Source: Cryomorphaceae bacterium (GTDB lineage: Bacteria; Bacteroidota; Bacteroidia; Flavobacteriales; Schleiferiaceae). From it: 64,000 nt of DNA. Below the pieces are notes generated by a model. The model was not told the DNA's origin. It saw nothing but the letters and a program-made list of their open reading frames with translations, and did not search any database. Positions 1 to 64,000 of the stretch are shown in pieces (within the stretch, counting starts at the first letter, position 1; each line of letters opens with the position of its first letter). The stretch lies in the NCBI GenBank assembly GCA_024638285.1, contig JAHEKP010000004.1, positions 1 through 64,000 on the forward strand. The letters run 5' to 3'. The position numbers and the translations under genes are program-made.

Positions 1-340
1 GGGAGGCACTTTCTTTAAAGCTGTTAAGCCATTCCTGGGTGAATTGGAGACCCCAGCATTCCTTTTCCATCTGCAGATCTTCCTCTTCTGTGCTGACGAA
101 ATTGTGCGGTAGATAGGGGCCAAGGAGGAACGCTTGGCCCGGTTCAAATTCGATCGTTTTATTACCAATGAAGGCAAGGCCTTTGCCTTTAACGATATAG
201 GTGATTTCGATTTCCGGGTGGTAGTGCCAATAATCGTTAAAAATGGAAGGAAAATTTTGCCCAGCCTTTTGTGCCAAGACGTAGCTGTTATAGCTACGGT
301 CTTGTTCGGCAATGCGGATATTTTCAATGGTGGCTTTCAC
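1..340 (-). CDS. AraC-type regulator, N-terminal cupin part (cut by window edge)
   Basis: Only the first 113 codons are visible; the gene runs off the left edge. The visible part reads as a cupin sensor domain: a W-H-Y-H-P-E-I-E-I motif, then G-K-G and G-P-Y-L-P-H-N-F, the usual N-terminal half of AraC/XylS regulators that sense a small sugar-like ligand. The DNA-binding helix-turn-helix half would lie outside the window, so the class is inferred. GTG at 340 is the only usable start: an in-frame TGA lies seven codons upstream and no ATG intervenes. The start sits one base after the stop of the amylase gene, so the two are probably co-transcribed and the regulator may respond to a starch breakdown product. 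Another cupin-only protein is possible. Confidence 0.7.
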   Translation of the reverse strand, partial: MKATIENIRIAEQDRSYNSYVLAQKAGQNFPSIFNDYWHYHPEIEITYIVKGKGLAFIGNKTIEFEPGQAFLLGPYLPHNFVSTEEEDLQMEKECWGLQFTQEWLNSFKESAS

Positions 341-341
341 G

Positions 342-2096
342 CTACAATTTTTTCAATTCTATCATTTGTGCTTCCCATGGCTCATACACGTCTTCTTCCT
401 GTTCAAACCTGTTTATGTAGGTTCGCTGCTCATCCGAAGCATTGACGACCAATCGCCAAGTCCCTTGTTCTGAGGTAATCCACAGCGCGTACCAACCGTC
501 TCTAGGAATTTGTTGCTGAACCTGAGTTTTACCACGAATCTGTCGCGAAGCGCCCAATTCTTGACACAAATCTAATAAATCTCCCCCTATTTTATCAAAA
601 TCAGGGAACTCTCCCTCGAATCCAGGCATATCCTCCCGAATAGCGCCATGATTTATATGTCCGCTGAGGCCCAATTCCGTTCCGTAGTACAATACCGGAA
701 TCCCTCGCATCGCGTACAAAAGGGTCAGTGCGCTTTTGAGTTTGGTGGTGTCTTGGCCAAATTGGCCCAAGAATCTGCCGTCGTCGTGGTTGTCTAAAAA
801 GATGATCAGGTCTTCAGGATGCTCATATAAATAGTCGCTCACCAATCGGTAATACAACTCCCCTGCGCCGGTATTCCAACCAAATTGCTCATGCTCCACC
901 GCACTGTACATCTTGTGAATGGCACGCCACAGGGTAAAGTCCGTTACCGCATCATTAAGGGAAAAATGGCCCTCGTACATCTTGTTTGGCGCAAAGTAGG
1001 CTTGGGAGGCTTCGCTGTAGGACCAAGTCTCTCCAAAGATGAAAATGTTCGGGTATAGGCGCTTAAGACGTTGATTCATCCGGCGCAAGAATAGGGGGTC
1101 AGAAAAGGCATAGGTATCACAGCGAAGCGCGTCGACTTCAAACATTTCTATATACCAAAGGGTGGAGTAATTGAGGTAGGAAGCAGTGAGTGGATGGCGT
1201 TGGTCAAGGTCCGGCATTGCACCTGCAAACCAACCGTGCTCAAAGGCCTGCTTATCCTGCGCCAGCGCATGCGGATCGGCCAAAGCGGAGAATCTAAAAT
1301 TTGAATAGGGAATGCTGCCGTCCAGATTGAAATGCACCATGCCGGAATCTGGCAAATTGCGGTGTAAATAGTGTTCAATACCCCAATGATTGTACACGAT
1401 ATCCATGATGTGTTTCATGTCCCTTTCATGAAGAGCCGTGGCCAATTTTTTTAGCGCTTCGTTTCCTCCAAACCTTGGGTCTATTTTGTAATGGTCCGTG
1501 ATGGCATATCCGTGGTAGCTGTCGCGCGCCATGTCGTTTTCCAACACGGGATTGATCCAAAGCGCCGTAGCCCCCAAGTGCTCCATATAATCGAGCCCCA
1601 TCTGAATGCCCTGCAAGTCTCCGCCATGACGGGCATAGGGCGCTGAACGGTCCACCCCGCGCTCGCGCATGCCCGGTACATCATCGTTCAACGGGTCGCC
1701 GTTGTGGAACCTATCAGGGGTAATCAAGTACACCAAATCCTGATCGCTCAATCCCTGCGGCTGGTGGCCGCTGCGCTCAAGGAGCGGGAAGAAGAAGTCT
1801 TTGGCTCCAAGGGTAATGTTAAAGCCCTCGCTGCTAAAACCCGATCGTATCCACAGCTTCACCAACGCATAACGGTCGCCGTAATGTGTGGTTTGGAGCA
1901 CCTTGCCCACCGGTTTATCAACCTGAGCCGCCCACTTAAATAGCCCCTCGCCCTGCAGCAAAATTTCCACCGTATCTAAGGGGTGATTTACCCACCAATT
2001 AGGCGGGTCCATGCGATGCACCGTTTGCCCTTTAAGCGAGAAATTGGCAACCAGTAATGCGGTGAGGAAAACGGTGGTAAGAGCGGATTTCTTCAT
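342..2096 (-). CDS. Secreted GH13 alpha-amylase / cyclomaltodextrinase-like enzyme
   Basis: 584 residues. A signal peptide (about 1-23) is followed by an N-terminal beta domain (about 25-110) like those of maltogenic amylases and cyclomaltodextrinases, and then a GH13 barrel. Conserved GH13 regions are visible: D-I-V-Y-N-H at 232-237, the nucleophile D327 in A-L-R-C-D, the acid/base E356 in F-G-E-T-W, and the third carboxylate D438 in N-H-D. It should hydrolyse alpha-1,4 (perhaps cyclic) glucans in the periplasm or outside the cell. It is divergent from a T9SS protein with starch-binding-like modules and followed by a cupin regulator, a small starch-use locus. No SusC/SusD pair is visible. 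The exact specificity (amylase, neopullulanase or cyclomaltodextrinase) cannot be set from sequence alone. Confidence 0.92.
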   Translation of the reverse strand: MKKSALTTVFLTALLVANFSLKGQTVHRMDPPNWWVNHPLDTVEILLQGEGLFKWAAQVDKPVGKVLQTTHYGDRYALVKLWIRSGFSSEGFNITLGAKDFFFPLLERSGHQPQGLSDQDLVYLITPDRFHNGDPLNDDVPGMRERGVDRSAPYARHGGDLQGIQMGLDYMEHLGATALWINPVLENDMARDSYHGYAITDHYKIDPRFGGNEALKKLATALHERDMKHIMDIVYNHWGIEHYLHRNLPDSGMVHFNLDGSIPYSNFRFSALADPHALAQDKQAFEHGWFAGAMPDLDQRHPLTASYLNYSTLWYIEMFEVDALRCDTYAFSDPLFLRRMNQRLKRLYPNIFIFGETWSYSEASQAYFAPNKMYEGHFSLNDAVTDFTLWRAIHKMYSAVEHEQFGWNTGAGELYYRLVSDYLYEHPEDLIIFLDNHDDGRFLGQFGQDTTKLKSALTLLYAMRGIPVLYYGTELGLSGHINHGAIREDMPGFEGEFPDFDKIGGDLLDLCQELGASRQIRGKTQVQQQIPRDGWYALWITSEQGTWRLVVNASDEQRTYINRFEQEEDVYEPWEAQMIELKKL

Positions 2097-2168
2097 TTGA
2101 TGCAGTAATATGCAATAATATGGTTAAAAATCAGCTAAAATCCGCTTAACACCTGCATTTGTTTGGCT

Positions 2169-2176
2169 TAACTTTG
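2169..2176 (+). promoter_or_regulatory. Bacteroidota -7 box (TAACTTTG) for the starch-binding T9SS gene
   Basis: Exact match to TAnnTTTG, 41 bases before the ATG at 2217. I see no good -33 TTG at the usual distance, so this is a sequence-only prediction. Confidence 0.5.
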
Positions 2177-2216
2177 AGAGGTACAAAGTACATTTTACTA
2201 ATCAAACTCTCGTTAC

Positions 2217-3842
2217 ATGAAAAAACTCTACGCTCTTGCATCTGCGCTCATTTTCAGTGTTGCCGCTTTTGCTCAAACGCACAGCGTTACGTTCCAGGTA
2301 GATCTAGGATCTGCATCTGTGAATTCAAACGGTGTACACGTGGCAGGTTCTTTCCAGAACTGGTCACCATCTACGACTTCCTTGACTCAAGTCGGAACAT
2401 CCTCTATTTACGCCGTAACTGTAAGCGTTTCTGGAGGTCAATTGGAATATAAATTCCTTAACGGTAACGCTTGGGGAGACGACGAAAGTGTTCCTTCTGC
2501 AGTAAACGTTGGAACAAACGGTAACGGTAACCGTTGGGCGGTAATCTCTTCAGATACAACACTCCCTGCGGTGATGTTCGCTGGTGCAGCACCTGCTGGA
2601 CAGAAAGCGATTCAATTTAAAGTAGATTATTCCTTACAAACACTAAGTTCAGATTCTGCGCATGTTGCCGGTAACTTCCAAGGTTGGGATCCAGCAAAAT
2701 CGCAGATGGTTAATTTTGACGGTGTTCACCGTTACATTGCGTATGCAGCGAAAACAGACTCTGTGTATTTTAAGTTCCTAAACGGCAACACATGGAGTGA
2801 TGTTGAGTCTGTACCTTCCACATGTCAAGCATCTACAGCGGGTATCAATCAAGGCGATAATCGCTTCTATACGGATACGGTTAGCGGCATGTATGAAGTA
2901 TGTTATACGATGTGTGGACCTTGTATGGTTGTATCTACTTATGACATCACGATAAATGTTGATGTAAGTTCGATTGCAGCATGTGGTACTGTAGATTCTG
3001 TTACACTTGCCGGGCCAATAAATGGCTGGGGAGGAGAATTGATGACGGATCCAGACGGTGACGGTGTTTATTCAATTTCCTACACAGATGTAGATTCAGG
3101 CGATTTCCAGTTTAAGGCACGTTTCCACGAAAATGGCAATACCAACTGGGAAGGCGGTGGTAACAAAATAGTTACTGTAAGCTCTGATTCTACAGTTGCA
3201 ACGCGTTGTTTTGGTAACGATACCTACGGTCCTTGTGCAGCCGTTCCAGCTACAGCTGACGTTACATTCATCGTTGACTTTACCCAAGCAGCATTTACTC
3301 CTGCAGATACCATTTATTTAATGGGTGCCTTCACACAGTGGGATGCCAATGCCGTTCCTATGGTTCCTCATTCTGTTGCGGGTCAGTACATTGCTACGGA
3401 AGCGAACTACTGTCCAGGTACTATGGAATACCGTTTCTCAAATGGTGATCCTAGCAATACATCCAATCACGAGCCGATTCCTATGGATTGTGGTGTTGAT
3501 AACGGTGTCGGCGGTTACAACCGTTCGTTCACAAGAACAGGTGGTATGGATACCGTTCAACATATTTTTGGTGCATGTTCATTCATCTCTGTTGAAGAAG
3601 ATGCACTATCGGGTGTAAGCATCCGTCCTAACCCGATGAACGAAAGCGCAACCATTTCTTTAGGTAATGCAGGACGTTATGCGGTTCGCGTATTCGATAT
3701 CACTGGCCGTGTGGTTGCTGGTTTCGATAATATTCAAGGTGATATCACTTTGGAGCGCGACAATATGGTGAGCGGCATGTATTACGTAAACATCACTGAT
3801 GCTCGCGGCGCATCAAAAACACTTAAGGTGGTGGTTGAATAA
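2217..3842 (+). CDS. T9SS-exported protein with four starch-binding-like modules
   Basis: 541 residues. A signal peptide (1-20, cleavage after A-F-A-Q) is followed by four repeats of one beta-sandwich type at about 24-118, 130-225, 242-335 and 347-455. Each has a V-x-F-x-V-D first strand, then h-A-G-x-F-x-x-W and (in 1, 2 and 4) a Y-x-F-x-N-G strand. This pattern is typical of the CBM20/CBM48 (AMPK glycogen-binding) fold. The C-terminus (about 465-541) has R-P-N-P-M-N, V-F-D-I-T-G-R and a G-x-Y-Y-V motif, the T9SS type A sorting domain, so it is expected to be anchored on or released from the cell surface. No catalytic domain is seen. With the divergent amylase it probably holds starch at the surface, much as SusE/SusF do; that role is inferred. 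Confidence 0.85.
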   Translation: MKKLYALASALIFSVAAFAQTHSVTFQVDLGSASVNSNGVHVAGSFQNWSPSTTSLTQVGTSSIYAVTVSVSGGQLEYKFLNGNAWGDDESVPSAVNVGTNGNGNRWAVISSDTTLPAVMFAGAAPAGQKAIQFKVDYSLQTLSSDSAHVAGNFQGWDPAKSQMVNFDGVHRYIAYAAKTDSVYFKFLNGNTWSDVESVPSTCQASTAGINQGDNRFYTDTVSGMYEVCYTMCGPCMVVSTYDITINVDVSSIAACGTVDSVTLAGPINGWGGELMTDPDGDGVYSISYTDVDSGDFQFKARFHENGNTNWEGGGNKIVTVSSDSTVATRCFGNDTYGPCAAVPATADVTFIVDFTQAAFTPADTIYLMGAFTQWDANAVPMVPHSVAGQYIATEANYCPGTMEYRFSNGDPSNTSNHEPIPMDCGVDNGVGGYNRSFTRTGGMDTVQHIFGACSFISVEEDALSGVSIRPNPMNESATISLGNAGRYAVRVFDITGRVVAGFDNIQGDITLERDNMVSGMYYVNITDARGASKTLKVVVE

Positions 3843-3870
3843 ACTACACCATCCCTCTTAACTCACTTAT

Positions 3871-3904
3871 CCCCCGGGCGCTCCGCGCCCGGGGGATTTT
3901 TTTT
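3871..3904 (+). terminator. Rho-independent terminator after the starch-binding gene
   Basis: An 11-bp GC-rich stem (3871-3881 with 3885-3895), loop tcc, followed by an A and eight T (3897-3904). It lies 29 bases after the stop codon. Confidence 0.92.
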
Positions 3905-3922
3905 AGCCCTTCCCCCTCCCAT

Positions 3923-3957
3923 AAAAAAAAAGCGCGCCCAGCGGGCGCGCTTTTTTT
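3923..3957. terminator. Bidirectional terminator between convergent genes
   Basis: A 9-bp stem (3931-3939 with 3943-3951) and loop agc, flanked by A-run 3923-3930 and T-run 3951-3957, so it can act in both directions. On the minus strand it ends the response regulator gene 3978-4649; on the plus strand it backs up the terminator at 3871. Confidence 0.88.
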
Positions 3958-3977
3958 AAAAGTGCTTGTTGAGATGT

Positions 3978-4649
3978 TTAGTGAAGTAAGCCGTTTTCTA
4001 CTGCAAAGCGCACTAGACCTGCGGTGTTGTTCATTCCCAATTTATTCAAGATGTTTTGTCGGTGATTGTCGATGGTGCGTTTTGATAAGAACAGTTTTTG
4101 TGCAATCTCTTCATTGGTTAATTGATCCGCGATGTATTTGAGAATTTCAATTTCTCGCTTGCTCAATCGAGCAACGGCGGGATTGTTACTATGAAATTCA
4201 GCAAAGGTCTTTCCTAAGATTCGACGCTCGATAAGCGAATTGGCAATATCCAGGGCGTAGTACAGTCGGCCGTTAAGAATGGCAGTGATGGCTTTGATCA
4301 GCTCACCGGTATCAACACTCTTTTTAATAAAACCTTTGGCTCCAGCTTTGAGCATGTGTTCCACGACGTTCATATCGTCGGATTCGGAGAAGCCTAAGAC
4401 AGATTGTTCAGGGGCAAGACGCAACAGAGATTTGGTGAGCTCTGCGCCGGAATGTTTACCCAGTTGCGAATCTGTGATGATGAGACTAAAGGTTTGTTGA
4501 TCGACCAATTTTAAGGCATCAAGAATGGTTCCCGCTTCCTGAACTTGGAACGAATACGATTCAAACTTGCCCATTTCTAGCATGGTTTTGATCCCTCCTC
4601 GCACGATAGGATGATCATCTACCACAAGAATATTAATGGTTTTGTTCAT
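3978..4649 (-). CDS. NarL/LuxR-family response regulator (orphan)
   Basis: 223 residues. An N-terminal receiver domain has the acidic pair D11-D12, phospho-acceptor D60 (I-I-T-D) and a switch lysine in F-I-K-K. The C-terminal LuxR helix-turn-helix (about 160-220) carries L-S-K-R-E-I-E-I-L, N-E-E-I-A and T-I-D-N-H-R-Q-N-I. It should bind DNA as a dimer after phosphorylation. No histidine kinase gene adjoins it, so its partner is elsewhere. It is transcribed alone, divergent from rimP and convergent with the starch-binding gene. A near-consensus -7 box (TACCTTAG) lies at 4672-4679 on the minus strand. The signal sensed is unknown. Confidence 0.9.
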   Translation of the reverse strand: MNKTINILVVDDHPIVRGGIKTMLEMGKFESYSFQVQEAGTILDALKLVDQQTFSLIITDSQLGKHSGAELTKSLLRLAPEQSVLGFSESDDMNVVEHMLKAGAKGFIKKSVDTGELIKAITAILNGRLYYALDIANSLIERRILGKTFAEFHSNNPAVARLSKREIEILKYIADQLTNEEIAQKLFLSKRTIDNHRQNILNKLGMNNTAGLVRFAVENGLLH

Positions 4650-4792
4650 ATATTAACATGTAAGCGAACTTCTAAGGTAGTGAAAATGCTTAATGTGCAT
4701 TGGTTGAGAGCGTATTAATCGCTTAAAAACAAAAAAACGTAAGTATTTAGGCTTGTGGTTATTCACAATGCGCTGTCAATAAAATAAATGCC

Positions 4793-4800
4793 TATATTTG
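4793..4800 (+). promoter_or_regulatory. Bacteroidota -7 box (TATATTTG) for rimP-nusA-infB
   Basis: Exact TAnnTTTG match 61 bases before the rimP ATG, giving a leader of about 55 nt that contains the hairpin at 4820-4850. A clear -33 element is not seen. Confidence 0.6.
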
Positions 4801-4819
4801 TCGAAACTTTTTGACGTAC

Positions 4820-4850
4820 AAAAGGGGGACCTCGAGTCCCCTCTTTTATT
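4820..4850 (+). promoter_or_regulatory. Hairpin in the rimP leader (possible attenuator)
   Basis: GGGGAC (4825-4830) pairs with GTCCCC (4836-4841) around a five-base loop, extended by a G-T pair, and is followed by C and four T (4844-4847). It looks like a short intrinsic terminator placed between the predicted promoter and the rimP start. Since nusA is in this operon, feedback on readthrough is conceivable, but this is inference. Confidence 0.5.
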
Positions 4851-4861
4851 GGCGGTAATTT

Positions 4862-5302
4862 ATGGAACACGACAAAGTAGCAGCAGCATTGACAGAGGCG
4901 GTGGAGGAAAACAACGCTTTTTTGGTCGAACTTGAAATCAAGCCAAACAATGTGATTGTTGCCTATGTTGATGCCGATTCGGGCCTTACGATTGAGCAGA
5001 TTAAAATGATCAACCGCAAGATGGAAACGTTGCTGGACCGTGATGAAGAAGATTTCAATTTGACGGTGAGTAGCCCAGATTTGAATCGCCCTTTAAAGAT
5101 TTGGCGCCAGTACAAAAAGAACGAAGGTCGCTTCTTAAAGGTGAAATACGACGATAGAGAAGACGAAGGTCAACTCATTGAAGTAGCAGATGAGTACATT
5201 GTGCTCAGTGTGCCTCAGAAAAAAAAGAGTGACCCCAACAAGGAATTAAAAATTGAATTCACGGCGCTTACCGAAGCAAAAGTGGCAATTAAGTTTAAAT
5301 AG
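4862..5302 (+). CDS. rimP: Ribosome maturation factor RimP
   Basis: 146 residues, in the usual RimP size range. It has an N-terminal alpha/beta domain with V-E-L-E-I-K and I-V-A-Y-V-D-A-D-S-G-L-T-I-E, the family motif S-S-P-D-L-N-R-P-L (about 75-83), and a C-terminal SH3-like barrel (about 90-146). RimP assists late assembly of the 30S subunit. It is the first gene of the conserved rimP-nusA-infB operon, 19 bases before nusA. The N-terminal domain is shorter than in Escherichia coli, as I would expect for this phylum. ATG at 4862 is the first start after the leader hairpin. Confidence 0.95.
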   Translation: MEHDKVAAALTEAVEENNAFLVELEIKPNNVIVAYVDADSGLTIEQIKMINRKMETLLDRDEEDFNLTVSSPDLNRPLKIWRQYKKNEGRFLKVKYDDREDEGQLIEVADEYIVLSVPQKKKSDPNKELKIEFTALTEAKVAIKFK

Positions 5303-5321
5303 GATTATTCAGATATAAACA

Positions 5322-6569
5322 ATGGAAAATCAGGCGATTATTGAAAGCTTCCTCGCGTTTAAGGAGGAGAAAAATATCGACAGAATTACGCTCATGGCAT
5401 TCATCGAAGAGGCCTTTCGCAACCAGTTGCGTAAGAAGTACGAAGACGATGAAAACTTTGATGTGATTGTTAACCCGGATAAGGGTGATTTGGAAATTTG
5501 GCGTAACCGTACGGTAGTTGAAGACGGAGCAGTTGAGGACGATAACATGGAGATCGAACTTAGTGCAGCGTTGAAAATTGAGCCGGATTACGAAGTAGGA
5601 GAAGAGGTTTCTGAAGAGGTTAAATTGATCGATTTAGGACGCCGATTCATCTTGGCATTCCGTCAAAACTTAGTAAGTCGTATTCAAGAGCATGATAGCT
5701 CGGAATTGTTTAAGCGTTACAAAGATTTAGAGGGTGAAATCATCACAGGTGAAGTGCACCACGTGCGTCACCGTGAAGTCATTGTTTATGATGACGAAGG
5801 AAATGAGTTGATTCTACCTAAAGATCAAATGATAGGTGAGCGTGAATTTTTCCGTAAAGGAGATCCAATCCGCGCCGTTGTTAAAGAGGTTGTCTTCCGT
5901 GGAACGAAGCCTGTGGTGATCATGTCACGTACAGATGAGCGTTTCTTAGCGAAATTGTTTGAGCAGGAAATTCCTGAGGTATACGACGGTTTGATCACGA
6001 TCAAAGGCGTGGTACGTATTCCAGGCGAAAAAGCGAAAGTTGCAGTAGAATCCTACGATGATAGAATTGACCCTGTTGGTGCCTGTGTGGGTATGAAGGG
6101 CTCAAGAATTCATTCAATCGTTCGTGAATTGCGTAACGAGAACATTGATGTAATCAACTATACTACAAACTTGCAATTGTACATTCAGCGTGCATTAAGC
6201 CCTGCAAAAGTGACCAGTCTCAATATTGATGAGGAAGCGGGTCGCGTTGAGGCTTTTTTAGCGCCGGATCAGGTGAGTTTAGCCATTGGTCGTGGAGGTA
6301 CAAATATTCGTCTTGCCAGTAAACTGGTCAGCATGGAGATTGATGTTTACCGCGATGATATTGAGATTGAAGACGATATCGAATTGGATCAATTCTCTGA
6401 TGAGATTGAAGCATGGGTTATCGCAGAATTGAAAAAGATTGGATGTGATACTGCGAAGAGCGTGTTGAAATTGACCAAAGAGGAATTGGTTTCACGTGCG
6501 GATTTGGAAGTTGAGACTGCAGAGCACATCCTAAACGTACTTCAGAAAGAATTCGAAGACGAAGAATAA
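5322..6569 (+). CDS. nusA: Transcription termination/antitermination factor NusA
   Basis: 415 residues. In order: an N-terminal RNA-polymerase-binding domain (about 1-130, with F-L-A-F-K-E-E-K and E-A-F-R-N-Q-L-R-K-K-Y), an S1 RNA-binding domain (about 135-200), two KH domains (G-M-K-G-S-R-I at about 255-261 and A-I-G-R-G-G-T-N-I at about 324-332), and a helix-hairpin-helix-like tail (about 365-412). NusA modulates pausing, termination and antitermination. The acidic repeats of the E. coli protein are reduced to one tail region. It lies in the middle of the rimP-nusA-infB operon, 21 bases before infB. Confidence 0.97.
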   Translation: MENQAIIESFLAFKEEKNIDRITLMAFIEEAFRNQLRKKYEDDENFDVIVNPDKGDLEIWRNRTVVEDGAVEDDNMEIELSAALKIEPDYEVGEEVSEEVKLIDLGRRFILAFRQNLVSRIQEHDSSELFKRYKDLEGEIITGEVHHVRHREVIVYDDEGNELILPKDQMIGEREFFRKGDPIRAVVKEVVFRGTKPVVIMSRTDERFLAKLFEQEIPEVYDGLITIKGVVRIPGEKAKVAVESYDDRIDPVGACVGMKGSRIHSIVRELRNENIDVINYTTNLQLYIQRALSPAKVTSLNIDEEAGRVEAFLAPDQVSLAIGRGGTNIRLASKLVSMEIDVYRDDIEIEDDIELDQFSDEIEAWVIAELKKIGCDTAKSVLKLTKEELVSRADLEVETAEHILNVLQKEFEDEE

Positions 6570-6590
6570 GAAAACACCTAAAGACACTCT

Positions 6591-9368
6591 ATGAGTAGCG
6601 TCAGATTAAGTAAAGCGACAAAAGAGCTTAACATTTCCTTAGACCGTGCGGTGGAGGAATTGGCTAAACATGGCCATGAAATTCCAAACAACCGGAACCA
6701 TAAAATCACGAACGATCAGTACGAGGTTTTAATGACGGCATTTGCCGATGACCTCGCGCGTAAAAAGCGTTCTGAAGAGGTAAGTCAGCAAGTAAAAGAG
6801 GAAAAAGAAATTCTTAGAGGGACTAAGGATACGGTTGCGGCACCTGTTGAGGAAGCAGCACCTGCGCCCACGCCCGTCGAAGAGGCACCTGTCGTTGAGG
6901 CTCCTAAAGAAGCCGCTCCTGAAAAGTCAGTGCCTGCCCCAGAAGAGGTTCCTGCAGCAGCGCCAACTGTTGAAGCAGCAGCAGTTGAGGCACCTAAGAA
7001 AATCGAAGTTGAAGCACCGAAAGAAAGCTCTACTGATACTGGAGGGATTAAGGTGATGGGTAAAATTGATTTGGAGGCTCAAAAGCCAAAGAAGAAAGAA
7101 GCCCCAGTGCAACCTAAAAAGGTAGCGCCTACTAAGAAATCTTCTGGTAGCGGAGCACATAATGCACCGAAGCCCGTGGAGAAAGCTCCTGTAAAAGTAG
7201 AAGAACCTCAGGCGCCTCAGGATCAAGAGATCAAAACGAAATACGTTAAGATTGACGGCCCTAAGTTTACGGGACAAAAAATTGTACTTCCGGTTGAAAA
7301 GCCAAAGGACAATAAGAAGAAGCGTACGCGCATCAAAAAGCAAGGTCCTGGAGCAGCGACACCAGCACAAAACGATCCTAAAAACCGCAACAATACTCGA
7401 GGTCCTCAGAAAAAGGGACCAGGCGCAGGACGCGGTCGTAAACAGCCCGTCGTTGCGAAACAAGAATTAACAGACGAACAAATCCAGAAACAAATCAAGG
7501 AAACCCTTGAGAAGTTAACGTCTGGAAAGAAAAATAAAGGCGCCAAAATCCGTCGTGATAAGCGTGCAGAACGTCGTGAGCGAGAAGAACTTGCGGATAT
7601 TCAGGCAGCGGAAGACAGCAAAGTATTGCAGGTAACGGAATTCGTTACGGTTACTGAGCTGGCGAACATGATGGATGTATCGGTGAATGAAGTCATTGGT
7701 TCGTTGATGGGTGTGGGTGTGATGGTAACCATGAACCAGCGTTTGGATGCAGAGATGCTCGAGATGGTGGCAGAGGAATTTGGCTTCAGCGTCAATTTCG
7801 TCGATGAAGAGGTTACAGAATCGTTCCTTGAAGAAGAAGATAAAGAAGAGGATCTAAAGCCGCGTTCCCCGATTGTTACTGTTATGGGACACGTCGATCA
7901 CGGTAAGACTTCATTATTGGATTACGTTCGAAAGGCAAACGTGATCGCCGGAGAAGCCGGGGGGATTACCCAGCACATTGGCGCATACAGCGTTAAAGTA
8001 CATACCGGACAGACCATTACGTTCTTAGATACGCCAGGTCACGAGGCCTTTACCGCCATGCGTGCTCGGGGTGCTCAAGTGACGGATATTGCGATTATTG
8101 TTGTTGCTGCAGATGATGCAGTAATGCCACAAACTAAAGAAGCCATTTCGCATGCTCAAGCAGCCGGTGTTCCGATTGTTATTGCAATTAACAAAGTAGA
8201 CCGTGAGGTTGCTAACCCGAATAAAATCAAAGAACAATTGGCGCAAGAAAACGTCCTTGTTGAGGATTGGGGAGGCAGCGTACAGTGCCAAGAAATTTCG
8301 GCAAAAACAGGGTTGAACATAGAGGAGTTGTTGGATAAGGTCATCTTGGAGGCAGAGATGCTTGATTTGAAAGCCAATCCAAACAAAAACGCAAGTGGTA
8401 CTATCGTGGAAGCTTCGTTGGATAAAGGTCGTGGATACATGTGTACTGCGTTGATTCAATCCGGAACCATGAAGGTGGGTGATTACGTACTCGCTGGTCA
8501 ACACAGCGGTAAGGTTAAAGCTATGCTCGATGAACGTGGCAATCGCATCAAAGTAGCGGGCCCTTCTACCCCAGTGAACCTATTAGGTTTGGACGGTGCG
8601 CCAACCTCTGGTGATCGTTTCATCATCATGGATGATGAAAGAGAAGCAAAGCAAATTGCTCAGAAACGTTTACAGCTTCAGCGCGAGCAAAGTGTTCGTT
8701 CGCAGAAACAAATGACGCTCGAAGAAATTGGACGCCGCTTGAAGGTTGGAGACTTCCAAGAGCTCAACATTATTCTTAAGGGTGATGTGGACGGTTCTGT
8801 AGAAGCACTTTCTGATTCGTTACAAAAATTAACCACTGAGGAAATTCAGGTGAACATCATACATAAGGGTGTGGGTCAGATTTCCGAAAGTGATGTATTG
8901 TTGGCTACGGCCTCTCAAGCCATTGTCGTTGGTTTCCAAGTTCGACCATCTGCTCAAGCGCGTAAGCTTGCGGAGAAAGAGGAAGTGGAAATCCGCATGT
9001 ACTCCATTATTTATGATGCGATCAATGAAGTGCGCGATGCCATGGAAGGCATGCTTTCTGCTGAGGTCAAAGAAGAGATTAAGGGTACGGCTGAGATTCG
9101 TGAAACATTCAAGATATCCAAAGTTGGAACCATCGCAGGATGTATGGTTACTGACGGGGTGATTGAGCGCAATAATGACGTGCGTATCATTCGCGATGGC
9201 GTGGTGGTGTACACTGGGAAACTTGGTTCACTCAAGCGCTTTAAGGACGATGCAAAGGAAGTTCGTCAAGGCTTTGAATGTGGTCTTAACATTGAAAAAT
9301 TCAATGATATCAAAGTAGGAGATATCGTAGAAGCCTTTGGATTCACAGAGGTGAAGCGTACGCTCTAA
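6591..9368 (+). CDS. infB: Translation initiation factor IF-2
   Basis: 925 residues. The N-terminus (1-50) is an IF2_N fold; residues about 70-340 are low-complexity and rich in Ala, Pro, Glu, Lys and Arg, as is common for long IF-2 forms. A second IF2_N domain (about 345-410) precedes the GTPase: G1 G-H-V-D-H-G-K-T at 433-440, G3 D-T-P-G-H at 480-484 and G4 N-K-V-D at 534-537. Beta-barrel domains and the C-terminal initiator-tRNA-binding domain follow. IF-2 places fMet-tRNA on the 30S subunit and drives subunit joining. It is the last gene of the operon, closed by a strong terminator at 9394. The repeat-rich region makes many false antisense reading frames. Confidence 0.98.
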
Positions 9369-9393
9369 GCCGCGATTTTATGCGAAATACAAA

Positions 9394-9428
9394 TCCCCCG
9401 GACGCCATGCGTCCGGGGGATTTTTTTT
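9394..9428 (+). terminator. Rho-independent terminator after infB
   Basis: An 11-bp stem (9394-9404 with 9410-9420), loop ccatg, followed by eight T (9421-9428). It lies 25 bases after the infB stop. It has only a short A-run on the other side, so it acts mainly on the plus strand. Confidence 0.93.
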
Positions 9429-9455
9429 GATTCCATTTCGGCTAAAGAAGAGGAA

Positions 9456-11279
9456 TTACCATTTAAAGAGTACGGCTCCTACTAAGAATAAAGCTCCATA
9501 GACTGCTGCAATACCCCCGAGCCAGTACAGTACTAGTAGCGGTGTCGAAGGCCCGTCTTTAACCTCTGGATCATCTGCAACTTTCCAAGCTACTGGCTTC
9601 CAGGCCCCGCCAGGTCGAACTTTAGCGTAAAAATCCACCAGTATACTGCTTGATTCTGGCGCAGTCATATACATCGCTACTAACCAAGCAACGGTGGTAA
9701 ATCCAACGGTAAAGAAAAAGCTGTTTGGGAACGCCCACGCTAAACCGTAATGGGCAATTGCGTAAGCAATAAATGGAGCGACGGTAGCGGTAATTTCTGC
9801 CCATGCGTTAATGCGCCACCAGTACCAACGTAGGATCAATACTAGTCCTAATCCGGCTCCACATTCCATGATGAATTGCCAAACGCCGGCAATGCTGTTC
9901 ATCTGAGCGGTAATGAGTAGTCCTGCCGCCGCCAGAAAGAGTGTGGTTACTCTAGAAACGCGTAGACTCAAGCGGCGCGGGGCATTAGGCCTAAGAAAGC
10001 GCAAATAAAAATCATTAATGAGGTACGATGCTCCCCAGTTTAATTGGGTAGACATGGTAGACATATAGGCAGCAAAGAAAGAGGCAAGCAGCATGCCTAG
10101 AATTCCTTTAGGAAGGTAATCTCGCATGATGAATATATACCCGAACCGATAATCTTGCTGATATTTCAAGGCTTCTGGAAGTCGGTCTCCATACACGGGC
10201 TCCCAGGTAGCGACCCATTGAGTGTATTCAGCTTGTTGTTCCGCAGTAAGCGGTTCACAATCATAGATGCCTGTGAGGCATTCGTAGTTGATAAAATCTG
10301 GCGTTTGTTCCACGAGATTGTGCTGACCACCGTACAATGCGATGGCACTGAGTGCTACGATAATCCAAGGCCAAGGACGAACGGCATAGTGGCCAATTTG
10401 AAAGAGTGCACTGGCTAAAAAGGAACTTCTTTCGTCTTTAGTAGAAAGCATACGCTGGGCACTGTAACCGCCGCCACCAGGCTCGGCACCTGGATACCAA
10501 GACGTCCACCACACCATCCCGAAGAACGCAAGGAACGAAGCCAATGAGATTTGATAGCGCCCACCTGTTCCTCCTTCACCTACTGAAGGCAGAAAAGAGA
10601 ATGTTTCCTCAGGAAGCGCTGCGCGAAGGCCAGCTAGCCCGCCAACTTCCGGTGCTTTTAGTACATAATATGCTAAGGCGATCGAACCGGACATGGCTAA
10701 TATGAATTGGAATACATCGGTATACACCACACCTTTGAGTCCCGAAAAACTGACATAAAAGACTACAATGATTAGGGCAACTCCGGTCCATACGAAAGCC
10801 GATTCATGGGTCATCCCAAAAAATCCTTCTAACAAGGTAATCATGGCGACATTGACCCAACCCATGATGAGCACGTTCATGATACCGCCTAAATAGACGG
10901 CTTTAAACCCACGAAGTAAAGCGGCAGGGCGACCGGAATACCTAAATTCAATAAATTCGACTTCAGTGGTTAGGCCAGAACGGCGCCATAAACGGGCAAA
11001 AAATACAGTAGTCAGCATGCCCCCAGCTAGCAAGTTCCACCAAAGCCAGTTTCCGCTAATACCGTATTGACCTACGAGTTCAGTAACGGCTAGTGGTGTA
11101 TCTGCAGCAAAGGTGGTAGCGACCATAGAAATCCCTGCGATGTACCAAGGAAGGGATCGACCGCCTAAAAAATACTCACTTAAGGTCTTCTTTTTACTTC
11201 GTCCAAAATACAGACCGATTAAAACGGTCGAGAGAAGAAGTACGATGAGAACAATGATGTCCGTTGTGCTGAGGATCAT
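9456..11279 (-). CDS. Sodium:solute symporter (SSS/SLC5 family)
   Basis: 607 residues with about 13 hydrophobic segments. The N-terminus reads as SSS TM1 followed by the family signature Y-F-L-G-G-R-S-L-P-W-Y-I-A-G-I-S-M, then A-T-T-F-A-A-D-T. Near residue 400 the family motif A-A-Y-M-S-T-M-S-T-Q-L-N-W-G-A-S is present, with Ser/Thr of the type that form the second sodium site. A hydrophilic insert at about 315-380 lies between helices, common in symporters of this phylum. It should import a small organic solute with sodium; the substrate cannot be read from sequence. The start is 8 bases downstream of tadA, suggesting co-transcription. Confidence 0.9.
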   Translation of the reverse strand: MILSTTDIIVLIVLLLSTVLIGLYFGRSKKKTLSEYFLGGRSLPWYIAGISMVATTFAADTPLAVTELVGQYGISGNWLWWNLLAGGMLTTVFFARLWRRSGLTTEVEFIEFRYSGRPAALLRGFKAVYLGGIMNVLIMGWVNVAMITLLEGFFGMTHESAFVWTGVALIIVVFYVSFSGLKGVVYTDVFQFILAMSGSIALAYYVLKAPEVGGLAGLRAALPEETFSFLPSVGEGGTGGRYQISLASFLAFFGMVWWTSWYPGAEPGGGGYSAQRMLSTKDERSSFLASALFQIGHYAVRPWPWIIVALSAIALYGGQHNLVEQTPDFINYECLTGIYDCEPLTAEQQAEYTQWVATWEPVYGDRLPEALKYQQDYRFGYIFIMRDYLPKGILGMLLASFFAAYMSTMSTQLNWGASYLINDFYLRFLRPNAPRRLSLRVSRVTTLFLAAAGLLITAQMNSIAGVWQFIMECGAGLGLVLILRWYWWRINAWAEITATVAPFIAYAIAHYGLAWAFPNSFFFTVGFTTVAWLVAMYMTAPESSSILVDFYAKVRPGGAWKPVAWKVADDPEVKDGPSTPLLVLYWLGGIAAVYGALFLVGAVLFKW

Positions 11280-11287
11280 GGCGTAGT

Positions 11288-11731
11288 TTAGTTTCGTTTG
11301 CGTGCGAAGAAATCAGTGAGTAATTGGGCACATTCCTCTGCCATTACGCCACTGGTTATTTTAGTCTTTGGATGCATAGGACCACCGTGTTTTTGGTAGC
11401 CACGTTTCTCATCGCTTGCACCGTATACGACCGCTCCCATTTGTGACCAAAATAAGGCTCCAGCGCACATTGGGCAAGGTTCAAGGGTCACGTACAGGGT
11501 GCATTTTTGAAGGTATTTATTGCCTAAATAGTTGCTCGCAGCAGTAATGGCTTGAATTTCAGCGTGTGCAGTTACATCGGTAAGTAATTCAGTGAGGTTG
11601 TGACTGCGTGCGATGATGCGGCCAGCAGCCACAATTACAGCCCCAACAGGCACTTCTCCTGCGGCTGCAGCAACCTTCGCTTCCGCCAAAGCGGCCCGCA
11701 TATATATATTGTGATCGTTGAGGTCTATCAT
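11288..11731 (-). CDS. tadA: tRNA-specific adenosine deaminase (TadA-like)
   Basis: 147 residues. A cytidine/deoxycytidylate deaminase fold with the zinc site H56-A-E58 and P85-C86-P-M-C89, where E58 is the proton shuttle. V-P-V-G-A-V and the P-C-P-M-C-A-G-A-L spacing match TadA, which converts adenosine 34 of tRNA-Arg to inosine. A related guanine deaminase is possible but less likely. A second in-frame ATG (residue 11) is a possible start. Divergent from aspS with a 66-bp gap, and upstream of the symporter in the same transcript. Confidence 0.88.
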
Positions 11732-11769
11732 CTTCTACGCAAAATAGGGAATTGGCCCACAAGTTTGGC

Positions 11770-11777
11770 TATTTTTG
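11770..11777 (+). promoter_or_regulatory. Bacteroidota -7 box (TATTTTTG) for aspS
   Basis: Exact TAnnTTTG match 20 bases before the aspS ATG at 11798, consistent with that start. A TTG at 11752-11754 is upstream but with only 15 bases between, shorter than usual. Confidence 0.5.
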
Positions 11778-11797
11778 CTATTCAAACACCACCAAAG

Positions 11798-13555
11798 ATG
11801 TACAGATCTCATACTTGCGGCGAATTACGCGCAACACACATAGGACAAACAGTAACGTTAGCCGGCTGGGTGCAGCGCTCACGTGAATTGGGCGGCATGA
11901 CCTTTCTTGATTTACGTGACCGCTATGGTATTACACAAATTGCGTTTAACGAGGAGTGGGATGCTACTTTGTTGAAAGAAGCAAGAAAGCTAGGCCGCGA
12001 ATGGGTGGTGCAGATTGAAGGTGAGGTGATTGAGCGCCACAGCAAGAATGGAAACATGCCTACCGGGGATGTAGAAATCAAAAGCGCGAAACTTGTGGTA
12101 TTGAATGCTGCGAATACACCTCCATTTACGATTGAAGAGGAAAGTGACGGTGGCGAAGAGCTTCGTATGAAGTACCGCTACCTAGATTTGCGTCGTGGTC
12201 CATTGCAAAGAAATTTGGCGCTGCGCAACCGCGTAAATATCGAGGTACGTAAGTATTTGGACGCCCAAGGTTTCATGGATATCGAGACGCCGTTCTTGAT
12301 AAAATCGACTCCCGAAGGTGCGCGTGATTTCGTGGTGCCTTCGCGTATGCAGGAAGGAAAGTTCTATGCATTGCCGCAGAGTCCGCAGACGTTTAAGCAG
12401 CTCTTGATGGTAAGTGGATACGATAAATACTACCAGATTACGCGTTGTTTCCGCGATGAAGATTTACGTGCAGACCGTCAACCAGAGTTCACACAGATCG
12501 ACTGTGAGATGGCCTTCGTAGAGCAAGAAGACATTTTAAATACGTTTGAAGGATTGTTACTCCATTTGTTGAAGGACGTGAAGGGAGTTGCTATCGACAG
12601 TGTACCGCGCATGACCTATGCAGAGGCCATGGAACGTTACGGTAATGATAAGCCAGATATCCGTTTTGGAATGGAATTGGCAAATCTGAACAGTCTCACT
12701 CAAAACATGGGATTCGTGGTCTTTGATCAGGCTGAAACGGTGTTGGGTATTGCGGTTCCAGGTGGAGCGGAATGGACACGTAAGCAAATAGATAAATTGA
12801 CCGATTGGGTGAAGCGTCCTGATATAGGCATGCGTGGCATGGTCTACAGTAAGGTCAATGAAGACGGCACTTATAAAAGCTCTGTCGATAAATTTTATAC
12901 GCAAGAACAGCAAGCGGAGTGGGCAAAAGCTACCGGTGCGAAGCCGGGTGATTTGATTCTAATTCTTGCAGGAGAAGAGCGTCTAACGCGCAAAGCCACC
13001 TCAGAATTACGTCTTCACATTGCAGAGGAAATGGGCCTACGAAACCCTGAAGTTTTCGCACCTCTTTGGGTTATGGATTTTCCGTTACTGGAATGGGACG
13101 ATGAAACAGAGCGTTACCATGCGATGCATCACCCTTTTACTTCACCGAAGCCCGAGGATATTGCCTTAATTGATACGGACCCAGGAAACGTTCGTGCAAA
13201 TGCTTATGACCTGGTTTTGAACGGGAATGAAATTGGGGGTGGATCCATCCGTATTCACGACCGTGCCCTTCAAAGTCGCATGTTTGACCTTCTTGGCTTT
13301 AGTAAGGAAGAAGCAGAGAAACAGTTCGGCTTCTTGATGAGTGCATTCGAATATGGTGCTCCTCCTCACGGAGGCTTGGCCTTTGGTTTTGACCGATTAG
13401 TGGCCATCTTAGGTGGTGCGGAAGTCATTAGGGATTTCATTGCATTTCCTAAGAATAACGCGGGTCGTGATGTAATGATTGACGCACCGGCAACTATCGA
13501 TCAAGTTCAGCTCAATGAGTTAAAACTCGTAACTACTGCGGATTTGGAAGAATAG
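11798..13555 (+). CDS. aspS: Aspartate-tRNA ligase
   Basis: 585 residues, the normal length of bacterial-type AspRS. In order: an OB-fold anticodon-binding domain (about 1-110, with [15 protein letters not shown]), class II catalytic domain with motif 2 ([18 protein letters not shown]), the bacterial GAD insertion (about 285-420), and motif 3 ([13 protein letters not shown]). The frame stays open 198 bases upstream, but that stretch overlaps tadA on the other strand and has no family similarity, so ATG at 11798 is taken as the start; the -7 box at 11770 agrees. Whether it is discriminating or also charges Asn is not readable, but an asnS gene at 61240 argues for Asp only. Confidence 0.97.
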
Positions 13556-13598
13556 AGTAGCGCTTTTTGTTTAGATTAGGGGTCCTTAAAACCCTATT

Positions 13599-16500
13599 AT
13601 GCTACGCAGCTTTTTACTTTCAGTAGCCTTTACCGCCGCATTTGTATCCGTCTCAGCTCAAGACCGCGAGGTCTCAGCCCTAACGCCGTCAGACATCGCG
13701 TCAATGACATGGGTTGAAGCCATGCAAGATTATCGTGTGAATTTCCATACGGTCGTAGATAAATTCAATGCAGAATTTGACGGTAAACCCTATGAAAAAG
13801 GGCACGGCTGGAAGCAATTCAAACGCTGGGAATACATGATGGAGGAGCGTGTTGGTGAGACGGGTGTTCGTCCACATCCATCGGTTTTATACCAAGCCAT
13901 TCAGCAACAACAGGCATCTTCGACAATAGAATATGGTGAGTGGTCTGTTATGGGACCGGTAAACGCTCCTTCGGGTGGCGGAATTGGCCGTATCAACGGA
14001 GTAGCCTTTCACCCTAATCACCACGATACCATTTATGCGGGTGCGCCAGCAGGTGGTTTATGGGTCAGTTACGACGACGGTCAAAGCTGGACTACGTTTA
14101 CTGACGAACTGACCAATCTGGGTGTAAGTGACCTAGCCATTGATCCGCTCCATCCGGATACGATGTACCTTGCAACTGGAGATCGCGATGCTGCGGATAC
14201 CTACAGCTTTGGACTTCTAAAGTCGACCGATGGTGGCGTTACTTGGAACAGCACCTCACTTTCTTGGTCCCCCTCACAGAACTATAGAATTGCACGTATT
14301 GTCGTACATCCAGACAGTACTCACATAGTCATGGCTGCAACGAATGCAGGAGTTTATCGCAGTACGAATTACGGTCAAAACTTTACATTAGAACAAAGCG
14401 GATCCTTCTACGGAATGCGCATGGGTCATGGGGATACTGTGTTTGCTACGACAAGTGGCTCAAGTCCAAAACTGTATCGTTCAGCCGATGCAGGCGATAC
14501 ATGGACGCAAATGACAAACGGCCTTCCAACGAACAGTGTTTACCGCTGTGAGGTCGCCGTGAGTTCAGTTCCAGGCGTTGTCTACCTCGTTTATGGGTCT
14601 TCAAACTATGGGTTTGGCGGTCTGTACCGCTCAACAAATGGCGGTTCAAACTGGAGTTTGATGAGTTCCAGCCCCAATATTATGGGATGGTCGAACACGG
14701 GTTCTGGATCTGGCGGTCAGGCTTGGTATGATTTAACTATTGCCTGTGATCCCAATTCTGAAAACACCATTTACGTAGGAGGAGTGAACATATGGAAATC
14801 AACAAACGGTGGAACAAATTGGACCTGTGTGGGACACTGGTACGGTGCCGGATCAACCCCATATGTGCATGCGGACCATCACCACGCGGATTTTAGGCCG
14901 GGTACTTCGGAATTGTACGTCGGAACGGATGGCGGTGTCTATAAAACTACAAACAGCGGCAGTTCTTGGAGTGATTTGAACGACGGTATGAACATCACAC
15001 AATACTATAAAATCAGTCAAAGCACGTCAGATACGGCGGTCATTTTAGCCGGTGCTCAAGACAACGGGTCGCACTTACGCAGTACGACAGTGAATTGGTC
15101 TGAAGTAACCGGTGGTGATGGTATGGATAATGGAGTAGACGCGGTTAATGATAACCTCATGTACACTTCCATCTACTATGGAGATTTCTACAAGAGTACG
15201 AACGGTGGCGGATTTTTTAGTTCTATAAATACGTTATCCGTTTCTGGATCAGGAAACTGGGTAACGCCGTTTAATACCGACCCCGTTTCTACAAACACGA
15301 TTTATGCAGGGTTTAAGAAAATTTGGAAATCAACCAATGCAGGCAGCTCTTGGTCAGCGACTTCTTCAAATAATATTAGTGGTAATTCCAACATTGATGA
15401 ATTTGAGGTAGCACCATCGAACACAAACTACATTTATGCGCTTATCAACAGTAACATCTTCGTATCCTCAAACGGAGGAAGTAGCTGGTCGAGTATTACG
15501 CCTTCGGGTTCAATGAGTCCTTCCCCAAATAATATTTCGGGTGTAGCCATTGATCCAAACGATGAGGAGCACATTATTATTTCTATTAGCGGGTATGCCG
15601 GAAACAGAAAGGTAATGGAATCCTTTAACGCGGGTTCAACATGGTCTAATCGGAGTTCAGGATTACCTAACGTCCCCGCCACAGCAGTGGCTTTTGAAGG
15701 CGGTGCCAGTGATGGAATTTACGTTGGAACAGATATCGGGATGTACTATACCAGCTCCAACTTCCCGTCGTGGATCAGCTTTAATAAAGACCTACCTAAT
15801 GTTATCATTTCAGACATTGAAGTCTATGAAGACGATGCCCTTATTCGCATCGGTACCTTTGGGCGCGGCGTATGGCAGAGTCCGTTAATGAGCGGATTCA
15901 CAAATGCACCTGTAGCGTCCTTTTCAGCGGATCCCGTTGCAACCTGTTCTCTGGGAGATACCATTTCCTTAACAGACCTTTCGAGTGGGCTGCCTACCGC
16001 ATGGAATTGGCAGATCACACCTGCGACTTACAACTTTGTGGGCGGGACTAATGACAGTTCTCAATTTCCGAAAGTGGCGTTCACCGCGACCGGCGCATAT
16101 ACGGTAACATTGACGGTAAGCAATACCTATGGCACAGATGATACTACGGCATTCCAGATTTTAGGTGTCGGCGGTGCACCATTACCATTTACAGAAGATT
16201 TTGAATCGGGACTCGCCGGTTGGGAGGTCGCTAATCCTGACGCAGGTATAACTTGGGCTTCAGCAACCGTAAACGGAACAAGTCCGGGCAGTACAGCGAT
16301 GACGATAAACCATTATTCATACAGCACCACTGGTGCTGAGGATGAACTAATCAGCCCAGCACTGGACTTCTCAAACGACACCTTAATTAACCTTGAATTT
16401 GAATATGCTTCGGCCTATTATTCCAGCGGATATAAAGACAGTTTGAAAGTATACGTAAGTGACGACTGTGGATCCACTTGGGATTTAGTTGCGGCTTATG

Positions 16501-17933
16501 ACGGCTCCGATGCCAGTTTTACAACGGCGGGGGCAGTAACCTCTGCTTTTGTACCATCGGATTCAACCTATTGGTGTCACGGCGCATCTTCTGTCAGCTG
16601 TCCAACCATTGATTTGGATGCGTACAGTGGCAGCGCTGGGGTACGTATTAAATTCGTTGCGGTAAATGGCTATGGCAACAATATTTATCTAGATAATATT
16701 AATATCTCTGGTCAAGCTCAATTCCCTCCAGTGGCAGCTTTTACTGGTGATACTGCAGGTTGTACAGGAAAGACGTTGCAATTTTATGATTACACAGCCC
16801 CGGCTGCTGCATCACGATTGTGGTCATTCCAAGGCGGTACCCCGAGCACGAGTACATCGGCTAATCCATCGGTTACCTATGCTACGCCAGGGACTTATGA
16901 TGTCAAATTGGTGGTCGCTAATGCCGCTGGAATAGATTCCGTAATGCTTGCTAATTACGTGACCATCATTAGTGCACCTTCAGCGAATATTTCGCTCTCA
17001 ACAACAGGTTCATCGGTCTTGTGTAACGGTGATAGCGCAACCTTTACAGCTACGCCTACTAATGGAGGATTAAGTCCTACCATTAATTGGATACTGAATG
17101 GTACAGTAGTCGCAAGTAATACATTCACGTACGGAGGAATTTTTGCAAACAATGATGTTCTGAAAGTAGAAATGGCAAGTTCAGACGATTGTGTTGCTAA
17201 TCCACTTGTCGCAGACTCAATAACTTTGACGGTGAACAGTCTTCCAGCCGTTTCGCTAGGTTCGCAGGGTTACGTTTGTGAATTGGATGGGCCTCAACTT
17301 CTTTCTGGAGGCCAACCTCTGGGTGGCGTATACAGTGGTTCGAGTATCGTTAACGATAGTATCTATCCGGCAGCCGCAGGAGTGGGTTCTCACTGGGTAT
17401 ACTATACCTATACTGATGCAACTACGGGCTGTTCAAACACAAAACAACGTGCTATCAGTGTACAACCCGCACCAGGTAAACCTACGGTTTCTCAGAACAC
17501 CACGGGTGAGCTGGAGGCTGCTACGCCTGCCGGTACCTTCACTTATGAGTGGTTGGATGCCAGTATGAATCCTATCAGTGGTGCAACTGGTGCGACTTTC
17601 TTGCCGCAGTCGAATGGCGACTACTACGTTCGCATTTTGTCAAACATCCTCTGTTCTAATGTTTCAGATGCGTACAGCGTTGTAAATATTGGCTTAGATG
17701 AAGCCTTAACTACAGGGTGGAGCGTGTATCCAAACCCAGCACAAAAAATAGTAACCCTTCGTGTTGAAGGAGCTGCAAATATACGCTTGTTGGATGCTTC
17801 AGGAAGATTGGTTTACTCTGGCAGAGTAAGTGGTGAGGCGCAGTTAGATGTGCAAGATTGGGCTCGCGGAGCGTATGTTCTGCAAATCATTACAGATACT
17901 GGCATTGAAAACGAAGCCATAGTCCTTCAGTAA
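13599..17933 (+). CDS. Giant secreted Asp-box beta-propeller / PKD protein with T9SS type A sorting domain
   Basis: 1444 residues. A signal peptide (1-20) and an N-terminal helical region (about 25-105) precede a propeller (about 113-755) with about 11 Asp-box repeats of the form S-x-[DN]-x-G-x-[ST]-W, for example S-T-D-G-G-V-T-W and S-T-N-G-G-S-N-W, as in sortilin/VPS10, sialidase and GH74 folds. It is followed by a PKD domain (about 768-850), a MAM-like jelly roll (about 862-1039), a second PKD (about 1043-1125), Ig-like regions, and a T9SS type A sorting domain (about 1365-1444, W-S-V-Y-P-N-P-A and a G-A-Y-V-L motif). It is expected on the cell surface or outside. Adhesion, protein binding or polysaccharide binding or hydrolysis are all possible; no catalytic residues can be assigned with confidence. 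Confidence 0.85.
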   Translation: MLRSFLLSVAFTAAFVSVSAQDREVSALTPSDIASMTWVEAMQDYRVNFHTVVDKFNAEFDGKPYEKGHGWKQFKRWEYMMEERVGETGVRPHPSVLYQAIQQQQASSTIEYGEWSVMGPVNAPSGGGIGRINGVAFHPNHHDTIYAGAPAGGLWVSYDDGQSWTTFTDELTNLGVSDLAIDPLHPDTMYLATGDRDAADTYSFGLLKSTDGGVTWNSTSLSWSPSQNYRIARIVVHPDSTHIVMAATNAGVYRSTNYGQNFTLEQSGSFYGMRMGHGDTVFATTSGSSPKLYRSADAGDTWTQMTNGLPTNSVYRCEVAVSSVPGVVYLVYGSSNYGFGGLYRSTNGGSNWSLMSSSPNIMGWSNTGSGSGGQAWYDLTIACDPNSENTIYVGGVNIWKSTNGGTNWTCVGHWYGAGSTPYVHADHHHADFRPGTSELYVGTDGGVYKTTNSGSSWSDLNDGMNITQYYKISQSTSDTAVILAGAQDNGSHLRSTTVNWSEVTGGDGMDNGVDAVNDNLMYTSIYYGDFYKSTNGGGFFSSINTLSVSGSGNWVTPFNTDPVSTNTIYAGFKKIWKSTNAGSSWSATSSNNISGNSNIDEFEVAPSNTNYIYALINSNIFVSSNGGSSWSSITPSGSMSPSPNNISGVAIDPNDEEHIIISISGYAGNRKVMESFNAGSTWSNRSSGLPNVPATAVAFEGGASDGIYVGTDIGMYYTSSNFPSWISFNKDLPNVIISDIEVYEDDALIRIGTFGRGVWQSPLMSGFTNAPVASFSADPVATCSLGDTISLTDLSSGLPTAWNWQITPATYNFVGGTNDSSQFPKVAFTATGAYTVTLTVSNTYGTDDTTAFQILGVGGAPLPFTEDFESGLAGWEVANPDAGITWASATVNGTSPGSTAMTINHYSYSTTGAEDELISPALDFSNDTLINLEFEYASAYYSSGYKDSLKVYVSDDCGSTWDLVAAYDGSDASFTTAGAVTSAFVPSDSTYWCHGASSVSCPTIDLDAYSGSAGVRIKFVAVNGYGNNIYLDNINISGQAQFPPVAAFTGDTAGCTGKTLQFYDYTAPAAASRLWSFQGGTPSTSTSANPSVTYATPGTYDVKLVVANAAGIDSVMLANYVTIISAPSANISLSTTGSSVLCNGDSATFTATPTNGGLSPTINWILNGTVVASNTFTYGGIFANNDVLKVEMASSDDCVANPLVADSITLTVNSLPAVSLGSQGYVCELDGPQLLSGGQPLGGVYSGSSIVNDSIYPAAAGVGSHWVYYTYTDATTGCSNTKQRAISVQPAPGKPTVSQNTTGELEAATPAGTFTYEWLDASMNPISGATGATFLPQSNGDYYVRILSNILCSNVSDAYSVVNIGLDEALTTGWSVYPNPAQKIVTLRVEGAANIRLLDASGRLVYSGRVSGEAQLDVQDWARGAYVLQIITDTGIENEAIVLQ

Positions 17934-17953
17934 GCGCAAACTCTTTTAAAATG

Positions 17954-17988
17954 AAAAGCCCCGAAGCATTTGCTTCGGGGCTTTTTTT
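17954..17988. terminator. Bidirectional terminator between the propeller gene and purQ
   Basis: An inverted repeat 17958-17968 with 17971-17981 (GCCCCGAAGC core) flanked by AAAA at 17954-17957 and seven T at 17982-17988. It ends both the plus-strand propeller gene and the minus-strand purQ. Confidence 0.9.
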
Positions 17989-18008
17989 ATCTCAGTATGG
18001 CAGAGCAA

Positions 18009-18704
18009 TTACGCTATAACCATATGTGCAATCATGCTTTTGAATAATTCCAATCCATCTTCATTCTTAAGATCTACGTCCGCTGCACGTTCTGGATGAG
18101 GCATCATGCCAAAAACGTTTTTAGCTGCGTTAGAAACGCCCGCAATGTTCTCTAGTGCGCCGTTTGGATTAACCGCTGGCCCAACTTCACCTTCAGCAGT
18201 GCTGTATTGGAAAAGAATTTGATCGTTTGCCTTTAATGCTGCCAACGTCTCCGCTGAACAGTAGTAATTTCCTTCACCGTGTGCGATAGGGATTTTATAA
18301 CCGCGAGCATGATCTAGATCAGCGCTAATACCGGCAGATTTAGAAACCGGTTTGATGTATACATTTTTACAAATGAACTTGTGGCTGTCGTTGTGGCGAA
18401 GCGCTCCAGGTAATAATCCACTTTCTGTAAGGATTTGAAAGCCGTTGCATACGCCCAAAACGTAACCGCCGTTGTTCGCAAATTCAATGACGCTGCCCAT
18501 GATGGGACTCATCTTTGCAATGGCACCTGAACGGAGGTAATCTCCATAAGAGAAACCACCAGGTAAGACGACACAATCTACACCTTGAAGGTCGGTGTCT
18601 TTGTGCCACAAGTTGACGGTTTCGTACCCCATAATGGTTCCGAGTACATAGATCATGTCTTGGTCACAGTTTGACCCTGGGAAGGTGATGACACCGAATT
18701 TCAT
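18009..18704 (-). CDS. purQ: Phosphoribosylformylglycinamidine synthase, glutaminase subunit PurQ
   Basis: 231 residues. A class I glutamine amidotransferase: F-P-G-S-N-C-D-Q-D near the N-terminus, nucleophile C86 in G-V-C-N-G-F-Q, and H203-P-E205. It releases ammonia from glutamine for step four of purine synthesis. It is the small stand-alone PurQ form, so a separate PurL and PurS would be needed; none is in the window. This is notable because many bacteria, including E. coli, have a single large PurL. It is a single-gene unit with a -7 box at 18730-18737 and a shared terminator at 17954. Confidence 0.95.
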   Translation of the reverse strand: MKFGVITFPGSNCDQDMIYVLGTIMGYETVNLWHKDTDLQGVDCVVLPGGFSYGDYLRSGAIAKMSPIMGSVIEFANNGGYVLGVCNGFQILTESGLLPGALRHNDSHKFICKNVYIKPVSKSAGISADLDHARGYKIPIAHGEGNYYCSAETLAALKANDQILFQYSTAEGEVGPAVNPNGALENIAGVSNAAKNVFGMMPHPERAADVDLKNEDGLELFKSMIAHMVIA

Positions 18705-18729
18705 AGCAACGTGCTTAAAATAATTTCAG

Positions 18730-18737
18730 CAAAGGTA
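18730..18737 (-). promoter_or_regulatory. Bacteroidota -7 box (TACCTTTG) for purQ
   Basis: Exact TAnnTTTG match on the minus strand, 25 bases before the purQ ATG at 18704. No PurR-like operator was recognised. Confidence 0.55.
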
Positions 18738-18760
18738 CGTGGTTTTAGCCGAATATGTGG

Positions 18761-19783
18761 TCAAGAAAGGCGATGGGATAAGGCATATAAAACACGGGCA
18801 CCTACATTGGCGTCCCATTGGTTTTCCCCGGGAACGACCTCTACTAAATCAGCGCCAATAATCTTACGGCCTGAAGTAACAACGGCATCAATAAGGTGGA
18901 GGAATTGGCCCATAGATAAACCGCCTGGAACGGGCGTACCTGTTCCCGGACAAAGTGCAGGATCGAGGCCATCAATATCTACGCTCAAATAAATGTGTTG
19001 AGGTAAATCCGCAACAATTTTTGAGGTGACCTCTGCCCAGTTACTTCCGTTATAAAGTTGTTCGTTCATTGCGCGGTCCGTATGAACAGAAATGCGTTGG
19101 TCTTCTTCAATCATTGCTGCTTCTTGGTGGCAGTAATCGCGTAGACCTACAATACATAATTGGTCCGCTAAACGCTCCGACAAGGCGTTGTACATGATGC
19201 TCGCGTGTGAATAGGTAAAGCCTTCATAAGCATTCCGTAGATCCGCATGCGCATCAATCTGCAGAATACCGAAGCTGCCGTACTTCGCTTTGTGCGCACG
19301 CAAAGAGCCTAAGGAAGTACTGTGATCGCCGCCCAAAAGGATAACGCGGTGGTCTTTTGCCAACAATTGGCTTATACTTTTTTCTACCCATCGGTGAAAA
19401 TGTCCACATTTATCGTTGATTTCATCCAACAATCTCAATTCGAGGTCACTAACATCGTCTTGTTCGTATGCGGTCAAATACTGCGAGGCTTTTTCACGTA
19501 GATGAATACTGGTTTCTGCCCATGCTTCGTCGATGGGATGCATCCAGATGCCACGCTGCCATCCGTTTGGAAACTGTTCGTCGAACAGATCCACCTGCGC
19601 GGAGGCTACCTCAATTTCTGCAGGTCCCTCAGCAGTTCCTGCACCATAACTCACAGTCACCTCCCAGGGCGCTGGAAAAACATGTACGTCGCATTCGTCT
19701 GCGTCGAAGGGCAGACCGAATAAGTGGGTGTTTAATGCCGGTTCGTTCGGATCAAACGCTACGATTTTGGCTTCTTTATCCAT
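18761..19783 (-). CDS. Agmatinase-family ureohydrolase
   Basis: 340 residues. An arginase/agmatinase fold with the two-manganese ligands H154 (G-G-D-H-S-T), D177, H179 and D181 (D-A-H-A-D), and D269, D271 (S-V-D-I-D-G-L-D). The C-terminus has G-T-G-T-P-V-P-G-G, typical of the family. The N-terminal part (G-L-P-F-D-A-D-E, P-A-P-W-E-V-T-V-S-Y-G-A-G-T) resembles agmatinase-family proteins of Flavobacteria. It would release urea from agmatine or a related guanidino compound; formimidoylglutamase or guanidinobutyrase activity cannot be excluded. No arginine decarboxylase is next to it. It is 22 bases downstream of the lamin-tail secreted gene on the same strand, perhaps without functional meaning. 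Confidence 0.88.
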   Translation of the reverse strand: MDKEAKIVAFDPNEPALNTHLFGLPFDADECDVHVFPAPWEVTVSYGAGTAEGPAEIEVASAQVDLFDEQFPNGWQRGIWMHPIDEAWAETSIHLREKASQYLTAYEQDDVSDLELRLLDEINDKCGHFHRWVEKSISQLLAKDHRVILLGGDHSTSLGSLRAHKAKYGSFGILQIDAHADLRNAYEGFTYSHASIMYNALSERLADQLCIVGLRDYCHQEAAMIEEDQRISVHTDRAMNEQLYNGSNWAEVTSKIVADLPQHIYLSVDIDGLDPALCPGTGTPVPGGLSMGQFLHLIDAVVTSGRKIIGADLVEVVPGENQWDANVGARVLYALSHRLS

Positions 19784-19805
19784 TTGGGTAGTTATTGGGC
19801 GAAAA

Positions 19806-22130
19806 TTACGGATTGTAGATTGATAACGGTAGATTTTTTGTGCGTTGCGATGAAGAATTTTTAAGCCGGATTTGAACCGTGTAAATTCCTGTGCTTAAGT
19901 GGCTTTCGTTCCATAGGTACGGACCTATACTGATGGGGTTTTCCCCGGCTATTCCCTCAAAAGAATGCCATGAAGTGATGGGGCGGCCGGCGCGATCTAA
20001 AAGCCGAAGAGCAAGGAGGTCTCCGGCCGCGAGGGATACCGAAAGGTTGGTCGAAGGAAGGTAGTAGTTGGGGTCGAAGCTCAGGTGGGTTCTGCTGAGG
20101 TGGGCGTTTAAATCATGTGTTGGTGTGATGGAAGTGCAACTGTTGGGTGCGTCGGGCGAAGCTTCAGATGGGCAGCACCAGCGTGCATGGTGTGGTGCCC
20201 AGTTCGAGGGAATGCGGCCAGGGCTTTGCACGGTGATTCGTTCCCAACTTCGGTGTTCCAGCGGAGCATCCCAAGACCAATAAGTGATTTCGTCAAAGAT
20301 TCGCGCGCCAATGCCTTGTAAGAGCAGTGTGGTCGTGTCGTTGGGTAAGGTTGTAGGGCTTGAAAAGGCACGAACTTGGTGTGGAGCGAGCAACGGAAAG
20401 AGGTCTCGTTGTAGCGCACAGAACTCAGGTGGGGAAGTATAAAACAGGTGCGCTGAAGTTCCAGAGGCACTCGTTTTTAGAAGGCGTAGTGGATCAAGTC
20501 GAACAGGTCGATCGCTGGTAGAAGCCAATTCTATGAACTCTTCTAATTGGTCCGGAGTGGCATGAACTTCATTGAAGAACACCGTTCCTGAATCTGGGAA
20601 TTGGGCAGGCAAAAGCTGGAGGATTGAATCCCCCAATTGTGGCGGGAGCACAGTATGTCTTACAGGAAGCAGGTATGGTGCATCTGAATTCCATTGTACT
20701 TGCAGTCGTGGAGCGAGCAGGTGGAGGTAGGAATAGAGTGAATGGGAAAATTGGACATAGTTTGTGCCGTTTTCATCCCCAAAAAGACCATTAGGTGGGT
20801 TTTTATCAAGCTTTTTAAACGGAACAGGTCCAGAAATGGAGGTTGTGGTGGGAACTACGTGCCACTGGGTATTGGTGTAGGATATAGAATCGGCCCGAAG
20901 TAGAAAATCACCAAAAGATTGATGCGGAGCATAGGGGAAATTATAGGGCTGAACAGCGACAGATACGCCTTCGTTCTTTAGGATGAGAATCCCTTCGTCA
21001 GGAAGAGTGAATCCGGGAATTAGTCGTACGTTTTGACCGTTTCCGTAGCTTATTGTTCCTGAGTCAAGGGGGCAAGGAATGGTTTTTTTTGCGCCACCCT
21101 GTGTAATAAAATCCAATTGTGCTTCTGGCATGGAAACAGGACTGTAAGCAATAAAATAATCGCCGTCATTTCCTTCAATTTGGTGGACGCCTATAATTTG
21201 TACGCTTTGACGATCAGGATAGTCGAGTAGCACAGAGTCTGTAGCAAAAAAGGTAAGATTTCCAGCTGTGTCGGCGGCAAGCGGAACTTCTATAGACCAT
21301 CGACCTAGCGGAATGGGCCGATCAAAAAAGACATCCCAATACGAGGGGCCTAGGTATGGATAAAATGCAGTATCTACGGGTGTTCCTTGCTGCGAACGAA
21401 GGATGACACCGTTTAAACTTCCTGGCGGAGGTACGGCAGGTTCGGACCAATTAAGTCTGAGTTTATACGGTGATAAAACAGCAATACTTTGCAATTTTGG
21501 TGCGAGGGTATCACGAAAAGTATAGCCATCTGCCCGCAATGTTGAAAACAAAAATTTATCCACACGGCTCGAGGTATAAGTGCATTGCAAACTGAGACGT
21601 TTTGAGGAACGAAGGGTGCTGTCGGTCGTACTGAACAAGAGCGAATCTGCATCGTATACGTGAAACGTATAGTTGCTGTCCCGTTCAATCCGAAGTGCAA
21701 TGGCGACTCCATTTTGGTTAACGTAGCCTGTAACGGCAGCGAGAACGCTGTCTTTTTCAGTGGTATGCAGCATCAAGGAAAGATCATCGTTACTAGAGCC
21801 GGAGAGTTGAATGGCATAATGCCCTAACTCTGATTCGATGAATCTGAAGCTGCAAAAATTGGCAGTGGATGGATTGAACTCCATGTTCATTTTGAGTCTC
21901 CAAATTCCACGGATTGCAGCGCGACTTTCACGGCGCCATTCCAAAGAACCTGCAGCTGGCGCTGCGCTCCGCAATCCATCTGTCGAAAATTGCATCCAAG
22001 CCGTATCGCCTTCCCAGTCTGGATTTGGGAAAGTTAAGGAGTCTAAAAGTTGGTAAAATTGGCCCGAGGCCGCGTTAAAAATAAGGCAAAAACAAAGCGT
22101 TAGTGCACTACGAAACAAGTCGGTGAACAT
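19806..22130 (-). CDS. Large secreted protein with lamin-tail-like domain
   Basis: 774 residues. A signal peptide (about 1-23, ending A-A-S-G-Q) is followed by an N-terminal beta-rich, concanavalin-like region (about 25-200), repeated beta-sandwich segments, and a lamin-tail-like stretch near 525-600 (F-N-E-V-H, E-E-F-I-E-L-A). The C-terminal 80 residues (L-R-L-L-D-R-A-G-R and S-T-G-I-Y-T-V-Q-I) look like a FlgD/T9SS-type fold, but the canonical P-N-P start is not clear, so export by T9SS is only likely. The function is unknown; such proteins are usually surface or extracellular. It is divergent from asd. No enzyme motif is visible. Confidence 0.75.
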   Translation of the reverse strand: MFTDLFRSALTLCFCLIFNAASGQFYQLLDSLTFPNPDWEGDTAWMQFSTDGLRSAAPAAGSLEWRRESRAAIRGIWRLKMNMEFNPSTANFCSFRFIESELGHYAIQLSGSSNDDLSLMLHTTEKDSVLAAVTGYVNQNGVAIALRIERDSNYTFHVYDADSLLFSTTDSTLRSSKRLSLQCTYTSSRVDKFLFSTLRADGYTFRDTLAPKLQSIAVLSPYKLRLNWSEPAVPPPGSLNGVILRSQQGTPVDTAFYPYLGPSYWDVFFDRPIPLGRWSIEVPLAADTAGNLTFFATDSVLLDYPDRQSVQIIGVHQIEGNDGDYFIAYSPVSMPEAQLDFITQGGAKKTIPCPLDSGTISYGNGQNVRLIPGFTLPDEGILILKNEGVSVAVQPYNFPYAPHQSFGDFLLRADSISYTNTQWHVVPTTTSISGPVPFKKLDKNPPNGLFGDENGTNYVQFSHSLYSYLHLLAPRLQVQWNSDAPYLLPVRHTVLPPQLGDSILQLLPAQFPDSGTVFFNEVHATPDQLEEFIELASTSDRPVRLDPLRLLKTSASGTSAHLFYTSPPEFCALQRDLFPLLAPHQVRAFSSPTTLPNDTTTLLLQGIGARIFDEITYWSWDAPLEHRSWERITVQSPGRIPSNWAPHHARWCCPSEASPDAPNSCTSITPTHDLNAHLSRTHLSFDPNYYLPSTNLSVSLAAGDLLALRLLDRAGRPITSWHSFEGIAGENPISIGPYLWNESHLSTGIYTVQIRLKNSSSQRTKNLPLSIYNP

Positions 22131-22145
22131 AAGGCAGTTTAGAAG

Positions 22146-22153
22146 TAGCTTTG
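22146..22153 (+). promoter_or_regulatory. Bacteroidota -7 box (TAGCTTTG) for asd
   Basis: Exact TAnnTTTG match 31 bases before the asd ATG at 22184, in the 53-bp divergent gap. Confidence 0.5.
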
Positions 22154-22183
22154 CGGGGTACTATATAAGTTAAGTCAATTTTT

Positions 22184-23176
22184 ATGAGAATTGCAGTTGT
22201 CGGTGCCACTGGAATGGTTGGCCAGATTATTTTGAAAGTATTGGCGGAGCGTAGCTTCCCTGTCACGGAGCTCATTCCTGTGGCATCGGAACGTAGCGTG
22301 GGAAAATCGATTGCTTTTGGCGGTCGAGATTGGACCATTCAAAGTTTGGATGCTGCCGTTGCCGCGGTACCTGACGTCGCTCTTTTCTCTGCCGGAGGCG
22401 AAACGTCCCTAAAGTGGGCGCCAAAATTTGCCGCTGCGGGCACCCGTGTCGTTGATAATTCCAGTGCATGGCGGATGGATGCGGATAAAAAATTGGTGGT
22501 ACCAGAAATTAACGCGGATGAATTAACTGCGGAAGATTTTATCATTGCAAATCCCAATTGTTCGACCATTCAATTGGTTATGGCACTGCATCCGCTCCAC
22601 CAGGCTTTTGGGGCAAAGCGAGTCATTGTCAGTACCTACCAAAGCGTTACTGGAACGGGTAAAGCAGCTGTTGATCAGCTCGAAGGCGAGCGTAATGGTG
22701 AAGACCCAAAAATGGTATATCCCTATAAAATTGACCGCAATTGCATCCCGCATTGCGACATTTTCCTCGACAACGATTACACCAAAGAGGAAATGAAGAT
22801 GACCCAGGAAACGGTGAAAATCATTGGCGATGCAAGCATTAAGCTAGCAGCTACGGCGGTTCGCGTTCCTGTGCAGGGCGGACACAGCGAAAGTGTGAAC
22901 ATAGAATTTGAACGCGAATTCACCTTAGAGGCGGTGAGGAAAATTTTAAACGATACTCCGGGCATTACGCTTCAGGACCGCCCCGAATTCAATACCTACC
23001 CTATGCCACTGATGGCGGAGGGAAAAGACGATGTCTTTGTGGGCCGATTACGCCGCGATTTCACCACCGAACATGCCCTCAACCTATGGATAGTTAGTGA
23101 TAACCTTCGTAAAGGAGCCGCTACGAATACCGTCCAGATTGCTGAGGTCTTGGTTAAAAAAGGGTTCATCGGATAA
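22184..23176 (+). CDS. asd: Aspartate-semialdehyde dehydrogenase
   Basis: 330 residues. A Rossmann start G-A-T-G-M-V-G (7-13) binds NADP; catalytic C126 lies in N-P-N-C-S-T-I-Q, and a R-V-P-V-x-x-G-H-S segment supplies the substrate-binding Arg and His. It reduces aspartyl phosphate to the semialdehyde for lysine, threonine, methionine and peptidoglycan precursor synthesis. The aspartokinase gene is not in the window. It has its own -7 box and is followed after 58 bases by msrA. Confidence 0.96.
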   Translation: MRIAVVGATGMVGQIILKVLAERSFPVTELIPVASERSVGKSIAFGGRDWTIQSLDAAVAAVPDVALFSAGGETSLKWAPKFAAAGTRVVDNSSAWRMDADKKLVVPEINADELTAEDFIIANPNCSTIQLVMALHPLHQAFGAKRVIVSTYQSVTGTGKAAVDQLEGERNGEDPKMVYPYKIDRNCIPHCDIFLDNDYTKEEMKMTQETVKIIGDASIKLAATAVRVPVQGGHSESVNIEFEREFTLEAVRKILNDTPGITLQDRPEFNTYPMPLMAEGKDDVFVGRLRRDFTTEHALNLWIVSDNLRKGAATNTVQIAEVLVKKGFIG

Positions 23177-23234
23177 TTTTTAATTCGATCGTACTTCATC
23201 CGAACCACCTTTGGCGTTTTTGCGTTACTTAGGT

Positions 23235-23834
23235 ATGAAAATTAAAGCAATAGCAATGGCTATGTTCGCATTTCTGGCGAGCTGTACGGCCCAAACCAAC
23301 AAGAAGATGAGCGACGCATATGCGATGGCCACCATACCGGCACCCGAAGAAGGACAAGAAGTAGCGGTCTTAGCATCGGGATGTTTTTGGGGCACAGAAT
23401 TTTATTTACAAAAAATCCCAGGTGTGCTCGCAACAACCTGTGGATATACGGGTGGAATGGTCAAGAACCCGACCTATCGTGAGGTTTGCAGTAAGCGCAC
23501 GGGTCACTACGAAGCAGTACATGTGGTTTTTGATCCGCAGCAGGTTTCGTTTGAAGAGATCGCACGTGTATTTTTTGAAACACACGACCCTACCCAACGC
23601 AATGGTCAAGGTCCTGATATAGGGCCGCAGTACCGTAGTGCGGTATTTTTTCAGAATCCAGAACAACGAGAGGTTACAGAACAACTCATCGGCCTGCTTG
23701 AAACGAAAGGTTACGATGTTGCAACGGAGGTTTTACCAGCCGCAACGTTCTATTCAGCAGAAAACTACCACCAAGATTACTACGATAATAAGGGTGGGAC
23801 TCCGTATTGTCACGCACCGAGAAAACTATTTTAA
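23235..23834 (+). CDS. msrA: Peptide-methionine (S)-S-oxide reductase, lipoprotein form
   Basis: 199 residues from ATG 23235. A TTG 24 bases earlier is in frame, but the ATG puts a clean lipoprotein signal (M-K-I-K-A... L-A-S-C) at the very N-terminus, so ATG is chosen. The MsrA domain begins with the catalytic motif G-C-F-W-G, followed by G-Y-T-G-G and G-H-Y-E-A-V. It repairs oxidised methionine, here probably in the periplasm attached to a membrane through a lipidated Cys (about residue 17). It ends at a bidirectional terminator shared with accC. There is no msrB fusion. Confidence 0.93.
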   Translation: MKIKAIAMAMFAFLASCTAQTNKKMSDAYAMATIPAPEEGQEVAVLASGCFWGTEFYLQKIPGVLATTCGYTGGMVKNPTYREVCSKRTGHYEAVHVVFDPQQVSFEEIARVFFETHDPTQRNGQGPDIGPQYRSAVFFQNPEQREVTEQLIGLLETKGYDVATEVLPAATFYSAENYHQDYYDNKGGTPYCHAPRKLF

Positions 23835-23860
23835 CCGGAAATAAAAATTGATGGGACCAA

Positions 23861-23892
23861 AAAACCCCGGCGCTAGGCGCCGGGGTTTTTTT
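23861..23892. terminator. Bidirectional terminator between msrA and accC
   Basis: A 9-bp stem (23865-23873 with 23877-23885), loop tag, flanked by AAAA (23861-23864) and seven T (23886-23892). Confidence 0.92.
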
Positions 23893-23913
23893 ATACAATC
23901 TTGTCTTAACCTC

Positions 23914-25254
23914 TTATTCAACCAATTTAAAATCTTCCATAAACTTCGTAGTGTATACACCTCTACGGAAGTCTTCATTTTGCAACAATTGCTGGTGGAA
24001 TGGAATAGTTGTTTTTACACCTTCGATCACGAATTCACCTAGGGCACGCTGAAGCTTATCGATCGCTTCCTCACGCGTGCGTGCGGTGACAATCAATTTA
24101 GCGATCATAGAATCATAAAACGGTGGAATCATATAGCCACTGTAACAATGGGTATCTAGACGCACGCCGTGACCTCCTGGTGCATGGAAAGAGGCAATTT
24201 TACCTGGGGATGGACGGAAGTCGTTGAAAGCGTCTTCTGCGTTAATCCGTACTTCTATACTGTGCATTTCAGGGAAATAGTTTTTACCTGAGATTTTCTC
24301 TCCTGCAGCAACTTTGATTTGCTCACGAATCAAATCGAATCCAACTACTTGTTCTGTGATTGGGTGCTCAACCTGAATACGTGTATTCATTTCCATAAAA
24401 TAGAAATTACGGTCTTTATCTACCAAAAACTCTACAGTACCAGCGCCTTCGTAGGCAATAAATTCTGCAGCCTTAACAGCAGCATCACCCATTTTCTTAC
24501 GAAGTTTATCCGTCATAAATGGCGAAGGTGTTTCTTCAACCAATTTTTGGTGACGACGCTGCACGGAACAATCACGTTCAGATAAATGACAAGCTTTGCC
24601 ATAACTATCACCAATGACTTGAATCTCGATGTGACGTGGCTCAAGAATGAGTTTTTCCATGTACATACCGTCGTTACCAAATGCAGCAGCGGATTCTCTA
24701 CGTGCACTTTTCCACGCACCCTCTAGTTCACTTTCTGCAAAAATTGCACGCATACCCTTACCACCACCACCTGCGGTAGCTTTCATCATCACTGGGTAAC
24801 CAATTTTTGCAGCCGTTTTGCGGGCGTGTTCTAGCGAGTCAAGGATACCTTCAGAACCTGGCACACAAGGTACCCCTGCTTCTTTCATGGTTTCCTTAGC
24901 CGTAGCTTTATCTCCCATCTTATCAATCTGCTCTGCTGTAGCACCAATAAACTTGATACCGTGCTCTGCACAGATTCTTGAGAATTTCGCGTTTTCACTT
25001 AAGAATCCATAACCTGGGTGAATGGCATCCGCATTTGTGATTTCGGCTGCTGAAATGATGTTAGGGATACTTAAATAGCTCTCTGAAGATGCAGCTGGAC
25101 CAATACAAACCGCTTCGTCTGCAAAGCGCACGTGCAGTGAGTCGGCATCTGCTTTTGAATAAACAGCAACCGTTTTAATGCCCATTTCTTTACACGTGCG
25201 AATGACGCGAAGGGCAATCTCACCACGGTTGGCAATGAGTATTTTCTTAAACAT
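23914..25254 (-). CDS. accC: Biotin carboxylase subunit of acetyl-CoA carboxylase
   Basis: 446 residues, the normal AccC length. The N-terminus is [11 protein letters not shown]; the ATP-grasp domain has [11 protein letters not shown], and the catalytic region has [11 protein letters not shown]. It carboxylates the biotin on AccB using bicarbonate and ATP. It lies 22 bases downstream of accB, as the last gene of fabH-accB-accC. The carboxyltransferase genes accA and accD are not in the window. Confidence 0.97.
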
Positions 25255-25276
25255 AACCTGGGAGGTTTAAAATGAA

Positions 25277-25765
25277 TTAAGAAGGATCAACCAAGAACAA
25301 TGGCTGGTCGTATTCTATTGGTGTCTTGTCGTCCACAAGAACCTTGACAATGTTACCGCTGACTTCACTTTCAATTTCATTGAATAGTTTCATTGCTTCA
25401 ACAATACAAAGAACATCACCTGGCTTGATAGAATCACCCACTTTTACAAAAGCATCCTGGTCAGGTGATGGCGTTCTATAGAACGTACCAATCATTGGAG
25501 ATTTGATGGTAATGTAGTTGGCATTTTCATCGGCTTCAGCAGCGGGGGCAGGTGCAGCAGGGGCTGCAGTTGTAGTGACTGCCGGAACAGGTGCTGCTGC
25601 AGCTGGCATTTGCTGCGGTGCCACGGCCTGAACATACGTTGGCTGGTCGCTAGCTTCAGGGCCAGTTTTAATGTTTATCTTGAAATCTTCTGTTTCTAAG
25701 CTCACTTCTTGAGCACCACTTTTGGCGACAAATTTGATGAGCGCCTGGATTTCTTTCAAGTCCAT
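25277..25765 (-). CDS. accB: Biotin carboxyl carrier protein of acetyl-CoA carboxylase
   Basis: 162 residues. An N-terminal helical segment (1-35) and an Ala/Pro-rich flexible linker (about 45-80) lead to the biotinyl domain (about 83-161) with biotin-accepting K126 in E-A-M-K-L. The insertion before the biotin motif (T-F-Y-R-T-P-S-P) is the thumb characteristic of AccB. It carries CO2 between AccC and the AccAD carboxyltransferase. It is 34 bases downstream of fabH. Confidence 0.97.
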
Positions 25766-25799
25766 ATTTAATATGTATTTAGGAATATGAAGTTACGAG

Positions 25800-26792
25800 T
25801 TATTTTTTATCGATGGCCCATTTCACCCACATGGCGCCCCAAGTAAATCCTCCGCCAAATGCAGCGAAGAAAATATTATCTCCTTTCTTGAATTTATCTT
25901 TGTAATCCCAGAGTCCAAGAGGGATAGTGGCAGATGTGGTATTGCCGTATTTCTGAATATTAATAACGACTTTGTCTTTGGTTAACTCCATACGACGTGC
26001 AGTGGCATCAATAATTCTTAGGTTGGCCTGATGCGGCACCAAATAAGCGACATCTTCACCTGTCAAATTGTTTTTTTCGAGCAATTCAGCTGAAGTATCC
26101 GCCATGCGACTCACTGCAAAACGGAACACGCTTTGGCCTTCTTGACGAATGGCATGTTGTTTATTATCGATGGTCTCGTGGGATGGAGGAAGGAACGAAC
26201 CGCCTGCTTCAATGCGGAGAAAATCACGACCTGTTGCATCGGTTCTAAGAATTTCATCTTGAACACCTAGGCCCTCTTCATTAGGCTCCATAAGTACCAC
26301 GCCACAACCGTCACCAAAAAGAATACAGGTTGTACGGTCGGTATAATCCACAATAGAAGACATAACATCCGAACCAACTACAAGTACTTTCTTGTATTTG
26401 CCGCTCTCTATGTAAGCCGCTGCATTACTTACTGCATAAAGAAAGGAAGAACACGCAGCTTGTAAGTCAAAAGCATAAGCGTTTGTGGCACCAATTTCTT
26501 GAGCGATGTAAGCAGAGGTAATAGCTACCGGCATGTCCGGGGTGACGGAAGCAAGAATAACGAGATCCACATCGTCAACGGTAACCCCGTATTCTTTTTT
26601 CATGGCCTCAACAGCCTTGATAGCGAGGTAGGAAGCACCCATTCCTTCTTCAGGTTTAAGGATGCGACGTTCCTTGATGCCTGTACGCGTGGTAATCCAC
26701 TCGTCATTAGTTTCGACCATGGTTGCCAATTCGTCGTTGGACAACACATATTCTGGAACGTATCCGCCAAGAGCGGTGATTGCTGCTTTCAT
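25800..26792 (-). CDS. fabH: Beta-ketoacyl-ACP synthase III
   Basis: 330 residues. A thiolase-fold enzyme with the FabH triad C114 (Q-A-A-C-S-S-F), H254 (P-H-Q-A-N) and N284 (Y-G-N-T-T-S-A). It starts fatty acid chains by joining an acyl-CoA (often branched in this phylum) with malonyl-ACP. It heads fabH-accB-accC, linking chain initiation with malonyl-CoA supply. A weak -7 box (TATTTTAG at 26814-26821, minus strand) and the terminator behind rpmF suggest its own promoter. Confidence 0.97.
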   Translation of the reverse strand: MKAAITALGGYVPEYVLSNDELATMVETNDEWITTRTGIKERRILKPEEGMGASYLAIKAVEAMKKEYGVTVDDVDLVILASVTPDMPVAITSAYIAQEIGATNAYAFDLQAACSSFLYAVSNAAAYIESGKYKKVLVVGSDVMSSIVDYTDRTTCILFGDGCGVVLMEPNEEGLGVQDEILRTDATGRDFLRIEAGGSFLPPSHETIDNKQHAIRQEGQSVFRFAVSRMADTSAELLEKNNLTGEDVAYLVPHQANLRIIDATARRMELTKDKVVINIQKYGNTTSATIPLGLWDYKDKFKKGDNIFFAAFGGGFTWGAMWVKWAIDKK

Positions 26793-26848
26793 GGTTTCTT
26801 CAGTTGTAGGGGGCTAAAATAGGTCCCGTGGAACACTTAGAGGGGTTT

Positions 26849-26886
26849 AAAAAAGAAAAAGTAGCCCAAAATTGAGCTACTTTTTT
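26849..26886 (-). terminator. Terminator between rpmF and fabH
   Basis: GTAGC (26861-26865) pairs with GCTAC (26876-26880), extended by A/T pairs. On the minus strand it is followed by a T-rich run (complement of 26849-26860). It lies downstream of rpmF, so rpmF transcripts may stop here or read through in part to fabH. Confidence 0.75.
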
Positions 26887-26911
26887 AACAATCAATGTTT
26901 TATAGAATGGC

Positions 26912-27094
26912 TTAAGCCTTTTCCATAACTACCTTACCCTTGTAGTACAACTTACCTTCGTGCCAATGCGCGCGGTGGTACAGGTGGGCTTCACCAGTGG
27001 TTGGGCAGATAGCCAATTGCTGATCAGCTGCCTTGTAGTGTGTTCTACGCTTGTCTCTTCTCGTGCTCGACTGTCTGCGTTTAGGATGTGCCAT
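26912..27094 (-). CDS. rpmF: 50S ribosomal protein L32
   Basis: 60 residues. The basic N-terminus ([19 protein letters not shown]) is diagnostic for L32. The zinc-ribbon cysteines of some L32 forms are mostly absent: only C29 remains, in C-P-T-T-G, which I expect for the zinc-free form of Flavobacteria-type organisms. It is 10 bases downstream of the DUF177 gene, a pairing known across bacteria (YceD-rpmF). Confidence 0.96.
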
Positions 27095-27104
27095 CTCTAC
27101 TTAA

Positions 27105-27605
27105 TTATTTATTCAACAAGTTTTTTAGTTGATCCCATCTAGGATCTGTCTTTTCTTCTATTTCGTCTTCTTCCTCTTCAATGAAATCCTCAATGCCGTT
27201 ACCTGCGTTTGGTCCTAAGAGCTTTGATGGAATACTGAGCACTACTAACTCGTAGATCATTTGACCTGCGTTGAATTCGTAGTTGCCATGCGGCAAAATG
27301 AGGAGTTCCTCATTTTCATCGTTGTATTCATCGCCGAACTTAATCTGCATCGCAAAGCTGTTTTCAAGCGCCTGTAAATACATTTCGTTCGTAATGTCAC
27401 AAGGCGCTTCGATGGCTCCGGTAAAACGCAATTCTAAATCTAGAACAGTTTCACTTTTCAACATCTTAAGCTCAGCCGATCCACTTAAACCGCGGTAGTC
27501 TGAATATTCAAAGAGCGTAAAGAACGTGTCATCCAAATCATACTGGAATTCATGTGGTCCTAACGCTAAGCCTCTAAAGGCAATATCAAAATCGCGTTTT
27601 TTCAC
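27105..27605 (-). CDS. DUF177 (YceD-like) protein
   Basis: 166 residues with an N-terminal K-R-D-F-D-I-A-F-R-G-L segment, a central L-x-L-R-F-T-G-A-I-E-A-P-C-D motif, and an acidic tail (E-E-E-E-D-E-I-E-E). The C-terminal D-P-R-W-D-Q-L-K-N-L is a family hallmark. This family sits upstream of rpmF and has been linked to 23S rRNA or ribosome biogenesis; its exact reaction is not known to me. It begins at GTG 27605, 27 bases after an exact -7 box at 27632-27639, so the DUF177-rpmF pair has its own promoter within the minus-strand cluster. Confidence 0.9.
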   Translation of the reverse strand: MKKRDFDIAFRGLALGPHEFQYDLDDTFFTLFEYSDYRGLSGSAELKMLKSETVLDLELRFTGAIEAPCDITNEMYLQALENSFAMQIKFGDEYNDENEELLILPHGNYEFNAGQMIYELVVLSIPSKLLGPNAGNGIEDFIEEEEDEIEEKTDPRWDQLKNLLNK

Positions 27606-27631
27606 AGGTCAAGTATCACTGAATGAGCGGG

Positions 27632-27639
27632 CAAAGATA
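27632..27639 (-). promoter_or_regulatory. Bacteroidota -7 box (TATCTTTG) for DUF177-rpmF
   Basis: Exact TAnnTTTG on the minus strand, in the 53-bp gap between pdxA and the DUF177 gene. Supports the GTG start at 27605. Confidence 0.55.
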
Positions 27640-27658
27640 TTGAAATTGTTGAAAACTT

Positions 27659-29083
27659 CTAACTCTTCTCTTTTTGTTTTTTTAGCGGATCTTTTGTCAT
27701 TTCATCATACCCCTTTCGCGCATGGTAAACTTCAATAGCTGTGTAGAGGGCATTTCTCATGGAAGTAGCATCAGCCTTGCCTTTACCAGCAAGGTGCATG
27801 GCTGTTCCATGATCTGGTGAGGTACGAACTAATTCTAGACCTGCGGTGAAATTGGTTCCACTTCCCATCGCTAAAGATTTAAAAGGAACCAACACTTGGT
27901 CGTGGTACATGCCTAAAACGGCATCAAATTTTGACTCATAGCCCTGTCCGAAGAAACCATCTGCTGGAAACGGTCCTTTAACCACCGCATCTTTGTATTG
28001 CACTTTTTGTATTGCAGGGCGAATGATTTCTTGTTCTTCGCTTCCAATTGTTCCCATCTCACCTGCATGCGGGTTGAGTCCGAGCACAGCAATTCGTGGT
28101 TTTATGATGCCAAAGTCTCGTTTTAAACTTTGTGCAAGCAGCTCGATGGACGTACAGATAGACGCTTCCGTAATTCCTTCTGCCACTTTAGAAATGGGCA
28201 CATGGCCGGTTACTGTGGCCACTTTTAATTGGTCTGACGTTAAAATCATCAGGACTTCATTGCCAAATTGATTAGCGAGATACCCAGTATGACCTGAAAA
28301 GCCCTCGACGCTTGCGGCGATGTTGTGTTTATTGATAGGCGCAGTGAGCAGTGCCTGAATCTGCCCGGCTTTTGCAGCCTCAATAGCGGCATCTATACTT
28401 TTTAGTGCATAAGCGCCGCTCACATCAGTGGGTATGCCTAAAGTAAGTTCAACATTGTCGTCCCAACTTAATACGAGGTTGTTTGCACCTTCCTTAATGT
28501 CTTCAATGGTATCGCAAAGTTGGAATTGAAAATCGCGTTTATTGATTGCGTTTCTATGGTAGGAAGCCAATTTGCTCGAAGCAAAGACCACTGGGGTGCA
28601 CAATTCGGTAAGTCGGGTATCCTCTAACATTGAAATGATAACCTCCATTCCTATGCCGTTTAAGTCGCCACAAGTGATTCCAACTACTGGTTTTTCTAGC
28701 ACCGTTTCTTTATGGACCACTGTAGCTGCTGCACTTGAAAAATCAATGTCGTAAAGGTCATTTTGTAAGTCGTATTCGGCCTGAATTTCTTCACTTACCG
28801 GAGTCGCTTTTACGTCCTTTCCTTCGCGGCGTTTGTTTCGATTGTTTCGATTGCGACCACGGTTGTTTCTATTTCCGCCGGCGCCCTCCTCTTTTGGGCC
28901 ATTTTCTGAAGCCTTCGCTGGTTTAGACTGGGCATTTGCCCCCTCTTGAGCTTCGCCTTCATTTTTACCGCGGTTACGGTTTCTATTTCTACCACCTCTA
29001 CTTCTTCTCCTGGCATTGCCCTCTTTATTCTGGCCGTCAGGAGTATTGGGTTTGTTTGGTGTATTTTCTTTAGCGTCACTCAT
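27659..29083 (-). CDS. pdxA: 4-hydroxythreonine-4-phosphate dehydrogenase with Arg/Asn-rich N-terminal extension
   Basis: 474 residues, about 125 longer than usual PdxA. Residues 131-470 are PdxA: G-I-T-C-G-D-L-N-G-I-G at the start and metal-ligand histidines H265 (F-S-G-H-T-G-Y), H339 (N-P-H-A-G) and H394 (Y-H-D-Q-V). It oxidises 4-phosphohydroxythreonine for pyridoxal phosphate synthesis. Residues 1-90 are low-complexity, with Arg/Asn/Gly runs (R-R-R-S-R-G-G-R-N-R-N-R-N-R-G and N-R-N-N-R-G-R-N-R-N-N-R-N) resembling disordered RNA-binding tails. Residues 91-130 are a less biased linker. No ATG occurs between codons 1 and 146, so the extension is part of the frame. It is 4 bases after the aminopeptidase. 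Confidence 0.9.
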   Translation of the reverse strand: MSDAKENTPNKPNTPDGQNKEGNARRRSRGGRNRNRNRGKNEGEAQEGANAQSKPAKASENGPKEEGAGGNRNNRGRNRNNRNKRREGKDVKATPVSEEIQAEYDLQNDLYDIDFSSAAATVVHKETVLEKPVVGITCGDLNGIGMEVIISMLEDTRLTELCTPVVFASSKLASYHRNAINKRDFQFQLCDTIEDIKEGANNLVLSWDDNVELTLGIPTDVSGAYALKSIDAAIEAAKAGQIQALLTAPINKHNIAASVEGFSGHTGYLANQFGNEVLMILTSDQLKVATVTGHVPISKVAEGITEASICTSIELLAQSLKRDFGIIKPRIAVLGLNPHAGEMGTIGSEEQEIIRPAIQKVQYKDAVVKGPFPADGFFGQGYESKFDAVLGMYHDQVLVPFKSLAMGSGTNFTAGLELVRTSPDHGTAMHLAGKGKADATSMRNALYTAIEVYHARKGYDEMTKDPLKKQKEKS

Positions 29084-29087
29084 AGTG

Positions 29088-30503
29088 TTACTTCAGGTTG
29101 TTTATGAAATCGAAAAGTAAACGGACCCCGATGCCGGTTCCGCCTTCGACTTGGTAGCCGGCTCGCGATTTCAAAAATGCTGGCCCAGCGATATCTAAGT
29201 GAATGTAAGGATAATCGGTGAAGTGCTCTAGGAATTTACCTGCAGTAATGGCTCCTGCCTCCGCGCCTCCAATGTTTTTCATATCTGCAATGGGACTTTT
29301 CAACAAGTCTTTGTATTCATCCCAAAATGGAAATTCAACTACACGTTCGTGGGTGCGGTAGCCGCTTTCCTGAAGTGCCAGCATGCGCTCTTTTGATGCA
29401 TTTCCCATTCCTACAATCGCGTAACGACCTATGGCTCTTGCGGCAGCTCCCGTTAAGGTTGCGAGGTCGATTACTAATTCAGGACTGTAGCGTTTTGCGT
29501 ACACTAAGGCGTCAGCTAAAATTAATCGGCCTTCTGCATCGGTATTCATGACCTCCACACTAGTGCCGTCTGAAATGGTAATGACATCACCTGGTGTCAC
29601 AGCATTCCCTCCTGGGCGGTTATCTGTAGCAGGAACGAGGCCTATGATATGTACTGGAAGATCTGCTTCTGCTGCTGCGCTCATGGCTCCAATAACTGCA
29701 GCAGCGCCTCCCATATCAGATTTCATATCGTCCATAAAGTTCGATGGCTTGAGGCTTAAACCACCAGTATCGTAGACTACCCCCTTACCGACTAAAACGA
29801 GCGGTTTTTCATTGGTTGCATTTTTCGGTTTGTGTTCCATGATGATGAACACTGGAGGTTCAGTAGAACCGTAATTAACAGCCAATAATCCGCCCATCTT
29901 GAGGCTTTCGATCTGTTTTTTCTCCAGGACTTCTATAGAAAAACCGTGACGTTTACTGGCCTCTTTTGCTTGATTAGCAAGATCAGTTGCTGTTAAATCA
30001 ATGACGGGAGTATTGACCAATTCACGCGCAAAGAGCGTACCCATAGTCGCATTGACAATGGGGCTTAGGGTTTGTTCATTTTCTTTTGAAACGAACAATT
30101 GGGCCATCGAATTTTTACGTTTGTGGCTATCTGAGAAGTAGCGGAGGAATTGGTAATTACCAAGAATGGCTCCTTCTGCTACATACGGTACATGTGCGCC
30201 TAAAATCGCAATGCGGTCGAGGTGTGCGGCATTTGCCTTCAGCACTAGTTTATTGCCCGCTTGACGCATTTTTTCTGCGCGTGTATCAGCATCTACAGTT
30301 TTTCCAAGCTTATACACCCAAGCTGTATCTGTGCCTGCCTGAACCTCCAGCCATTTTTCTTCAAACTTTTCACTAAGTGCATGAACACGCTCGAGTTGGG
30401 CTACGTTCAAATGGCTTGAAAGTTCTTTTGTGTCGGTATAAACAATAGCTAGGCTGCCATTGTAATCAGGAGTGTATGTTGTGATTTTCATTGCTTCTTT
30501 CAT
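29088..30503 (-). CDS. Leucyl aminopeptidase (M17 family)
   Basis: 471 residues. The C-terminal M17 domain has metal and catalytic residues K240, D245 (V-G-K-G-V-V-Y-D-T-G-G), K252, D263 and D322, E324, R326 (N-T-D-A-E-G-R-L). It removes N-terminal residues from peptides in the cytoplasm; no signal peptide. The N-terminal 170 residues are the poorly conserved regulatory domain. ATG at 30503 or a second ATG at 30491 could be the start; the -7 box ends 7 bases before the first, so the second would leave a short leader. Forms one transcript with pdxA, overlapping only by near contact. Confidence 0.93.
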   Translation of the reverse strand: MKEAMKITTYTPDYNGSLAIVYTDTKELSSHLNVAQLERVHALSEKFEEKWLEVQAGTDTAWVYKLGKTVDADTRAEKMRQAGNKLVLKANAAHLDRIAILGAHVPYVAEGAILGNYQFLRYFSDSHKRKNSMAQLFVSKENEQTLSPIVNATMGTLFARELVNTPVIDLTATDLANQAKEASKRHGFSIEVLEKKQIESLKMGGLLAVNYGSTEPPVFIIMEHKPKNATNEKPLVLVGKGVVYDTGGLSLKPSNFMDDMKSDMGGAAAVIGAMSAAAEADLPVHIIGLVPATDNRPGGNAVTPGDVITISDGTSVEVMNTDAEGRLILADALVYAKRYSPELVIDLATLTGAAARAIGRYAIVGMGNASKERMLALQESGYRTHERVVEFPFWDEYKDLLKSPIADMKNIGGAEAGAITAGKFLEHFTDYPYIHLDIAGPAFLKSRAGYQVEGGTGIGVRLLFDFINNLK

Positions 30504-30510
30504 TTACTGT

Positions 30511-30538
30511 CAAATGTACTATTTTAACCAACCACAAA
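30511..30538 (-). promoter_or_regulatory. Promoter of the aminopeptidase-pdxA unit (TACATTTG with -33 TTTG)
   Basis: On the minus strand TTTG (30535-30538) and TACATTTG (30511-30518) are separated by 16 bases, close to the Bacteroidota -33/-7 arrangement. It lies in the 44-bp gap with ribE, so the two divergent genes have nearly touching promoters. Confidence 0.55.
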
Positions 30539-30547
30539 GAACCCTTC

Positions 30548-31144
30548 ATGTTTACTGGAATTATTGAAAAATTAGGCAAGGTTGCTAAGGTCGAAAAGAA
30601 CGGCGGAAACCTTGAATTGTATGTCGCTTCAGATCTTGCGAGCGAATTAAAAATAGACCAGAGCGTTGCTCATAATGGCATTTGTTTGACCGTGGTTGAA
30701 ATTTTTGGTGACCAAACCTACCGCGTAACTGCCATAGACGAGACCATTGCTAAAACCGCTATAGGCGATTTAAAAGAAGGGGATCCCATCAATCTTGAAC
30801 GTTGCATGACCATGGGCGCACGTTTAGATGGACATATTGTTCAGGGGCATGTGGATCAAATTGGCCATTGTACTTCCATTAAAGAGGAAGACGGATCTTG
30901 GCTGTTCTCTTTTTCTTACGACCCCTCTTTGGGCAATGTGACCGTAGAAAAAGGCTCCATCACGGTCAACGGTACGTCACTTACGGTCGTCGACTCTGTC
31001 GATGGTGGCTTCAGTGTCGCAATTATTCCATTTACCTATGAGCATACCGTATTTCATCATTTAAAGGTGGGCGATCGTATTAATCTAGAATTCGACATCA
31101 TAGGCAAATACGTTGCCCGGATGCTTAGCGGTTATAAAAATTGA
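30548..31144 (+). CDS. ribE: Riboflavin synthase alpha subunit
   Basis: 198 residues from ATG 30548. An upstream in-frame ATG (30491) would add 19 residues that overlap the aminopeptidase start; the family N-terminus M-F-T-G-I-I-E identifies 30548. Two lumazine-binding repeats are visible: the first with H-N-G-I-C-L-T-V, the second with G-S-I-T-V-N-G-T-S-L-T-V. The connecting region has M-G-A-R-L-D-G-H-I-V-Q-G-H-V-D. It dismutates two 6,7-dimethyl-8-ribityllumazine to riboflavin. The stop TGA overlaps the TTG start of the next regulator gene. Confidence 0.95.
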   Translation: MFTGIIEKLGKVAKVEKNGGNLELYVASDLASELKIDQSVAHNGICLTVVEIFGDQTYRVTAIDETIAKTAIGDLKEGDPINLERCMTMGARLDGHIVQGHVDQIGHCTSIKEEDGSWLFSFSYDPSLGNVTVEKGSITVNGTSLTVVDSVDGGFSVAIIPFTYEHTVFHHLKVGDRINLEFDIIGKYVARMLSGYKN

Positions 31145-31833
31145 AGTTAGTTCGTTGCATAGGAGTCTTAGACGATGAAATCATCGCGGTTCGAGGAATG
31201 GTTTTTCTGTTGGAAAAATTGTTGCCTCATGCCGAAGTAATAGGCTTTACACAACACCTTGATTTTGAAGTGTGGTGCCAACATAATGTGCCAGAATTGG
31301 TTTTTCTAGACATGGAAATGCCGCATGCCATGGGGCTTGATGTTGCGAAACGAATCCAGACCTATGTGGGAAACATTGTATTTGTTACCGCCCATTCAGA
31401 TTACAGTTTGGAAGCCTTTGAGACCGCAGTAGACTACATTCTAAAGCCAATCACCCCGAAACGCTTGCAACAATCCCTTACGAAAGTGGAGTCGCTCATT
31501 CCACTAAAGGCACGACAGGATCAAAAAATCAAATTACTTTTAAAAGGCACCTTCCATGAATTGCTGGAGACCGACATTTCATTTTTACGCGGACAGCGAA
31601 ATTATACGGAGGTAGTCTTAACCAACGGTGAGCACCACTTAATTGCACGAACGCTGAAGAGTTTCACAGACGTATTAAGTGATGCATTTGTTCGCATTCA
31701 TAAAAGCATTGTAGTGCAACGTGCCTTGATCGCTTCGGTTCGGCCGGGCAATCCATCCTACATTGTTCTTACAGACGGTACGCAACTGGATGCAGCGAAG
31801 GCCCGTTTAAACGCCTTAGAGAACGATGCGTAA
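31141..31833 (+). CDS. LytTR-family response regulator
   Basis: 230 residues. The receiver has acidic D11-D12-E, phospho-acceptor D57 (V-F-L-D-M-E-M-P) and the switch K in I-L-K-P-I-T. The LytTR DNA-binding domain (about 130-228) has D-I-S-F-L-R-G-Q-R-N-Y-T-E-V and F-V-R-I-H-K-S. The start must lie before D11, and the only one is TTG at 31141, whose last two bases and next A form the ribE stop (T-TGA overlap), so translation is coupled to ribE. It overlaps the kinase gene by 8 bases. A rare TTG start may keep its level low. Confidence 0.9.
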   Translation: MKLVRCIGVLDDEIIAVRGMVFLLEKLLPHAEVIGFTQHLDFEVWCQHNVPELVFLDMEMPHAMGLDVAKRIQTYVGNIVFVTAHSDYSLEAFETAVDYILKPITPKRLQQSLTKVESLIPLKARQDQKIKLLLKGTFHELLETDISFLRGQRNYTEVVLTNGEHHLIARTLKSFTDVLSDAFVRIHKSIVVQRALIASVRPGNPSYIVLTDGTQLDAAKARLNALENDA

Positions 31834-33478
31834 AATCCTCTTCATTCTAACGCTTTCAATACTGTGGATAAGCTGCACGCAGAGTGAACAGACGGAAGTT
31901 CCAAATTCGGTTCGCGAAGCTTTTGGGATGCATCAAGATTCTACAGCTATTCAGGCATTGGTGAAAGACTTATTGGAGAGTAATGATAAGACAGAGGAAG
32001 CTTGGGGGGCGTATTTTGTTACACGCGAGATCGTACGAAAAGGAGTGAATTTCGAAGCGTTAACCTATCTAGAACGAGCCGAAATTCTTTTTCGCTCCAC
32101 CAATAATAGTGAAGGGATTAAACGAATATTGTTGCTTAAGGCACACGCCTATTGGTCATTGGGAGCCGGGGAAGAAATTTTAGCAATTTCAGAGGAGACC
32201 ATGCGTCTTCGGGAAGGCAATCTGAGAGGTTGGGCTACGGCAGCAGGAAACTACACTACCTATTTATTGGATTATGGACGCTTTGAAGAAGTTCTGGCTT
32301 ACAGTGACTCCGTTTTGGCCATATGTCGTAGGGTTGACGGAGGTATCAATCCAAGTGAAGCATATGCAGTACGAGCAGAAGCTTTGCAATACCTTAATAG
32401 AGATTCTGTGGCGGTTGATACACTCATCACACTGGCGCTTGAATTGATTGATGGAACGATTCCCGATGTCGATAAAAAGAACATCTATTTCAGAGCTTTG
32501 AATTTAAATGCTCTTGACCAGAAAGCTTTGGCACGTTGTATTCGGTTTGCACACGGTAAAGAATTTTGGTCCTTAGAGGCAAAATCTAGAGCACAATTCA
32601 CAGATTACGCAATATTAAACGAGACTTTGGAGACGGCCCTTAATGCTGAGGTAACTGCGAACAAAAGAGCTCTTGCCGCTGTGGATGAAGGTCAAAGTAA
32701 GTTCTTAGCCTTTGAATTGGCTCGTGGACGCAATGAAATCGCTAGATACCAACGGGAGTCAAAGTTGCGGAAAACAGCCTTAAGTGTAACGGCACTGTTG
32801 TTTATTGTAGTGCTTGTAGGTATTATTTTAACATACCGCAGTCGTATGGCGGCCGCTCGCGCAAAGTTGAATTTACAGGAAGCGGAATTGGCTTTAGAGA
32901 ATTATAAAAACACCATTCGGCCTCATTTCCTTTTCAATCAATTAAACAATGTGAGTGCATTTTTAAGTCAAGAGCTCATAGGTCAAGCTCAAGATTATTT
33001 ATCTGACTTAGGCCAATTTTTACGGTCTCTTCTCGAGGAACAGGACAACCAGGTTATAGAATTGGGCGCGGTTAAAAAACAATTGCACGCTTACACAGCG
33101 TTGCAGCAAAAGGGCTCTTACGGAAATGTGGCAGTGCACATCACTATTCCAAAAGAACTTCTTAAAGTTTGTATACCTACCGGTTTGCTTCAGCCATTGG
33201 TTGAAAACAGTTTTAAATATGCGGGTCATGAAGGTAGTGCATCCCCAAGCATTCATGTAGAGGCGCATTCTTCAGCAGGTGTACTCACTCTAAAAGTAGA
33301 AGATTCCGGATACGGCGATTACACTATACCAGGGGGAACAGGACATGGATTGCGATTAATTAAGGACCGAATGGCTTTCAATAAGTCTAAGAGTAAAACC
33401 CCAAAGGATTGGACGGTTACTACTTCGTTCAAAAAAGAAAAAGGCACCGTCATATTGACGATGCCTTTAGCGGAATAG
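31826..33478 (+). CDS. LytS-type sensor histidine kinase with extracytoplasmic helical domain
   Basis: 550 residues. It begins with a signal-like hydrophobic segment ending W-I-S-C (a possible but imperfect lipobox). An alpha-helical, TPR-like region (about 30-300), one transmembrane helix (about 318-337), and a short coiled segment follow. The His_kinase domain has phospho-acceptor H367 in R-P-H-F-L-F-N-Q-L-N-N, and the ATPase domain has V-E-N-S-F-K-Y-A (N box) and G-H-G-L-R-L-I. It is the kinase for the LytTR regulator upstream. If the N-terminus is exported the helical region senses outside the inner membrane; the ligand is unknown. Co-transcribed with ribE. Confidence 0.88.
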   Translation: MRKILFILTLSILWISCTQSEQTEVPNSVREAFGMHQDSTAIQALVKDLLESNDKTEEAWGAYFVTREIVRKGVNFEALTYLERAEILFRSTNNSEGIKRILLLKAHAYWSLGAGEEILAISEETMRLREGNLRGWATAAGNYTTYLLDYGRFEEVLAYSDSVLAICRRVDGGINPSEAYAVRAEALQYLNRDSVAVDTLITLALELIDGTIPDVDKKNIYFRALNLNALDQKALARCIRFAHGKEFWSLEAKSRAQFTDYAILNETLETALNAEVTANKRALAAVDEGQSKFLAFELARGRNEIARYQRESKLRKTALSVTALLFIVVLVGIILTYRSRMAAARAKLNLQEAELALENYKNTIRPHFLFNQLNNVSAFLSQELIGQAQDYLSDLGQFLRSLLEEQDNQVIELGAVKKQLHAYTALQQKGSYGNVAVHITIPKELLKVCIPTGLLQPLVENSFKYAGHEGSASPSIHVEAHSSAGVLTLKVEDSGYGDYTIPGGTGHGLRLIKDRMAFNKSKSKTPKDWTVTTSFKKEKGTVILTMPLAE

Positions 33479-33531
33479 ATCCTAGGTTTATTGGTTATGT
33501 AAGTATACACTAAATGCTCACGATGTCTCAC

Positions 33532-33566
33532 ATAGACTTATCGTAGTGCATATAGACTTATCGTAG
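33532..33566. repeat. Two 15-bp direct copies, 20 bases apart
   Basis: atagacttatcgtag occurs at 33532-33546 and again at 33552-33566. The second copy contains the stop codon of the PLP-enzyme gene (minus strand, 33558-33560). It looks like a short tandem duplication in the spacer; no protein or known site is assigned. Confidence 0.8.
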
Positions 33567-34505
33567 CGGCCATTTTAGGGTGTCCATATTGCCTCCACAC
33601 AGTAGAATGCCCGTTTTCCCATTCATCGATTTTTTAAGACTTGCTGCTACTCCTACCGCTGCACTGGGTTCGATAAACTGCTTTAACCGAGCTAAAACAT
33701 AGTGCCACGCTTCCGTAATTTCTGCTTCCGTAACCAATATTATTTCTTGGACATGGGATTGAATGATGGGGAAATTTCGTGTTCCCAAAGAAGTGCGTAA
33801 CCCATCGGCAATGGTATCTGCCGAAGTAACGGGAACCCAACGTCCACTGTTAAAACTCTCGTGCGCGTCCGATGCATTTGTGGGTTCACATCCTATGACT
33901 GTGGCCCCACCAAAATAGGCGTTTGCGAGCGCTGCACCAGCTAGTAAACCACCGCCTCCAACAGGCACAAAAAGGTATTTTAGATCGGGATGTTCATCCA
34001 ACAATTCCATCGTGGCCGTAGCTTGTCCGGCGATAATGTCATAATTGTCATAGGGATGTATGAAAAAGGCACCCGTTTTTTCTTTCACCGCCTGGGCTGT
34101 GTGCTCACGTGCGGCTAGAGTAGGGTCACAGAATTCGATGATTCCACCATAGCTCTGTACGGCTTCTATTTTCGCCTTTGGGGCATTGCTTGGCATGACG
34201 ATATGTGCTTTTTCACCAATATTTGATGCCGCCCAGGCCAAAGCTGCGCCGTGATTTCCGGAGCTGTGCGTTACAAACCCTTTGTCTCTTGCAATTTTTT
34301 GGTGCACTAGTACCGCATTCATCGCTCCGCGGGCTTTAAAGGCCCCCGTTTTTTGTAGGTGTTCGCCTTTAAAAAAGCAGTGGCTGCCTGCACGTTCATC
34401 AAATCGCTTAGAGTGAAATACCGGCGTGTTGTGTATGTACGGTGCTATTCTTTCCAACGTTGCTCTTAAATCGTCTGCAGTTGGAATTCCTTGGAGTGGA
34501 GTCAT
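33558..34505 (-). CDS. PLP-dependent threonine dehydratase / serine racemase-like enzyme
   Basis: 315 residues from ATG 34505 (an in-frame TTG three codons earlier is less likely). Fold type II PLP enzyme: K57 in Q-K-T-G-A-F-K-A-R-G forms the Schiff base, S-S-G-N-H-G binds the cofactor phosphate side, and P-V-G-G-G-G-L-L-A-G is the glycine loop. It has no C-terminal ACT regulatory domain, so it is the short catabolic or racemase-like form. It deaminates threonine or serine, or racemises serine; sequence cannot decide. Last gene of yicC-gmk-nadD-AddB-like-PLP, 9 bases after the AddB-like gene. Confidence 0.86.
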   Translation of the reverse strand: MTPLQGIPTADDLRATLERIAPYIHNTPVFHSKRFDERAGSHCFFKGEHLQKTGAFKARGAMNAVLVHQKIARDKGFVTHSSGNHGAALAWAASNIGEKAHIVMPSNAPKAKIEAVQSYGGIIEFCDPTLAAREHTAQAVKEKTGAFFIHPYDNYDIIAGQATATMELLDEHPDLKYLFVPVGGGGLLAGAALANAYFGGATVIGCEPTNASDAHESFNSGRWVPVTSADTIADGLRTSLGTRNFPIIQSHVQEIILVTEAEITEAWHYVLARLKQFIEPSAAVGVAASLKKSMNGKTGILLCGGNMDTLKWPLR

Positions 34506-34514
34506 GATCGCCAA

Positions 34515-37316
34515 TTAGTTGAATTCATACCGAGGCTTTTCTATGAAGGGTAATCCGTTGCTGTGAACCTCTGCTAAGTAGTCAAAAAGTGCGTTTTCAA
34601 AGTCCTGCAAAAGGCTTTCCGTGATATCATTGGATTTACCCAGTACTGCTCCGCGAAGTAAATGTTCTGGCTGTCCACTTTGTAGTTTAAACATTCCGGA
34701 ATGCCAAGGGAAGGGATGCGTTACCAAATCCTTTTTCCAGAGCAGCCAGGCGTACAAAAGAATCTGTAATGGCTTTCCTTTACTGCCCTTCCAGAGGTCG
34801 TCCAGTCCAGAAAGGCTCAGATCGCTTGGTCCAATTGCGCCACTTTTATAATCCCAGATGATGAAGGAATTATCGTACACTTCCAGTCGGTCAACCACGC
34901 CACTAAACTTCATAGGTAGTTGTAAGGTAGGATGCTGCATTTCAAAGTCTAATTTTGTTTCCACCCCTTTTAAAATAAGGGTACCCTGTGCTGCACGGCG
35001 TGCGTCGTATTCTAAGAATTGGCGTATCATTTTTTTACAAATATCAAGGGTCAATAAATTCCGGCCCTGAGTCAATGCGTTTTTTGAGTACCGTTCCACT
35101 TCGATTAGGTAGTTCAAGCCGGCTTCATAAGCTTGTTCCGTCCACAGGTTTACGTCAATATTCGTGATGGTTTTACCCACATGCGATTCGTATACTTTTT
35201 CCAATCCCTTATGAATGAGGTTTCCCATGACCATCGCACTAACCTGTTCTTCTACTTCATCCTCTTCTTTGATACGTATTAATCGTTTTTGATAGAATCG
35301 GTCGGGCATACCTGTTAGTTCATTGAGTGAGGATGCACTGATTCCACGCGCCATCCATGCTTCAAAAGCGCGCACAACTGACGGTGTTTTTTCCGCTGAG
35401 AACAGTTGTTCCATGGAATTCTGCGCTACCGGACCTTGCAGGAAGGTACGCGGATGGACTGTGCAGGCGGTGTTTTGGAGTTCGTTTTCTAATTGGACCA
35501 AAAAACGACTGGGTTCGCCGCCTCCCATGGCTTCACTATCGGTGTTAAATGTAATGGTTGATGAAAGACAACGCTGTTGAATCCGGTAGAAGTGGTAGGC
35601 ATAAACAGCATCTTTCTCTTCGTAGGTAGGCAGGCCATAATTTCGCTTAATATCGTAAGGTAGAAGTGAATTAAAGCGTCTACCGGCAGGTAAAACACCT
35701 TCGTTTACTCCAGCGAGGATAATGTGTTTGAAATCTAAGGTTCTGCTTTCGAGAATACCCATGATTTGCAATCCTTCAAGGGGTTCACCCACAAAATCCA
35801 CGGTTCCACTTCGCAGCTGCTGCTTGATCAGTTTTAAAAGCACTAACGGCTCTACTTCGATAGTAAGTGTTCGAGTAAGTTGTGCTAAGAGTGTATGTAT
35901 GTGGTAGGCTGTATTTTGAATTACAGGGTCTTGTGTTTCTGCACGGCCAACATGTTTCAGCCAGTTTTGCAAAGCGGTAATCCAGCCTTTGGAATCTTGC
36001 GCTTCAAAAAGCGCTCCATAGCCATCAGGACCTTTAGTACAGCGACGAACCCATTCAGATGCGCTGGTGAAGACTCGGTTTGCTTTAACTATTTCAGCAT
36101 TCCATTCAAGCGGACTTTCACCTGCAGGTCCACTCCAGTATTTGTTGAAAAGTGGGTCGGTAAACAAAGCACATAAGGAGCGGTAGTAGAAGGTCCACTT
36201 TCCCGCCTTGCGCTCATTTTTCAGCGCATATTCAATCACGGTAACCCACAAGCGAACGGTACCAGCGAGCGCCGTTTGATCCAGCGGATACCCCATGGTG
36301 ATGTTTACTTTATTGTAGGCCTCCGGTAAGAAACTGAGCACCGGATTCAAGAGGGATTCGTCGGCAAGAATAACGGCAATATCCTTGGGTGCAACACCCG
36401 ATTTTCTCAGGTCTTCAAGTGCGCCAGCTACGGCTTTAGCCTGACCAGTATACTGACTGGCTCCGACGGGATGAATTTGCTTTGGAAGGGTTTTCCAATC
36501 ACTCGCAGCTCCTTTCGTAGTGGGTACATCTTTGCCAAAAGTTTTTTGACGTTGAACGTGGCTGCGAAGAAAATGGCCTGCTTCGTGCAACGGATCGTTA
36601 AAGTAATGAGCGTCTAAATCCCAAAGCGTGCGCGTAGGGCATTCTTCGCGGATAGATTGAATAATGCTCAATTCTGCTGTGTTCAGTGCATTTAGACCTG
36701 CAATAAGCACGTGTTCTATACCGTTTTTGCTGAGATAAGCAGCAATGGATTCAGGACGTGTTGCAAGGTTGCGTGCAGCCAAACCGCTGTAGGCCTCACC
36801 ATCTTCTAGCAAGGAGGTAGTAAAGGTTTCGTATGTCGCTGGAAGGAGTGCAATGAAATCAGAATAGCGACGCATAAGGGCGGTTTCTTCACCTGGCGCT
36901 AAATCCCATTCAGCCAATTTTTGAACGTTGTATAGATCGCCTAATACATGTGCTGGGTTGAGGAGGTAGCGATCAATTTCGCCGAAATCGGACAATAACG
37001 TTTGACCCCAGTTTAAAAAACTTCCTAGGCCCTCACTTGTACCTTGCGGTAAGGACTGTGCCCGGGTACGTTCATAGCAATCAAACAGTCGTACCATTAA
37101 GGCCAAAGGCTCTACGACGACGAGATTAGCCGCTTGTGCAATGAACTGATCAACAGTGGTGAACATGGGCAAGAGGGCCGTATCTGAAATGTGTTCTTTT
37201 AGCGCTTCACGTAAGAATAGTTCTGCACGCTGGTTAGGTAAAAGCACAAGTTTTTCATGCAGAATGCCCGGCCCATTGATTAATTCTAGAGCGATACGTG
37301 AGATAAAAGTGGCCAT
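34515..37316 (-). CDS. AddB-like PD-(D/E)XK nuclease protein
   Basis: 933 residues. The N-terminus resembles a UvrD-like fold but where a helicase would have a Walker A motif it reads L-V-L-L-P-N-Q-R-A-E-L-F-L, so no functional ATP site is evident. The last 200 residues carry a RecB-type nuclease: L-I-H-K-G-L-E (histidine in the first part), F-S-G-V-V-D-R-L-E and I-I-W-D-Y-K-S-G. Its role would be the second subunit of an AddAB-type double-strand break processing complex; an AddA helicase is not in the window. It starts 4 bases after nadD. Confidence 0.8.
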   Translation of the reverse strand: MATFISRIALELINGPGILHEKLVLLPNQRAELFLREALKEHISDTALLPMFTTVDQFIAQAANLVVVEPLALMVRLFDCYERTRAQSLPQGTSEGLGSFLNWGQTLLSDFGEIDRYLLNPAHVLGDLYNVQKLAEWDLAPGEETALMRRYSDFIALLPATYETFTTSLLEDGEAYSGLAARNLATRPESIAAYLSKNGIEHVLIAGLNALNTAELSIIQSIREECPTRTLWDLDAHYFNDPLHEAGHFLRSHVQRQKTFGKDVPTTKGAASDWKTLPKQIHPVGASQYTGQAKAVAGALEDLRKSGVAPKDIAVILADESLLNPVLSFLPEAYNKVNITMGYPLDQTALAGTVRLWVTVIEYALKNERKAGKWTFYYRSLCALFTDPLFNKYWSGPAGESPLEWNAEIVKANRVFTSASEWVRRCTKGPDGYGALFEAQDSKGWITALQNWLKHVGRAETQDPVIQNTAYHIHTLLAQLTRTLTIEVEPLVLLKLIKQQLRSGTVDFVGEPLEGLQIMGILESRTLDFKHIILAGVNEGVLPAGRRFNSLLPYDIKRNYGLPTYEEKDAVYAYHFYRIQQRCLSSTITFNTDSEAMGGGEPSRFLVQLENELQNTACTVHPRTFLQGPVAQNSMEQLFSAEKTPSVVRAFEAWMARGISASSLNELTGMPDRFYQKRLIRIKEEDEVEEQVSAMVMGNLIHKGLEKVYESHVGKTITNIDVNLWTEQAYEAGLNYLIEVERYSKNALTQGRNLLTLDICKKMIRQFLEYDARRAAQGTLILKGVETKLDFEMQHPTLQLPMKFSGVVDRLEVYDNSFIIWDYKSGAIGPSDLSLSGLDDLWKGSKGKPLQILLYAWLLWKKDLVTHPFPWHSGMFKLQSGQPEHLLRGAVLGKSNDITESLLQDFENALFDYLAEVHSNGLPFIEKPRYEFN

Positions 37317-37319
37317 GGA

Positions 37320-37910
37320 TTATTGGAAGAGATTACTTCCCTCAATGTACTCAAAAACTGCTTTAGGCAGCAAGTTGCGTAGCGGTTTTCCCTCCTTAAA
37401 GCTATTCCTTATGAGCGTTGCGCTTATTTCCATTCGCGGTGCTTGTACCACTGTCACCTTAGGATGCTTTTCAAAATGCGGATTCTCTGCGACCACTTCA
37501 TTTGCATGACGGGGGTAAACAAAAATAGCATGCGCATCTACGATGCTTTCTACATTTTTCCATTTGTGCAATCCCTTGAGATTGTCTTCGCCCATAATTA
37601 GCGAAAACTGGGCCTCTGGATGCTCCTCACGCAAATAGGCTAAGGTTTGCGCGGTATAATTTGGCTGGGGCAGTGAAAATTCGATGGCACTTGCAGTCAT
37701 CCCTTCTTGATCCTCTAAAGCCAGATGAACCAGATGCAATCGCTCTCGGTCGGGTAATAGCGTAGATTTTTTTTTAAAGGGATTGTGCGGTGTGACTACA
37801 AAGCAAATTTGGTCCAATTCAGTATAACGATAGAAGTACTCTGCTAATGCCAAATGCCCTATGTGTATGGGGTTAAAGGTGCCAAAGAATAAGCCAATTT
37901 TACCCTTCAT
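37320..37910 (-). CDS. nadD: Nicotinate-nucleotide adenylyltransferase
   Basis: 196 residues. The N-terminal nucleotidyltransferase signature F-F-G-T-F-N-P-I-H16-I-G-H19 and the second motif I-S-A-T-L-I-R-N-S-F are present. It adenylates nicotinate mononucleotide to nicotinate adenine dinucleotide in NAD synthesis. It begins one base after gmk ends, indicating tight coupling. Confidence 0.93.
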   Translation of the reverse strand: MKGKIGLFFGTFNPIHIGHLALAEYFYRYTELDQICFVVTPHNPFKKKSTLLPDRERLHLVHLALEDQEGMTASAIEFSLPQPNYTAQTLAYLREEHPEAQFSLIMGEDNLKGLHKWKNVESIVDAHAIFVYPRHANEVVAENPHFEKHPKVTVVQAPRMEISATLIRNSFKEGKPLRNLLPKAVFEYIEGSNLFQ

Positions 37911-37911
37911 C

Positions 37912-38493
37912 TTACTGTGCTAAAAATTCAATCAGTAATTTTTTAGCTTCTGCTTTCGCCCGGTCCAGATCGTCGTTAATGATGATGTGGTCAAAAAAAT
38001 GCGATTGCTCCATTTCCCAAGAAGCTTTTTCAATGCGCTGTTTGATCTTGTCATTACTGTCCGTTCCTCGAGCAATGAGTCGACGTTCCAATTCTTCTAT
38101 GCTCGGCGCTTGAATAAACAATGCAAGCGCGCGATCACCATATTCAGCCTTTAAATTCTTGCCGCCAACAACATCGATATCAAAAGCGACCGCATCACCT
38201 GCAGCCCAACTTTTCTCAACCTCACTTCGTAGCGTACCGTAGCATGCTCCCGGATATACTTCTTCCCATTCGAGAAACGCCCCTTCGCTCACATACGTAT
38301 TAAACGACTCATTCGAGAGAAAGTAATAGTCCACACCGTCTTGTTCTTGCCCACGAGGTGCACGGGAAGTCGCACTGATACTGAACGCAAATCCAGGGAC
38401 GGTAGTGATTAAGTACTGCACCAACGTAGACTTCCCGCTGCCTGATGGGGCCGAAAAGATAATTAGTTTTCCTTCTGGAGTGCTCATACGCAT
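37912..38493 (-). CDS. gmk: Guanylate kinase
   Basis: 193 residues. P-loop A15-P-S-G-S-G-K-S22, and family motifs S-A-T-S-R-A-P-R-G-Q-E and G-V-D-Y-Y-F. It phosphorylates GMP to GDP. An internal ATG at codon 3 is an equally plausible start. It lies 10 bases after the yicC-like gene and one base before nadD. Confidence 0.95.
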   Translation of the reverse strand: MRMSTPEGKLIIFSAPSGSGKSTLVQYLITTVPGFAFSISATSRAPRGQEQDGVDYYFLSNESFNTYVSEGAFLEWEEVYPGACYGTLRSEVEKSWAAGDAVAFDIDVVGGKNLKAEYGDRALALFIQAPSIEELERRLIARGTDSNDKIKQRIEKASWEMEQSHFFDHIIINDDLDRAKAEAKKLLIEFLAQ

Positions 38494-38503
38494 GGATTAT
38501 GAT

Positions 38504-39358
38504 TTAGAGCGTATTGCCTATTTGTTCTTTAATTTTTTCCAATTCATCCTTCATTTGAACGACGTGCTGTTGCATAGGAGCATAGTTGCTTTTAGAGCCA
38601 AGGGTATTGATTTCACGACCAATTTCTTGTGCGATGAACCCTAGTTTTTTCCCGGTGTTCGCTCCTTTCATGGTTTCACGGAAGTATTTAATGTGGTTCG
38701 CAAGGCGGACCTTTTCTTCATTGATGTCTAATTTTTCAATGTAGAATACCACCTCCTGTTCAAAACGGTTAGAATCTACTTCAACACCCTCAAGACCCTT
38801 CATAAGTCGTTCTCTAACTGCGTCTAAACGGGCACTTTCGTGCGGCTCAATTCCCTTCATGGCCTCCTCTATAGCCGCCAGTCGCTCTTCATAATCTAGG
38901 GCTATGGACGCTCCTTCTTGGGTTCTAAATTCTAATAAGGCGGCAATGGCTTCATGGAGCAAGCCTTTTAAAAACGTCCATTCTTCATCACTCATTTCCG
39001 TTTTTCCGCTGCTCATGACATCGGGCATGCGCATTACAGCGGCAATTAAATCGCCCTTCGTAGCGGCTTCTCTTTCTAGAACCGTCAACTGTTCTAGGTA
39101 CGCTTTTGCAAGCTCCATATTGATGCTTGAAGCACTTTCAATACCGGTTACCTCTGCGTATATATTGATATCAACTTTACCACGGTTTAATGCGGCACCC
39201 ACAATCTTGCGGATGTCTAATTCTTTTTCACGGAATAGGGATGCGATGCGCGCATTTAGATCCAGCCCTTTGCTGTTCAAACTGCGGATTTCAACGGTGA
39301 TTTTTTTTCCGGTAATTTGGCCGATAGCCTTACCGAACCCGGTCATGCTTTGAATCAT
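38504..39358 (-). CDS. YicC-family endoribonuclease-like protein
   Basis: 284 residues. The N-terminus M-T-G-F-G and R-S-L-N-S-K-G-L-D, and C-terminal I-A-Q-E-I-G-R-E-I-N-T-L-G-S-K-S match the YicC/DUF1732 family, linked to RNA decay in E. coli. The gene order yicC-gmk is common in bacteria. A near-consensus -7 box (TACCTTAG, 39375-39382 minus strand) fits the start of this five-gene operon. Confidence 0.92.
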   Translation of the reverse strand: MIQSMTGFGKAIGQITGKKITVEIRSLNSKGLDLNARIASLFREKELDIRKIVGAALNRGKVDINIYAEVTGIESASSINMELAKAYLEQLTVLEREAATKGDLIAAVMRMPDVMSSGKTEMSDEEWTFLKGLLHEAIAALLEFRTQEGASIALDYEERLAAIEEAMKGIEPHESARLDAVRERLMKGLEGVEVDSNRFEQEVVFYIEKLDINEEKVRLANHIKYFRETMKGANTGKKLGFIAQEIGREINTLGSKSNYAPMQQHVVQMKDELEKIKEQIGNTL

Positions 39359-39374
39359 GGAATCAAAATTTTTG

Positions 39375-39382
39375 CTAAGGTA
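39375..39382 (-). promoter_or_regulatory. Candidate -7 box (TACCTTAG) for the yicC operon
   Basis: Seven of eight positions match TAnnTTTG; it lies 17 bases before the yicC-like ATG at 39358. The same variant is seen before the response regulator at 4672-4679. Confidence 0.4.
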
Positions 39383-39398
39383 GGAAACTCAAACTACC

Positions 39399-40328
39399 TT
39401 AAGCAGTCTGTCTACGCCCATAAAAGCTCACAAAGTAAACTCCTATAAATATTGCGCCCCCTCCAAGAAGCATGTGAATGCTCCACTGCTCCCCACCAAA
39501 GAATAAGCTCAGTACACTTGCAATAAGGGGCTGTAGGTAAATATAGGCCCCTACTGTTGCGGGGTGCAAAGTTTTCAAAGCAATGATATTACCTAAATAC
39601 GTGAGAAAGGTGGTGCCAAATATTACGAAGAGTACTGAACCAATTATAGGACCATTCCAAAGCTCCCATTGAATATCGGGTAGTTGAGGGCCTCCAAAAG
39701 GTAAAACGAAAAACACCCCAAAAGTGAAAACCCAGCGAATGACAAAAAGAGCATTGTATCTAGACATGAGTGGCTTCACAAGGACGAGGTAGGTTGCATA
39801 AGAGGTCGCATTGATCAATACGTATACATTACCGCGCGATACGTCGCTACCGAAAAGGCCGCTGAGATCAAATTCGTTCCCAGAATAAATGAGCCAAAAC
39901 GCTCCAAAAGCTCCCAAAAGAATACCCAGTAATTTTTCAGTGGTAATGCGCTCTTTTACAAGCAGTGCACCTACGATGAGCACGGCTATAGGACCACTGA
40001 CCATCATGATGGAAGCGTTGACGGGTGTGGTAATTTTCAAGCCTTCAAAAAAGAACAATTGGTTTGCAGTAACTCCAAAAGCAGCGCAAACGAGCAGTCG
40101 CAGAAGATCTTTTCGTGGAATTTGGCCAATACGATCATCTCCTGAAACTGGAGCTAACAGCCAGAAGAGTAAAGCGGCGCCCGTAACTCTGAATTGAATA
40201 AAGGCGCGCGGTGGTATGGCACCTTGCATGGCATTTTTCGCAATGAGAAAAGAGGCGCCGTAAATGAGGGCAACACCAAGCAAAGCGAGGTGTGCAATGA
40301 GTACTATTTTTCTCTTGTCCGTATCCAT
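39399..40328 (-). CDS. EamA/DMT-family exporter
   Basis: 309 residues with about ten hydrophobic helices in two similar halves, each an EamA repeat (L-I-Y-G-A-S-F-L-I-A-K near the start; T-S-Y-A-T-Y-L-V-L-V-K in the middle). These are drug/metabolite transporters, usually exporters of amino acids or other small metabolites; the substrate is unknown. Last gene of the flippase-dut operon, 3 bases after the ArsC/Spx-like gene. Confidence 0.87.
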   Translation of the reverse strand: MDTDKRKIVLIAHLALLGVALIYGASFLIAKNAMQGAIPPRAFIQFRVTGAALLFWLLAPVSGDDRIGQIPRKDLLRLLVCAAFGVTANQLFFFEGLKITTPVNASIMMVSGPIAVLIVGALLVKERITTEKLLGILLGAFGAFWLIYSGNEFDLSGLFGSDVSRGNVYVLINATSYATYLVLVKPLMSRYNALFVIRWVFTFGVFFVLPFGGPQLPDIQWELWNGPIIGSVLFVIFGTTFLTYLGNIIALKTLHPATVGAYIYLQPLIASVLSLFFGGEQWSIHMLLGGGAIFIGVYFVSFYGRRQTA

Positions 40329-40331
40329 GCT

Positions 40332-40679
40332 TTATGCCAGTGCCGCCTCCGCTGCTGCGACCACTTTAGCGCTATTACCTATGTAAATAGCTCCTTGATG
40401 AATCAATACCGGACGCTTCAAGAAGGTGTATTCTTCAAGAATCAGCGCCCGGATCTCGGCATCGTTTATGGTTTTGTCTTTAAGCCCCAATTCCTTGTAT
40501 TTCCTAGCACGTTTTGAAAAGAGTACTTCAGCAGAGCCCGCTAAAGTGATCATCTCATCGATCTGCTCTTTAGTGATGGGTTCGTGCTTGATATCTTGTA
40601 ACTGAACACCGTCAAGATTCCATTGATTCATGATGCGCTTGCACGTATCACAGGTGCTGAGGTAGTAGATTTTTGACAT
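40332..40679 (-). CDS. ArsC/Spx-family thioredoxin-fold protein
   Basis: 115 residues from ATG 40679 (the frame is open 21 bases more, but that would overlap the EnvC-like gene and has no family match). The start I-Y-Y-L-S-T-C10-D-T-C13-K-R is the ArsC/Spx motif, with a C-x-x-C pair like Spx. Residues about 65-105 carry S-K-R-A-R-K-Y-K-E-L-G-L and F-L-K-R-P-V-L-I, where R-P-V is typical of the fold. It may reduce arsenate through thiols or act as a redox regulator; no arsenic genes adjoin, so arsenate reduction is not supported. Confidence 0.8.
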   Translation of the reverse strand: MSKIYYLSTCDTCKRIMNQWNLDGVQLQDIKHEPITKEQIDEMITLAGSAEVLFSKRARKYKELGLKDKTINDAEIRALILEEYTFLKRPVLIHQGAIYIGNSAKVVAAAEAALA

Positions 40680-40684
40680 GGGGT

Positions 40685-42010
40685 TTATTTGGCGAGCCAT
40701 GGGTTAGGATCTTGAATATCAGCATCTTTCCAGATGCCTAATTGGACCATGGTTTTTCCTTCTTCATCTGTAAAGGCAGTTCCAATAGGCTCTTTAAGAC
40801 TGACCAAATCACCGGCCTTCACCTTGACATTAATGAGATTACTGTAAACGGTGAAGTAATTCCCATGACGTACAAGGACCATGACATTGGCCCCAGGAAT
40901 AGGCACGACGGAACTGACTTCACCTTCAAATACGGAGCGAACTAGTGCGTTTTCCTCTGTTGTTATTTCAATATGCGGGTTATCCACGATCACACCTTTA
41001 ACAATGGGGTGTGGATGTTTTCCAAACTTCCCGGTAATGATGCCGCGTTCCACAGGCCATGGAAGCGCACCTTTGTTCGAAGCGAAATTATTTGCCAGCG
41101 CTCGAGCCTCAGGAGTCATCGCAAATGATGGCCCGTCATCACGGACATCCATTCCTTTTGCTTCACGGGCTTTATCGATTAATTGTTTTAAAGCCTTATT
41201 CGAGGTGCGACTTGAAAAATCTTTGCCAGAGACCAATCCCATTTCTTTGGCTTCATTTTCAAGACTGCTGCGTTCTGCACGTTCCTTTGCTTTTCGCATT
41301 TCCTCTGCGATGATGCGTTTGATTTGTTGCTCCAATTGCTGGGCTTCGCGCTGCTTTTTATCGATATCCTTTTTTAGCGTTGATTCTTTCGACTGCAAAT
41401 TTTGGACGGTTTCTTCTTGCGCCTGCGCATCGACTTGCAAGGCCAATTTTTCACCTTCTTGAGCCGTTTGTATCTGAATTTTCTCCGCTTTTTTAGCGAT
41501 CAGTGTTTCGCGTTCTCGAGCCAAATTTTCCTGAGCAACTGCGATCTGTTGTACCTGTTGCTCCCGGTAAGCGGCCATGTCCTTAAAGTACTGCATGCGT
41601 TTTGCGGCCTGGGCGAAGCTGTTCGAGCTTAAAATAAAAAGAATCTGATCGCGCGGTTTTTGCTGACGCTGTGCCAGTTTTATTAAATCGGCATAGTCAC
41701 TCTTTAAAGAATCCACGCGTGTTTCAAGCGCTGTAATCTCGTTCGCTTTATTTGCTATTTCACGATCCATGGAACGGATTTGACGGTCCATCGTCCGGAT
41801 CAGTCTATTGCGCGCTTCAATCTTCTGATTCAGGGTTTGGAGTTCCGAAAGACTGGCTTCTTTGGTGCTTTTAGTTCTTACGAGCAATTCACTGGCTAAA
41901 TCAATCTGATCCTGGAGTAAAACCTTTTGACGTTGCAGTTCCTCTTTTGTTTGTCCTTGTAAAGCTGCAGTACAGACCAGCAGAAATACGATCAGTAGCT
42001 TTTTCATCAC
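40685..42010 (-). CDS. EnvC-like coiled-coil protein with degenerate LytM (M23) domain
   Basis: 441 residues. A signal peptide (1-20) leads to a long coiled coil (about 22-255) and a C-terminal LytM domain (about 320-440) with G-K-F-G-K-H-P-H-P and R-H-G-N-Y-F-T-V-Y-S-N-L. The active-site pattern of M23 is changed: the usual H-x-x-x-D reads N-P-H-I-E, Y-x-H-L reads Y-S-N-L, and the H-x-H is missing near V-Q-L-G-I-W. So it should not cut peptidoglycan itself but activate amidases, as E. coli EnvC does. It overlaps the DUF4292 gene by 4 bases (ATGA). Confidence 0.87.
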   Translation of the reverse strand: MMKKLLIVFLLVCTAALQGQTKEELQRQKVLLQDQIDLASELLVRTKSTKEASLSELQTLNQKIEARNRLIRTMDRQIRSMDREIANKANEITALETRVDSLKSDYADLIKLAQRQQKPRDQILFILSSNSFAQAAKRMQYFKDMAAYREQQVQQIAVAQENLARERETLIAKKAEKIQIQTAQEGEKLALQVDAQAQEETVQNLQSKESTLKKDIDKKQREAQQLEQQIKRIIAEEMRKAKERAERSSLENEAKEMGLVSGKDFSSRTSNKALKQLIDKAREAKGMDVRDDGPSFAMTPEARALANNFASNKGALPWPVERGIITGKFGKHPHPIVKGVIVDNPHIEITTEENALVRSVFEGEVSSVVPIPGANVMVLVRHGNYFTVYSNLINVKVKAGDLVSLKEPIGTAFTDEEGKTMVQLGIWKDADIQDPNPWLAK

Positions 42011-42759
42011 AGGCTAAATGGCGTATTAAACGGTCCGTTGGTCCGTATTTCAGTGACTTCAATGGTGACCTTGTAATCCGGTTGGCTTTTAATAGTAATC
42101 TCAATTTTAGTCGGATAGCCGGTCTTCTCATCTACACTTTTATACTGAATGAAGACCGATTCTAATGGATCTTCGATAAGTACATAGCTCATGTGCAAAT
42201 CTCTATCTAACGCGACGGTAACTGCGCGTCCTCTGCTAATAGCATACTGCGTAACCCAATGGTCTCCGTTTCCATCATAGCGGTAGCGCATGGCCTCATT
42301 CGTACCGATTAATTGGCCACGTAAGAGCCTATTTAAATATTGAAAAGGCACCTCAATCCCGGTAACCCCTGCAAGGTCATTGGCTGATCCCGTCCATTCA
42401 ACGCCAAGAAGTGTCGAAGAAAAGGCAGCACTATCGTTAATGACAATAGCTTTGCCCACACGCAATCCAATCATATCGTCGGAAATGGCTGCCCAAAGAA
42501 TACTATCTTGTTTTGAACGCACCTGAACGCGGAAACGCTGTTCACCATCAGGTGTTTCAGCTGAGATGCGCGTAAAGCTTTGCGTCCATGCGAACCTATC
42601 TTCAACGATAATCTTTCGCGATACGCCGTCGCTTATTTTTTCCCGTCTCAAAGGTTTTTCTGTAGATAAAGGACCTCCACAACCGGTGATCGCAGCTAAA
42701 GCAGCACCTAGAAAAAGGTGTGTTGCAATTCTAAATATTTGCCACGGTCCATTGCGCAT
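42007..42759 (-). CDS. DUF4292 outer-membrane lipoprotein (LolB-like)
   Basis: 250 residues. A lipoprotein signal ends A-I-T-G-C (Cys about 27). The rest is a beta-rich, LolB/LolA-like domain with I-L-W-A-A-I-S-D-D-M-I-G-L-R, L-L-R-G and Y-P-T-K-I-E-I. This family is common in Bacteroidota next to EnvC-like and TPR genes and is likely an outer-membrane assembly factor; that role is inferred. It overlaps the TPR gene by one base. Confidence 0.85.
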   Translation of the reverse strand: MRNGPWQIFRIATHLFLGAALAAITGCGGPLSTEKPLRREKISDGVSRKIIVEDRFAWTQSFTRISAETPDGEQRFRVQVRSKQDSILWAAISDDMIGLRVGKAIVINDSAAFSSTLLGVEWTGSANDLAGVTGIEVPFQYLNRLLRGQLIGTNEAMRYRYDGNGDHWVTQYAISRGRAVTVALDRDLHMSYVLIEDPLESVFIQYKSVDEKTGYPTKIEITIKSQPDYKVTIEVTEIRTNGPFNTPFSL

Positions 42760-44402
42760 TATAGCTGTTTTAAGAGGGCCTCTTTCATTCTGTAGACCTT
42801 TGCTTTCTCTTCATTACCAAGGGCCTGTTCAATCTTCGCTGCATGCAGGTAAATCCCAACGCGATCGGCCTCATTGAGCAGTTGCAAAGCTAGTTGGATT
42901 TTGGCCTGCGCTTCCGCATACCGTTCCAATTTATACAATACCCATGCCCAAGTATCTAAAAACGTTGGTTCAAGCGAAGCGGACGCATTGCATTCTATGG
43001 CCAACTGCAAAGCAAATTCGAGACTTTGATCGTGCCTCGCTAAATCCCAGGCGTAGTTATTTAAGGTCGTGGCACTGCGTTCCCGGTCCAATGCTTTTTC
43101 ATACGCCACCCTACCTAATTCAAAAGAGTCCAGCTGGAACCAGGCCGTTCCAGCAAGTGCAAATAAATTTCCAGCGACCTCAGGATCGAGTGTCATTTCG
43201 GCTTGCGCAGTTGCCAAAAGAGCACAAGATGCCCAATGTCCTACATTGTAATATTCGAAGACAAGCCCTTCCAGTATATCCGGGTCAGTATTAAAGTTTT
43301 CTTCAATGCGTTTAAGTAAAGCAATTTGGCCATCTATATCACCAACTTCCTGGCTTAATGAATACGCCATTTGATACAAAGCGTAGTTCGTTGGATTCAT
43401 GGAAATGGCAGCCAGGTACCCTTCTAAAGCTTCGTGCCAACGTTCGTTTTGTGCGTGAATTTGTGCGGTAAGTAAAAGAAATTCAATACGGCCTGAATAG
43501 GAGTTTTCGAGCACAGGAAAAACACGATCGAACAAGGCTTTATAAGCGGGACGTTCTCTGTTCTCGTAGATACTGAGTACCACGGGCATTTTATCTTCTA
43601 GCGGAACCCCTTCTAACAGCAGACCTCGTTCCATGTGGTAAAAGGCTGCCTCAGTATGGTCTAATTTTTGAGCCATACGTGCCAATTCCATATGTAAGGC
43701 TCCATTTTCAGGGAACGCCTCAACCGACTCACCGAGCACCTTGTACGCTTTTTTTGTTTTTCCATTCGCGTCATAATATTGACTTAGCAAGCCTCTATAC
43801 TCAGGGACATTTGGGGCATCCTCAATGGCAGTCTTAAAACAACGTTCGGCAGATTTAGGATCGTTGAGTTGCAAGAATAACCGCGCCCGGTCTTGAACCA
43901 ACTCTGGCGAGGCCCCTTCTAGGTCTTCAATTTTAGAGAGCACTTCCAAGGCATCAAGAAATAGCCGACCCTCGAGGTACGTGCTGTAACCTTCAAAAAG
44001 GTATTCTGGTTGATGCGGAGCTAAGGAATAGAGTGCTTCAAAGGAACGCCCTGCTGTTTTAAAATCGCCAATATTTTTCGCGCTCTGAGCTTTGATTCGC
44101 AGCAGCCAAATATTCGTAGGGTAGGAACTGACCCCTTGGGTTGCGAGATCGAAGGCCTGGAAAAACTGGTTCTGGTCAACATGCATACGAGCCAATTGGT
44201 ACAAGGCTGTTTCCCTATATACGGGGTCCTTTGCCAGAACCTCATACAGCTCCATCGCTAGTTCATTCCTTCCCGTGATGCGGTAGGTTTCGGCTTTATA
44301 GAACGTTCCGCTTAACGCAGAAGGCCCCTCTTCCGAAGGGCCTTGCGCATAAAGTGAAGCTGTAAAGAAAAACACCCCAAACAGGGCCAGCTTTTTGTGC
44401 AT
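42759..44402 (-). CDS. Secreted/periplasmic TPR-repeat protein
   Basis: 547 residues. A signal peptide (1-19, ending S-L-Y-A-Q) is followed by about 12 TPR-like helix pairs (for example A-L-Y-Q-L-A-R-M-H-V-D and T-L-N-N-Y-A-W-D-L-A-R). TPR proteins act as scaffolds. Conserved next to DUF4292 and EnvC-like genes in Bacteroidota, it is probably a partner in outer-membrane or cell-wall assembly; no enzyme motif is seen. The start codon overlaps the nucleotidyltransferase stop by one base. Confidence 0.85.
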   Translation of the reverse strand: MHKKLALFGVFFFTASLYAQGPSEEGPSALSGTFYKAETYRITGRNELAMELYEVLAKDPVYRETALYQLARMHVDQNQFFQAFDLATQGVSSYPTNIWLLRIKAQSAKNIGDFKTAGRSFEALYSLAPHQPEYLFEGYSTYLEGRLFLDALEVLSKIEDLEGASPELVQDRARLFLQLNDPKSAERCFKTAIEDAPNVPEYRGLLSQYYDANGKTKKAYKVLGESVEAFPENGALHMELARMAQKLDHTEAAFYHMERGLLLEGVPLEDKMPVVLSIYENRERPAYKALFDRVFPVLENSYSGRIEFLLLTAQIHAQNERWHEALEGYLAAISMNPTNYALYQMAYSLSQEVGDIDGQIALLKRIEENFNTDPDILEGLVFEYYNVGHWASCALLATAQAEMTLDPEVAGNLFALAGTAWFQLDSFELGRVAYEKALDRERSATTLNNYAWDLARHDQSLEFALQLAIECNASASLEPTFLDTWAWVLYKLERYAEAQAKIQLALQLLNEADRVGIYLHAAKIEQALGNEEKAKVYRMKEALLKQL

Positions 44403-45409
44403 TAGTCCATTCTTGAAAAATCACCTAAAGATAGTGAACTCCACTTCCCGTCGACATGCGCTTTGTTGCCGATCATACTGTCTTTAAGGTGAATATTTTT
44501 AATCGTCGTTTCCGTCTGAATTAACGAACCTTCTATCGTTGCGTCTTCAACCACACAATCATTACCTAAACTTACGTTCGGGCCTACAGTCGCATTTTTC
44601 AGCGCCACGTTAGAACCGATGTAACAGGGTTCGATAATGGTCGAATTTTCTAGGGTAATGTTAGTTCCACGCAGTTCAGGCTTACCCTCGAGGTAGCCTA
44701 ACATTTTACTATTGGTTTCCACGGTAATTGCTTTATTACCACAATCCATCCAGTCGTTCACAGTTCCGGGCTTGAACACTTTCCCCTGTGCAAGCAAAGA
44801 GCTTAATGCATCGGTGAGTTGGTATTCCCCCTTATCCATGATATTGTTCTCGAGAATGTGCTTTAGTTCGTTGCGCAAACCTGGCCCATCTTTAAAGTAA
44901 TAGATACCTATAATGGCTTTATCGGAAACAAACTCTTGCGGTTTTTCAACGAAATTATTGATGGCGCCGTCTTCACCAAACTGAACAACGCCATAGGCAG
45001 AGGGATTGTCCACTTGCTTCACCCAAATCACGGAATCTGCTTCAGTATCTAGGGTGAAATCTGCACGGAATAAGGTGTCTGCAAAGGCGACTACAATCTC
45101 ATCGTCCATGCTGTCCGCCGCGCAGTGTATGGCGTGCGCTGTACCGAGCGGTTTATCTTGGTAATAGATGCTTCCTTTTGCACCCAGGTCTTCTGCGACT
45201 TTGATAAGATTGGCTTCCACTTCAGCGCCAAAGTCCCCAATAATAAAGGCAATTTCAGTCACTTTTTTATCACCACAAACGCTTACAATATCCTCAACCA
45301 AACGCTGTACGATGGGTTTCCCTGCGATAGGAATAAGGGGTTTTGGTACGGTTAGGGTATGTGGCCTTAGTCTGGAGCCGCGACCGGCCATTGGGACAAT
45401 AATTTTCAT
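44402..45409 (-). CDS. Sugar-phosphate nucleotidyltransferase with hexapeptide repeat domain
   Basis: 335 residues. The N-terminus M-K-I-I-V-P-M-A-G-R-G-S-R-L-R-P-H-T is the nucleotidyltransferase signature; P-K-P-L-I-P-I-A-G-K-P and a metal-binding A-F-A-D-T-L-F follow. Residues about 245-320 form a left-handed beta-helix (N-I-T-L-E-N-S-T-I and similar repeats). It activates a sugar phosphate to an NDP-sugar, probably glucose-1-phosphate or an analogue. The nearby flippase supports a role in glycan synthesis. Confidence 0.88.
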   Translation of the reverse strand: MKIIVPMAGRGSRLRPHTLTVPKPLIPIAGKPIVQRLVEDIVSVCGDKKVTEIAFIIGDFGAEVEANLIKVAEDLGAKGSIYYQDKPLGTAHAIHCAADSMDDEIVVAFADTLFRADFTLDTEADSVIWVKQVDNPSAYGVVQFGEDGAINNFVEKPQEFVSDKAIIGIYYFKDGPGLRNELKHILENNIMDKGEYQLTDALSSLLAQGKVFKPGTVNDWMDCGNKAITVETNSKMLGYLEGKPELRGTNITLENSTIIEPCYIGSNVALKNATVGPNVSLGNDCVVEDATIEGSLIQTETTIKNIHLKDSMIGNKAHVDGKWSSLSLGDFSRMD

Positions 45410-45434
45410 CTGTTCTTAGGTTCTTGATTGGTTC

Positions 45435-45869
45435 TTATTGTTTGCCTGTGCTGCCAAATCCTCCGGCACCACGAGCGGTTTCATCTAAATCAATTACTTC
45501 ATTCCAGTCAAACTGGGTGTATTGTGCGATCACCAGTTGCGCAATACGCATGCCATCTTCAATAACAAATGGCTGCTTGCCGTGGTTGATTAATAACACA
45601 CCAACGTCTCCGCGGTAGTCGGCATCAATAGTTCCAGGACTGTTTAATACGGTAATTCCGTGTTTAAAGGCAAGTCCGCTACGTGGGCGCACCTGCGCTT
45701 CAAAGCCCTCTGGCAGCGCCATTTTAATACCGGTGGGAATGAGCGTATAATCGCCCGGTTGCAAGGTAACGGGGGCATCAATATTCGCGCGGACATCCAT
45801 GCCTGCACTTTGTGTGGTTTCGAATTGCGGCAGTTCGTGCTTGCCACTGTAGATTACGTTGATCTTCAT
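45435..45869 (-). CDS. dut: dUTP diphosphatase
   Basis: 144 residues with all five dUTPase motifs: [35 protein letters not shown] and [10 protein letters not shown]. It is the trimeric form that cleaves dUTP to dUMP, preventing uracil in DNA and feeding dTMP synthesis. Its start ATGA overlaps the flippase stop by 4 bases. Its place between glycan genes may be an accident. Confidence 0.97.
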
Positions 45870-47308
45870 GTTCTTGTTGCAAATTTAAGGAGACCGTTTC
45901 GTTCCCAAAAAAGCATAATTCCTAGATAGGCGATACCGCCTAACACTTTTAATGGGCCGGGGGGCCAATTCGTGTAATGCAAGATAAACACCACAAGGCA
46001 GGCGAAGCCCAAGAATGCTCCTATTTTCTTCCATCGATAGGGAACAGGATAGTGTTTCCTACCCCATAAGACACTAGCAACAAACATGGCAAAATAGGCA
46101 GCCAATGTGGTAAATGCTGCGCCAAGAATCCCGAAAACAGGAATGAGGATCACATTGCCAATAACAGTAAATATTAACCCTACAAAAGTGATATAGATTC
46201 CATAAACTGTTTTGTCGCTCACTTTATACCACACGTTTAGGTTGGTATTGATGCCTAAAATGACATTGGCTAAAAGTAAGATGGGAACCAGGTGGAGTCC
46301 CGTCCAAAACTTTTCATCTACAAAAAACTTAAGGTAATCTAGACCTGAAATGATCATCACGAATCCAACGCACATGACCCAAGCAAACCCATCCATAACA
46401 GTACTCATTCTTTCTGGTCCGTCCTTGGTTTTTGCATTTTTAAAGAAAAACGGTTCTGCTGCGTAGCGGAAGGCTTGGTTGAACAGGATTAAAAAGATAG
46501 AAATTTTATATACCGCTCCATAGATTCCAACTCCAGCATAGGCACTTTCTTCAGGGAGGAGGTATTTTAACAATTGTCGATCGAGCATCTCGTTAGCAAT
46601 ACCCGCAAGCCCTCCGATAAGCAGTGGAAGTCCAAAAATCAAAAGCGTTTTGACGTACTTTTTATCTAGGTTGAGTTGTAATGGAAAGAGGGTGGGTAGG
46701 AGCAGCACGAACATTAGAGCCGCAGCCCAAAAATTCGCGACAAAAATGTAGCCTACCCCACGCATTCCGTGCGACCAGTAGCCGATAATGCCGTGCATTT
46801 CCCAATAGGCCGGGAGGAAAATGTAAAGGTTAATGAGTACGTTGGAGAAAATTAAGGCCAATTTTATTCCAGCGAATCGGACCGCTTTATTCGTTCTGCG
46901 AAGTCGAGCAAAAGGCAATGCACTTAAGGCATCTAAAGCTAATATTGCCATGAAATAGTGCAGGTATTCCGGCGATTCTTCCCACCGAAGGGCTCGAAGT
47001 ACTTCATTTTGAAAAAGCAAAACGAAGAGCCCCAAACTGGCTAAAACCAGCGCAATCATGGCAAGGCCTGCTCCAAAAACCTTACCCTCGTCAAACCCGT
47101 CTTGTTCGGAATACCTGAAATATGCGGTTTCCATTCCGAAGGTGACAACTACAATAAGGAAGGCGATGAGGGAATAAAAATCAACGTTAATGCCATATGC
47201 AGACTGGCTTAAGACAGCAGTCTGTAGGGGGACCAATAAAAAATTGATCATCCTTCCTAAGATGCTGCTTACGCCGTAAATAGCCGTTTGACCAGCAAGT
47301 GCTTTCAT
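45866..47308 (-). CDS. Polysaccharide flippase (MATE/Wzx-like)
   Basis: 480 residues from ATG 47308; GTG at 47320 would add 4 residues but lies at or upstream of the expected transcript start given the -7 box at 47325-47332. There are about 14 hydrophobic helices, beginning [23 protein letters not shown], which is the polysaccharide biosynthesis (PST) family start. It flips lipid-linked glycans across the inner membrane. First gene of the long minus-strand operon. Confidence 0.87.
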
Positions 47309-47324
47309 TCCGTTGCTCACAATT

Positions 47325-47332
47325 CAAATATA
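47325..47332 (-). promoter_or_regulatory. Bacteroidota -7 box (TATATTTG) for the flippase operon
   Basis: Exact TAnnTTTG match on the minus strand, 16 bases before ATG 47308. It faces the -7 box for the M28 gene only 12 bases away. Confidence 0.55.
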
Positions 47333-47344
47333 GTCTTTGGTCGC

Positions 47345-47352
47345 TACCTTTG
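47345..47352 (+). promoter_or_regulatory. Bacteroidota -7 box (TACCTTTG) for the M28 peptidase gene
   Basis: Exact TAnnTTTG match on the plus strand, 21 bases before ATG 47374. No good -33 element is seen. Confidence 0.55.
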
Positions 47353-47373
47353 TAAGGAAACAAAAATGAACTC

Positions 47374-49047
47374 ATGAACAAGTTCCTTACCCTGGCTTTA
47401 CTTTTAACGACTGTCCTTTCAGTGAGCGTATGTGCGCAAGAAATCTCCATTGATCTGACCGCTGTTAAGCGTATGGAAAACGACCTGTTTTTCTTGTCTT
47501 CAGATGCGCTAAAAGGTCGCAAGCCCGGTACACCTGAAGCAGACGTTGCTCGCGATTATATTGTTGGAAAAATGTTAGAATACGGCATTGAACCTATGGG
47601 TGAAAACGGCTATTTCCAGAAGTTTCCCGTTCCAGAATATGCTGAGGTAAATTATGGCGCTACTAAACTATGGATAGGCAAAAGGCATTTAGAGGGTCAT
47701 GAAGATTTCTATCCGGTTTCCCTGAGCGCTACGACTGGTATTGTAGACGAAAAAACCGTGTATGTCGGTTATGGCATCACGACTGAAGACGGCACCTACG
47801 ATGATTTTGCGAAGATCGATGTAGCCGGTAAAATTGCGGTAATGAACGTGAGTTCGCCCGATGGCATCCACCCGCACAGCGCTTATGCAGCGTACCACAG
47901 CTTGAACGTACGCGTCGCCAATCTTGTGGAAAAAGGTGCCTCTGGCGTGTTGCTGATTAATCCAGAAGGTACCGCATCTGATACGCGAGAATTCTTTAAA
48001 AGTATCAACGGTTTTAGGGTTCCTGTATTTTTTGTGAGAAACGAAAAATGGGCAGAGAAACTTATGAAACGCGCTCAAAAAGTAGCCATGTCTGTGATGA
48101 TGTCTGAACGCCACAGTGATGGTTACAACATCATAGGGTACATCCACAACAACAAGCGCAAAACCGTGGTACTTGGAGCACATTACGACCACCTCGGTAT
48201 GGGCGGTGAAAACAGTTTGTACAAAGGCCCCGCGGCCATTCACAACGGTGCAGATGATAACGGTTCGGGAACGACACTCCTACTAGAAGCAATGCGCTAT
48301 TATGCTCAACGCCAAGACACGAATTACAATTATTTGATTCAATTCTACAGCGCTGAAGAATTGGGCTTAATTGGTTCGAAATATTGGACCAACCACCCGA
48401 CCTTTCCGCTGAAGGAGATTGAATACATGATTAACAGTGATATGGTGGGCCGATTACGTGATAACCGCCTCCAAATCTCCGGTACAGGTACCGCGGTAGA
48501 GTGGGACGAGATTCTTGAAATGCCCATTCATGGTCTAGATATTAAAAAGGATCCTGCTGGTGTAGGCCCATCTGATCAAACCTCCTTCTACTATAAAGAC
48601 TTGCCGGTATTGCACCTCTTCACAGGAACACACAATGACTACCATAAGCCCACAGACGATGCCGATAAGATCAACTATAAAGGCATGGCAAAACTTGCTT
48701 CTTTAGTGTACACTATAACTGCGCGGTCGGCGAACTATGAGGATTTGAGCTTTCAGCGAACCACATCCTCCGAACAAAAGACTACGCCCAACTTCTCTGT
48801 GACTTTGGGAGTAATACCAGACTATCTCTTCGGCGGTCCCGGTCTCAGAATTGACGGTGCAACTGCAGGTCGACCAGGCGCAACCGCAGGTTTAAAGGCG
48901 GGAGACATTATTTTGAAGATAGGCGACATTGCAATTGATGATATTTACGCGTACATGACAGCATTGGGCGCGTTTAAAAAGGGTGATACCACAACCATCC
49001 GCTACGCGAGGGATGGCAAGGAAGTAGAATCGGAAATCACATTCTAA
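47374..49047 (+). CDS. Secreted M28-family metallopeptidase with PA and PDZ domains
   Basis: 557 residues. A signal peptide (1-21) precedes a PA-like domain (about 120-245), the M28 peptidase domain with zinc ligands H270 (G-A-H-Y-D-H-L-G), D294/D295 (G-A-D-D-N-G), E329 (S-A-E-E-L-G), D356 (N-S-D-M-V-G) and H424 (D-Y-H-K-P-T-D), and a C-terminal PDZ domain (about 465-557). It probably releases N-terminal residues from peptides in the periplasm. The PDZ may bind substrate or another protein. It shares its stop with the gpsA start (TAATG). Confidence 0.92.
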   Translation: MNKFLTLALLLTTVLSVSVCAQEISIDLTAVKRMENDLFFLSSDALKGRKPGTPEADVARDYIVGKMLEYGIEPMGENGYFQKFPVPEYAEVNYGATKLWIGKRHLEGHEDFYPVSLSATTGIVDEKTVYVGYGITTEDGTYDDFAKIDVAGKIAVMNVSSPDGIHPHSAYAAYHSLNVRVANLVEKGASGVLLINPEGTASDTREFFKSINGFRVPVFFVRNEKWAEKLMKRAQKVAMSVMMSERHSDGYNIIGYIHNNKRKTVVLGAHYDHLGMGGENSLYKGPAAIHNGADDNGSGTTLLLEAMRYYAQRQDTNYNYLIQFYSAEELGLIGSKYWTNHPTFPLKEIEYMINSDMVGRLRDNRLQISGTGTAVEWDEILEMPIHGLDIKKDPAGVGPSDQTSFYYKDLPVLHLFTGTHNDYHKPTDDADKINYKGMAKLASLVYTITARSANYEDLSFQRTTSSEQKTTPNFSVTLGVIPDYLFGGPGLRIDGATAGRPGATAGLKAGDIILKIGDIAIDDIYAYMTALGAFKKGDTTTIRYARDGKEVESEITF

Positions 49048-50057
49048 TGGAAGTTCAATCTGAATCGTACCCAAAAGTAGCGGTCATAGGCGGCGGATCC
49101 TTCGGGACTGCAGTGGTAAAAATGGTGAGCGAGAACACAGGCCTATGCAACTGGTGGATGCACAACGAAGAAAGTGCAGCACATATACGGGAGTACCATC
49201 ACAATCCACGGTACCTCTCTTCGGTAGCTTTTGATGAAGGAACTGTAGACATCTTTACGGAGATTAATGCCGCTATTGTAGGTTGTGATATCGTGATCTT
49301 CGCCGTCCCAAGCGCCTTTGTTAAAGAGGTGTTGTTGAATATGAATGCAGGTGCGCTTGATGGAAAACTGATCTGTTCCACTATAAAGGGTATCATTCCT
49401 GACGAGAACATGATTGTTGGGGAATACCTTCGAGAAGTAGTCGGCGTTCCGGAAGATCACATTGTGGTCATTACGGGTCCTTGTCATGCGGAAGAAATAG
49501 CACTGGAGCGTTTAAGTTTTCTTACTGTTGCGGCTTTAGACGCAAGCGCATCTAAAAAGGTTGCCAGCGTTTTACAAAGTCACTACGTAAGGTGTACGCT
49601 GAGCACGGACATCTACGGAACTGAATATGCGGCGGTAATGAAGAATATTTATGCCATCGCAGCAGGAATGTGCCACGGTTTAGGTTACGGGGATAATTTT
49701 CAAGCGGTACTCATTTCGAATGCAGCGCGCGAGATGCGTCGCTTCATGAAGAGTACATGTGAAGGCCGGATCAACATTAAGAAAAGCGCTTATCTGGGCG
49801 ATTTGTTGGTGACTTGTTACAGCCAGTTTTCAAGAAACCGAATGCTTGGGAACATGCTTGGTAAAGGCTATACAATCAAAAGCGCAAAGGCAGAGATGAC
49901 CATGGTGGCGGAGGGGTATTACGCTGCGGCCTTGGTGGCAAAAATTCGTAAAAAACAAGAGGTTAGAATGCCTATTGTCAAAGCGGTTTATGAAGTGATG
50001 TATGAAGGGAAATCTGCGAAGAAGACCATGGCAAAATTGGCTCAAAAATTAACCTAA
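49047..50057 (+). CDS. gpsA: NAD(P)-dependent glycerol-3-phosphate dehydrogenase
   Basis: 336 residues. The Rossmann motif G-G-G-S-F-G-T (15-21) binds NAD(P), and the catalytic region has E-Y-A-A-V-M-K-N-I-Y-A-I-A-A-G. It makes glycerol-3-phosphate from dihydroxyacetone phosphate for phospholipid synthesis. The ATG overlaps the preceding stop by one base, so it is coupled to the peptidase gene. Confidence 0.95.
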   Translation: MEVQSESYPKVAVIGGGSFGTAVVKMVSENTGLCNWWMHNEESAAHIREYHHNPRYLSSVAFDEGTVDIFTEINAAIVGCDIVIFAVPSAFVKEVLLNMNAGALDGKLICSTIKGIIPDENMIVGEYLREVVGVPEDHIVVITGPCHAEEIALERLSFLTVAALDASASKKVASVLQSHYVRCTLSTDIYGTEYAAVMKNIYAIAAGMCHGLGYGDNFQAVLISNAAREMRRFMKSTCEGRINIKKSAYLGDLLVTCYSQFSRNRMLGNMLGKGYTIKSAKAEMTMVAEGYYAAALVAKIRKKQEVRMPIVKAVYEVMYEGKSAKKTMAKLAQKLT

Positions 50058-50112
50058 GGCTGCGCAAACTTACACCGTAGCATTGCGTTACTATAGTAGA
50101 CCCACGATTACA

Positions 50113-50853
50113 ATGACTAAAGTTTTTAAGACCGTTCTTTTACTGTGTTGCTCGGCAGCGCTATTTGCACAAAACCCCAGTACTATTCTCCAAAAAGCAG
50201 AGGCAAAATTATCTGGTGCAGATCTGGCCGCTGAGGTCAGTATTCGTACTGTCCGTCCTCGCTGGGAACGCACGATGGAAGCGAAAATTTGGAATCAGGG
50301 ATTAGATAAAACCATGATTTTAATCACCGGACCGGCGCGTGAAAAAGGAACCGTATTTCTTCGCAACGGTGAAGACGTTTGGCATTTTGTGCCGGGCATT
50401 AAAAAAATTGTCGCGCTGCCAGCGGCAATGGTGCAGAGTTGGATGGGTACCGATTTCACAAATGATGCGTTGATCAACGCCGGGTCATTGGTGGAAGATT
50501 ACACTCCAACCTTATTAGGCATCGCTTCCGTGAATGGCACAAATTGTTTTAAGATTGCGCTAAAACCAAAGGCAGATGCAGCAGTCGTCTGGGGCCAGGT
50601 AATCACTTTTGTATCTGTAGATGAATTTCTTCAACTGCGAACAGAGTTTTACGATGAAGACAAAGTCCTTATTACCACACTTGAAGCGACTGAAATCAAG
50701 TCATTTTCAGGTAAACGCTTGCCTTCAAAGCTGCGCATCACTCCTGCTGACGAAGAAGGTAATTTCACGGAAATGACTTACAAGGCACTCAATTTTAATC
50801 CCTTATTTGAGGAAGCGTTTTTCGAACGGAGTAACATGAAACGGGTCGAATAA
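50113..50853 (+). CDS. LolA-like outer membrane lipoprotein-sorting protein
   Basis: 246 residues from ATG 50113, where a signal peptide (ending A-L-F-A-Q) begins; the frame is open 30 bases further. The body is a LolA-like beta-barrel half with M-I-L-I-T-G-P-A-R-E-K-G-T and D-V-W-H-F-V-P-G-I-K-K-I. It is the partner of the two FtsX-like permeases and ATPase downstream: the stop overlaps the first permease start (TAATG). Together they may form an export or lipoprotein-sorting system; the substrate is unknown. Confidence 0.85.
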   Translation: MTKVFKTVLLLCCSAALFAQNPSTILQKAEAKLSGADLAAEVSIRTVRPRWERTMEAKIWNQGLDKTMILITGPAREKGTVFLRNGEDVWHFVPGIKKIVALPAAMVQSWMGTDFTNDALINAGSLVEDYTPTLLGIASVNGTNCFKIALKPKADAAVVWGQVITFVSVDEFLQLRTEFYDEDKVLITTLEATEIKSFSGKRLPSKLRITPADEEGNFTEMTYKALNFNPLFEEAFFERSNMKRVE

Positions 50854-52064
50854 TGTTCAAATTAGCCTGGCGTAACATATGGCGTAACAAAGGAAGAAGT
50901 AGTATCACCATTGCAGCAGTCATGTTTTGTGTGATTTTCGCTGTGGTGCTTCGCAGCTTTCAAGTGGGTGTGTGGGAACACATGGTCGGAGATATCGTCG
51001 CGAACAATTTTGGTTATCTGCAAGTGCATCAAAAAGGATTCTGGGGAGATCAGAGTCTGGATTTGAGCATGGATGAGGCAGCAATAGATTGGGCGGCAAT
51101 GGAAAATGTACCTGGCGTTCGTTCACTTGTGCCCAGGTTGGAGAGCTTCTCATTGGTCAGTACGGGGGAAAATAATAGAGGCAGTTTAGTGCTGGGCATT
51201 CATCCAGAGGAAGAGTTGTCCGGCTTGCGTTTAACGGACCAATTGATTGACGGTCGCCTCTTCACACCCGCCTCTAATGAAGTCGTTGTTTCGGAAGGTC
51301 TTGCAGAATATTTACACGTTGCCGTTGGAGATTCTCTTATGTTTTTGGGACAAGGTTATCGCGGGGCAAGCGCTTACGGCCAATTCATGGTCGCGGGGAT
51401 TGCTAAAATATCGAATCCTGAGCTTAATAAACAGCTTGTTGTCTTGCCCTTAGAAACGGCGCAGTGGATGTACAATGCCATGGGTTTGTTGACGACCGTG
51501 GTGGTAGATTTAGAGCCCAATGCGGATTTTGCTGAAGTAAAAGCGTCGCTCGAGCCATTATTAGGAGCAGATTTTGAATTGTTAGACTGGGAACAATTGT
51601 TTCCAGAATTGGTCCAAACCATTGAAGCAGATATGGCTGGCGGTCAAATTTTTGTAACCATCCTTTATTTTATTATATCCTTCGTTTTGCTTGGAACGGT
51701 GATCATGATGGTAAGTGAACGCGAACGAGAGTTTGGAATTTTGGTGAGTATAGGTATGCGTAAAACGACCCTAGCTGCGGTGACGGTTTTGGAAAACTTA
51801 ATGCTTCTCTTAGGGGGAGCTGTAGTAGGAATGGCCGCGGTTAAACCGGTTCAATTTTACTTTAAATACAACCCCATTGATTTAAGTGGGCAGATGAAGG
51901 AAGCCATCGAACAATTCGATTTTGAACCTAAACTTTATACAACCACCTCATTCATTATTAATTTGAATCATGGTGCCATCGTCTTCGTTATAGGTCTCTT
52001 AGTAAGCAGCTATGCCGTCTGGAAAATCATGAAGTTGAACCCGGTTAAAAGTATGCGCGCATGA
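50853..52064 (+). CDS. ABC transporter permease, FtsX/MacB type (first)
   Basis: 403 residues. An N-terminal helix (W-R-N-I-W-R-N-K-G-R-S-S-I-T-I), a large extracytoplasmic domain, and three C-terminal helices with the coupling segment M-M-V-S-E-R-E-R-E-F-G-I-L. It is one half of a heteromeric permease; the second is encoded next with an ATGA overlap. The function is export or release from the membrane, as in MacB or LolCE. Confidence 0.9.
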   Translation: MFKLAWRNIWRNKGRSSITIAAVMFCVIFAVVLRSFQVGVWEHMVGDIVANNFGYLQVHQKGFWGDQSLDLSMDEAAIDWAAMENVPGVRSLVPRLESFSLVSTGENNRGSLVLGIHPEEELSGLRLTDQLIDGRLFTPASNEVVVSEGLAEYLHVAVGDSLMFLGQGYRGASAYGQFMVAGIAKISNPELNKQLVVLPLETAQWMYNAMGLLTTVVVDLEPNADFAEVKASLEPLLGADFELLDWEQLFPELVQTIEADMAGGQIFVTILYFIISFVLLGTVIMMVSEREREFGILVSIGMRKTTLAAVTVLENLMLLLGGAVVGMAAVKPVQFYFKYNPIDLSGQMKEAIEQFDFEPKLYTTTSFIINLNHGAIVFVIGLLVSSYAVWKIMKLNPVKSMRA

Positions 52065-53284
52065 TTTTTAAAGTGGCTTGGCGCAATATATGGCGGGCAA
52101 AGGTGCGCTCCTTTATTGTCATTGGATCCATTGCGGTAGGAATTTGGGCGGGTTTACTCATCATCGGTTTCTCTTTCGGAATGAATAATGAGCGAACGGC
52201 ATCTGCTATTGGAACGACCACGGGGCATGCGCAGATTCACCATGAAGATTTTGATGCAGAACCATTATCCACTGCCGTGCTTGCGGATTCCTCGGCAGTC
52301 GTTGCGCTGCGTAAGACGGTAGAAGCCCTACCGTTCGTAAGTGGTACCGCACAACGCACAGTATTAGGGGGAATGATTAATTCCGCGAAAAGTGCACGCG
52401 CTGTGCGTATTATGGGCATATGGCCGGAAGAAGAGCGCATTCAAACGACTTTGGCCGATTACATGGTTGAAGGCGATTTTTTTGAAGCCTCTGGGCGCAA
52501 TCGATTGTTGGTAGGAGAAAAATTAGCAAAACGATTGGGGCTAAAATTGCGAAGTAAAGTAGTTCTCACTTTTCAAGATGCCGAAGGAAATCTTAGTAGA
52601 GCGTCGTTTCGAATTTCAGGAGTCTATAAAACATTGAATGCCACTTGGGATGAGTTTCACGTGTATGCGCATCATGAGGATTTAGAAAAAACGCTGGGCG
52701 TTCCATTAATACACGAGGTATTGGTGCGTTTTGAAGAGACCGTGGATACTGAAGAAAAGGCAAGTCAGTTGGCAGCGGCAATGCCTGCAGGATTAGCTGT
52801 AAAGTCATGGAAGCAGGTGCGGCCTGAATTGGGTTTCGCTGATGATATGATGGCGATCATGCTCGTATTGGTTTTAGGAATTATCATGATGGCACTTCTT
52901 TTTGGGATCATCAACAACATGCTTATGGCCATATTGGAACGCCGCAGAGAATTGGGCATGCTAATGGCGGTAGGAATGAATAAGCGCAAGCTGTTTTTAA
53001 TGATCCTAGTTGAAACTTTGATGTTGGGATTTGTAGGTGGTCCTATCGGGATTCTTCTTGGCGATCTAAGCACACGTGCCATGATGCGCATCGGTATAGA
53101 TTTATCCAGCAAGCAGGACGGCTTGGCAGAATTGGGTGTACAGAGTGTGATTTACCCTGAAATCGTCCCCAGCTATTACCTCATTATTGCCGTAATGGTA
53201 CTAACAACGGCTTTGATTGCTTCCATTCTCCCTGCAATTAAAGCGCTAAAATTGAACCCTGTAGAAGCCATACGTGGTAGTTAA
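52061..53284 (+). CDS. ABC transporter permease, FtsX/MacB type (second)
   Basis: 407 residues and clearly related to the first permease: A-W-R-N-I-W-R-A-K at the N-terminus, a large periplasmic domain, and coupling segment M-A-I-L-E-R-R-R-E-L-G-M-L followed by the last helices. The two genes overlap by 4 bases. A gene duplication giving a LolC/LolE-like pair is likely. Confidence 0.9.
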   Translation: MIFKVAWRNIWRAKVRSFIVIGSIAVGIWAGLLIIGFSFGMNNERTASAIGTTTGHAQIHHEDFDAEPLSTAVLADSSAVVALRKTVEALPFVSGTAQRTVLGGMINSAKSARAVRIMGIWPEEERIQTTLADYMVEGDFFEASGRNRLLVGEKLAKRLGLKLRSKVVLTFQDAEGNLSRASFRISGVYKTLNATWDEFHVYAHHEDLEKTLGVPLIHEVLVRFEETVDTEEKASQLAAAMPAGLAVKSWKQVRPELGFADDMMAIMLVLVLGIIMMALLFGIINNMLMAILERRRELGMLMAVGMNKRKLFLMILVETLMLGFVGGPIGILLGDLSTRAMMRIGIDLSSKQDGLAELGVQSVIYPEIVPSYYLIIAVMVLTTALIASILPAIKALKLNPVEAIRGS

Positions 53285-53287
53285 GTT

Positions 53288-53968
53288 ATGAGTAAACCCG
53301 TTATTGAAGTTAAAAACTTAGAAAAGGTCTATGAGGGTGCGGTTCCTGTAAAAGCTGTGAACGGCATTAGTCTTACCATAACTCAGGGCGAATTTACCGC
53401 GCTTAAAGGTCCATCTGGTTGTGGTAAAACAACATTGCTCAACATGCTCGGTGGGCTCGACCAGCCTACGTCAGGTTCTATCGCTATTGGAGGGGTGGAC
53501 ATTACCACGTTGAGTGAAAATGCATTGATTGACTTTAGATTACGCAATATTGGGTTTGTTTTTCAAGCCTACAATCTTATTCCAGTGCTTTCCGCTCAGG
53601 AAAATGTTAGCTTCATTATGCTTCTTCAAAACCGACCAAAGGAAGAACGCGAAGCGCGCGCCCGGCAATTGCTTGAAGCGGTTGGGCTTGAGGGCAAAGA
53701 AGATAAAAGACCTGGCCAGCTTTCAGGCGGTCAGCAACAGCGCGTTGCCGTTGCTAGGGCACTGGCATCAAAGCCTCAATTTGTTTTGGCGGATGAACCT
53801 ACAGCAAACCTGGATTCGCAGAGTACGGCAAACCTATTAGATATTATGGAGCGGCTGAACAAAGAAGAAGGAATGACCTTTGTATTCGCAACCCATGACG
53901 ATCGTGTGATTAAAAAAGCACGTCGAATCATCAGCATCGAAGATGGTAAAGTCCTCAGCGACGACTAA
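53288..53968 (+). CDS. ABC transporter ATPase, LolD/MacB-like
   Basis: 226 residues. Walker A G41-P-S-G-C-G-K-T48, Q-loop Q93, signature L-S-G-G-Q-Q-Q (145-151), Walker B F-V-L-A-D-E (165-170) and the switch His in A-T-H-D. It drives the two permeases upstream. The subfamily is the LolD/MacB group, which powers release of lipoproteins or export, consistent with the LolA-like gene at 50113. Confidence 0.93.
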   Translation: MSKPVIEVKNLEKVYEGAVPVKAVNGISLTITQGEFTALKGPSGCGKTTLLNMLGGLDQPTSGSIAIGGVDITTLSENALIDFRLRNIGFVFQAYNLIPVLSAQENVSFIMLLQNRPKEEREARARQLLEAVGLEGKEDKRPGQLSGGQQQRVAVARALASKPQFVLADEPTANLDSQSTANLLDIMERLNKEEGMTFVFATHDDRVIKKARRIISIEDGKVLSDD

Positions 53969-53985
53969 AGCCTTATTTTAGGGTC

Positions 53986-54648
53986 ATGGAACCTAAATTT
54001 CGACCATATACACCTTGGCCTTCATCTGATGAGGATGCCCATGCATTGTTTGAAAACTTTGAAACAGCACTTCAAACCAGACGCAGCCTACGCATGTTCA
54101 GCAAAAGGGCGGTTACTCAAACCACTATAGAGCGGCTTATAGCGCTCGCGGCTTCTGCGCCTTCAGGGGCAAATAAACAGCCTTGGCATTTTGTAGCAGT
54201 ACAAAACCCGGAGATCAAGAGAAAAATACGTGATGCTGCGGAAACCGAAGAAAAAGCTTTTTACGGGGGCCGTGCAACCGAAGAATGGCTGGAGGATCTC
54301 AAGCCATTTGCTACCGATTGGGAAAAACCATTTTTAGAGGATGCGCCTTGGCTCATCGTAGTTTTCCGAAAGAATTACGATGTGGAAGCTAACGGTTCGA
54401 AAGCGAAGAATTATTATGTGCAAGAGAGCGTAGGTATTGCATGTGGATTCTTAATAGCCGCCATACATGCTGCAGGACTAGTGACTCTGACACATACACC
54501 ATCCCCCATGGGGTTTCTCTCTGAAATATTGGGCCGTCCCTTGAATGAAAAACCCTTCCTACTCTTGCCAGTAGGGTATCCAGCAGATGGCGCAGAAGTA
54601 CCGGACATTTCTAAGAAAGGATTGGATGAGATCAGCGATTTTATCTGA
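53986..54648 (+). CDS. Nitroreductase-family FMN enzyme, iodotyrosine deiodinase-like
   Basis: 220 residues, in the size range of bacterial iodotyrosine deiodinase (IYD) homologues. FMN motifs are visible: R-R-S-L-R-M-F-S (32-39), S-A-P-S-G-A-N-K-Q-P-W-H-F (57-69) and L-P-V-G-Y-P (194-199). The lid carries E89, Y93 and K114, with the same spacing (4 and 21 residues) as I recall for E157, Y161 and K182, which hold the halotyrosine in human IYD. It is likely to reduce halotyrosines or a similar phenol with FMN; activity is inferred. It is 17 bases after the ABC ATPase gene, with no functional tie apparent. Confidence 0.85.
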   Translation: MEPKFRPYTPWPSSDEDAHALFENFETALQTRRSLRMFSKRAVTQTTIERLIALAASAPSGANKQPWHFVAVQNPEIKRKIRDAAETEEKAFYGGRATEEWLEDLKPFATDWEKPFLEDAPWLIVVFRKNYDVEANGSKAKNYYVQESVGIACGFLIAAIHAAGLVTLTHTPSPMGFLSEILGRPLNEKPFLLLPVGYPADGAEVPDISKKGLDEISDFI

Positions 54649-54671
54649 CCTTTGAAAAAAATCACACCATT

Positions 54672-54998
54672 ATGTTTGAAGGAACGTCTGTACAATTTGT
54701 CGTAGATGCTGATGAGGTTCGTCAGGAGCTCAAAGCTGCTCAATTGAATTGGCCTATTGTAAAGATTTTAGGGCAAGAGGACGAGGAAGAAAGAGATCCT
54801 GAAGACATGAGTGTAAGCGGTGAGGGCGTTGCCATTTATATTGACAGTATCGAAGTGATTCTCAAAGAGCGCATCGAAAAGGCAAAAGAAATCGTTGCTA
54901 CGGTAGCACGAATGATTCAATACTTTAATGAACGCGACGAAACTGCCGTGCTCTTCTTTCACGTCAGCTGGGAGACCTATTTGATCGACGAAAAATAG
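54672..54998 (+). CDS. Small conserved-looking protein of unknown function
   Basis: 108 residues, no recognised family. It is acidic, with an E/D-rich stretch near 36-46 (E-D-E-E-E-R-D-P-E-D) and a helical segment at about 60-87, and no signal or transmembrane segment. ATG at 54672 lies 23 bases after the deiodinase-like gene. Its 3' end overlaps the convergent uvrC gene by 22 bases. The codon use resembles the neighbours, so it appears to be a real gene. Confidence 0.65.
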   Translation: MFEGTSVQFVVDADEVRQELKAAQLNWPIVKILGQEDEEERDPEDMSVSGEGVAIYIDSIEVILKERIEKAKEIVATVARMIQYFNERDETAVLFFHVSWETYLIDEK

Positions 54999-56779
54999 GA
55001 AGTAAGAATCCCTGCTTTTGAGTGACCTACGACCTCCTGCAATTGCTCAGGAGTAGCCGCTTTAATGTTCTTAACGCTTTTGAAAACCTTGATAAGGTCT
55101 TTGATCGTTTCCGGACCTATCCCTTTAATACCCTCTAGCTCACTTTTAAACGCACCCTTGCTTCGGCGCGAACGGTGATGATTTAAACTGAACCTGTGTG
55201 CTTCATCCCGAGCTTGCTGAATGATTTTTAGGGTTTCCGAACGTTTGTCTAAATGCAGCGGGTAAGGGTCTCCAGGGAAATAGAGTTCTTCCAGTCTTTT
55301 TGCAATACCGATGATGGTGATTTTCCCACGTAGCCCTAGTCGCTCCAGCGCTTTAAGTGCAGCGCCTAATTGGCCTTTACCTCCATCTATCACAATAAGC
55401 TGTGGCAATGGCTCACCTTCTTCTTGCAGGCGACGGTATCTGCGGTGCACGACTTCTTCCATAGAAGCATAGTCATCAGGACCTTCTACCGTTTTGATGT
55501 TATATTTTCGGTAGTCCTTTTTTGAAGGCTTGCCATCTTTAAAAACCACACAAGCACTTGCTGGATTTGTCCCTTGAATATTCGAATTATCAAAACACTC
55601 AATGTGTCTCGGTTCGACGGGCATGCGCAAGTCTTGCTTCATTTGCGTCATAATCCGTTTTATATGACGGTCGGGGTCAACAATCTGAATATTCTTCAGT
55701 TTTTCTTGACGGAAATACATGGCATTTTTAATGCTCAATTCAATGAGTTTACGCTTTTCACCTTTTTGAGGAACAGTGAATGTACTGCCTTCGATGCTCA
55801 GATCTACTGGATGTGAAGTATAGATTAGACGCGATGTAGAACCAAAGAGCGCTCGAATTTCAGGAATAGCGATATGAAGAAAATCTTGAGGCTCTTCTTC
55901 CAGTTTTTTCTTGATTTCTACGGTGTAACTCTGGACAATAGCTCCTTCAATAACCTGCAAGTAGTTCACATAGCCAAACTCAGCATCCATACTGACACTG
56001 TAAACGTCGATATTGGTGAGTTGGTTGCTTACAACAGTGCTCTTCGCTGCATATTTTTCCAAAGCGTCCAATTTCTCCTTACATAGCTGCGCTTGTTCAA
56101 ATTCCAAGGCCGTTGCATGCCTCATCATACGCTCTTTCAAATGTTTTTTGACGGCGCTAAGCTGCCCTTTGATAATATTGCGCGCAGCGCTAACGTCGGA
56201 TTCATATTCTTCTTCCGTTTGCAATGCTTCACAAGGCGCTTTACAGTTGCCTATATGATACTCTAAGCAAATTTTGAATTTTCCCTTTTCAATATTTTCC
56301 TCGCTCAAGTTGTATTTACAGGTGCGCGTTGGGTACATCTGGCGAATCAACTCAAGAACGGCCTTCATAGACTTTACATTCGGGTAAGGCCCATAGTATT
56401 CGCTTCCGTCTCTGATGATATTACGCAGTCCATAGATACGAGGAAACCGTTCTTTACGTATAGTGATGTAAGGGTAACTTTTATCGTCTTTAAGGTTGAT
56501 GTTGTAGCGCGGCTGATGCTCCTTAATTAAATTGTTTTCTAGCAGCAATGCATCACCTTCAGAATCGGTTACGATCACTTTTATGTCCGCAACTTTTTTT
56601 ACCATAACGGCGATGCGAGCACTAGTTACGCTTTTGGTAAAGTAAGAGCTGACGCGCTTCTTGAGGTCCTTAGCTTTTCCTATGTAGAGAATCTTACCGG
56701 CTTTATCCATATGCTGATACACCCCTGGTTTGTTCGGAAGGGTTTTCAGCAAATTGGTGATGTGGATACTGTTGGCCAT
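54977..56779 (-). CDS. uvrC: UvrABC system protein C
   Basis: 600 residues, full-length. The N-terminal GIY-YIG nuclease has G-V-Y-Q (19-22) and Y-I-G (32-34); next are a UvrB-binding UVR motif (about 205-240), an RNase H-like nuclease domain with E-C-F-D-N-S-N-I-Q-G, and two C-terminal helix-hairpin-helix motifs. It makes both incisions in nucleotide excision repair. The start ATG is 5 bases after a -7 box, so the transcript may be leaderless. Confidence 0.96.
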   Translation of the reverse strand: MANSIHITNLLKTLPNKPGVYQHMDKAGKILYIGKAKDLKKRVSSYFTKSVTSARIAVMVKKVADIKVIVTDSEGDALLLENNLIKEHQPRYNINLKDDKSYPYITIRKERFPRIYGLRNIIRDGSEYYGPYPNVKSMKAVLELIRQMYPTRTCKYNLSEENIEKGKFKICLEYHIGNCKAPCEALQTEEEYESDVSAARNIIKGQLSAVKKHLKERMMRHATALEFEQAQLCKEKLDALEKYAAKSTVVSNQLTNIDVYSVSMDAEFGYVNYLQVIEGAIVQSYTVEIKKKLEEEPQDFLHIAIPEIRALFGSTSRLIYTSHPVDLSIEGSTFTVPQKGEKRKLIELSIKNAMYFRQEKLKNIQIVDPDRHIKRIMTQMKQDLRMPVEPRHIECFDNSNIQGTNPASACVVFKDGKPSKKDYRKYNIKTVEGPDDYASMEEVVHRRYRRLQEEGEPLPQLIVIDGGKGQLGAALKALERLGLRGKITIIGIAKRLEELYFPGDPYPLHLDKRSETLKIIQQARDEAHRFSLNHHRSRRSKGAFKSELEGIKGIGPETIKDLIKVFKSVKNIKAATPEQLQEVVGHSKAGILTSYFSSIK

Positions 56780-56783
56780 GCCT

Positions 56784-56791
56784 CAAAGATA
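56784..56791 (-). promoter_or_regulatory. Bacteroidota -7 box (TATCTTTG) for uvrC
   Basis: Exact TAnnTTTG match on the minus strand, with only four bases between it and the uvrC ATG at 56779. Its first base is the last T of the upstream terminator's T-run. Confidence 0.6.
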
Positions 56792-56822
56792 AAAAAGGCC
56801 CGGCTCCCTTTGGGGCCGGGCC
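56791..56822 (-). terminator. Terminator after the T9SS type B gene
   Basis: An 8-bp perfect GC stem (56797-56804 with 56815-56822), extended by three inner pairs, followed on the minus strand by six T (complement of 56791-56796). It ends the gene 56866-59076 just before uvrC. Confidence 0.88.
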
Positions 56823-56865
56823 AGTGTTCTCGTGTTAACGAGTGGGGACTACGTTGTTAAGAATG

Positions 56866-59076
56866 CTATTGGGCATCCATTATAGTGACTGTACCGTTGA
56901 CTGAATATTCATAGTCGTCGGAAGCATTCACCAATTCCAAGGTGTACATATATACACCGTCTGCTAGCTTCGTACCGTTTTGGTTGGTACCGCGCCACGG
57001 GTTCGCATTGTCGTAGAGGTATTCGCTCTGCCATACACGATCGCCCCATCTGTTGTAGATGGTTAACTGGCTTAGATCTTTATAATCATCAATGTTCTGA
57101 ATAATAAAGCCATCATTCACATTATCGCCATTCGGAGTAATGAAGTTAGGCACCACTACGGTATCCGGGTAAGGAGGTGTATTGATGATAATAGGCAAAC
57201 AGTTCGAATACGCAGTATACTGGGTATCGATAGGATCAGTTGTTCTTACACATACACGGTATTCACCCGGTGCTAATTCTAAGAACATACGGTAGGTTGT
57301 ATCTGGCGCAAGAACCGGATTCTGAGGTGAAGCCACGTGGTCATGGATCCACTCACCCATCCAAGTACCACCAATTTTTTCTTGTAAGAAAACCGTGTAG
57401 CTATCAACTGCCCATCCATTATACTGGTTCCAAACTAGGTCTACTGGAATAGTGTCTGGATCGATGATTGGCACCATGCCATTACTGCGTTCGAGAAGGA
57501 TGCTTCCTATTCCGTTCGTGGCACCCTGCATATCGTCGTTGAGTTTCATATCAACGCGGTATTCGTAACTGTCTTGATCTACCTTAATGAAACCGATTTG
57601 GTTGTCTTTAAAGTCGTATTTGTATTGGTTGAATACTGTTCCTACTTTCTGATATTGTGTTTGACCTGGATCCTTGCGGAATATCTGCCATTCTTGGAAG
57701 AGGTAATCAGGGTATGAGGAAGTATCAGAGCTCCATTCAACAACAGGATTTTGGTCGTTTTCAATGGTTACATTTTCTAAGTCATAAATAGCATTAAAAC
57801 ACCCCGTAACGTTAAGCTGGATCGTGTCGAATTCGTTCATCGGGAAACCACATTTATTTAGGAGTGTGTTTCCATCATTACCCACCTTTGAGTACAAGAA
57901 ATACTTTCCGTTTTTAGACAACGGTTTGTAGAGTTTAATGGTCATCTGTGTCGCTTCGTAGTTGTTATCACAGTTCGCTGTGAAGGATTCAATCGCGAGT
58001 GGTTGACCATCTGGTTTTGTTAAACGGAAATCCGTTCCATCAGGCGAAATAGACGAACAGTCCAATTTCACTTTAAATTTAAGAGTAACTGTGGAGTCTA
58101 AACAGTTGTAATCTACGGTAGGAAGGCCGTTATCTGGGTCCTGGTATATGCCCGGCGCCTGGTAGTCCAATTGAACCCCAGCTTGTGCATTTGGTGTACA
58201 CGCAGAGGCAATAGCAATCTGCATATCACGGTTTACTTCGCCAATCTTACGCCAAACATAAAGCACAGAGTCATAACGGTATTCATCTACAGTTACAGCC
58301 ATTACATCAATCTCAACTGCGGAAGGCTTAAATGTAATCAACCCTGTGGTCGCGTTCATGACTAAGGAGTTGGCTGGAGAGGTTGTAATAGGTTGATCGT
58401 ACGTCCATCCCGTTGCATAGGTAATGTTGCTTGGAGTACAGTTGTTTGAGGCACCGTCTTTAACGTGTGTGATACGGTAGAATAAAGAATCACCATCTGG
58501 CTCAACGGCACTTTGCTTCCAGTTAAAAGTACGTCCAGTACAGAAAGCGCGTACAGGCTCACTTACGAATTCTGGCGATGTATTTTGACCAATCTGGTTA
58601 TTTAGTTTCGCTTCAATGTAAAAGCCTTGTGAAGAGGGAGTTACGATATTATCGATGGCGCCGTTTCTACAACACGTGGAGAATGAAAAAGTCCAATCCG
58701 GTGCATTTCCTGGAAGTGTAATCTCGCCTTCGTACGTCACTACGTGGATAGTAACACCGGCAGTTGTGGAACTCACACAATCAAAAAGCGTAGGTGCCAC
58801 GACACCTTGACCACTGGTTGAGGGTGTAGTTTCTGACAATGTAGTACTCAGTGTGGCGTAGTTGGCGGAACAAGCATAGACAGTGGCACTCGTGGGCAAG
58901 GTAATACCTTGGTTGTCACGGTAGAGGCGCATGATGATTTTATACTTGTGGTTTCCCCCCGTCGAACTGATGTATTCGTATTGAAGGTCACCTCCAGCGT
59001 TGTGGGATGCCGAAGCATTTTGAACGAAGAAAACAAGGGCTACAGCGGTAAAGAGTGTTCTAAATAATGATTTCAT
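56866..59076 (-). CDS. Exported protein with gliding-motility-associated C-terminal (T9SS type B) domain
   Basis: 736 residues. A signal peptide (1-23, ending N-A-S-A-S) and an N-terminal beta domain starting H-N-A-G-G-D-L-Q-Y-E-Y. Several fibronectin-like or similar beta segments follow. The last 90 residues begin P-N-F-I-T-P-N-G-D-N-V-N-D and hold I-Y-N-R-W-G-D-R-V, the gliding-motility-associated C-terminal signal (TIGR04131-type) recognised by T9SS. It is likely an adhesin or surface filament protein, but the true role is unknown. Confidence 0.88.
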   Translation of the reverse strand: MKSLFRTLFTAVALVFFVQNASASHNAGGDLQYEYISSTGGNHKYKIIMRLYRDNQGITLPTSATVYACSANYATLSTTLSETTPSTSGQGVVAPTLFDCVSSTTAGVTIHVVTYEGEITLPGNAPDWTFSFSTCCRNGAIDNIVTPSSQGFYIEAKLNNQIGQNTSPEFVSEPVRAFCTGRTFNWKQSAVEPDGDSLFYRITHVKDGASNNCTPSNITYATGWTYDQPITTSPANSLVMNATTGLITFKPSAVEIDVMAVTVDEYRYDSVLYVWRKIGEVNRDMQIAIASACTPNAQAGVQLDYQAPGIYQDPDNGLPTVDYNCLDSTVTLKFKVKLDCSSISPDGTDFRLTKPDGQPLAIESFTANCDNNYEATQMTIKLYKPLSKNGKYFLYSKVGNDGNTLLNKCGFPMNEFDTIQLNVTGCFNAIYDLENVTIENDQNPVVEWSSDTSSYPDYLFQEWQIFRKDPGQTQYQKVGTVFNQYKYDFKDNQIGFIKVDQDSYEYRVDMKLNDDMQGATNGIGSILLERSNGMVPIIDPDTIPVDLVWNQYNGWAVDSYTVFLQEKIGGTWMGEWIHDHVASPQNPVLAPDTTYRMFLELAPGEYRVCVRTTDPIDTQYTAYSNCLPIIINTPPYPDTVVVPNFITPNGDNVNDGFIIQNIDDYKDLSQLTIYNRWGDRVWQSEYLYDNANPWRGTNQNGTKLADGVYMYTLELVNASDDYEYSVNGTVTIMDAQ

Positions 59077-59166
59077 GTATGCGAGTGTTTGTAAGCCTGA
59101 ATAATTGAACCCTAAATATCTTCAATTTCTTCGTCTTACACAAGAGGAATGAGTGAACGTTTATCT

Positions 59167-59775
59167 TTAGCGAGAGAGTAATGCGTAAACGGTAAAAAAC
59201 CCAAGTAAACCGCCCGATAAAAGTTCTTGGAGGGTGTGTCTTTTGAGATTAATTCGAGACCAGGCAACTGCGCCTAAAGCGACTAAAAGAAGTAATAGGT
59301 ATTCAGGATTTCCGACACCGTAGCGCTGATGAAGGGTTAAGAACAGCGCAAAGAATCCAGTTGCACCTGCCATATGCGCACTACTCTTGAAGTACGGGAT
59401 AAGTATGGTGCTCACGATAAGTACGAAGGCAGTGGCATACACACTAAGGTAAATTTCCTCCGGTGCCATGGCTTTTTTTAGAAACGCAGCAGTGGCTAGG
59501 GCACAAGCTGCGCCGGTGATGTAAGGATAAATTCTGTCTTCACGTTTGATCAGATGGACGCTTGAGATGATGTTTGTCATACGAAGCAATACAATAGCAA
59601 TCAGAGGGGAGGCATAAGTGCCAACGAATACAGTAGAGGTAATTTTAAAAATGGTGTTCCAGGAATACATTTCAGGAACGGACCAAAGCACAAAAAGAGC
59701 ACCGAGCGTAGGTAGGATTCCTGGGTGAAAGAGGTAGCTGACGAATTGGCTAAAGCTGTGTTTGAAGCCTTTCAT
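59167..59775 (-). CDS. PAP2-family phosphatase-like membrane protein
   Basis: 202 residues, about six hydrophobic helices. PAP2 motifs are divergent: motif 1 as K-R-E-D-R-x-x-P, motif 2 S-A-H in place of S-G-H, and motif 3 S-R-x-x-x-x-x-H-x-x-x-E with Glu for Asp. The key histidines remain, so it may still be a lipid phosphatase, for example for undecaprenyl or phosphatidyl phosphates. It starts directly after the rpoN stop (no gap), so it is co-translated. Confidence 0.78.
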   Translation of the reverse strand: MKGFKHSFSQFVSYLFHPGILPTLGALFVLWSVPEMYSWNTIFKITSTVFVGTYASPLIAIVLLRMTNIISSVHLIKREDRIYPYITGAACALATAAFLKKAMAPEEIYLSVYATAFVLIVSTILIPYFKSSAHMAGATGFFALFLTLHQRYGVGNPEYLLLLLVALGAVAWSRINLKRHTLQELLSGGLLGFFTVYALLSR

Positions 59776-61218
59776 CTATAGTTCTTTTCGCATTCGAGCC
59801 ACAGGAATATCTAGCTGTTCACGGTATTTCGCGACAGTTCTGCGCGCGATGGGATAGCCTTTTTCCTTGAGGATTTTTGCCAAGGCATCGTCTGTCATAG
59901 GTTTCCGCTTGTCCTCTTCTGCGATGGTATCCTCTAGGATTTTCTTGATTTCCCGGGTACTTACTTCTTCTCCATCGGCGTTAGTCATGGATTCTGAAAA
60001 GAAGCGTTTAATGAGAAATGTACCATAAGGCGTCTGAATGTATTTGTTCGAAGCCACACGACTGACCGTGGAAATGTCCATGCCGATTTCTTCCGCGATG
60101 TCCTTAAGAATCATGGGACGGAGTTTGCGTTCGTCGCCGGTGAGAAAATAATCTCGTTGGTAATTCAGGATGGATTGCATGGTTAGCATTAAGGTCTGTT
60201 GACGCTGTACAATAGCGTCTATGAACCATTTGGCACTGTCCAATTTTTGTTTGACAAACAAAGCGGCCTCTTTCTCTGCTTTATTTTTCTCCTTACTGGC
60301 TTTGTAATGTTCGAGCATTTCGCGGTATTGATGACTCAAACTCAGCTCGGGAGCATTGCGGCCGTTCAGCGTAAGCTCAAGCTCATCGTCTACAATCTCA
60401 AGGTTGTAATCTGGGATGACATTTTCTGTAGGACGGCTGAGGTTAGAGGAGCCACCCGGTTTTGGATTTAATCGGCCAATTTCCTCTATGGCTTCACGGA
60501 GTTCATCCTCATTAACGCCTAATCGGTCCATTAATTTTTGATAATGTCGTTTGACAAAGCTGTCAAAGTGATCGTCGAGAATACTAAGGGCAAGATTGAC
60601 TTTGAATGAGGGACGCTTGCGTTCTAATTGAAGCAGCAAACACTCTCGTAAATCGCGACCTCCTACTCCCGGGGGGTCGAGGTCCTGAATGATGCTAAGG
60701 AGCCGTTCCAATTCCTTCTCTTCCGTAAATACCCCTTGCGAAAAGGCCAAGTCGTCAACAATATCGATGAGTTCACGTCGCAAAAGTCCGTCATCATCTA
60801 TCGTGCCTACAAGGTAGATGGCCAATTCAAGTTCTTCCGTGCTTAAATCGCGTAGGCGCAATTGGGAGATAAGGCTGTCGTGAAAGCTTTCGCTCACCAT
60901 CACGGGCGCCTCAAACAGCTCGTCGTCTGAACTGTAGTTATTGGCTTTAGTTCTGTAGTCGGGTGTTTCATCATCCCCGAGGTAGTCGTCCCAATTTATT
61001 TCTTCCATGGAATCGCGCACTTCGCGCTCGTCGGAAGCATCGTTTTCAAAGGTGTCTTCCGCTTTTTCTTTTCCTTCCTGTAAAGCTGGATTTTCTTCGA
61101 TCTCTTGTTTGATCCTCGCCTCTAAACTTTGCGTGGGCAACTGCACAAGCTTCATGAGCTGAATCTGTTGTGGACTCAGCTTCTGTTGAAGTTTTTGTGC
61201 AAGGGTTTGCTTAAGCAT
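59776..61218 (-). CDS. rpoN: RNA polymerase sigma-54 factor
   Basis: 480 residues. In order: a Gln/Leu-rich N-terminal activator-binding region (about 1-50, Q-T-L-A-Q-K-L-Q-Q-K-L-S-P-Q-Q-I-Q-L-M), an acidic region (about 50-110), the core-binding domain (about 115-320), a helix-turn-helix (about 370-395), and the RpoN box A-R-R-T-V-A-K-Y-R-E (458-467). Genes under its control would need an AAA+ activator and a GG-N10-GC promoter; I saw no activator in this window. Confidence 0.96.
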   Translation of the reverse strand: MLKQTLAQKLQQKLSPQQIQLMKLVQLPTQSLEARIKQEIEENPALQEGKEKAEDTFENDASDEREVRDSMEEINWDDYLGDDETPDYRTKANNYSSDDELFEAPVMVSESFHDSLISQLRLRDLSTEELELAIYLVGTIDDDGLLRRELIDIVDDLAFSQGVFTEEKELERLLSIIQDLDPPGVGGRDLRECLLLQLERKRPSFKVNLALSILDDHFDSFVKRHYQKLMDRLGVNEDELREAIEEIGRLNPKPGGSSNLSRPTENVIPDYNLEIVDDELELTLNGRNAPELSLSHQYREMLEHYKASKEKNKAEKEAALFVKQKLDSAKWFIDAIVQRQQTLMLTMQSILNYQRDYFLTGDERKLRPMILKDIAEEIGMDISTVSRVASNKYIQTPYGTFLIKRFFSESMTNADGEEVSTREIKKILEDTIAEEDKRKPMTDDALAKILKEKGYPIARRTVAKYREQLDIPVARMRKEL

Positions 61219-61239
61219 TAGAGCGGGGTTGAGGACAGA

Positions 61240-62640
61240 TTAGAAATTAGCGCTTCCCGGCGTTCTAGGGAATGGAATGACATCACGGATGTTGCCCATT
61301 CCCGTTGAGAATTGGACTAAACGTTCGAAGCCTAAACCAAATCCACTGTGCACGCACGTTCCAAACTTACGGGTTTCTAGGTACCACCAGAGCTCCTCTT
61401 CTGGAATGCCCACGGCAGCTACTTTTTCTTTCAACACATCGTAGCGTTCCTCGCGCTGCGATCCACCCACGATTTCTCCAATTCCTGGGAAAAGAATGTC
61501 CATAGCGCGTACGGTTTTGCCATCTTCATTTAAGCGCATGTAGAAGGCCTTGATGGATGCGGGGTAATCGTATAAAACAACGGGGGCTTTGAAGTGCTTT
61601 TCTACCAAGAAACGCTCGTGCTCACTTTGGAGGTCCGCACCCCATTGGTCGATCGGGTATTTGAATTTCTTTTTCTTATTGGGCTTGCTGTTCTTCAAGA
61701 TTTCAATCGCCTCTGTGTAAGATAAGCGGACGAAATCATTACTGGTCACAAACTCTAATTTTTCGATCAGGCCTTGTTCCGCGCGCTCATTCTGCGGCTT
61801 TCCTTTTTGCTCCTCTGCAAATCGACTATCTAGGAACGCCAAATCTTCACGGCAATTGTCTAGGATGTAGCGCAGACAGTATTTCAAAAAGTCCTCCGCG
61901 AGGTCCATATTCATGTTTAAATCATGAAATGCCATTTCAGGTTCGACCATCCAAAATTCCGCTAAATGTCTTGTTGTGTTTGAGTTTTCTGCGCGGAACG
62001 TCGGTCCAAAAGTGTAAATTTTACCTAGGGCCAATGCTCCTAGTTCACCCTCCAGTTGACCGCTTACGGTTAAATGGGTTTCCTTACCGAAAAAATCTTC
62101 AGCTGGGTCCCCGCCTGAGGCAGGAAGCGTGCTGACCCGAAACATTTCCCCTGCACCTTCTGCATCAGATCCCGTGATGATGGGGCTGTGCCAGTTGACA
62201 AAACCTTCTTTGTTGAAGTAGTTGTGAATAGCAAATGAAAGTGCATGGCGCACTCGGAATACAGCGCTGAAGGTGTTCGTGCGCGGTCTTAAATGTGCGA
62301 TATCGCGCAGGAATTCTAAGCTGTGTTTTTTGGGTTGGAGCGGGTAGTCTTCAACGGGGGCATCGCCTAAAACTTCAAACGAATCCACAATGATTTCTAC
62401 TGTTTGTCCTTTTCCTTGGCTTTCTACAAGCTGACCGGAAATAGAAAGACACGATCCTGTAGTGATGCGCTTGAGTTCATTTTCATCCTCTTTTTCAAAA
62501 TCGACTACACACTGCAGATTGGCAAGGGTAGAACCGTCATTGATAGCAATGAAGCGGTTGCTACGGAAGGTACGAACCCATCCCTTAACGGTAATGTTGG
62601 TGCCAACAGGCGGCGATACTAAGAGTTGTTTGATGCTCAT
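61240..62640 (-). CDS. asnS: Asparagine-tRNA ligase
   Basis: 466 residues. An OB-fold domain (about 1-105, [10 protein letters not shown]), class II catalytic domain with motif 2 [15 protein letters not shown] and motif 3 [10 protein letters not shown]. It charges tRNA-Asn. It lacks the GAD insertion, which separates it from bacterial AspRS. It is 21 bases before rpoN. Confidence 0.96.
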
Positions 62641-62757
62641 TATTCAACTTGTTTAAAGCAAAGATGCTATTTCATCTTTGAATAAAGTAACATAGGTCTT
62701 GAAATTTTTTGCCTCAAGTCGCATTTGGCACGGAAGTTGTTCGAGAAGGCGAAACAT

Positions 62758-62787
62758 TGGAAACATTTTTTAGAACAATTGTTTCCA
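62758..62787. promoter_or_regulatory. Perfect inverted repeat upstream of the TetR gene (candidate operator)
   Basis: TGGAAACA (62758-62765) and TGTTTCCA (62780-62787) are exact inverse copies with a 14-bp spacer; GAAACATT also occurs twice nearby (62751, 62760). It sits 48 bases before the TetR start, a normal place for an autoregulatory operator. Confidence 0.5.
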
Positions 62788-62834
62788 TTGTGGGTTAATG
62801 CCATGTAAACTCCGTGCCTCACGAACCTAATTTC

Positions 62835-63443
62835 ATGAATACTGAATTGTCCCGTGTCTTATTCACCAGCATCGAACTGTTTTTACAGTTTGGTGTGAAA
62901 AGCGTGAATATGGATCAAATCGCGAGCAGTTGCGGTATGTCTAAAAAGACGCTGTACAAACACGTCAACAATAAGGAAGATTTATTGGAAAAAGCCTTTG
63001 AGCAGGCTGCGGCGTTTATGAAAGCAGAGCTGGAAGAAGCCATCTCTAGTGTGGATGGCAATGCTATTGACCAGCTCTTTGCAATGGAACGTTTTGCAGA
63101 GGTACACATGCGCGATGACAAAGACCGCCTTTTGCATCAATTGGAACATTATTATCCCGGTATAGCAAGAGACATGAAGGCCAAGCGTGAGATCATTGTA
63201 TTCACGGTTACAAAGCGCAATCTAGAGCGTGGCATTCGTGAGGGTTTGTACCGTTCGGATTTGCATGTGGACCATATCGCGCTGTTGTACTACGGTCATA
63301 TTTTGGCGGTACATGAAGGCGTGATTTCAAACGAGCATATCAAATTAGACCAATTGCGCAAGACTAGCTTGCGCTACCATATTCGCGGTATTGCATCTGC
63401 CAGCGGACTAGAATATTTGAATCAATTAATAGCAACACAATAA
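62835..63443 (+). CDS. TetR-family transcriptional regulator
   Basis: 202 residues from ATG 62835 (a GTG 21 bases earlier is possible). The N-terminal HTH has F-L-Q-F-G-V-K-S-V-N-M-D-Q-I-A and G-M-S-K-K-T-L-Y-K-H-V, as in TetR. The C-terminal ligand-binding domain is alpha-helical and not assigned to any ligand. The stop overlaps the start of a TolC-like gene (TAATG), so it heads an efflux operon and probably represses it. Confidence 0.9.
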   Translation: MNTELSRVLFTSIELFLQFGVKSVNMDQIASSCGMSKKTLYKHVNNKEDLLEKAFEQAAAFMKAELEEAISSVDGNAIDQLFAMERFAEVHMRDDKDRLLHQLEHYYPGIARDMKAKREIIVFTVTKRNLERGIREGLYRSDLHVDHIALLYYGHILAVHEGVISNEHIKLDQLRKTSLRYHIRGIASASGLEYLNQLIATQ

Positions 63444-64000
63444 TGAGAAAAACGGTAGTGCTTTTCAGCATGCTTTGCTGCGCCTTGATCGGCCAAGCGC
63501 AAGAAAAATTCACTCTAGCCTCAGCGCAAGAGTATGCGCTTGATCACGCTTATGGGGTGCAAATCGCGGAATTAGAGATTCAGCGCGCAAGACAAATTTA
63601 TCTTCAAAATTTAGCCATTGGCTTACCACAGGCATCGGCCAGTGGGCAGTACATCTACAACGTAGAGTTGGGCGCTCTGGTCACAGATTTCGACGGAAAT
63701 GGGGTGTTGGAAGAATTGGTCTTTGGTACAGATTATCAGGCGCAAGGAGGATTAGTGGTAAATCAATTAATTTTTGACGGCTCTTACGTGGTTGCATTGA
63801 TGGCAGCGAAGGTGTTGAAGGAAAGTGCAGCAATAGGTATGGACCAGAGCCAGGCTGAATTGAAACGTGAGGTAGCAAAAGCTTATCATTTAGCACTACT
63901 TAGTGAAGAAAGTGTTGCCGTATTAAAGGCGAATAAAGGGTATTTGGCCGATCTCGCTTCTGAAATGAAAAAAATGAATGAAGCTGGGCTAGTAAGTAAA
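63443..64000 (+). CDS. TolC-family outer membrane efflux protein (partial)
   Basis: The first 186 codons are seen before the window ends. A signal peptide (about 1-20, ending G-Q-A-Q) leads to a helical region with A-Q-E-Y-A-L-D-H-A-Y and A-Y-H-L-A-L-L-S-E-E-S-V, like TolC helical hairpins. It forms the outer-membrane exit of an efflux pump; membrane fusion and RND genes are expected next. Its start overlaps the TetR stop by one base. Confidence 0.85.
   Translation, partial: MRKTVVLFSMLCCALIGQAQEKFTLASAQEYALDHAYGVQIAELEIQRARQIYLQNLAIGLPQASASGQYIYNVELGALVTDFDGNGVLEELVFGTDYQAQGGLVVNQLIFDGSYVVALMAAKVLKESAAIGMDQSQAELKREVAKAYHLALLSEESVAVLKANKGYLADLASEMKKMNEAGLVSK

Follow-up and report, generated by a model that had tools for sequence, protein, structure and literature searches.

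The stretch of DNA analysed here, referred to as the window, comprises 64,000 nucleotides of contig JAHEKP010000004.1 (assembly GCA_024638285.1) of a Cryomorphaceae bacterium, and holds on its minus strand a gene for the vitamin B6 enzyme PdxA. Its 474-aa open reading frame spans 27662-29083 (27659-29083 with the stop codon), starting from the ATG at 29081-29083. The features of the locus, in the order in which they are read, are as follows:

29088-30503, minus strand: pepA-like M17 aminopeptidase gene, directly upstream of pdxA, with 4 nt from its stop to the pdxA ATG
27662-29083, minus strand: pdxA coding frame, 474 codons with the stop left out, encoding tail and PdxA domain (open reading frame, translation, Pfam)
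28694-29083, minus strand: N-terminal extension, residues 1-130 (Pfam, alignment with solved sequences, genus copies, dN/dS)
29057-29083, minus strand: N-terminal motif, residues 1-9 (MS[DE] and Asn7 in 26/26 copies)
28964-29011, minus strand: Arg/Asn block 1, residues 25-40 (genus copies compared)
28874-28963, minus strand: variable mixed-charge spacer (Glu, Gly, Ala), residues 41-70, absent from one genus copy (L024, genome G020)
28826-28873, minus strand: Arg/Asn block 2, residues 71-86 (genus copies compared)
28739-28819, minus strand: linker, residues 89-115, with an invariant VKA in its part 89-99 and then an acidic stretch (VKA in 26/26 copies)
27662-28693, minus strand: PdxA domain and short basic C-terminus, residues 131-474, with His 294, 339 and 394 (Pfam, 4jqp alignment)
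27621-27658, minus strand: conserved promoter-like block between pdxA and YceD, with TATCTTTG (genus loci compared)
27105-27605, minus strand: YceD (DUF177) gene with a GTG start (Pfam)
26912-27094, minus strand: rpmF, ribosomal protein L32 (Pfam)

Residues 160-449 match the Pfam PdxA family (PF04166) over the whole profile (positions 1-286 of 286) with 331.4 bits, against a curated cut-off of 27, and four histidines (265, 294, 339 and 394) pair in the alignment with histidines of the solved enzyme 4jqp. His 294, 339 and 394, which sit in VTGHVPI, NPHAGE and YHDQ respectively, are those which we take to be the metal-binding triad of PdxA, and by this alignment the triad is complete. Residues 1-130 gave only a chance-level match to Pfam (E 0.94), and none of the 15 solved sequences matching the window protein, all of 316-367 residues, aligns in its best stretch to residues 1-125. 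The original prediction, made from the sequence of the window, that PdxA carries here a 130-residue Arg/Asn/Gly-rich extension which the enzyme normally lacks, is thus borne out on both points, its coordinates being 28694-29083 rather than from 28693. At the other end, a short Lys-rich C-terminus of the NPLKK type (window 27662-27720) is frequent on PdxA of the family, and may represent the simplest form of basic tail.

The 130 residues of the extension are poor in hydrophobics and rich in arginine, asparagine and glycine, which together make up 51% of residues 7-96, the highest share among the 48 window frames of at least 150 aa beginning with Met (next, 32%). The Arg+Asn fraction per 60 residues also places pdxA first among 50 window ORFs (0.43; next, 0.22). 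All six Arg codons are used within the Arg/Asn tracts, which are thus not a fresh DNA repeat. The mean hydropathy of the tail lies under the disorder boundary of the charge-hydropathy plot in 26/26 genus copies, and on the basis of composition the tail is predicted to be disordered; structure prediction for three sequences gave a confident model of neither core nor tail (mean pLDDT 31.7). Since the net charge is low (+1 to +8 across the genus copies), a simple polycation model is wrong and weak multivalent binding is likelier. As far as sequence analysis goes, the gene is best explained as encoding an otherwise ordinary PdxA whose N-terminal tail, rich in Arg, Asn and Gly, is translated and intrinsically disordered.

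The extension was to be sought in related genomes, and it proved to be present in 26/26 close copies, from 25/25 genus genomes examined, one of the copies being truncated on its C-terminal side by a contig end. The position of the ATG start is common to all 26, as are MS[DE], Asn7 and VKA, while the length of the tail varies from 87 to 141 aa and the Arg/Asn blocks are only loosely conserved; in the copy without a spacer the two blocks adjoin. Within three subgroups, representing 19/26 copies, pooled pairwise Nei-Gojobori estimates gave a tail dN/dS of 0.128, 0.121 and 0.133, versus 0.043, 0.047 and 0.047 for the core; the values are rough, with a loose tail alignment and, for two of the three groups, a dS at or above about 1, but still lie far below 1. 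An overlapping gene was rejected, as each non-coding frame of the tail is interrupted by stops in at least 20/26 copies. The substitution pattern thus shows the tail to be under purifying selection as a protein. One bin (G023) contributes three pdxA matches (L009, L026 and L027), the last of them a divergent further pdxA of 31% identity without the tail, and is probably a mixed bin.

Outside the genus, the family (88 genomes in 19 genera, with a pdxA match in 86/88) has no such tail in any of the 25 loci whose N-termini were read, from 17 of the 18 other genera; the remaining genus, g9, is known only as an open frame of 374. In these genera PdxA begins directly after pepA: the distance from the pepA stop to the core, measurable in 23/25 loci, is 20-52 nt, as against 286-451 nt in 23/26 genus copies, which indicates that the genus ancestor gained a few hundred nucleotides here. 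Run over 395 genomes of the order, a 13-tail profile found beyond the genus nothing except one weak match in a 44-codon frame (G271), which was taken as chance, and the window's own genome holds no further match to the tail. The tail would accordingly have been acquired once, before the genus radiated, by way of the nucleotides added after the pepA stop and ahead of the core, and selection would since have maintained its composition and the short motifs at both ends. In the order sample 146/153 genomes have a pdxA match, and six frames reach at least 430 codons: two belong to this genus, one to G178 and one to G111, both of them upstream read-through, and two, those of G110 and G099, bear C-tails and not N-tails. 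Several long frames were discarded: those of G111 and G158, as well as 13/15 in one locus set, are upstream read-through, and in G030 and G032 the frame of 477 codons overlaps pepA, its ATG lying at the core. In family f1, mostly in genus g17, pdxA matches with internal stop codons were seen (G059, G064, G082, G083 and G084), and G069 and G074 of g17 have no pdxA match.

Tails on PdxA are not confined to this genus. In a phylum sample of 395 genomes, long PdxA frames flagged another family of the same class, f24, among the best-scoring matches listed. Genus g133 of this family, with 14 loci classed, has N-tails some 155-360 residues long in which Arg, Asn, Gln, Gly and Pro abound, and N-tails were also read in g142, g264, g278 and g289. 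Open frames in a sample of 150 f24 genomes reach 511-709 in 17/17 g133 genomes, 606-697 in 5/5 of g142 and 659-696 in 4/4 of g264. A further N-tail of about 280 residues was found in g325 of family f77 (2 genomes), so that N-tails outside the genus span about 70-360 aa, with net charges of -7 to +10. C-terminal tails of 84-262 residues occur in g280 and g323 (three read in each) and at two f13 loci from two genera. Of the 121 loci classed, 47 have an N-tail (counted after L086, labelled a tail by rule, was relabelled by hand), 8 a C-tail and none both, counts which are not frequencies because many loci were chosen for their long frames. Five N-tail pairs from other lineages gave dN/dS values of 0.05-0.32; for two C-tail pairs dS was saturated, and hence no value was obtained. 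As a separate observation, PdxA of four f24 loci (L079, L131, L132 and L138) seems to bear an insertion within the catalytic domain, rich in Ala, Pro and Thr in L079 and deduced in the other three from a split or shifted core match.

On a core tree of 97 sequences the N label requires three changes and the C label four, with starred branches forcing three each; the tree is a quick one with several long branches, and each change may be a gain or a loss. Nevertheless, the genus, f24 and g325 lie far apart from one another, which speaks for separate gains of the N-tail. Homology between the tails of different lineages was rejected on a filtered search, since with the low-complexity filter on the genus tail matched no other N-tail under E 1 (best E 0.005 with the filter off), and they are treated as separate, although not proved so. 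The loci read demonstrate recurrence, and comparable tails, N- or C-terminal, appear to have arisen on PdxA in other Bacteroidota lineages.

The original prediction had also tied the tail to the adjacent ribosome-related genes, a proposal which these comparisons do not support. Pfam confirms the neighbours (YceD or DUF177, L32, FabH and lumazine-binding genes), and the order pepA-pdxA-YceD-rpmF is mostly kept in the tail-less relatives of the family; around the tail-bearing pdxA of f24 and f77, tblastn with the window proteins gave no match to pepA, YceD, rpmF or fabH within the flanks covered (about 1-2 kb, 20 kb in one genome), where short diverged YceD or L32 could be missed. Tail and ribosome-related neighbours therefore do not go together. 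Moreover, a nearly invariant block of about 40 nt separates the pdxA stop from the YceD start and contains TAnnTTTG, a Bacteroidota promoter element, in 25/25 genus loci examined. This block (27621-27658) is probably a promoter of YceD-rpmF, which suggests that these two genes can be transcribed separately.

Composition of this type was then looked for in other proteins. In the 25 genus genomes the exact (Arg-Asn)3 codon pattern has 105 matches, versus 12 for a reversed control; it falls in pdxA in 22/25 genomes and in the gene of a PSP1-domain (RicT-like) protein, a family with a role in RNA maturation, in 8/25. Two genomes (G002 and G017) have no match at all, G010 has none in pdxA, and in the window's own genome the pattern matches pdxA only, so that by exact pattern no PSP1 tail is seen there. 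The eight PSP1-domain proteins (L153, L154, L155, L156, L157, L159, L160 and L163) carry a C-terminal (Arg-Asn)n tail; three were identified by Pfam and five by a common conserved stretch. Eleven further sites were each matched once or nearly so, and serine codons take part in seven of these. Of the four all-Arg sites that belong to neither pdxA nor PSP1, three fall in frames of 12-32 codons and were discarded as encoding no protein. When 301 ORFs from 398 kb of four genus genomes were ranked by Arg+Asn, three pdxA copies came 1-3, PSP1 proteins 4-6, two secreted-looking proteins 7-8 and IF-2 ninth; among 294 ORFs from 400 kb of G626, pdxA came second, after a protein matching no Pfam family. 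The stretches ranked were chosen knowing that some held pdxA or PSP1 (that of G626, a single one, for its pdxA), and thus only the ranks are informative. The high rank of the secreted-looking and Pfam-less proteins means that an Arg/Asn-rich stretch is no exclusive mark of an RNA protein. In the window itself, IF-2 (6591-9365) has a Lys/Arg/Asn/Gly-rich stretch ahead of its IF2_N domain, and Rho of the same genome has a charged, Asn-containing low-complexity stretch.

The retention of the tail throughout the genus, together with the similar tails of distant relatives, suggests that it does a job, for instance holding the enzyme near RNA. Starting from the anatomy and selection established above, we infer, as a tentative first choice, that the tail binds RNA or another polyanion in the manner of a condensate-type disordered region comparable to that of Bacteroidota Rho. 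The marks of such regions (long, poor in hydrophobics, biased in composition and kept in relatives) were found in 26/26 copies. The two Arg/Asn blocks, with the mixed-charge spacer between them, would provide weak multivalent binding to RNA or another polyanion, which would anchor PdxA to RNA-rich bodies or enrich it within them, in the way that its disordered region acts on Bacteroidota Rho; the stretch from VKA to DLY would serve as the link, or dock, between tail and enzyme. Since PdxA is a dimer, each enzyme would carry two tails. The suggestion that the tail binds RNA thus survives as an inference, from composition, purifying selection, recurrence and the like tails of PSP1-domain proteins in 8/25 genomes. 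A wider proposal, which at present is rather doubtful, is that PdxA has been repeatedly recruited in Bacteroidota as an RNA-associated metabolic enzyme, with tails coupling the synthesis of vitamin B6 (PLP) to RNA-rich condensates or to the state of translation; that separate lineages would each have added Arg/Asn-type disordered tails at whichever end was free is held with the same reserve.

The main rival, which has a real if lesser chance of being correct, sees in the tail an RNA-free disordered bristle or docking arm, serving solubility, assembly state or the recruitment of a partner such as PdxJ. The product of PdxA is unstable, and it may be handed over directly. Mixed charge with a low net charge, the short conserved motifs at both ends of the tail, which docking would predict, and the placement of tails at either terminus depending on the lineage all agree with such an arm, while the Arg/Asn make-up shared with the PSP1-domain protein in 8/25 genus genomes and, more weakly, with IF-2 speaks against it. 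Non-adaptive growth, in which the ends of PdxA tolerate the low-complexity sequence that these lineages tend to accumulate, is unlikely: the variable length (87-141 aa in the genus, up to about 360 aa elsewhere), the copy which lost the spacer between its repeats and the use of both termini are what it would leave behind, but the tail dN/dS of 0.12-0.13 in the genus and 0.05-0.32 in the five N-tail pairs elsewhere, with zero losses in 25 genus genomes, are not.

There is little chance that the enzyme lacks most of the tail, owing either to cleavage or to initiation at GTG. The original prediction held that no ATG lies between tail and core; this is right, although two in-frame GTG codons occur in the window, at residues 122 and 128, and from residue 16 to the core at least one ATG, GTG or TTG occurs in 22/26 copies. 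Against this, the start ATG, residue 7 and VKA are kept in 26/26 copies and the tail is under purifying selection. Furthermore, 4/26 copies have no alternative start of these three kinds in that interval, and in them PdxA can only be made with its tail, unless a rarer start codon is used; a general start near residue 125, which would have made the tail untranslated, was rejected on these grounds. Finally, the earlier suggestion of a relict gene fused to pdxA can practically be dismissed: the few hundred nucleotides between the pepA stop and the core are indeed absent from relatives, but in the family loci read pdxA usually follows pepA so closely that no gene would fit between them, and no donor, free-standing homologue or intervening gene was found in the window's own genome or, outside the genus, in the 395 genomes of the order, bar the 44-codon chance frame.

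The tail may be compared with known systems. With PdxA, 4-hydroxythreonine-4-phosphate dehydrogenase (PF04166; PDB 4jqp, 1ps6, 1ptm), the window protein has the whole catalytic domain in common, and differs in the residues 1-125 which none of the solved enzymes, of 316-367 residues, covers. RGG/RG-motif regions, defined by several closely spaced RGG triplets, resemble it as Arg/Gly-containing disordered stretches and plausible RNA binders; however, residues 1-130 contain a single RGG in translation, and the repeats are Arg-Asn, not Arg-Gly-Gly, so that the tail does not belong to this class. The PSP1-domain protein of the genus has an (Arg-Asn)n tail of similar make-up in 8/25 genomes, but at its C-terminus, in an RNA-maturation family, and not by pattern in the window's own genome. 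A further likeness is with the insertion of Bacteroidota Rho, where a conserved housekeeping protein also bears a compositionally biased disordered region, with biases for arginine, asparagine, aspartate and glycine (PMC10284900). Rho is an RNA-binding protein with an internal region, whereas PdxA is a metabolic enzyme with a terminal one, and the likeness drawn here is one of composition. Arg/Lys-rich disordered regions are described as condensing with RNA (PMC13269538). Within the open-licence PMC literature, which leaves aside subscription papers and preprints, no PdxA with such a tail was found, as judged by titles and the beginnings of abstracts; PdxA is already known, as are biased disordered regions on conserved Bacteroidota proteins (Rho), and what is new within that literature is a selected, recurrent tail on a B6 enzyme. 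For conserved bacterial proteins that bind RNA, Rho among them, disordered regions have been shown to alter the behaviour of the protein (PMC10284900). If the present reading is true, such effects would extend to metabolism, through a recurrent tail kept by selection on an enzyme of small-molecule biosynthesis, and the existence of sister genera with and without the tail makes the question directly testable.
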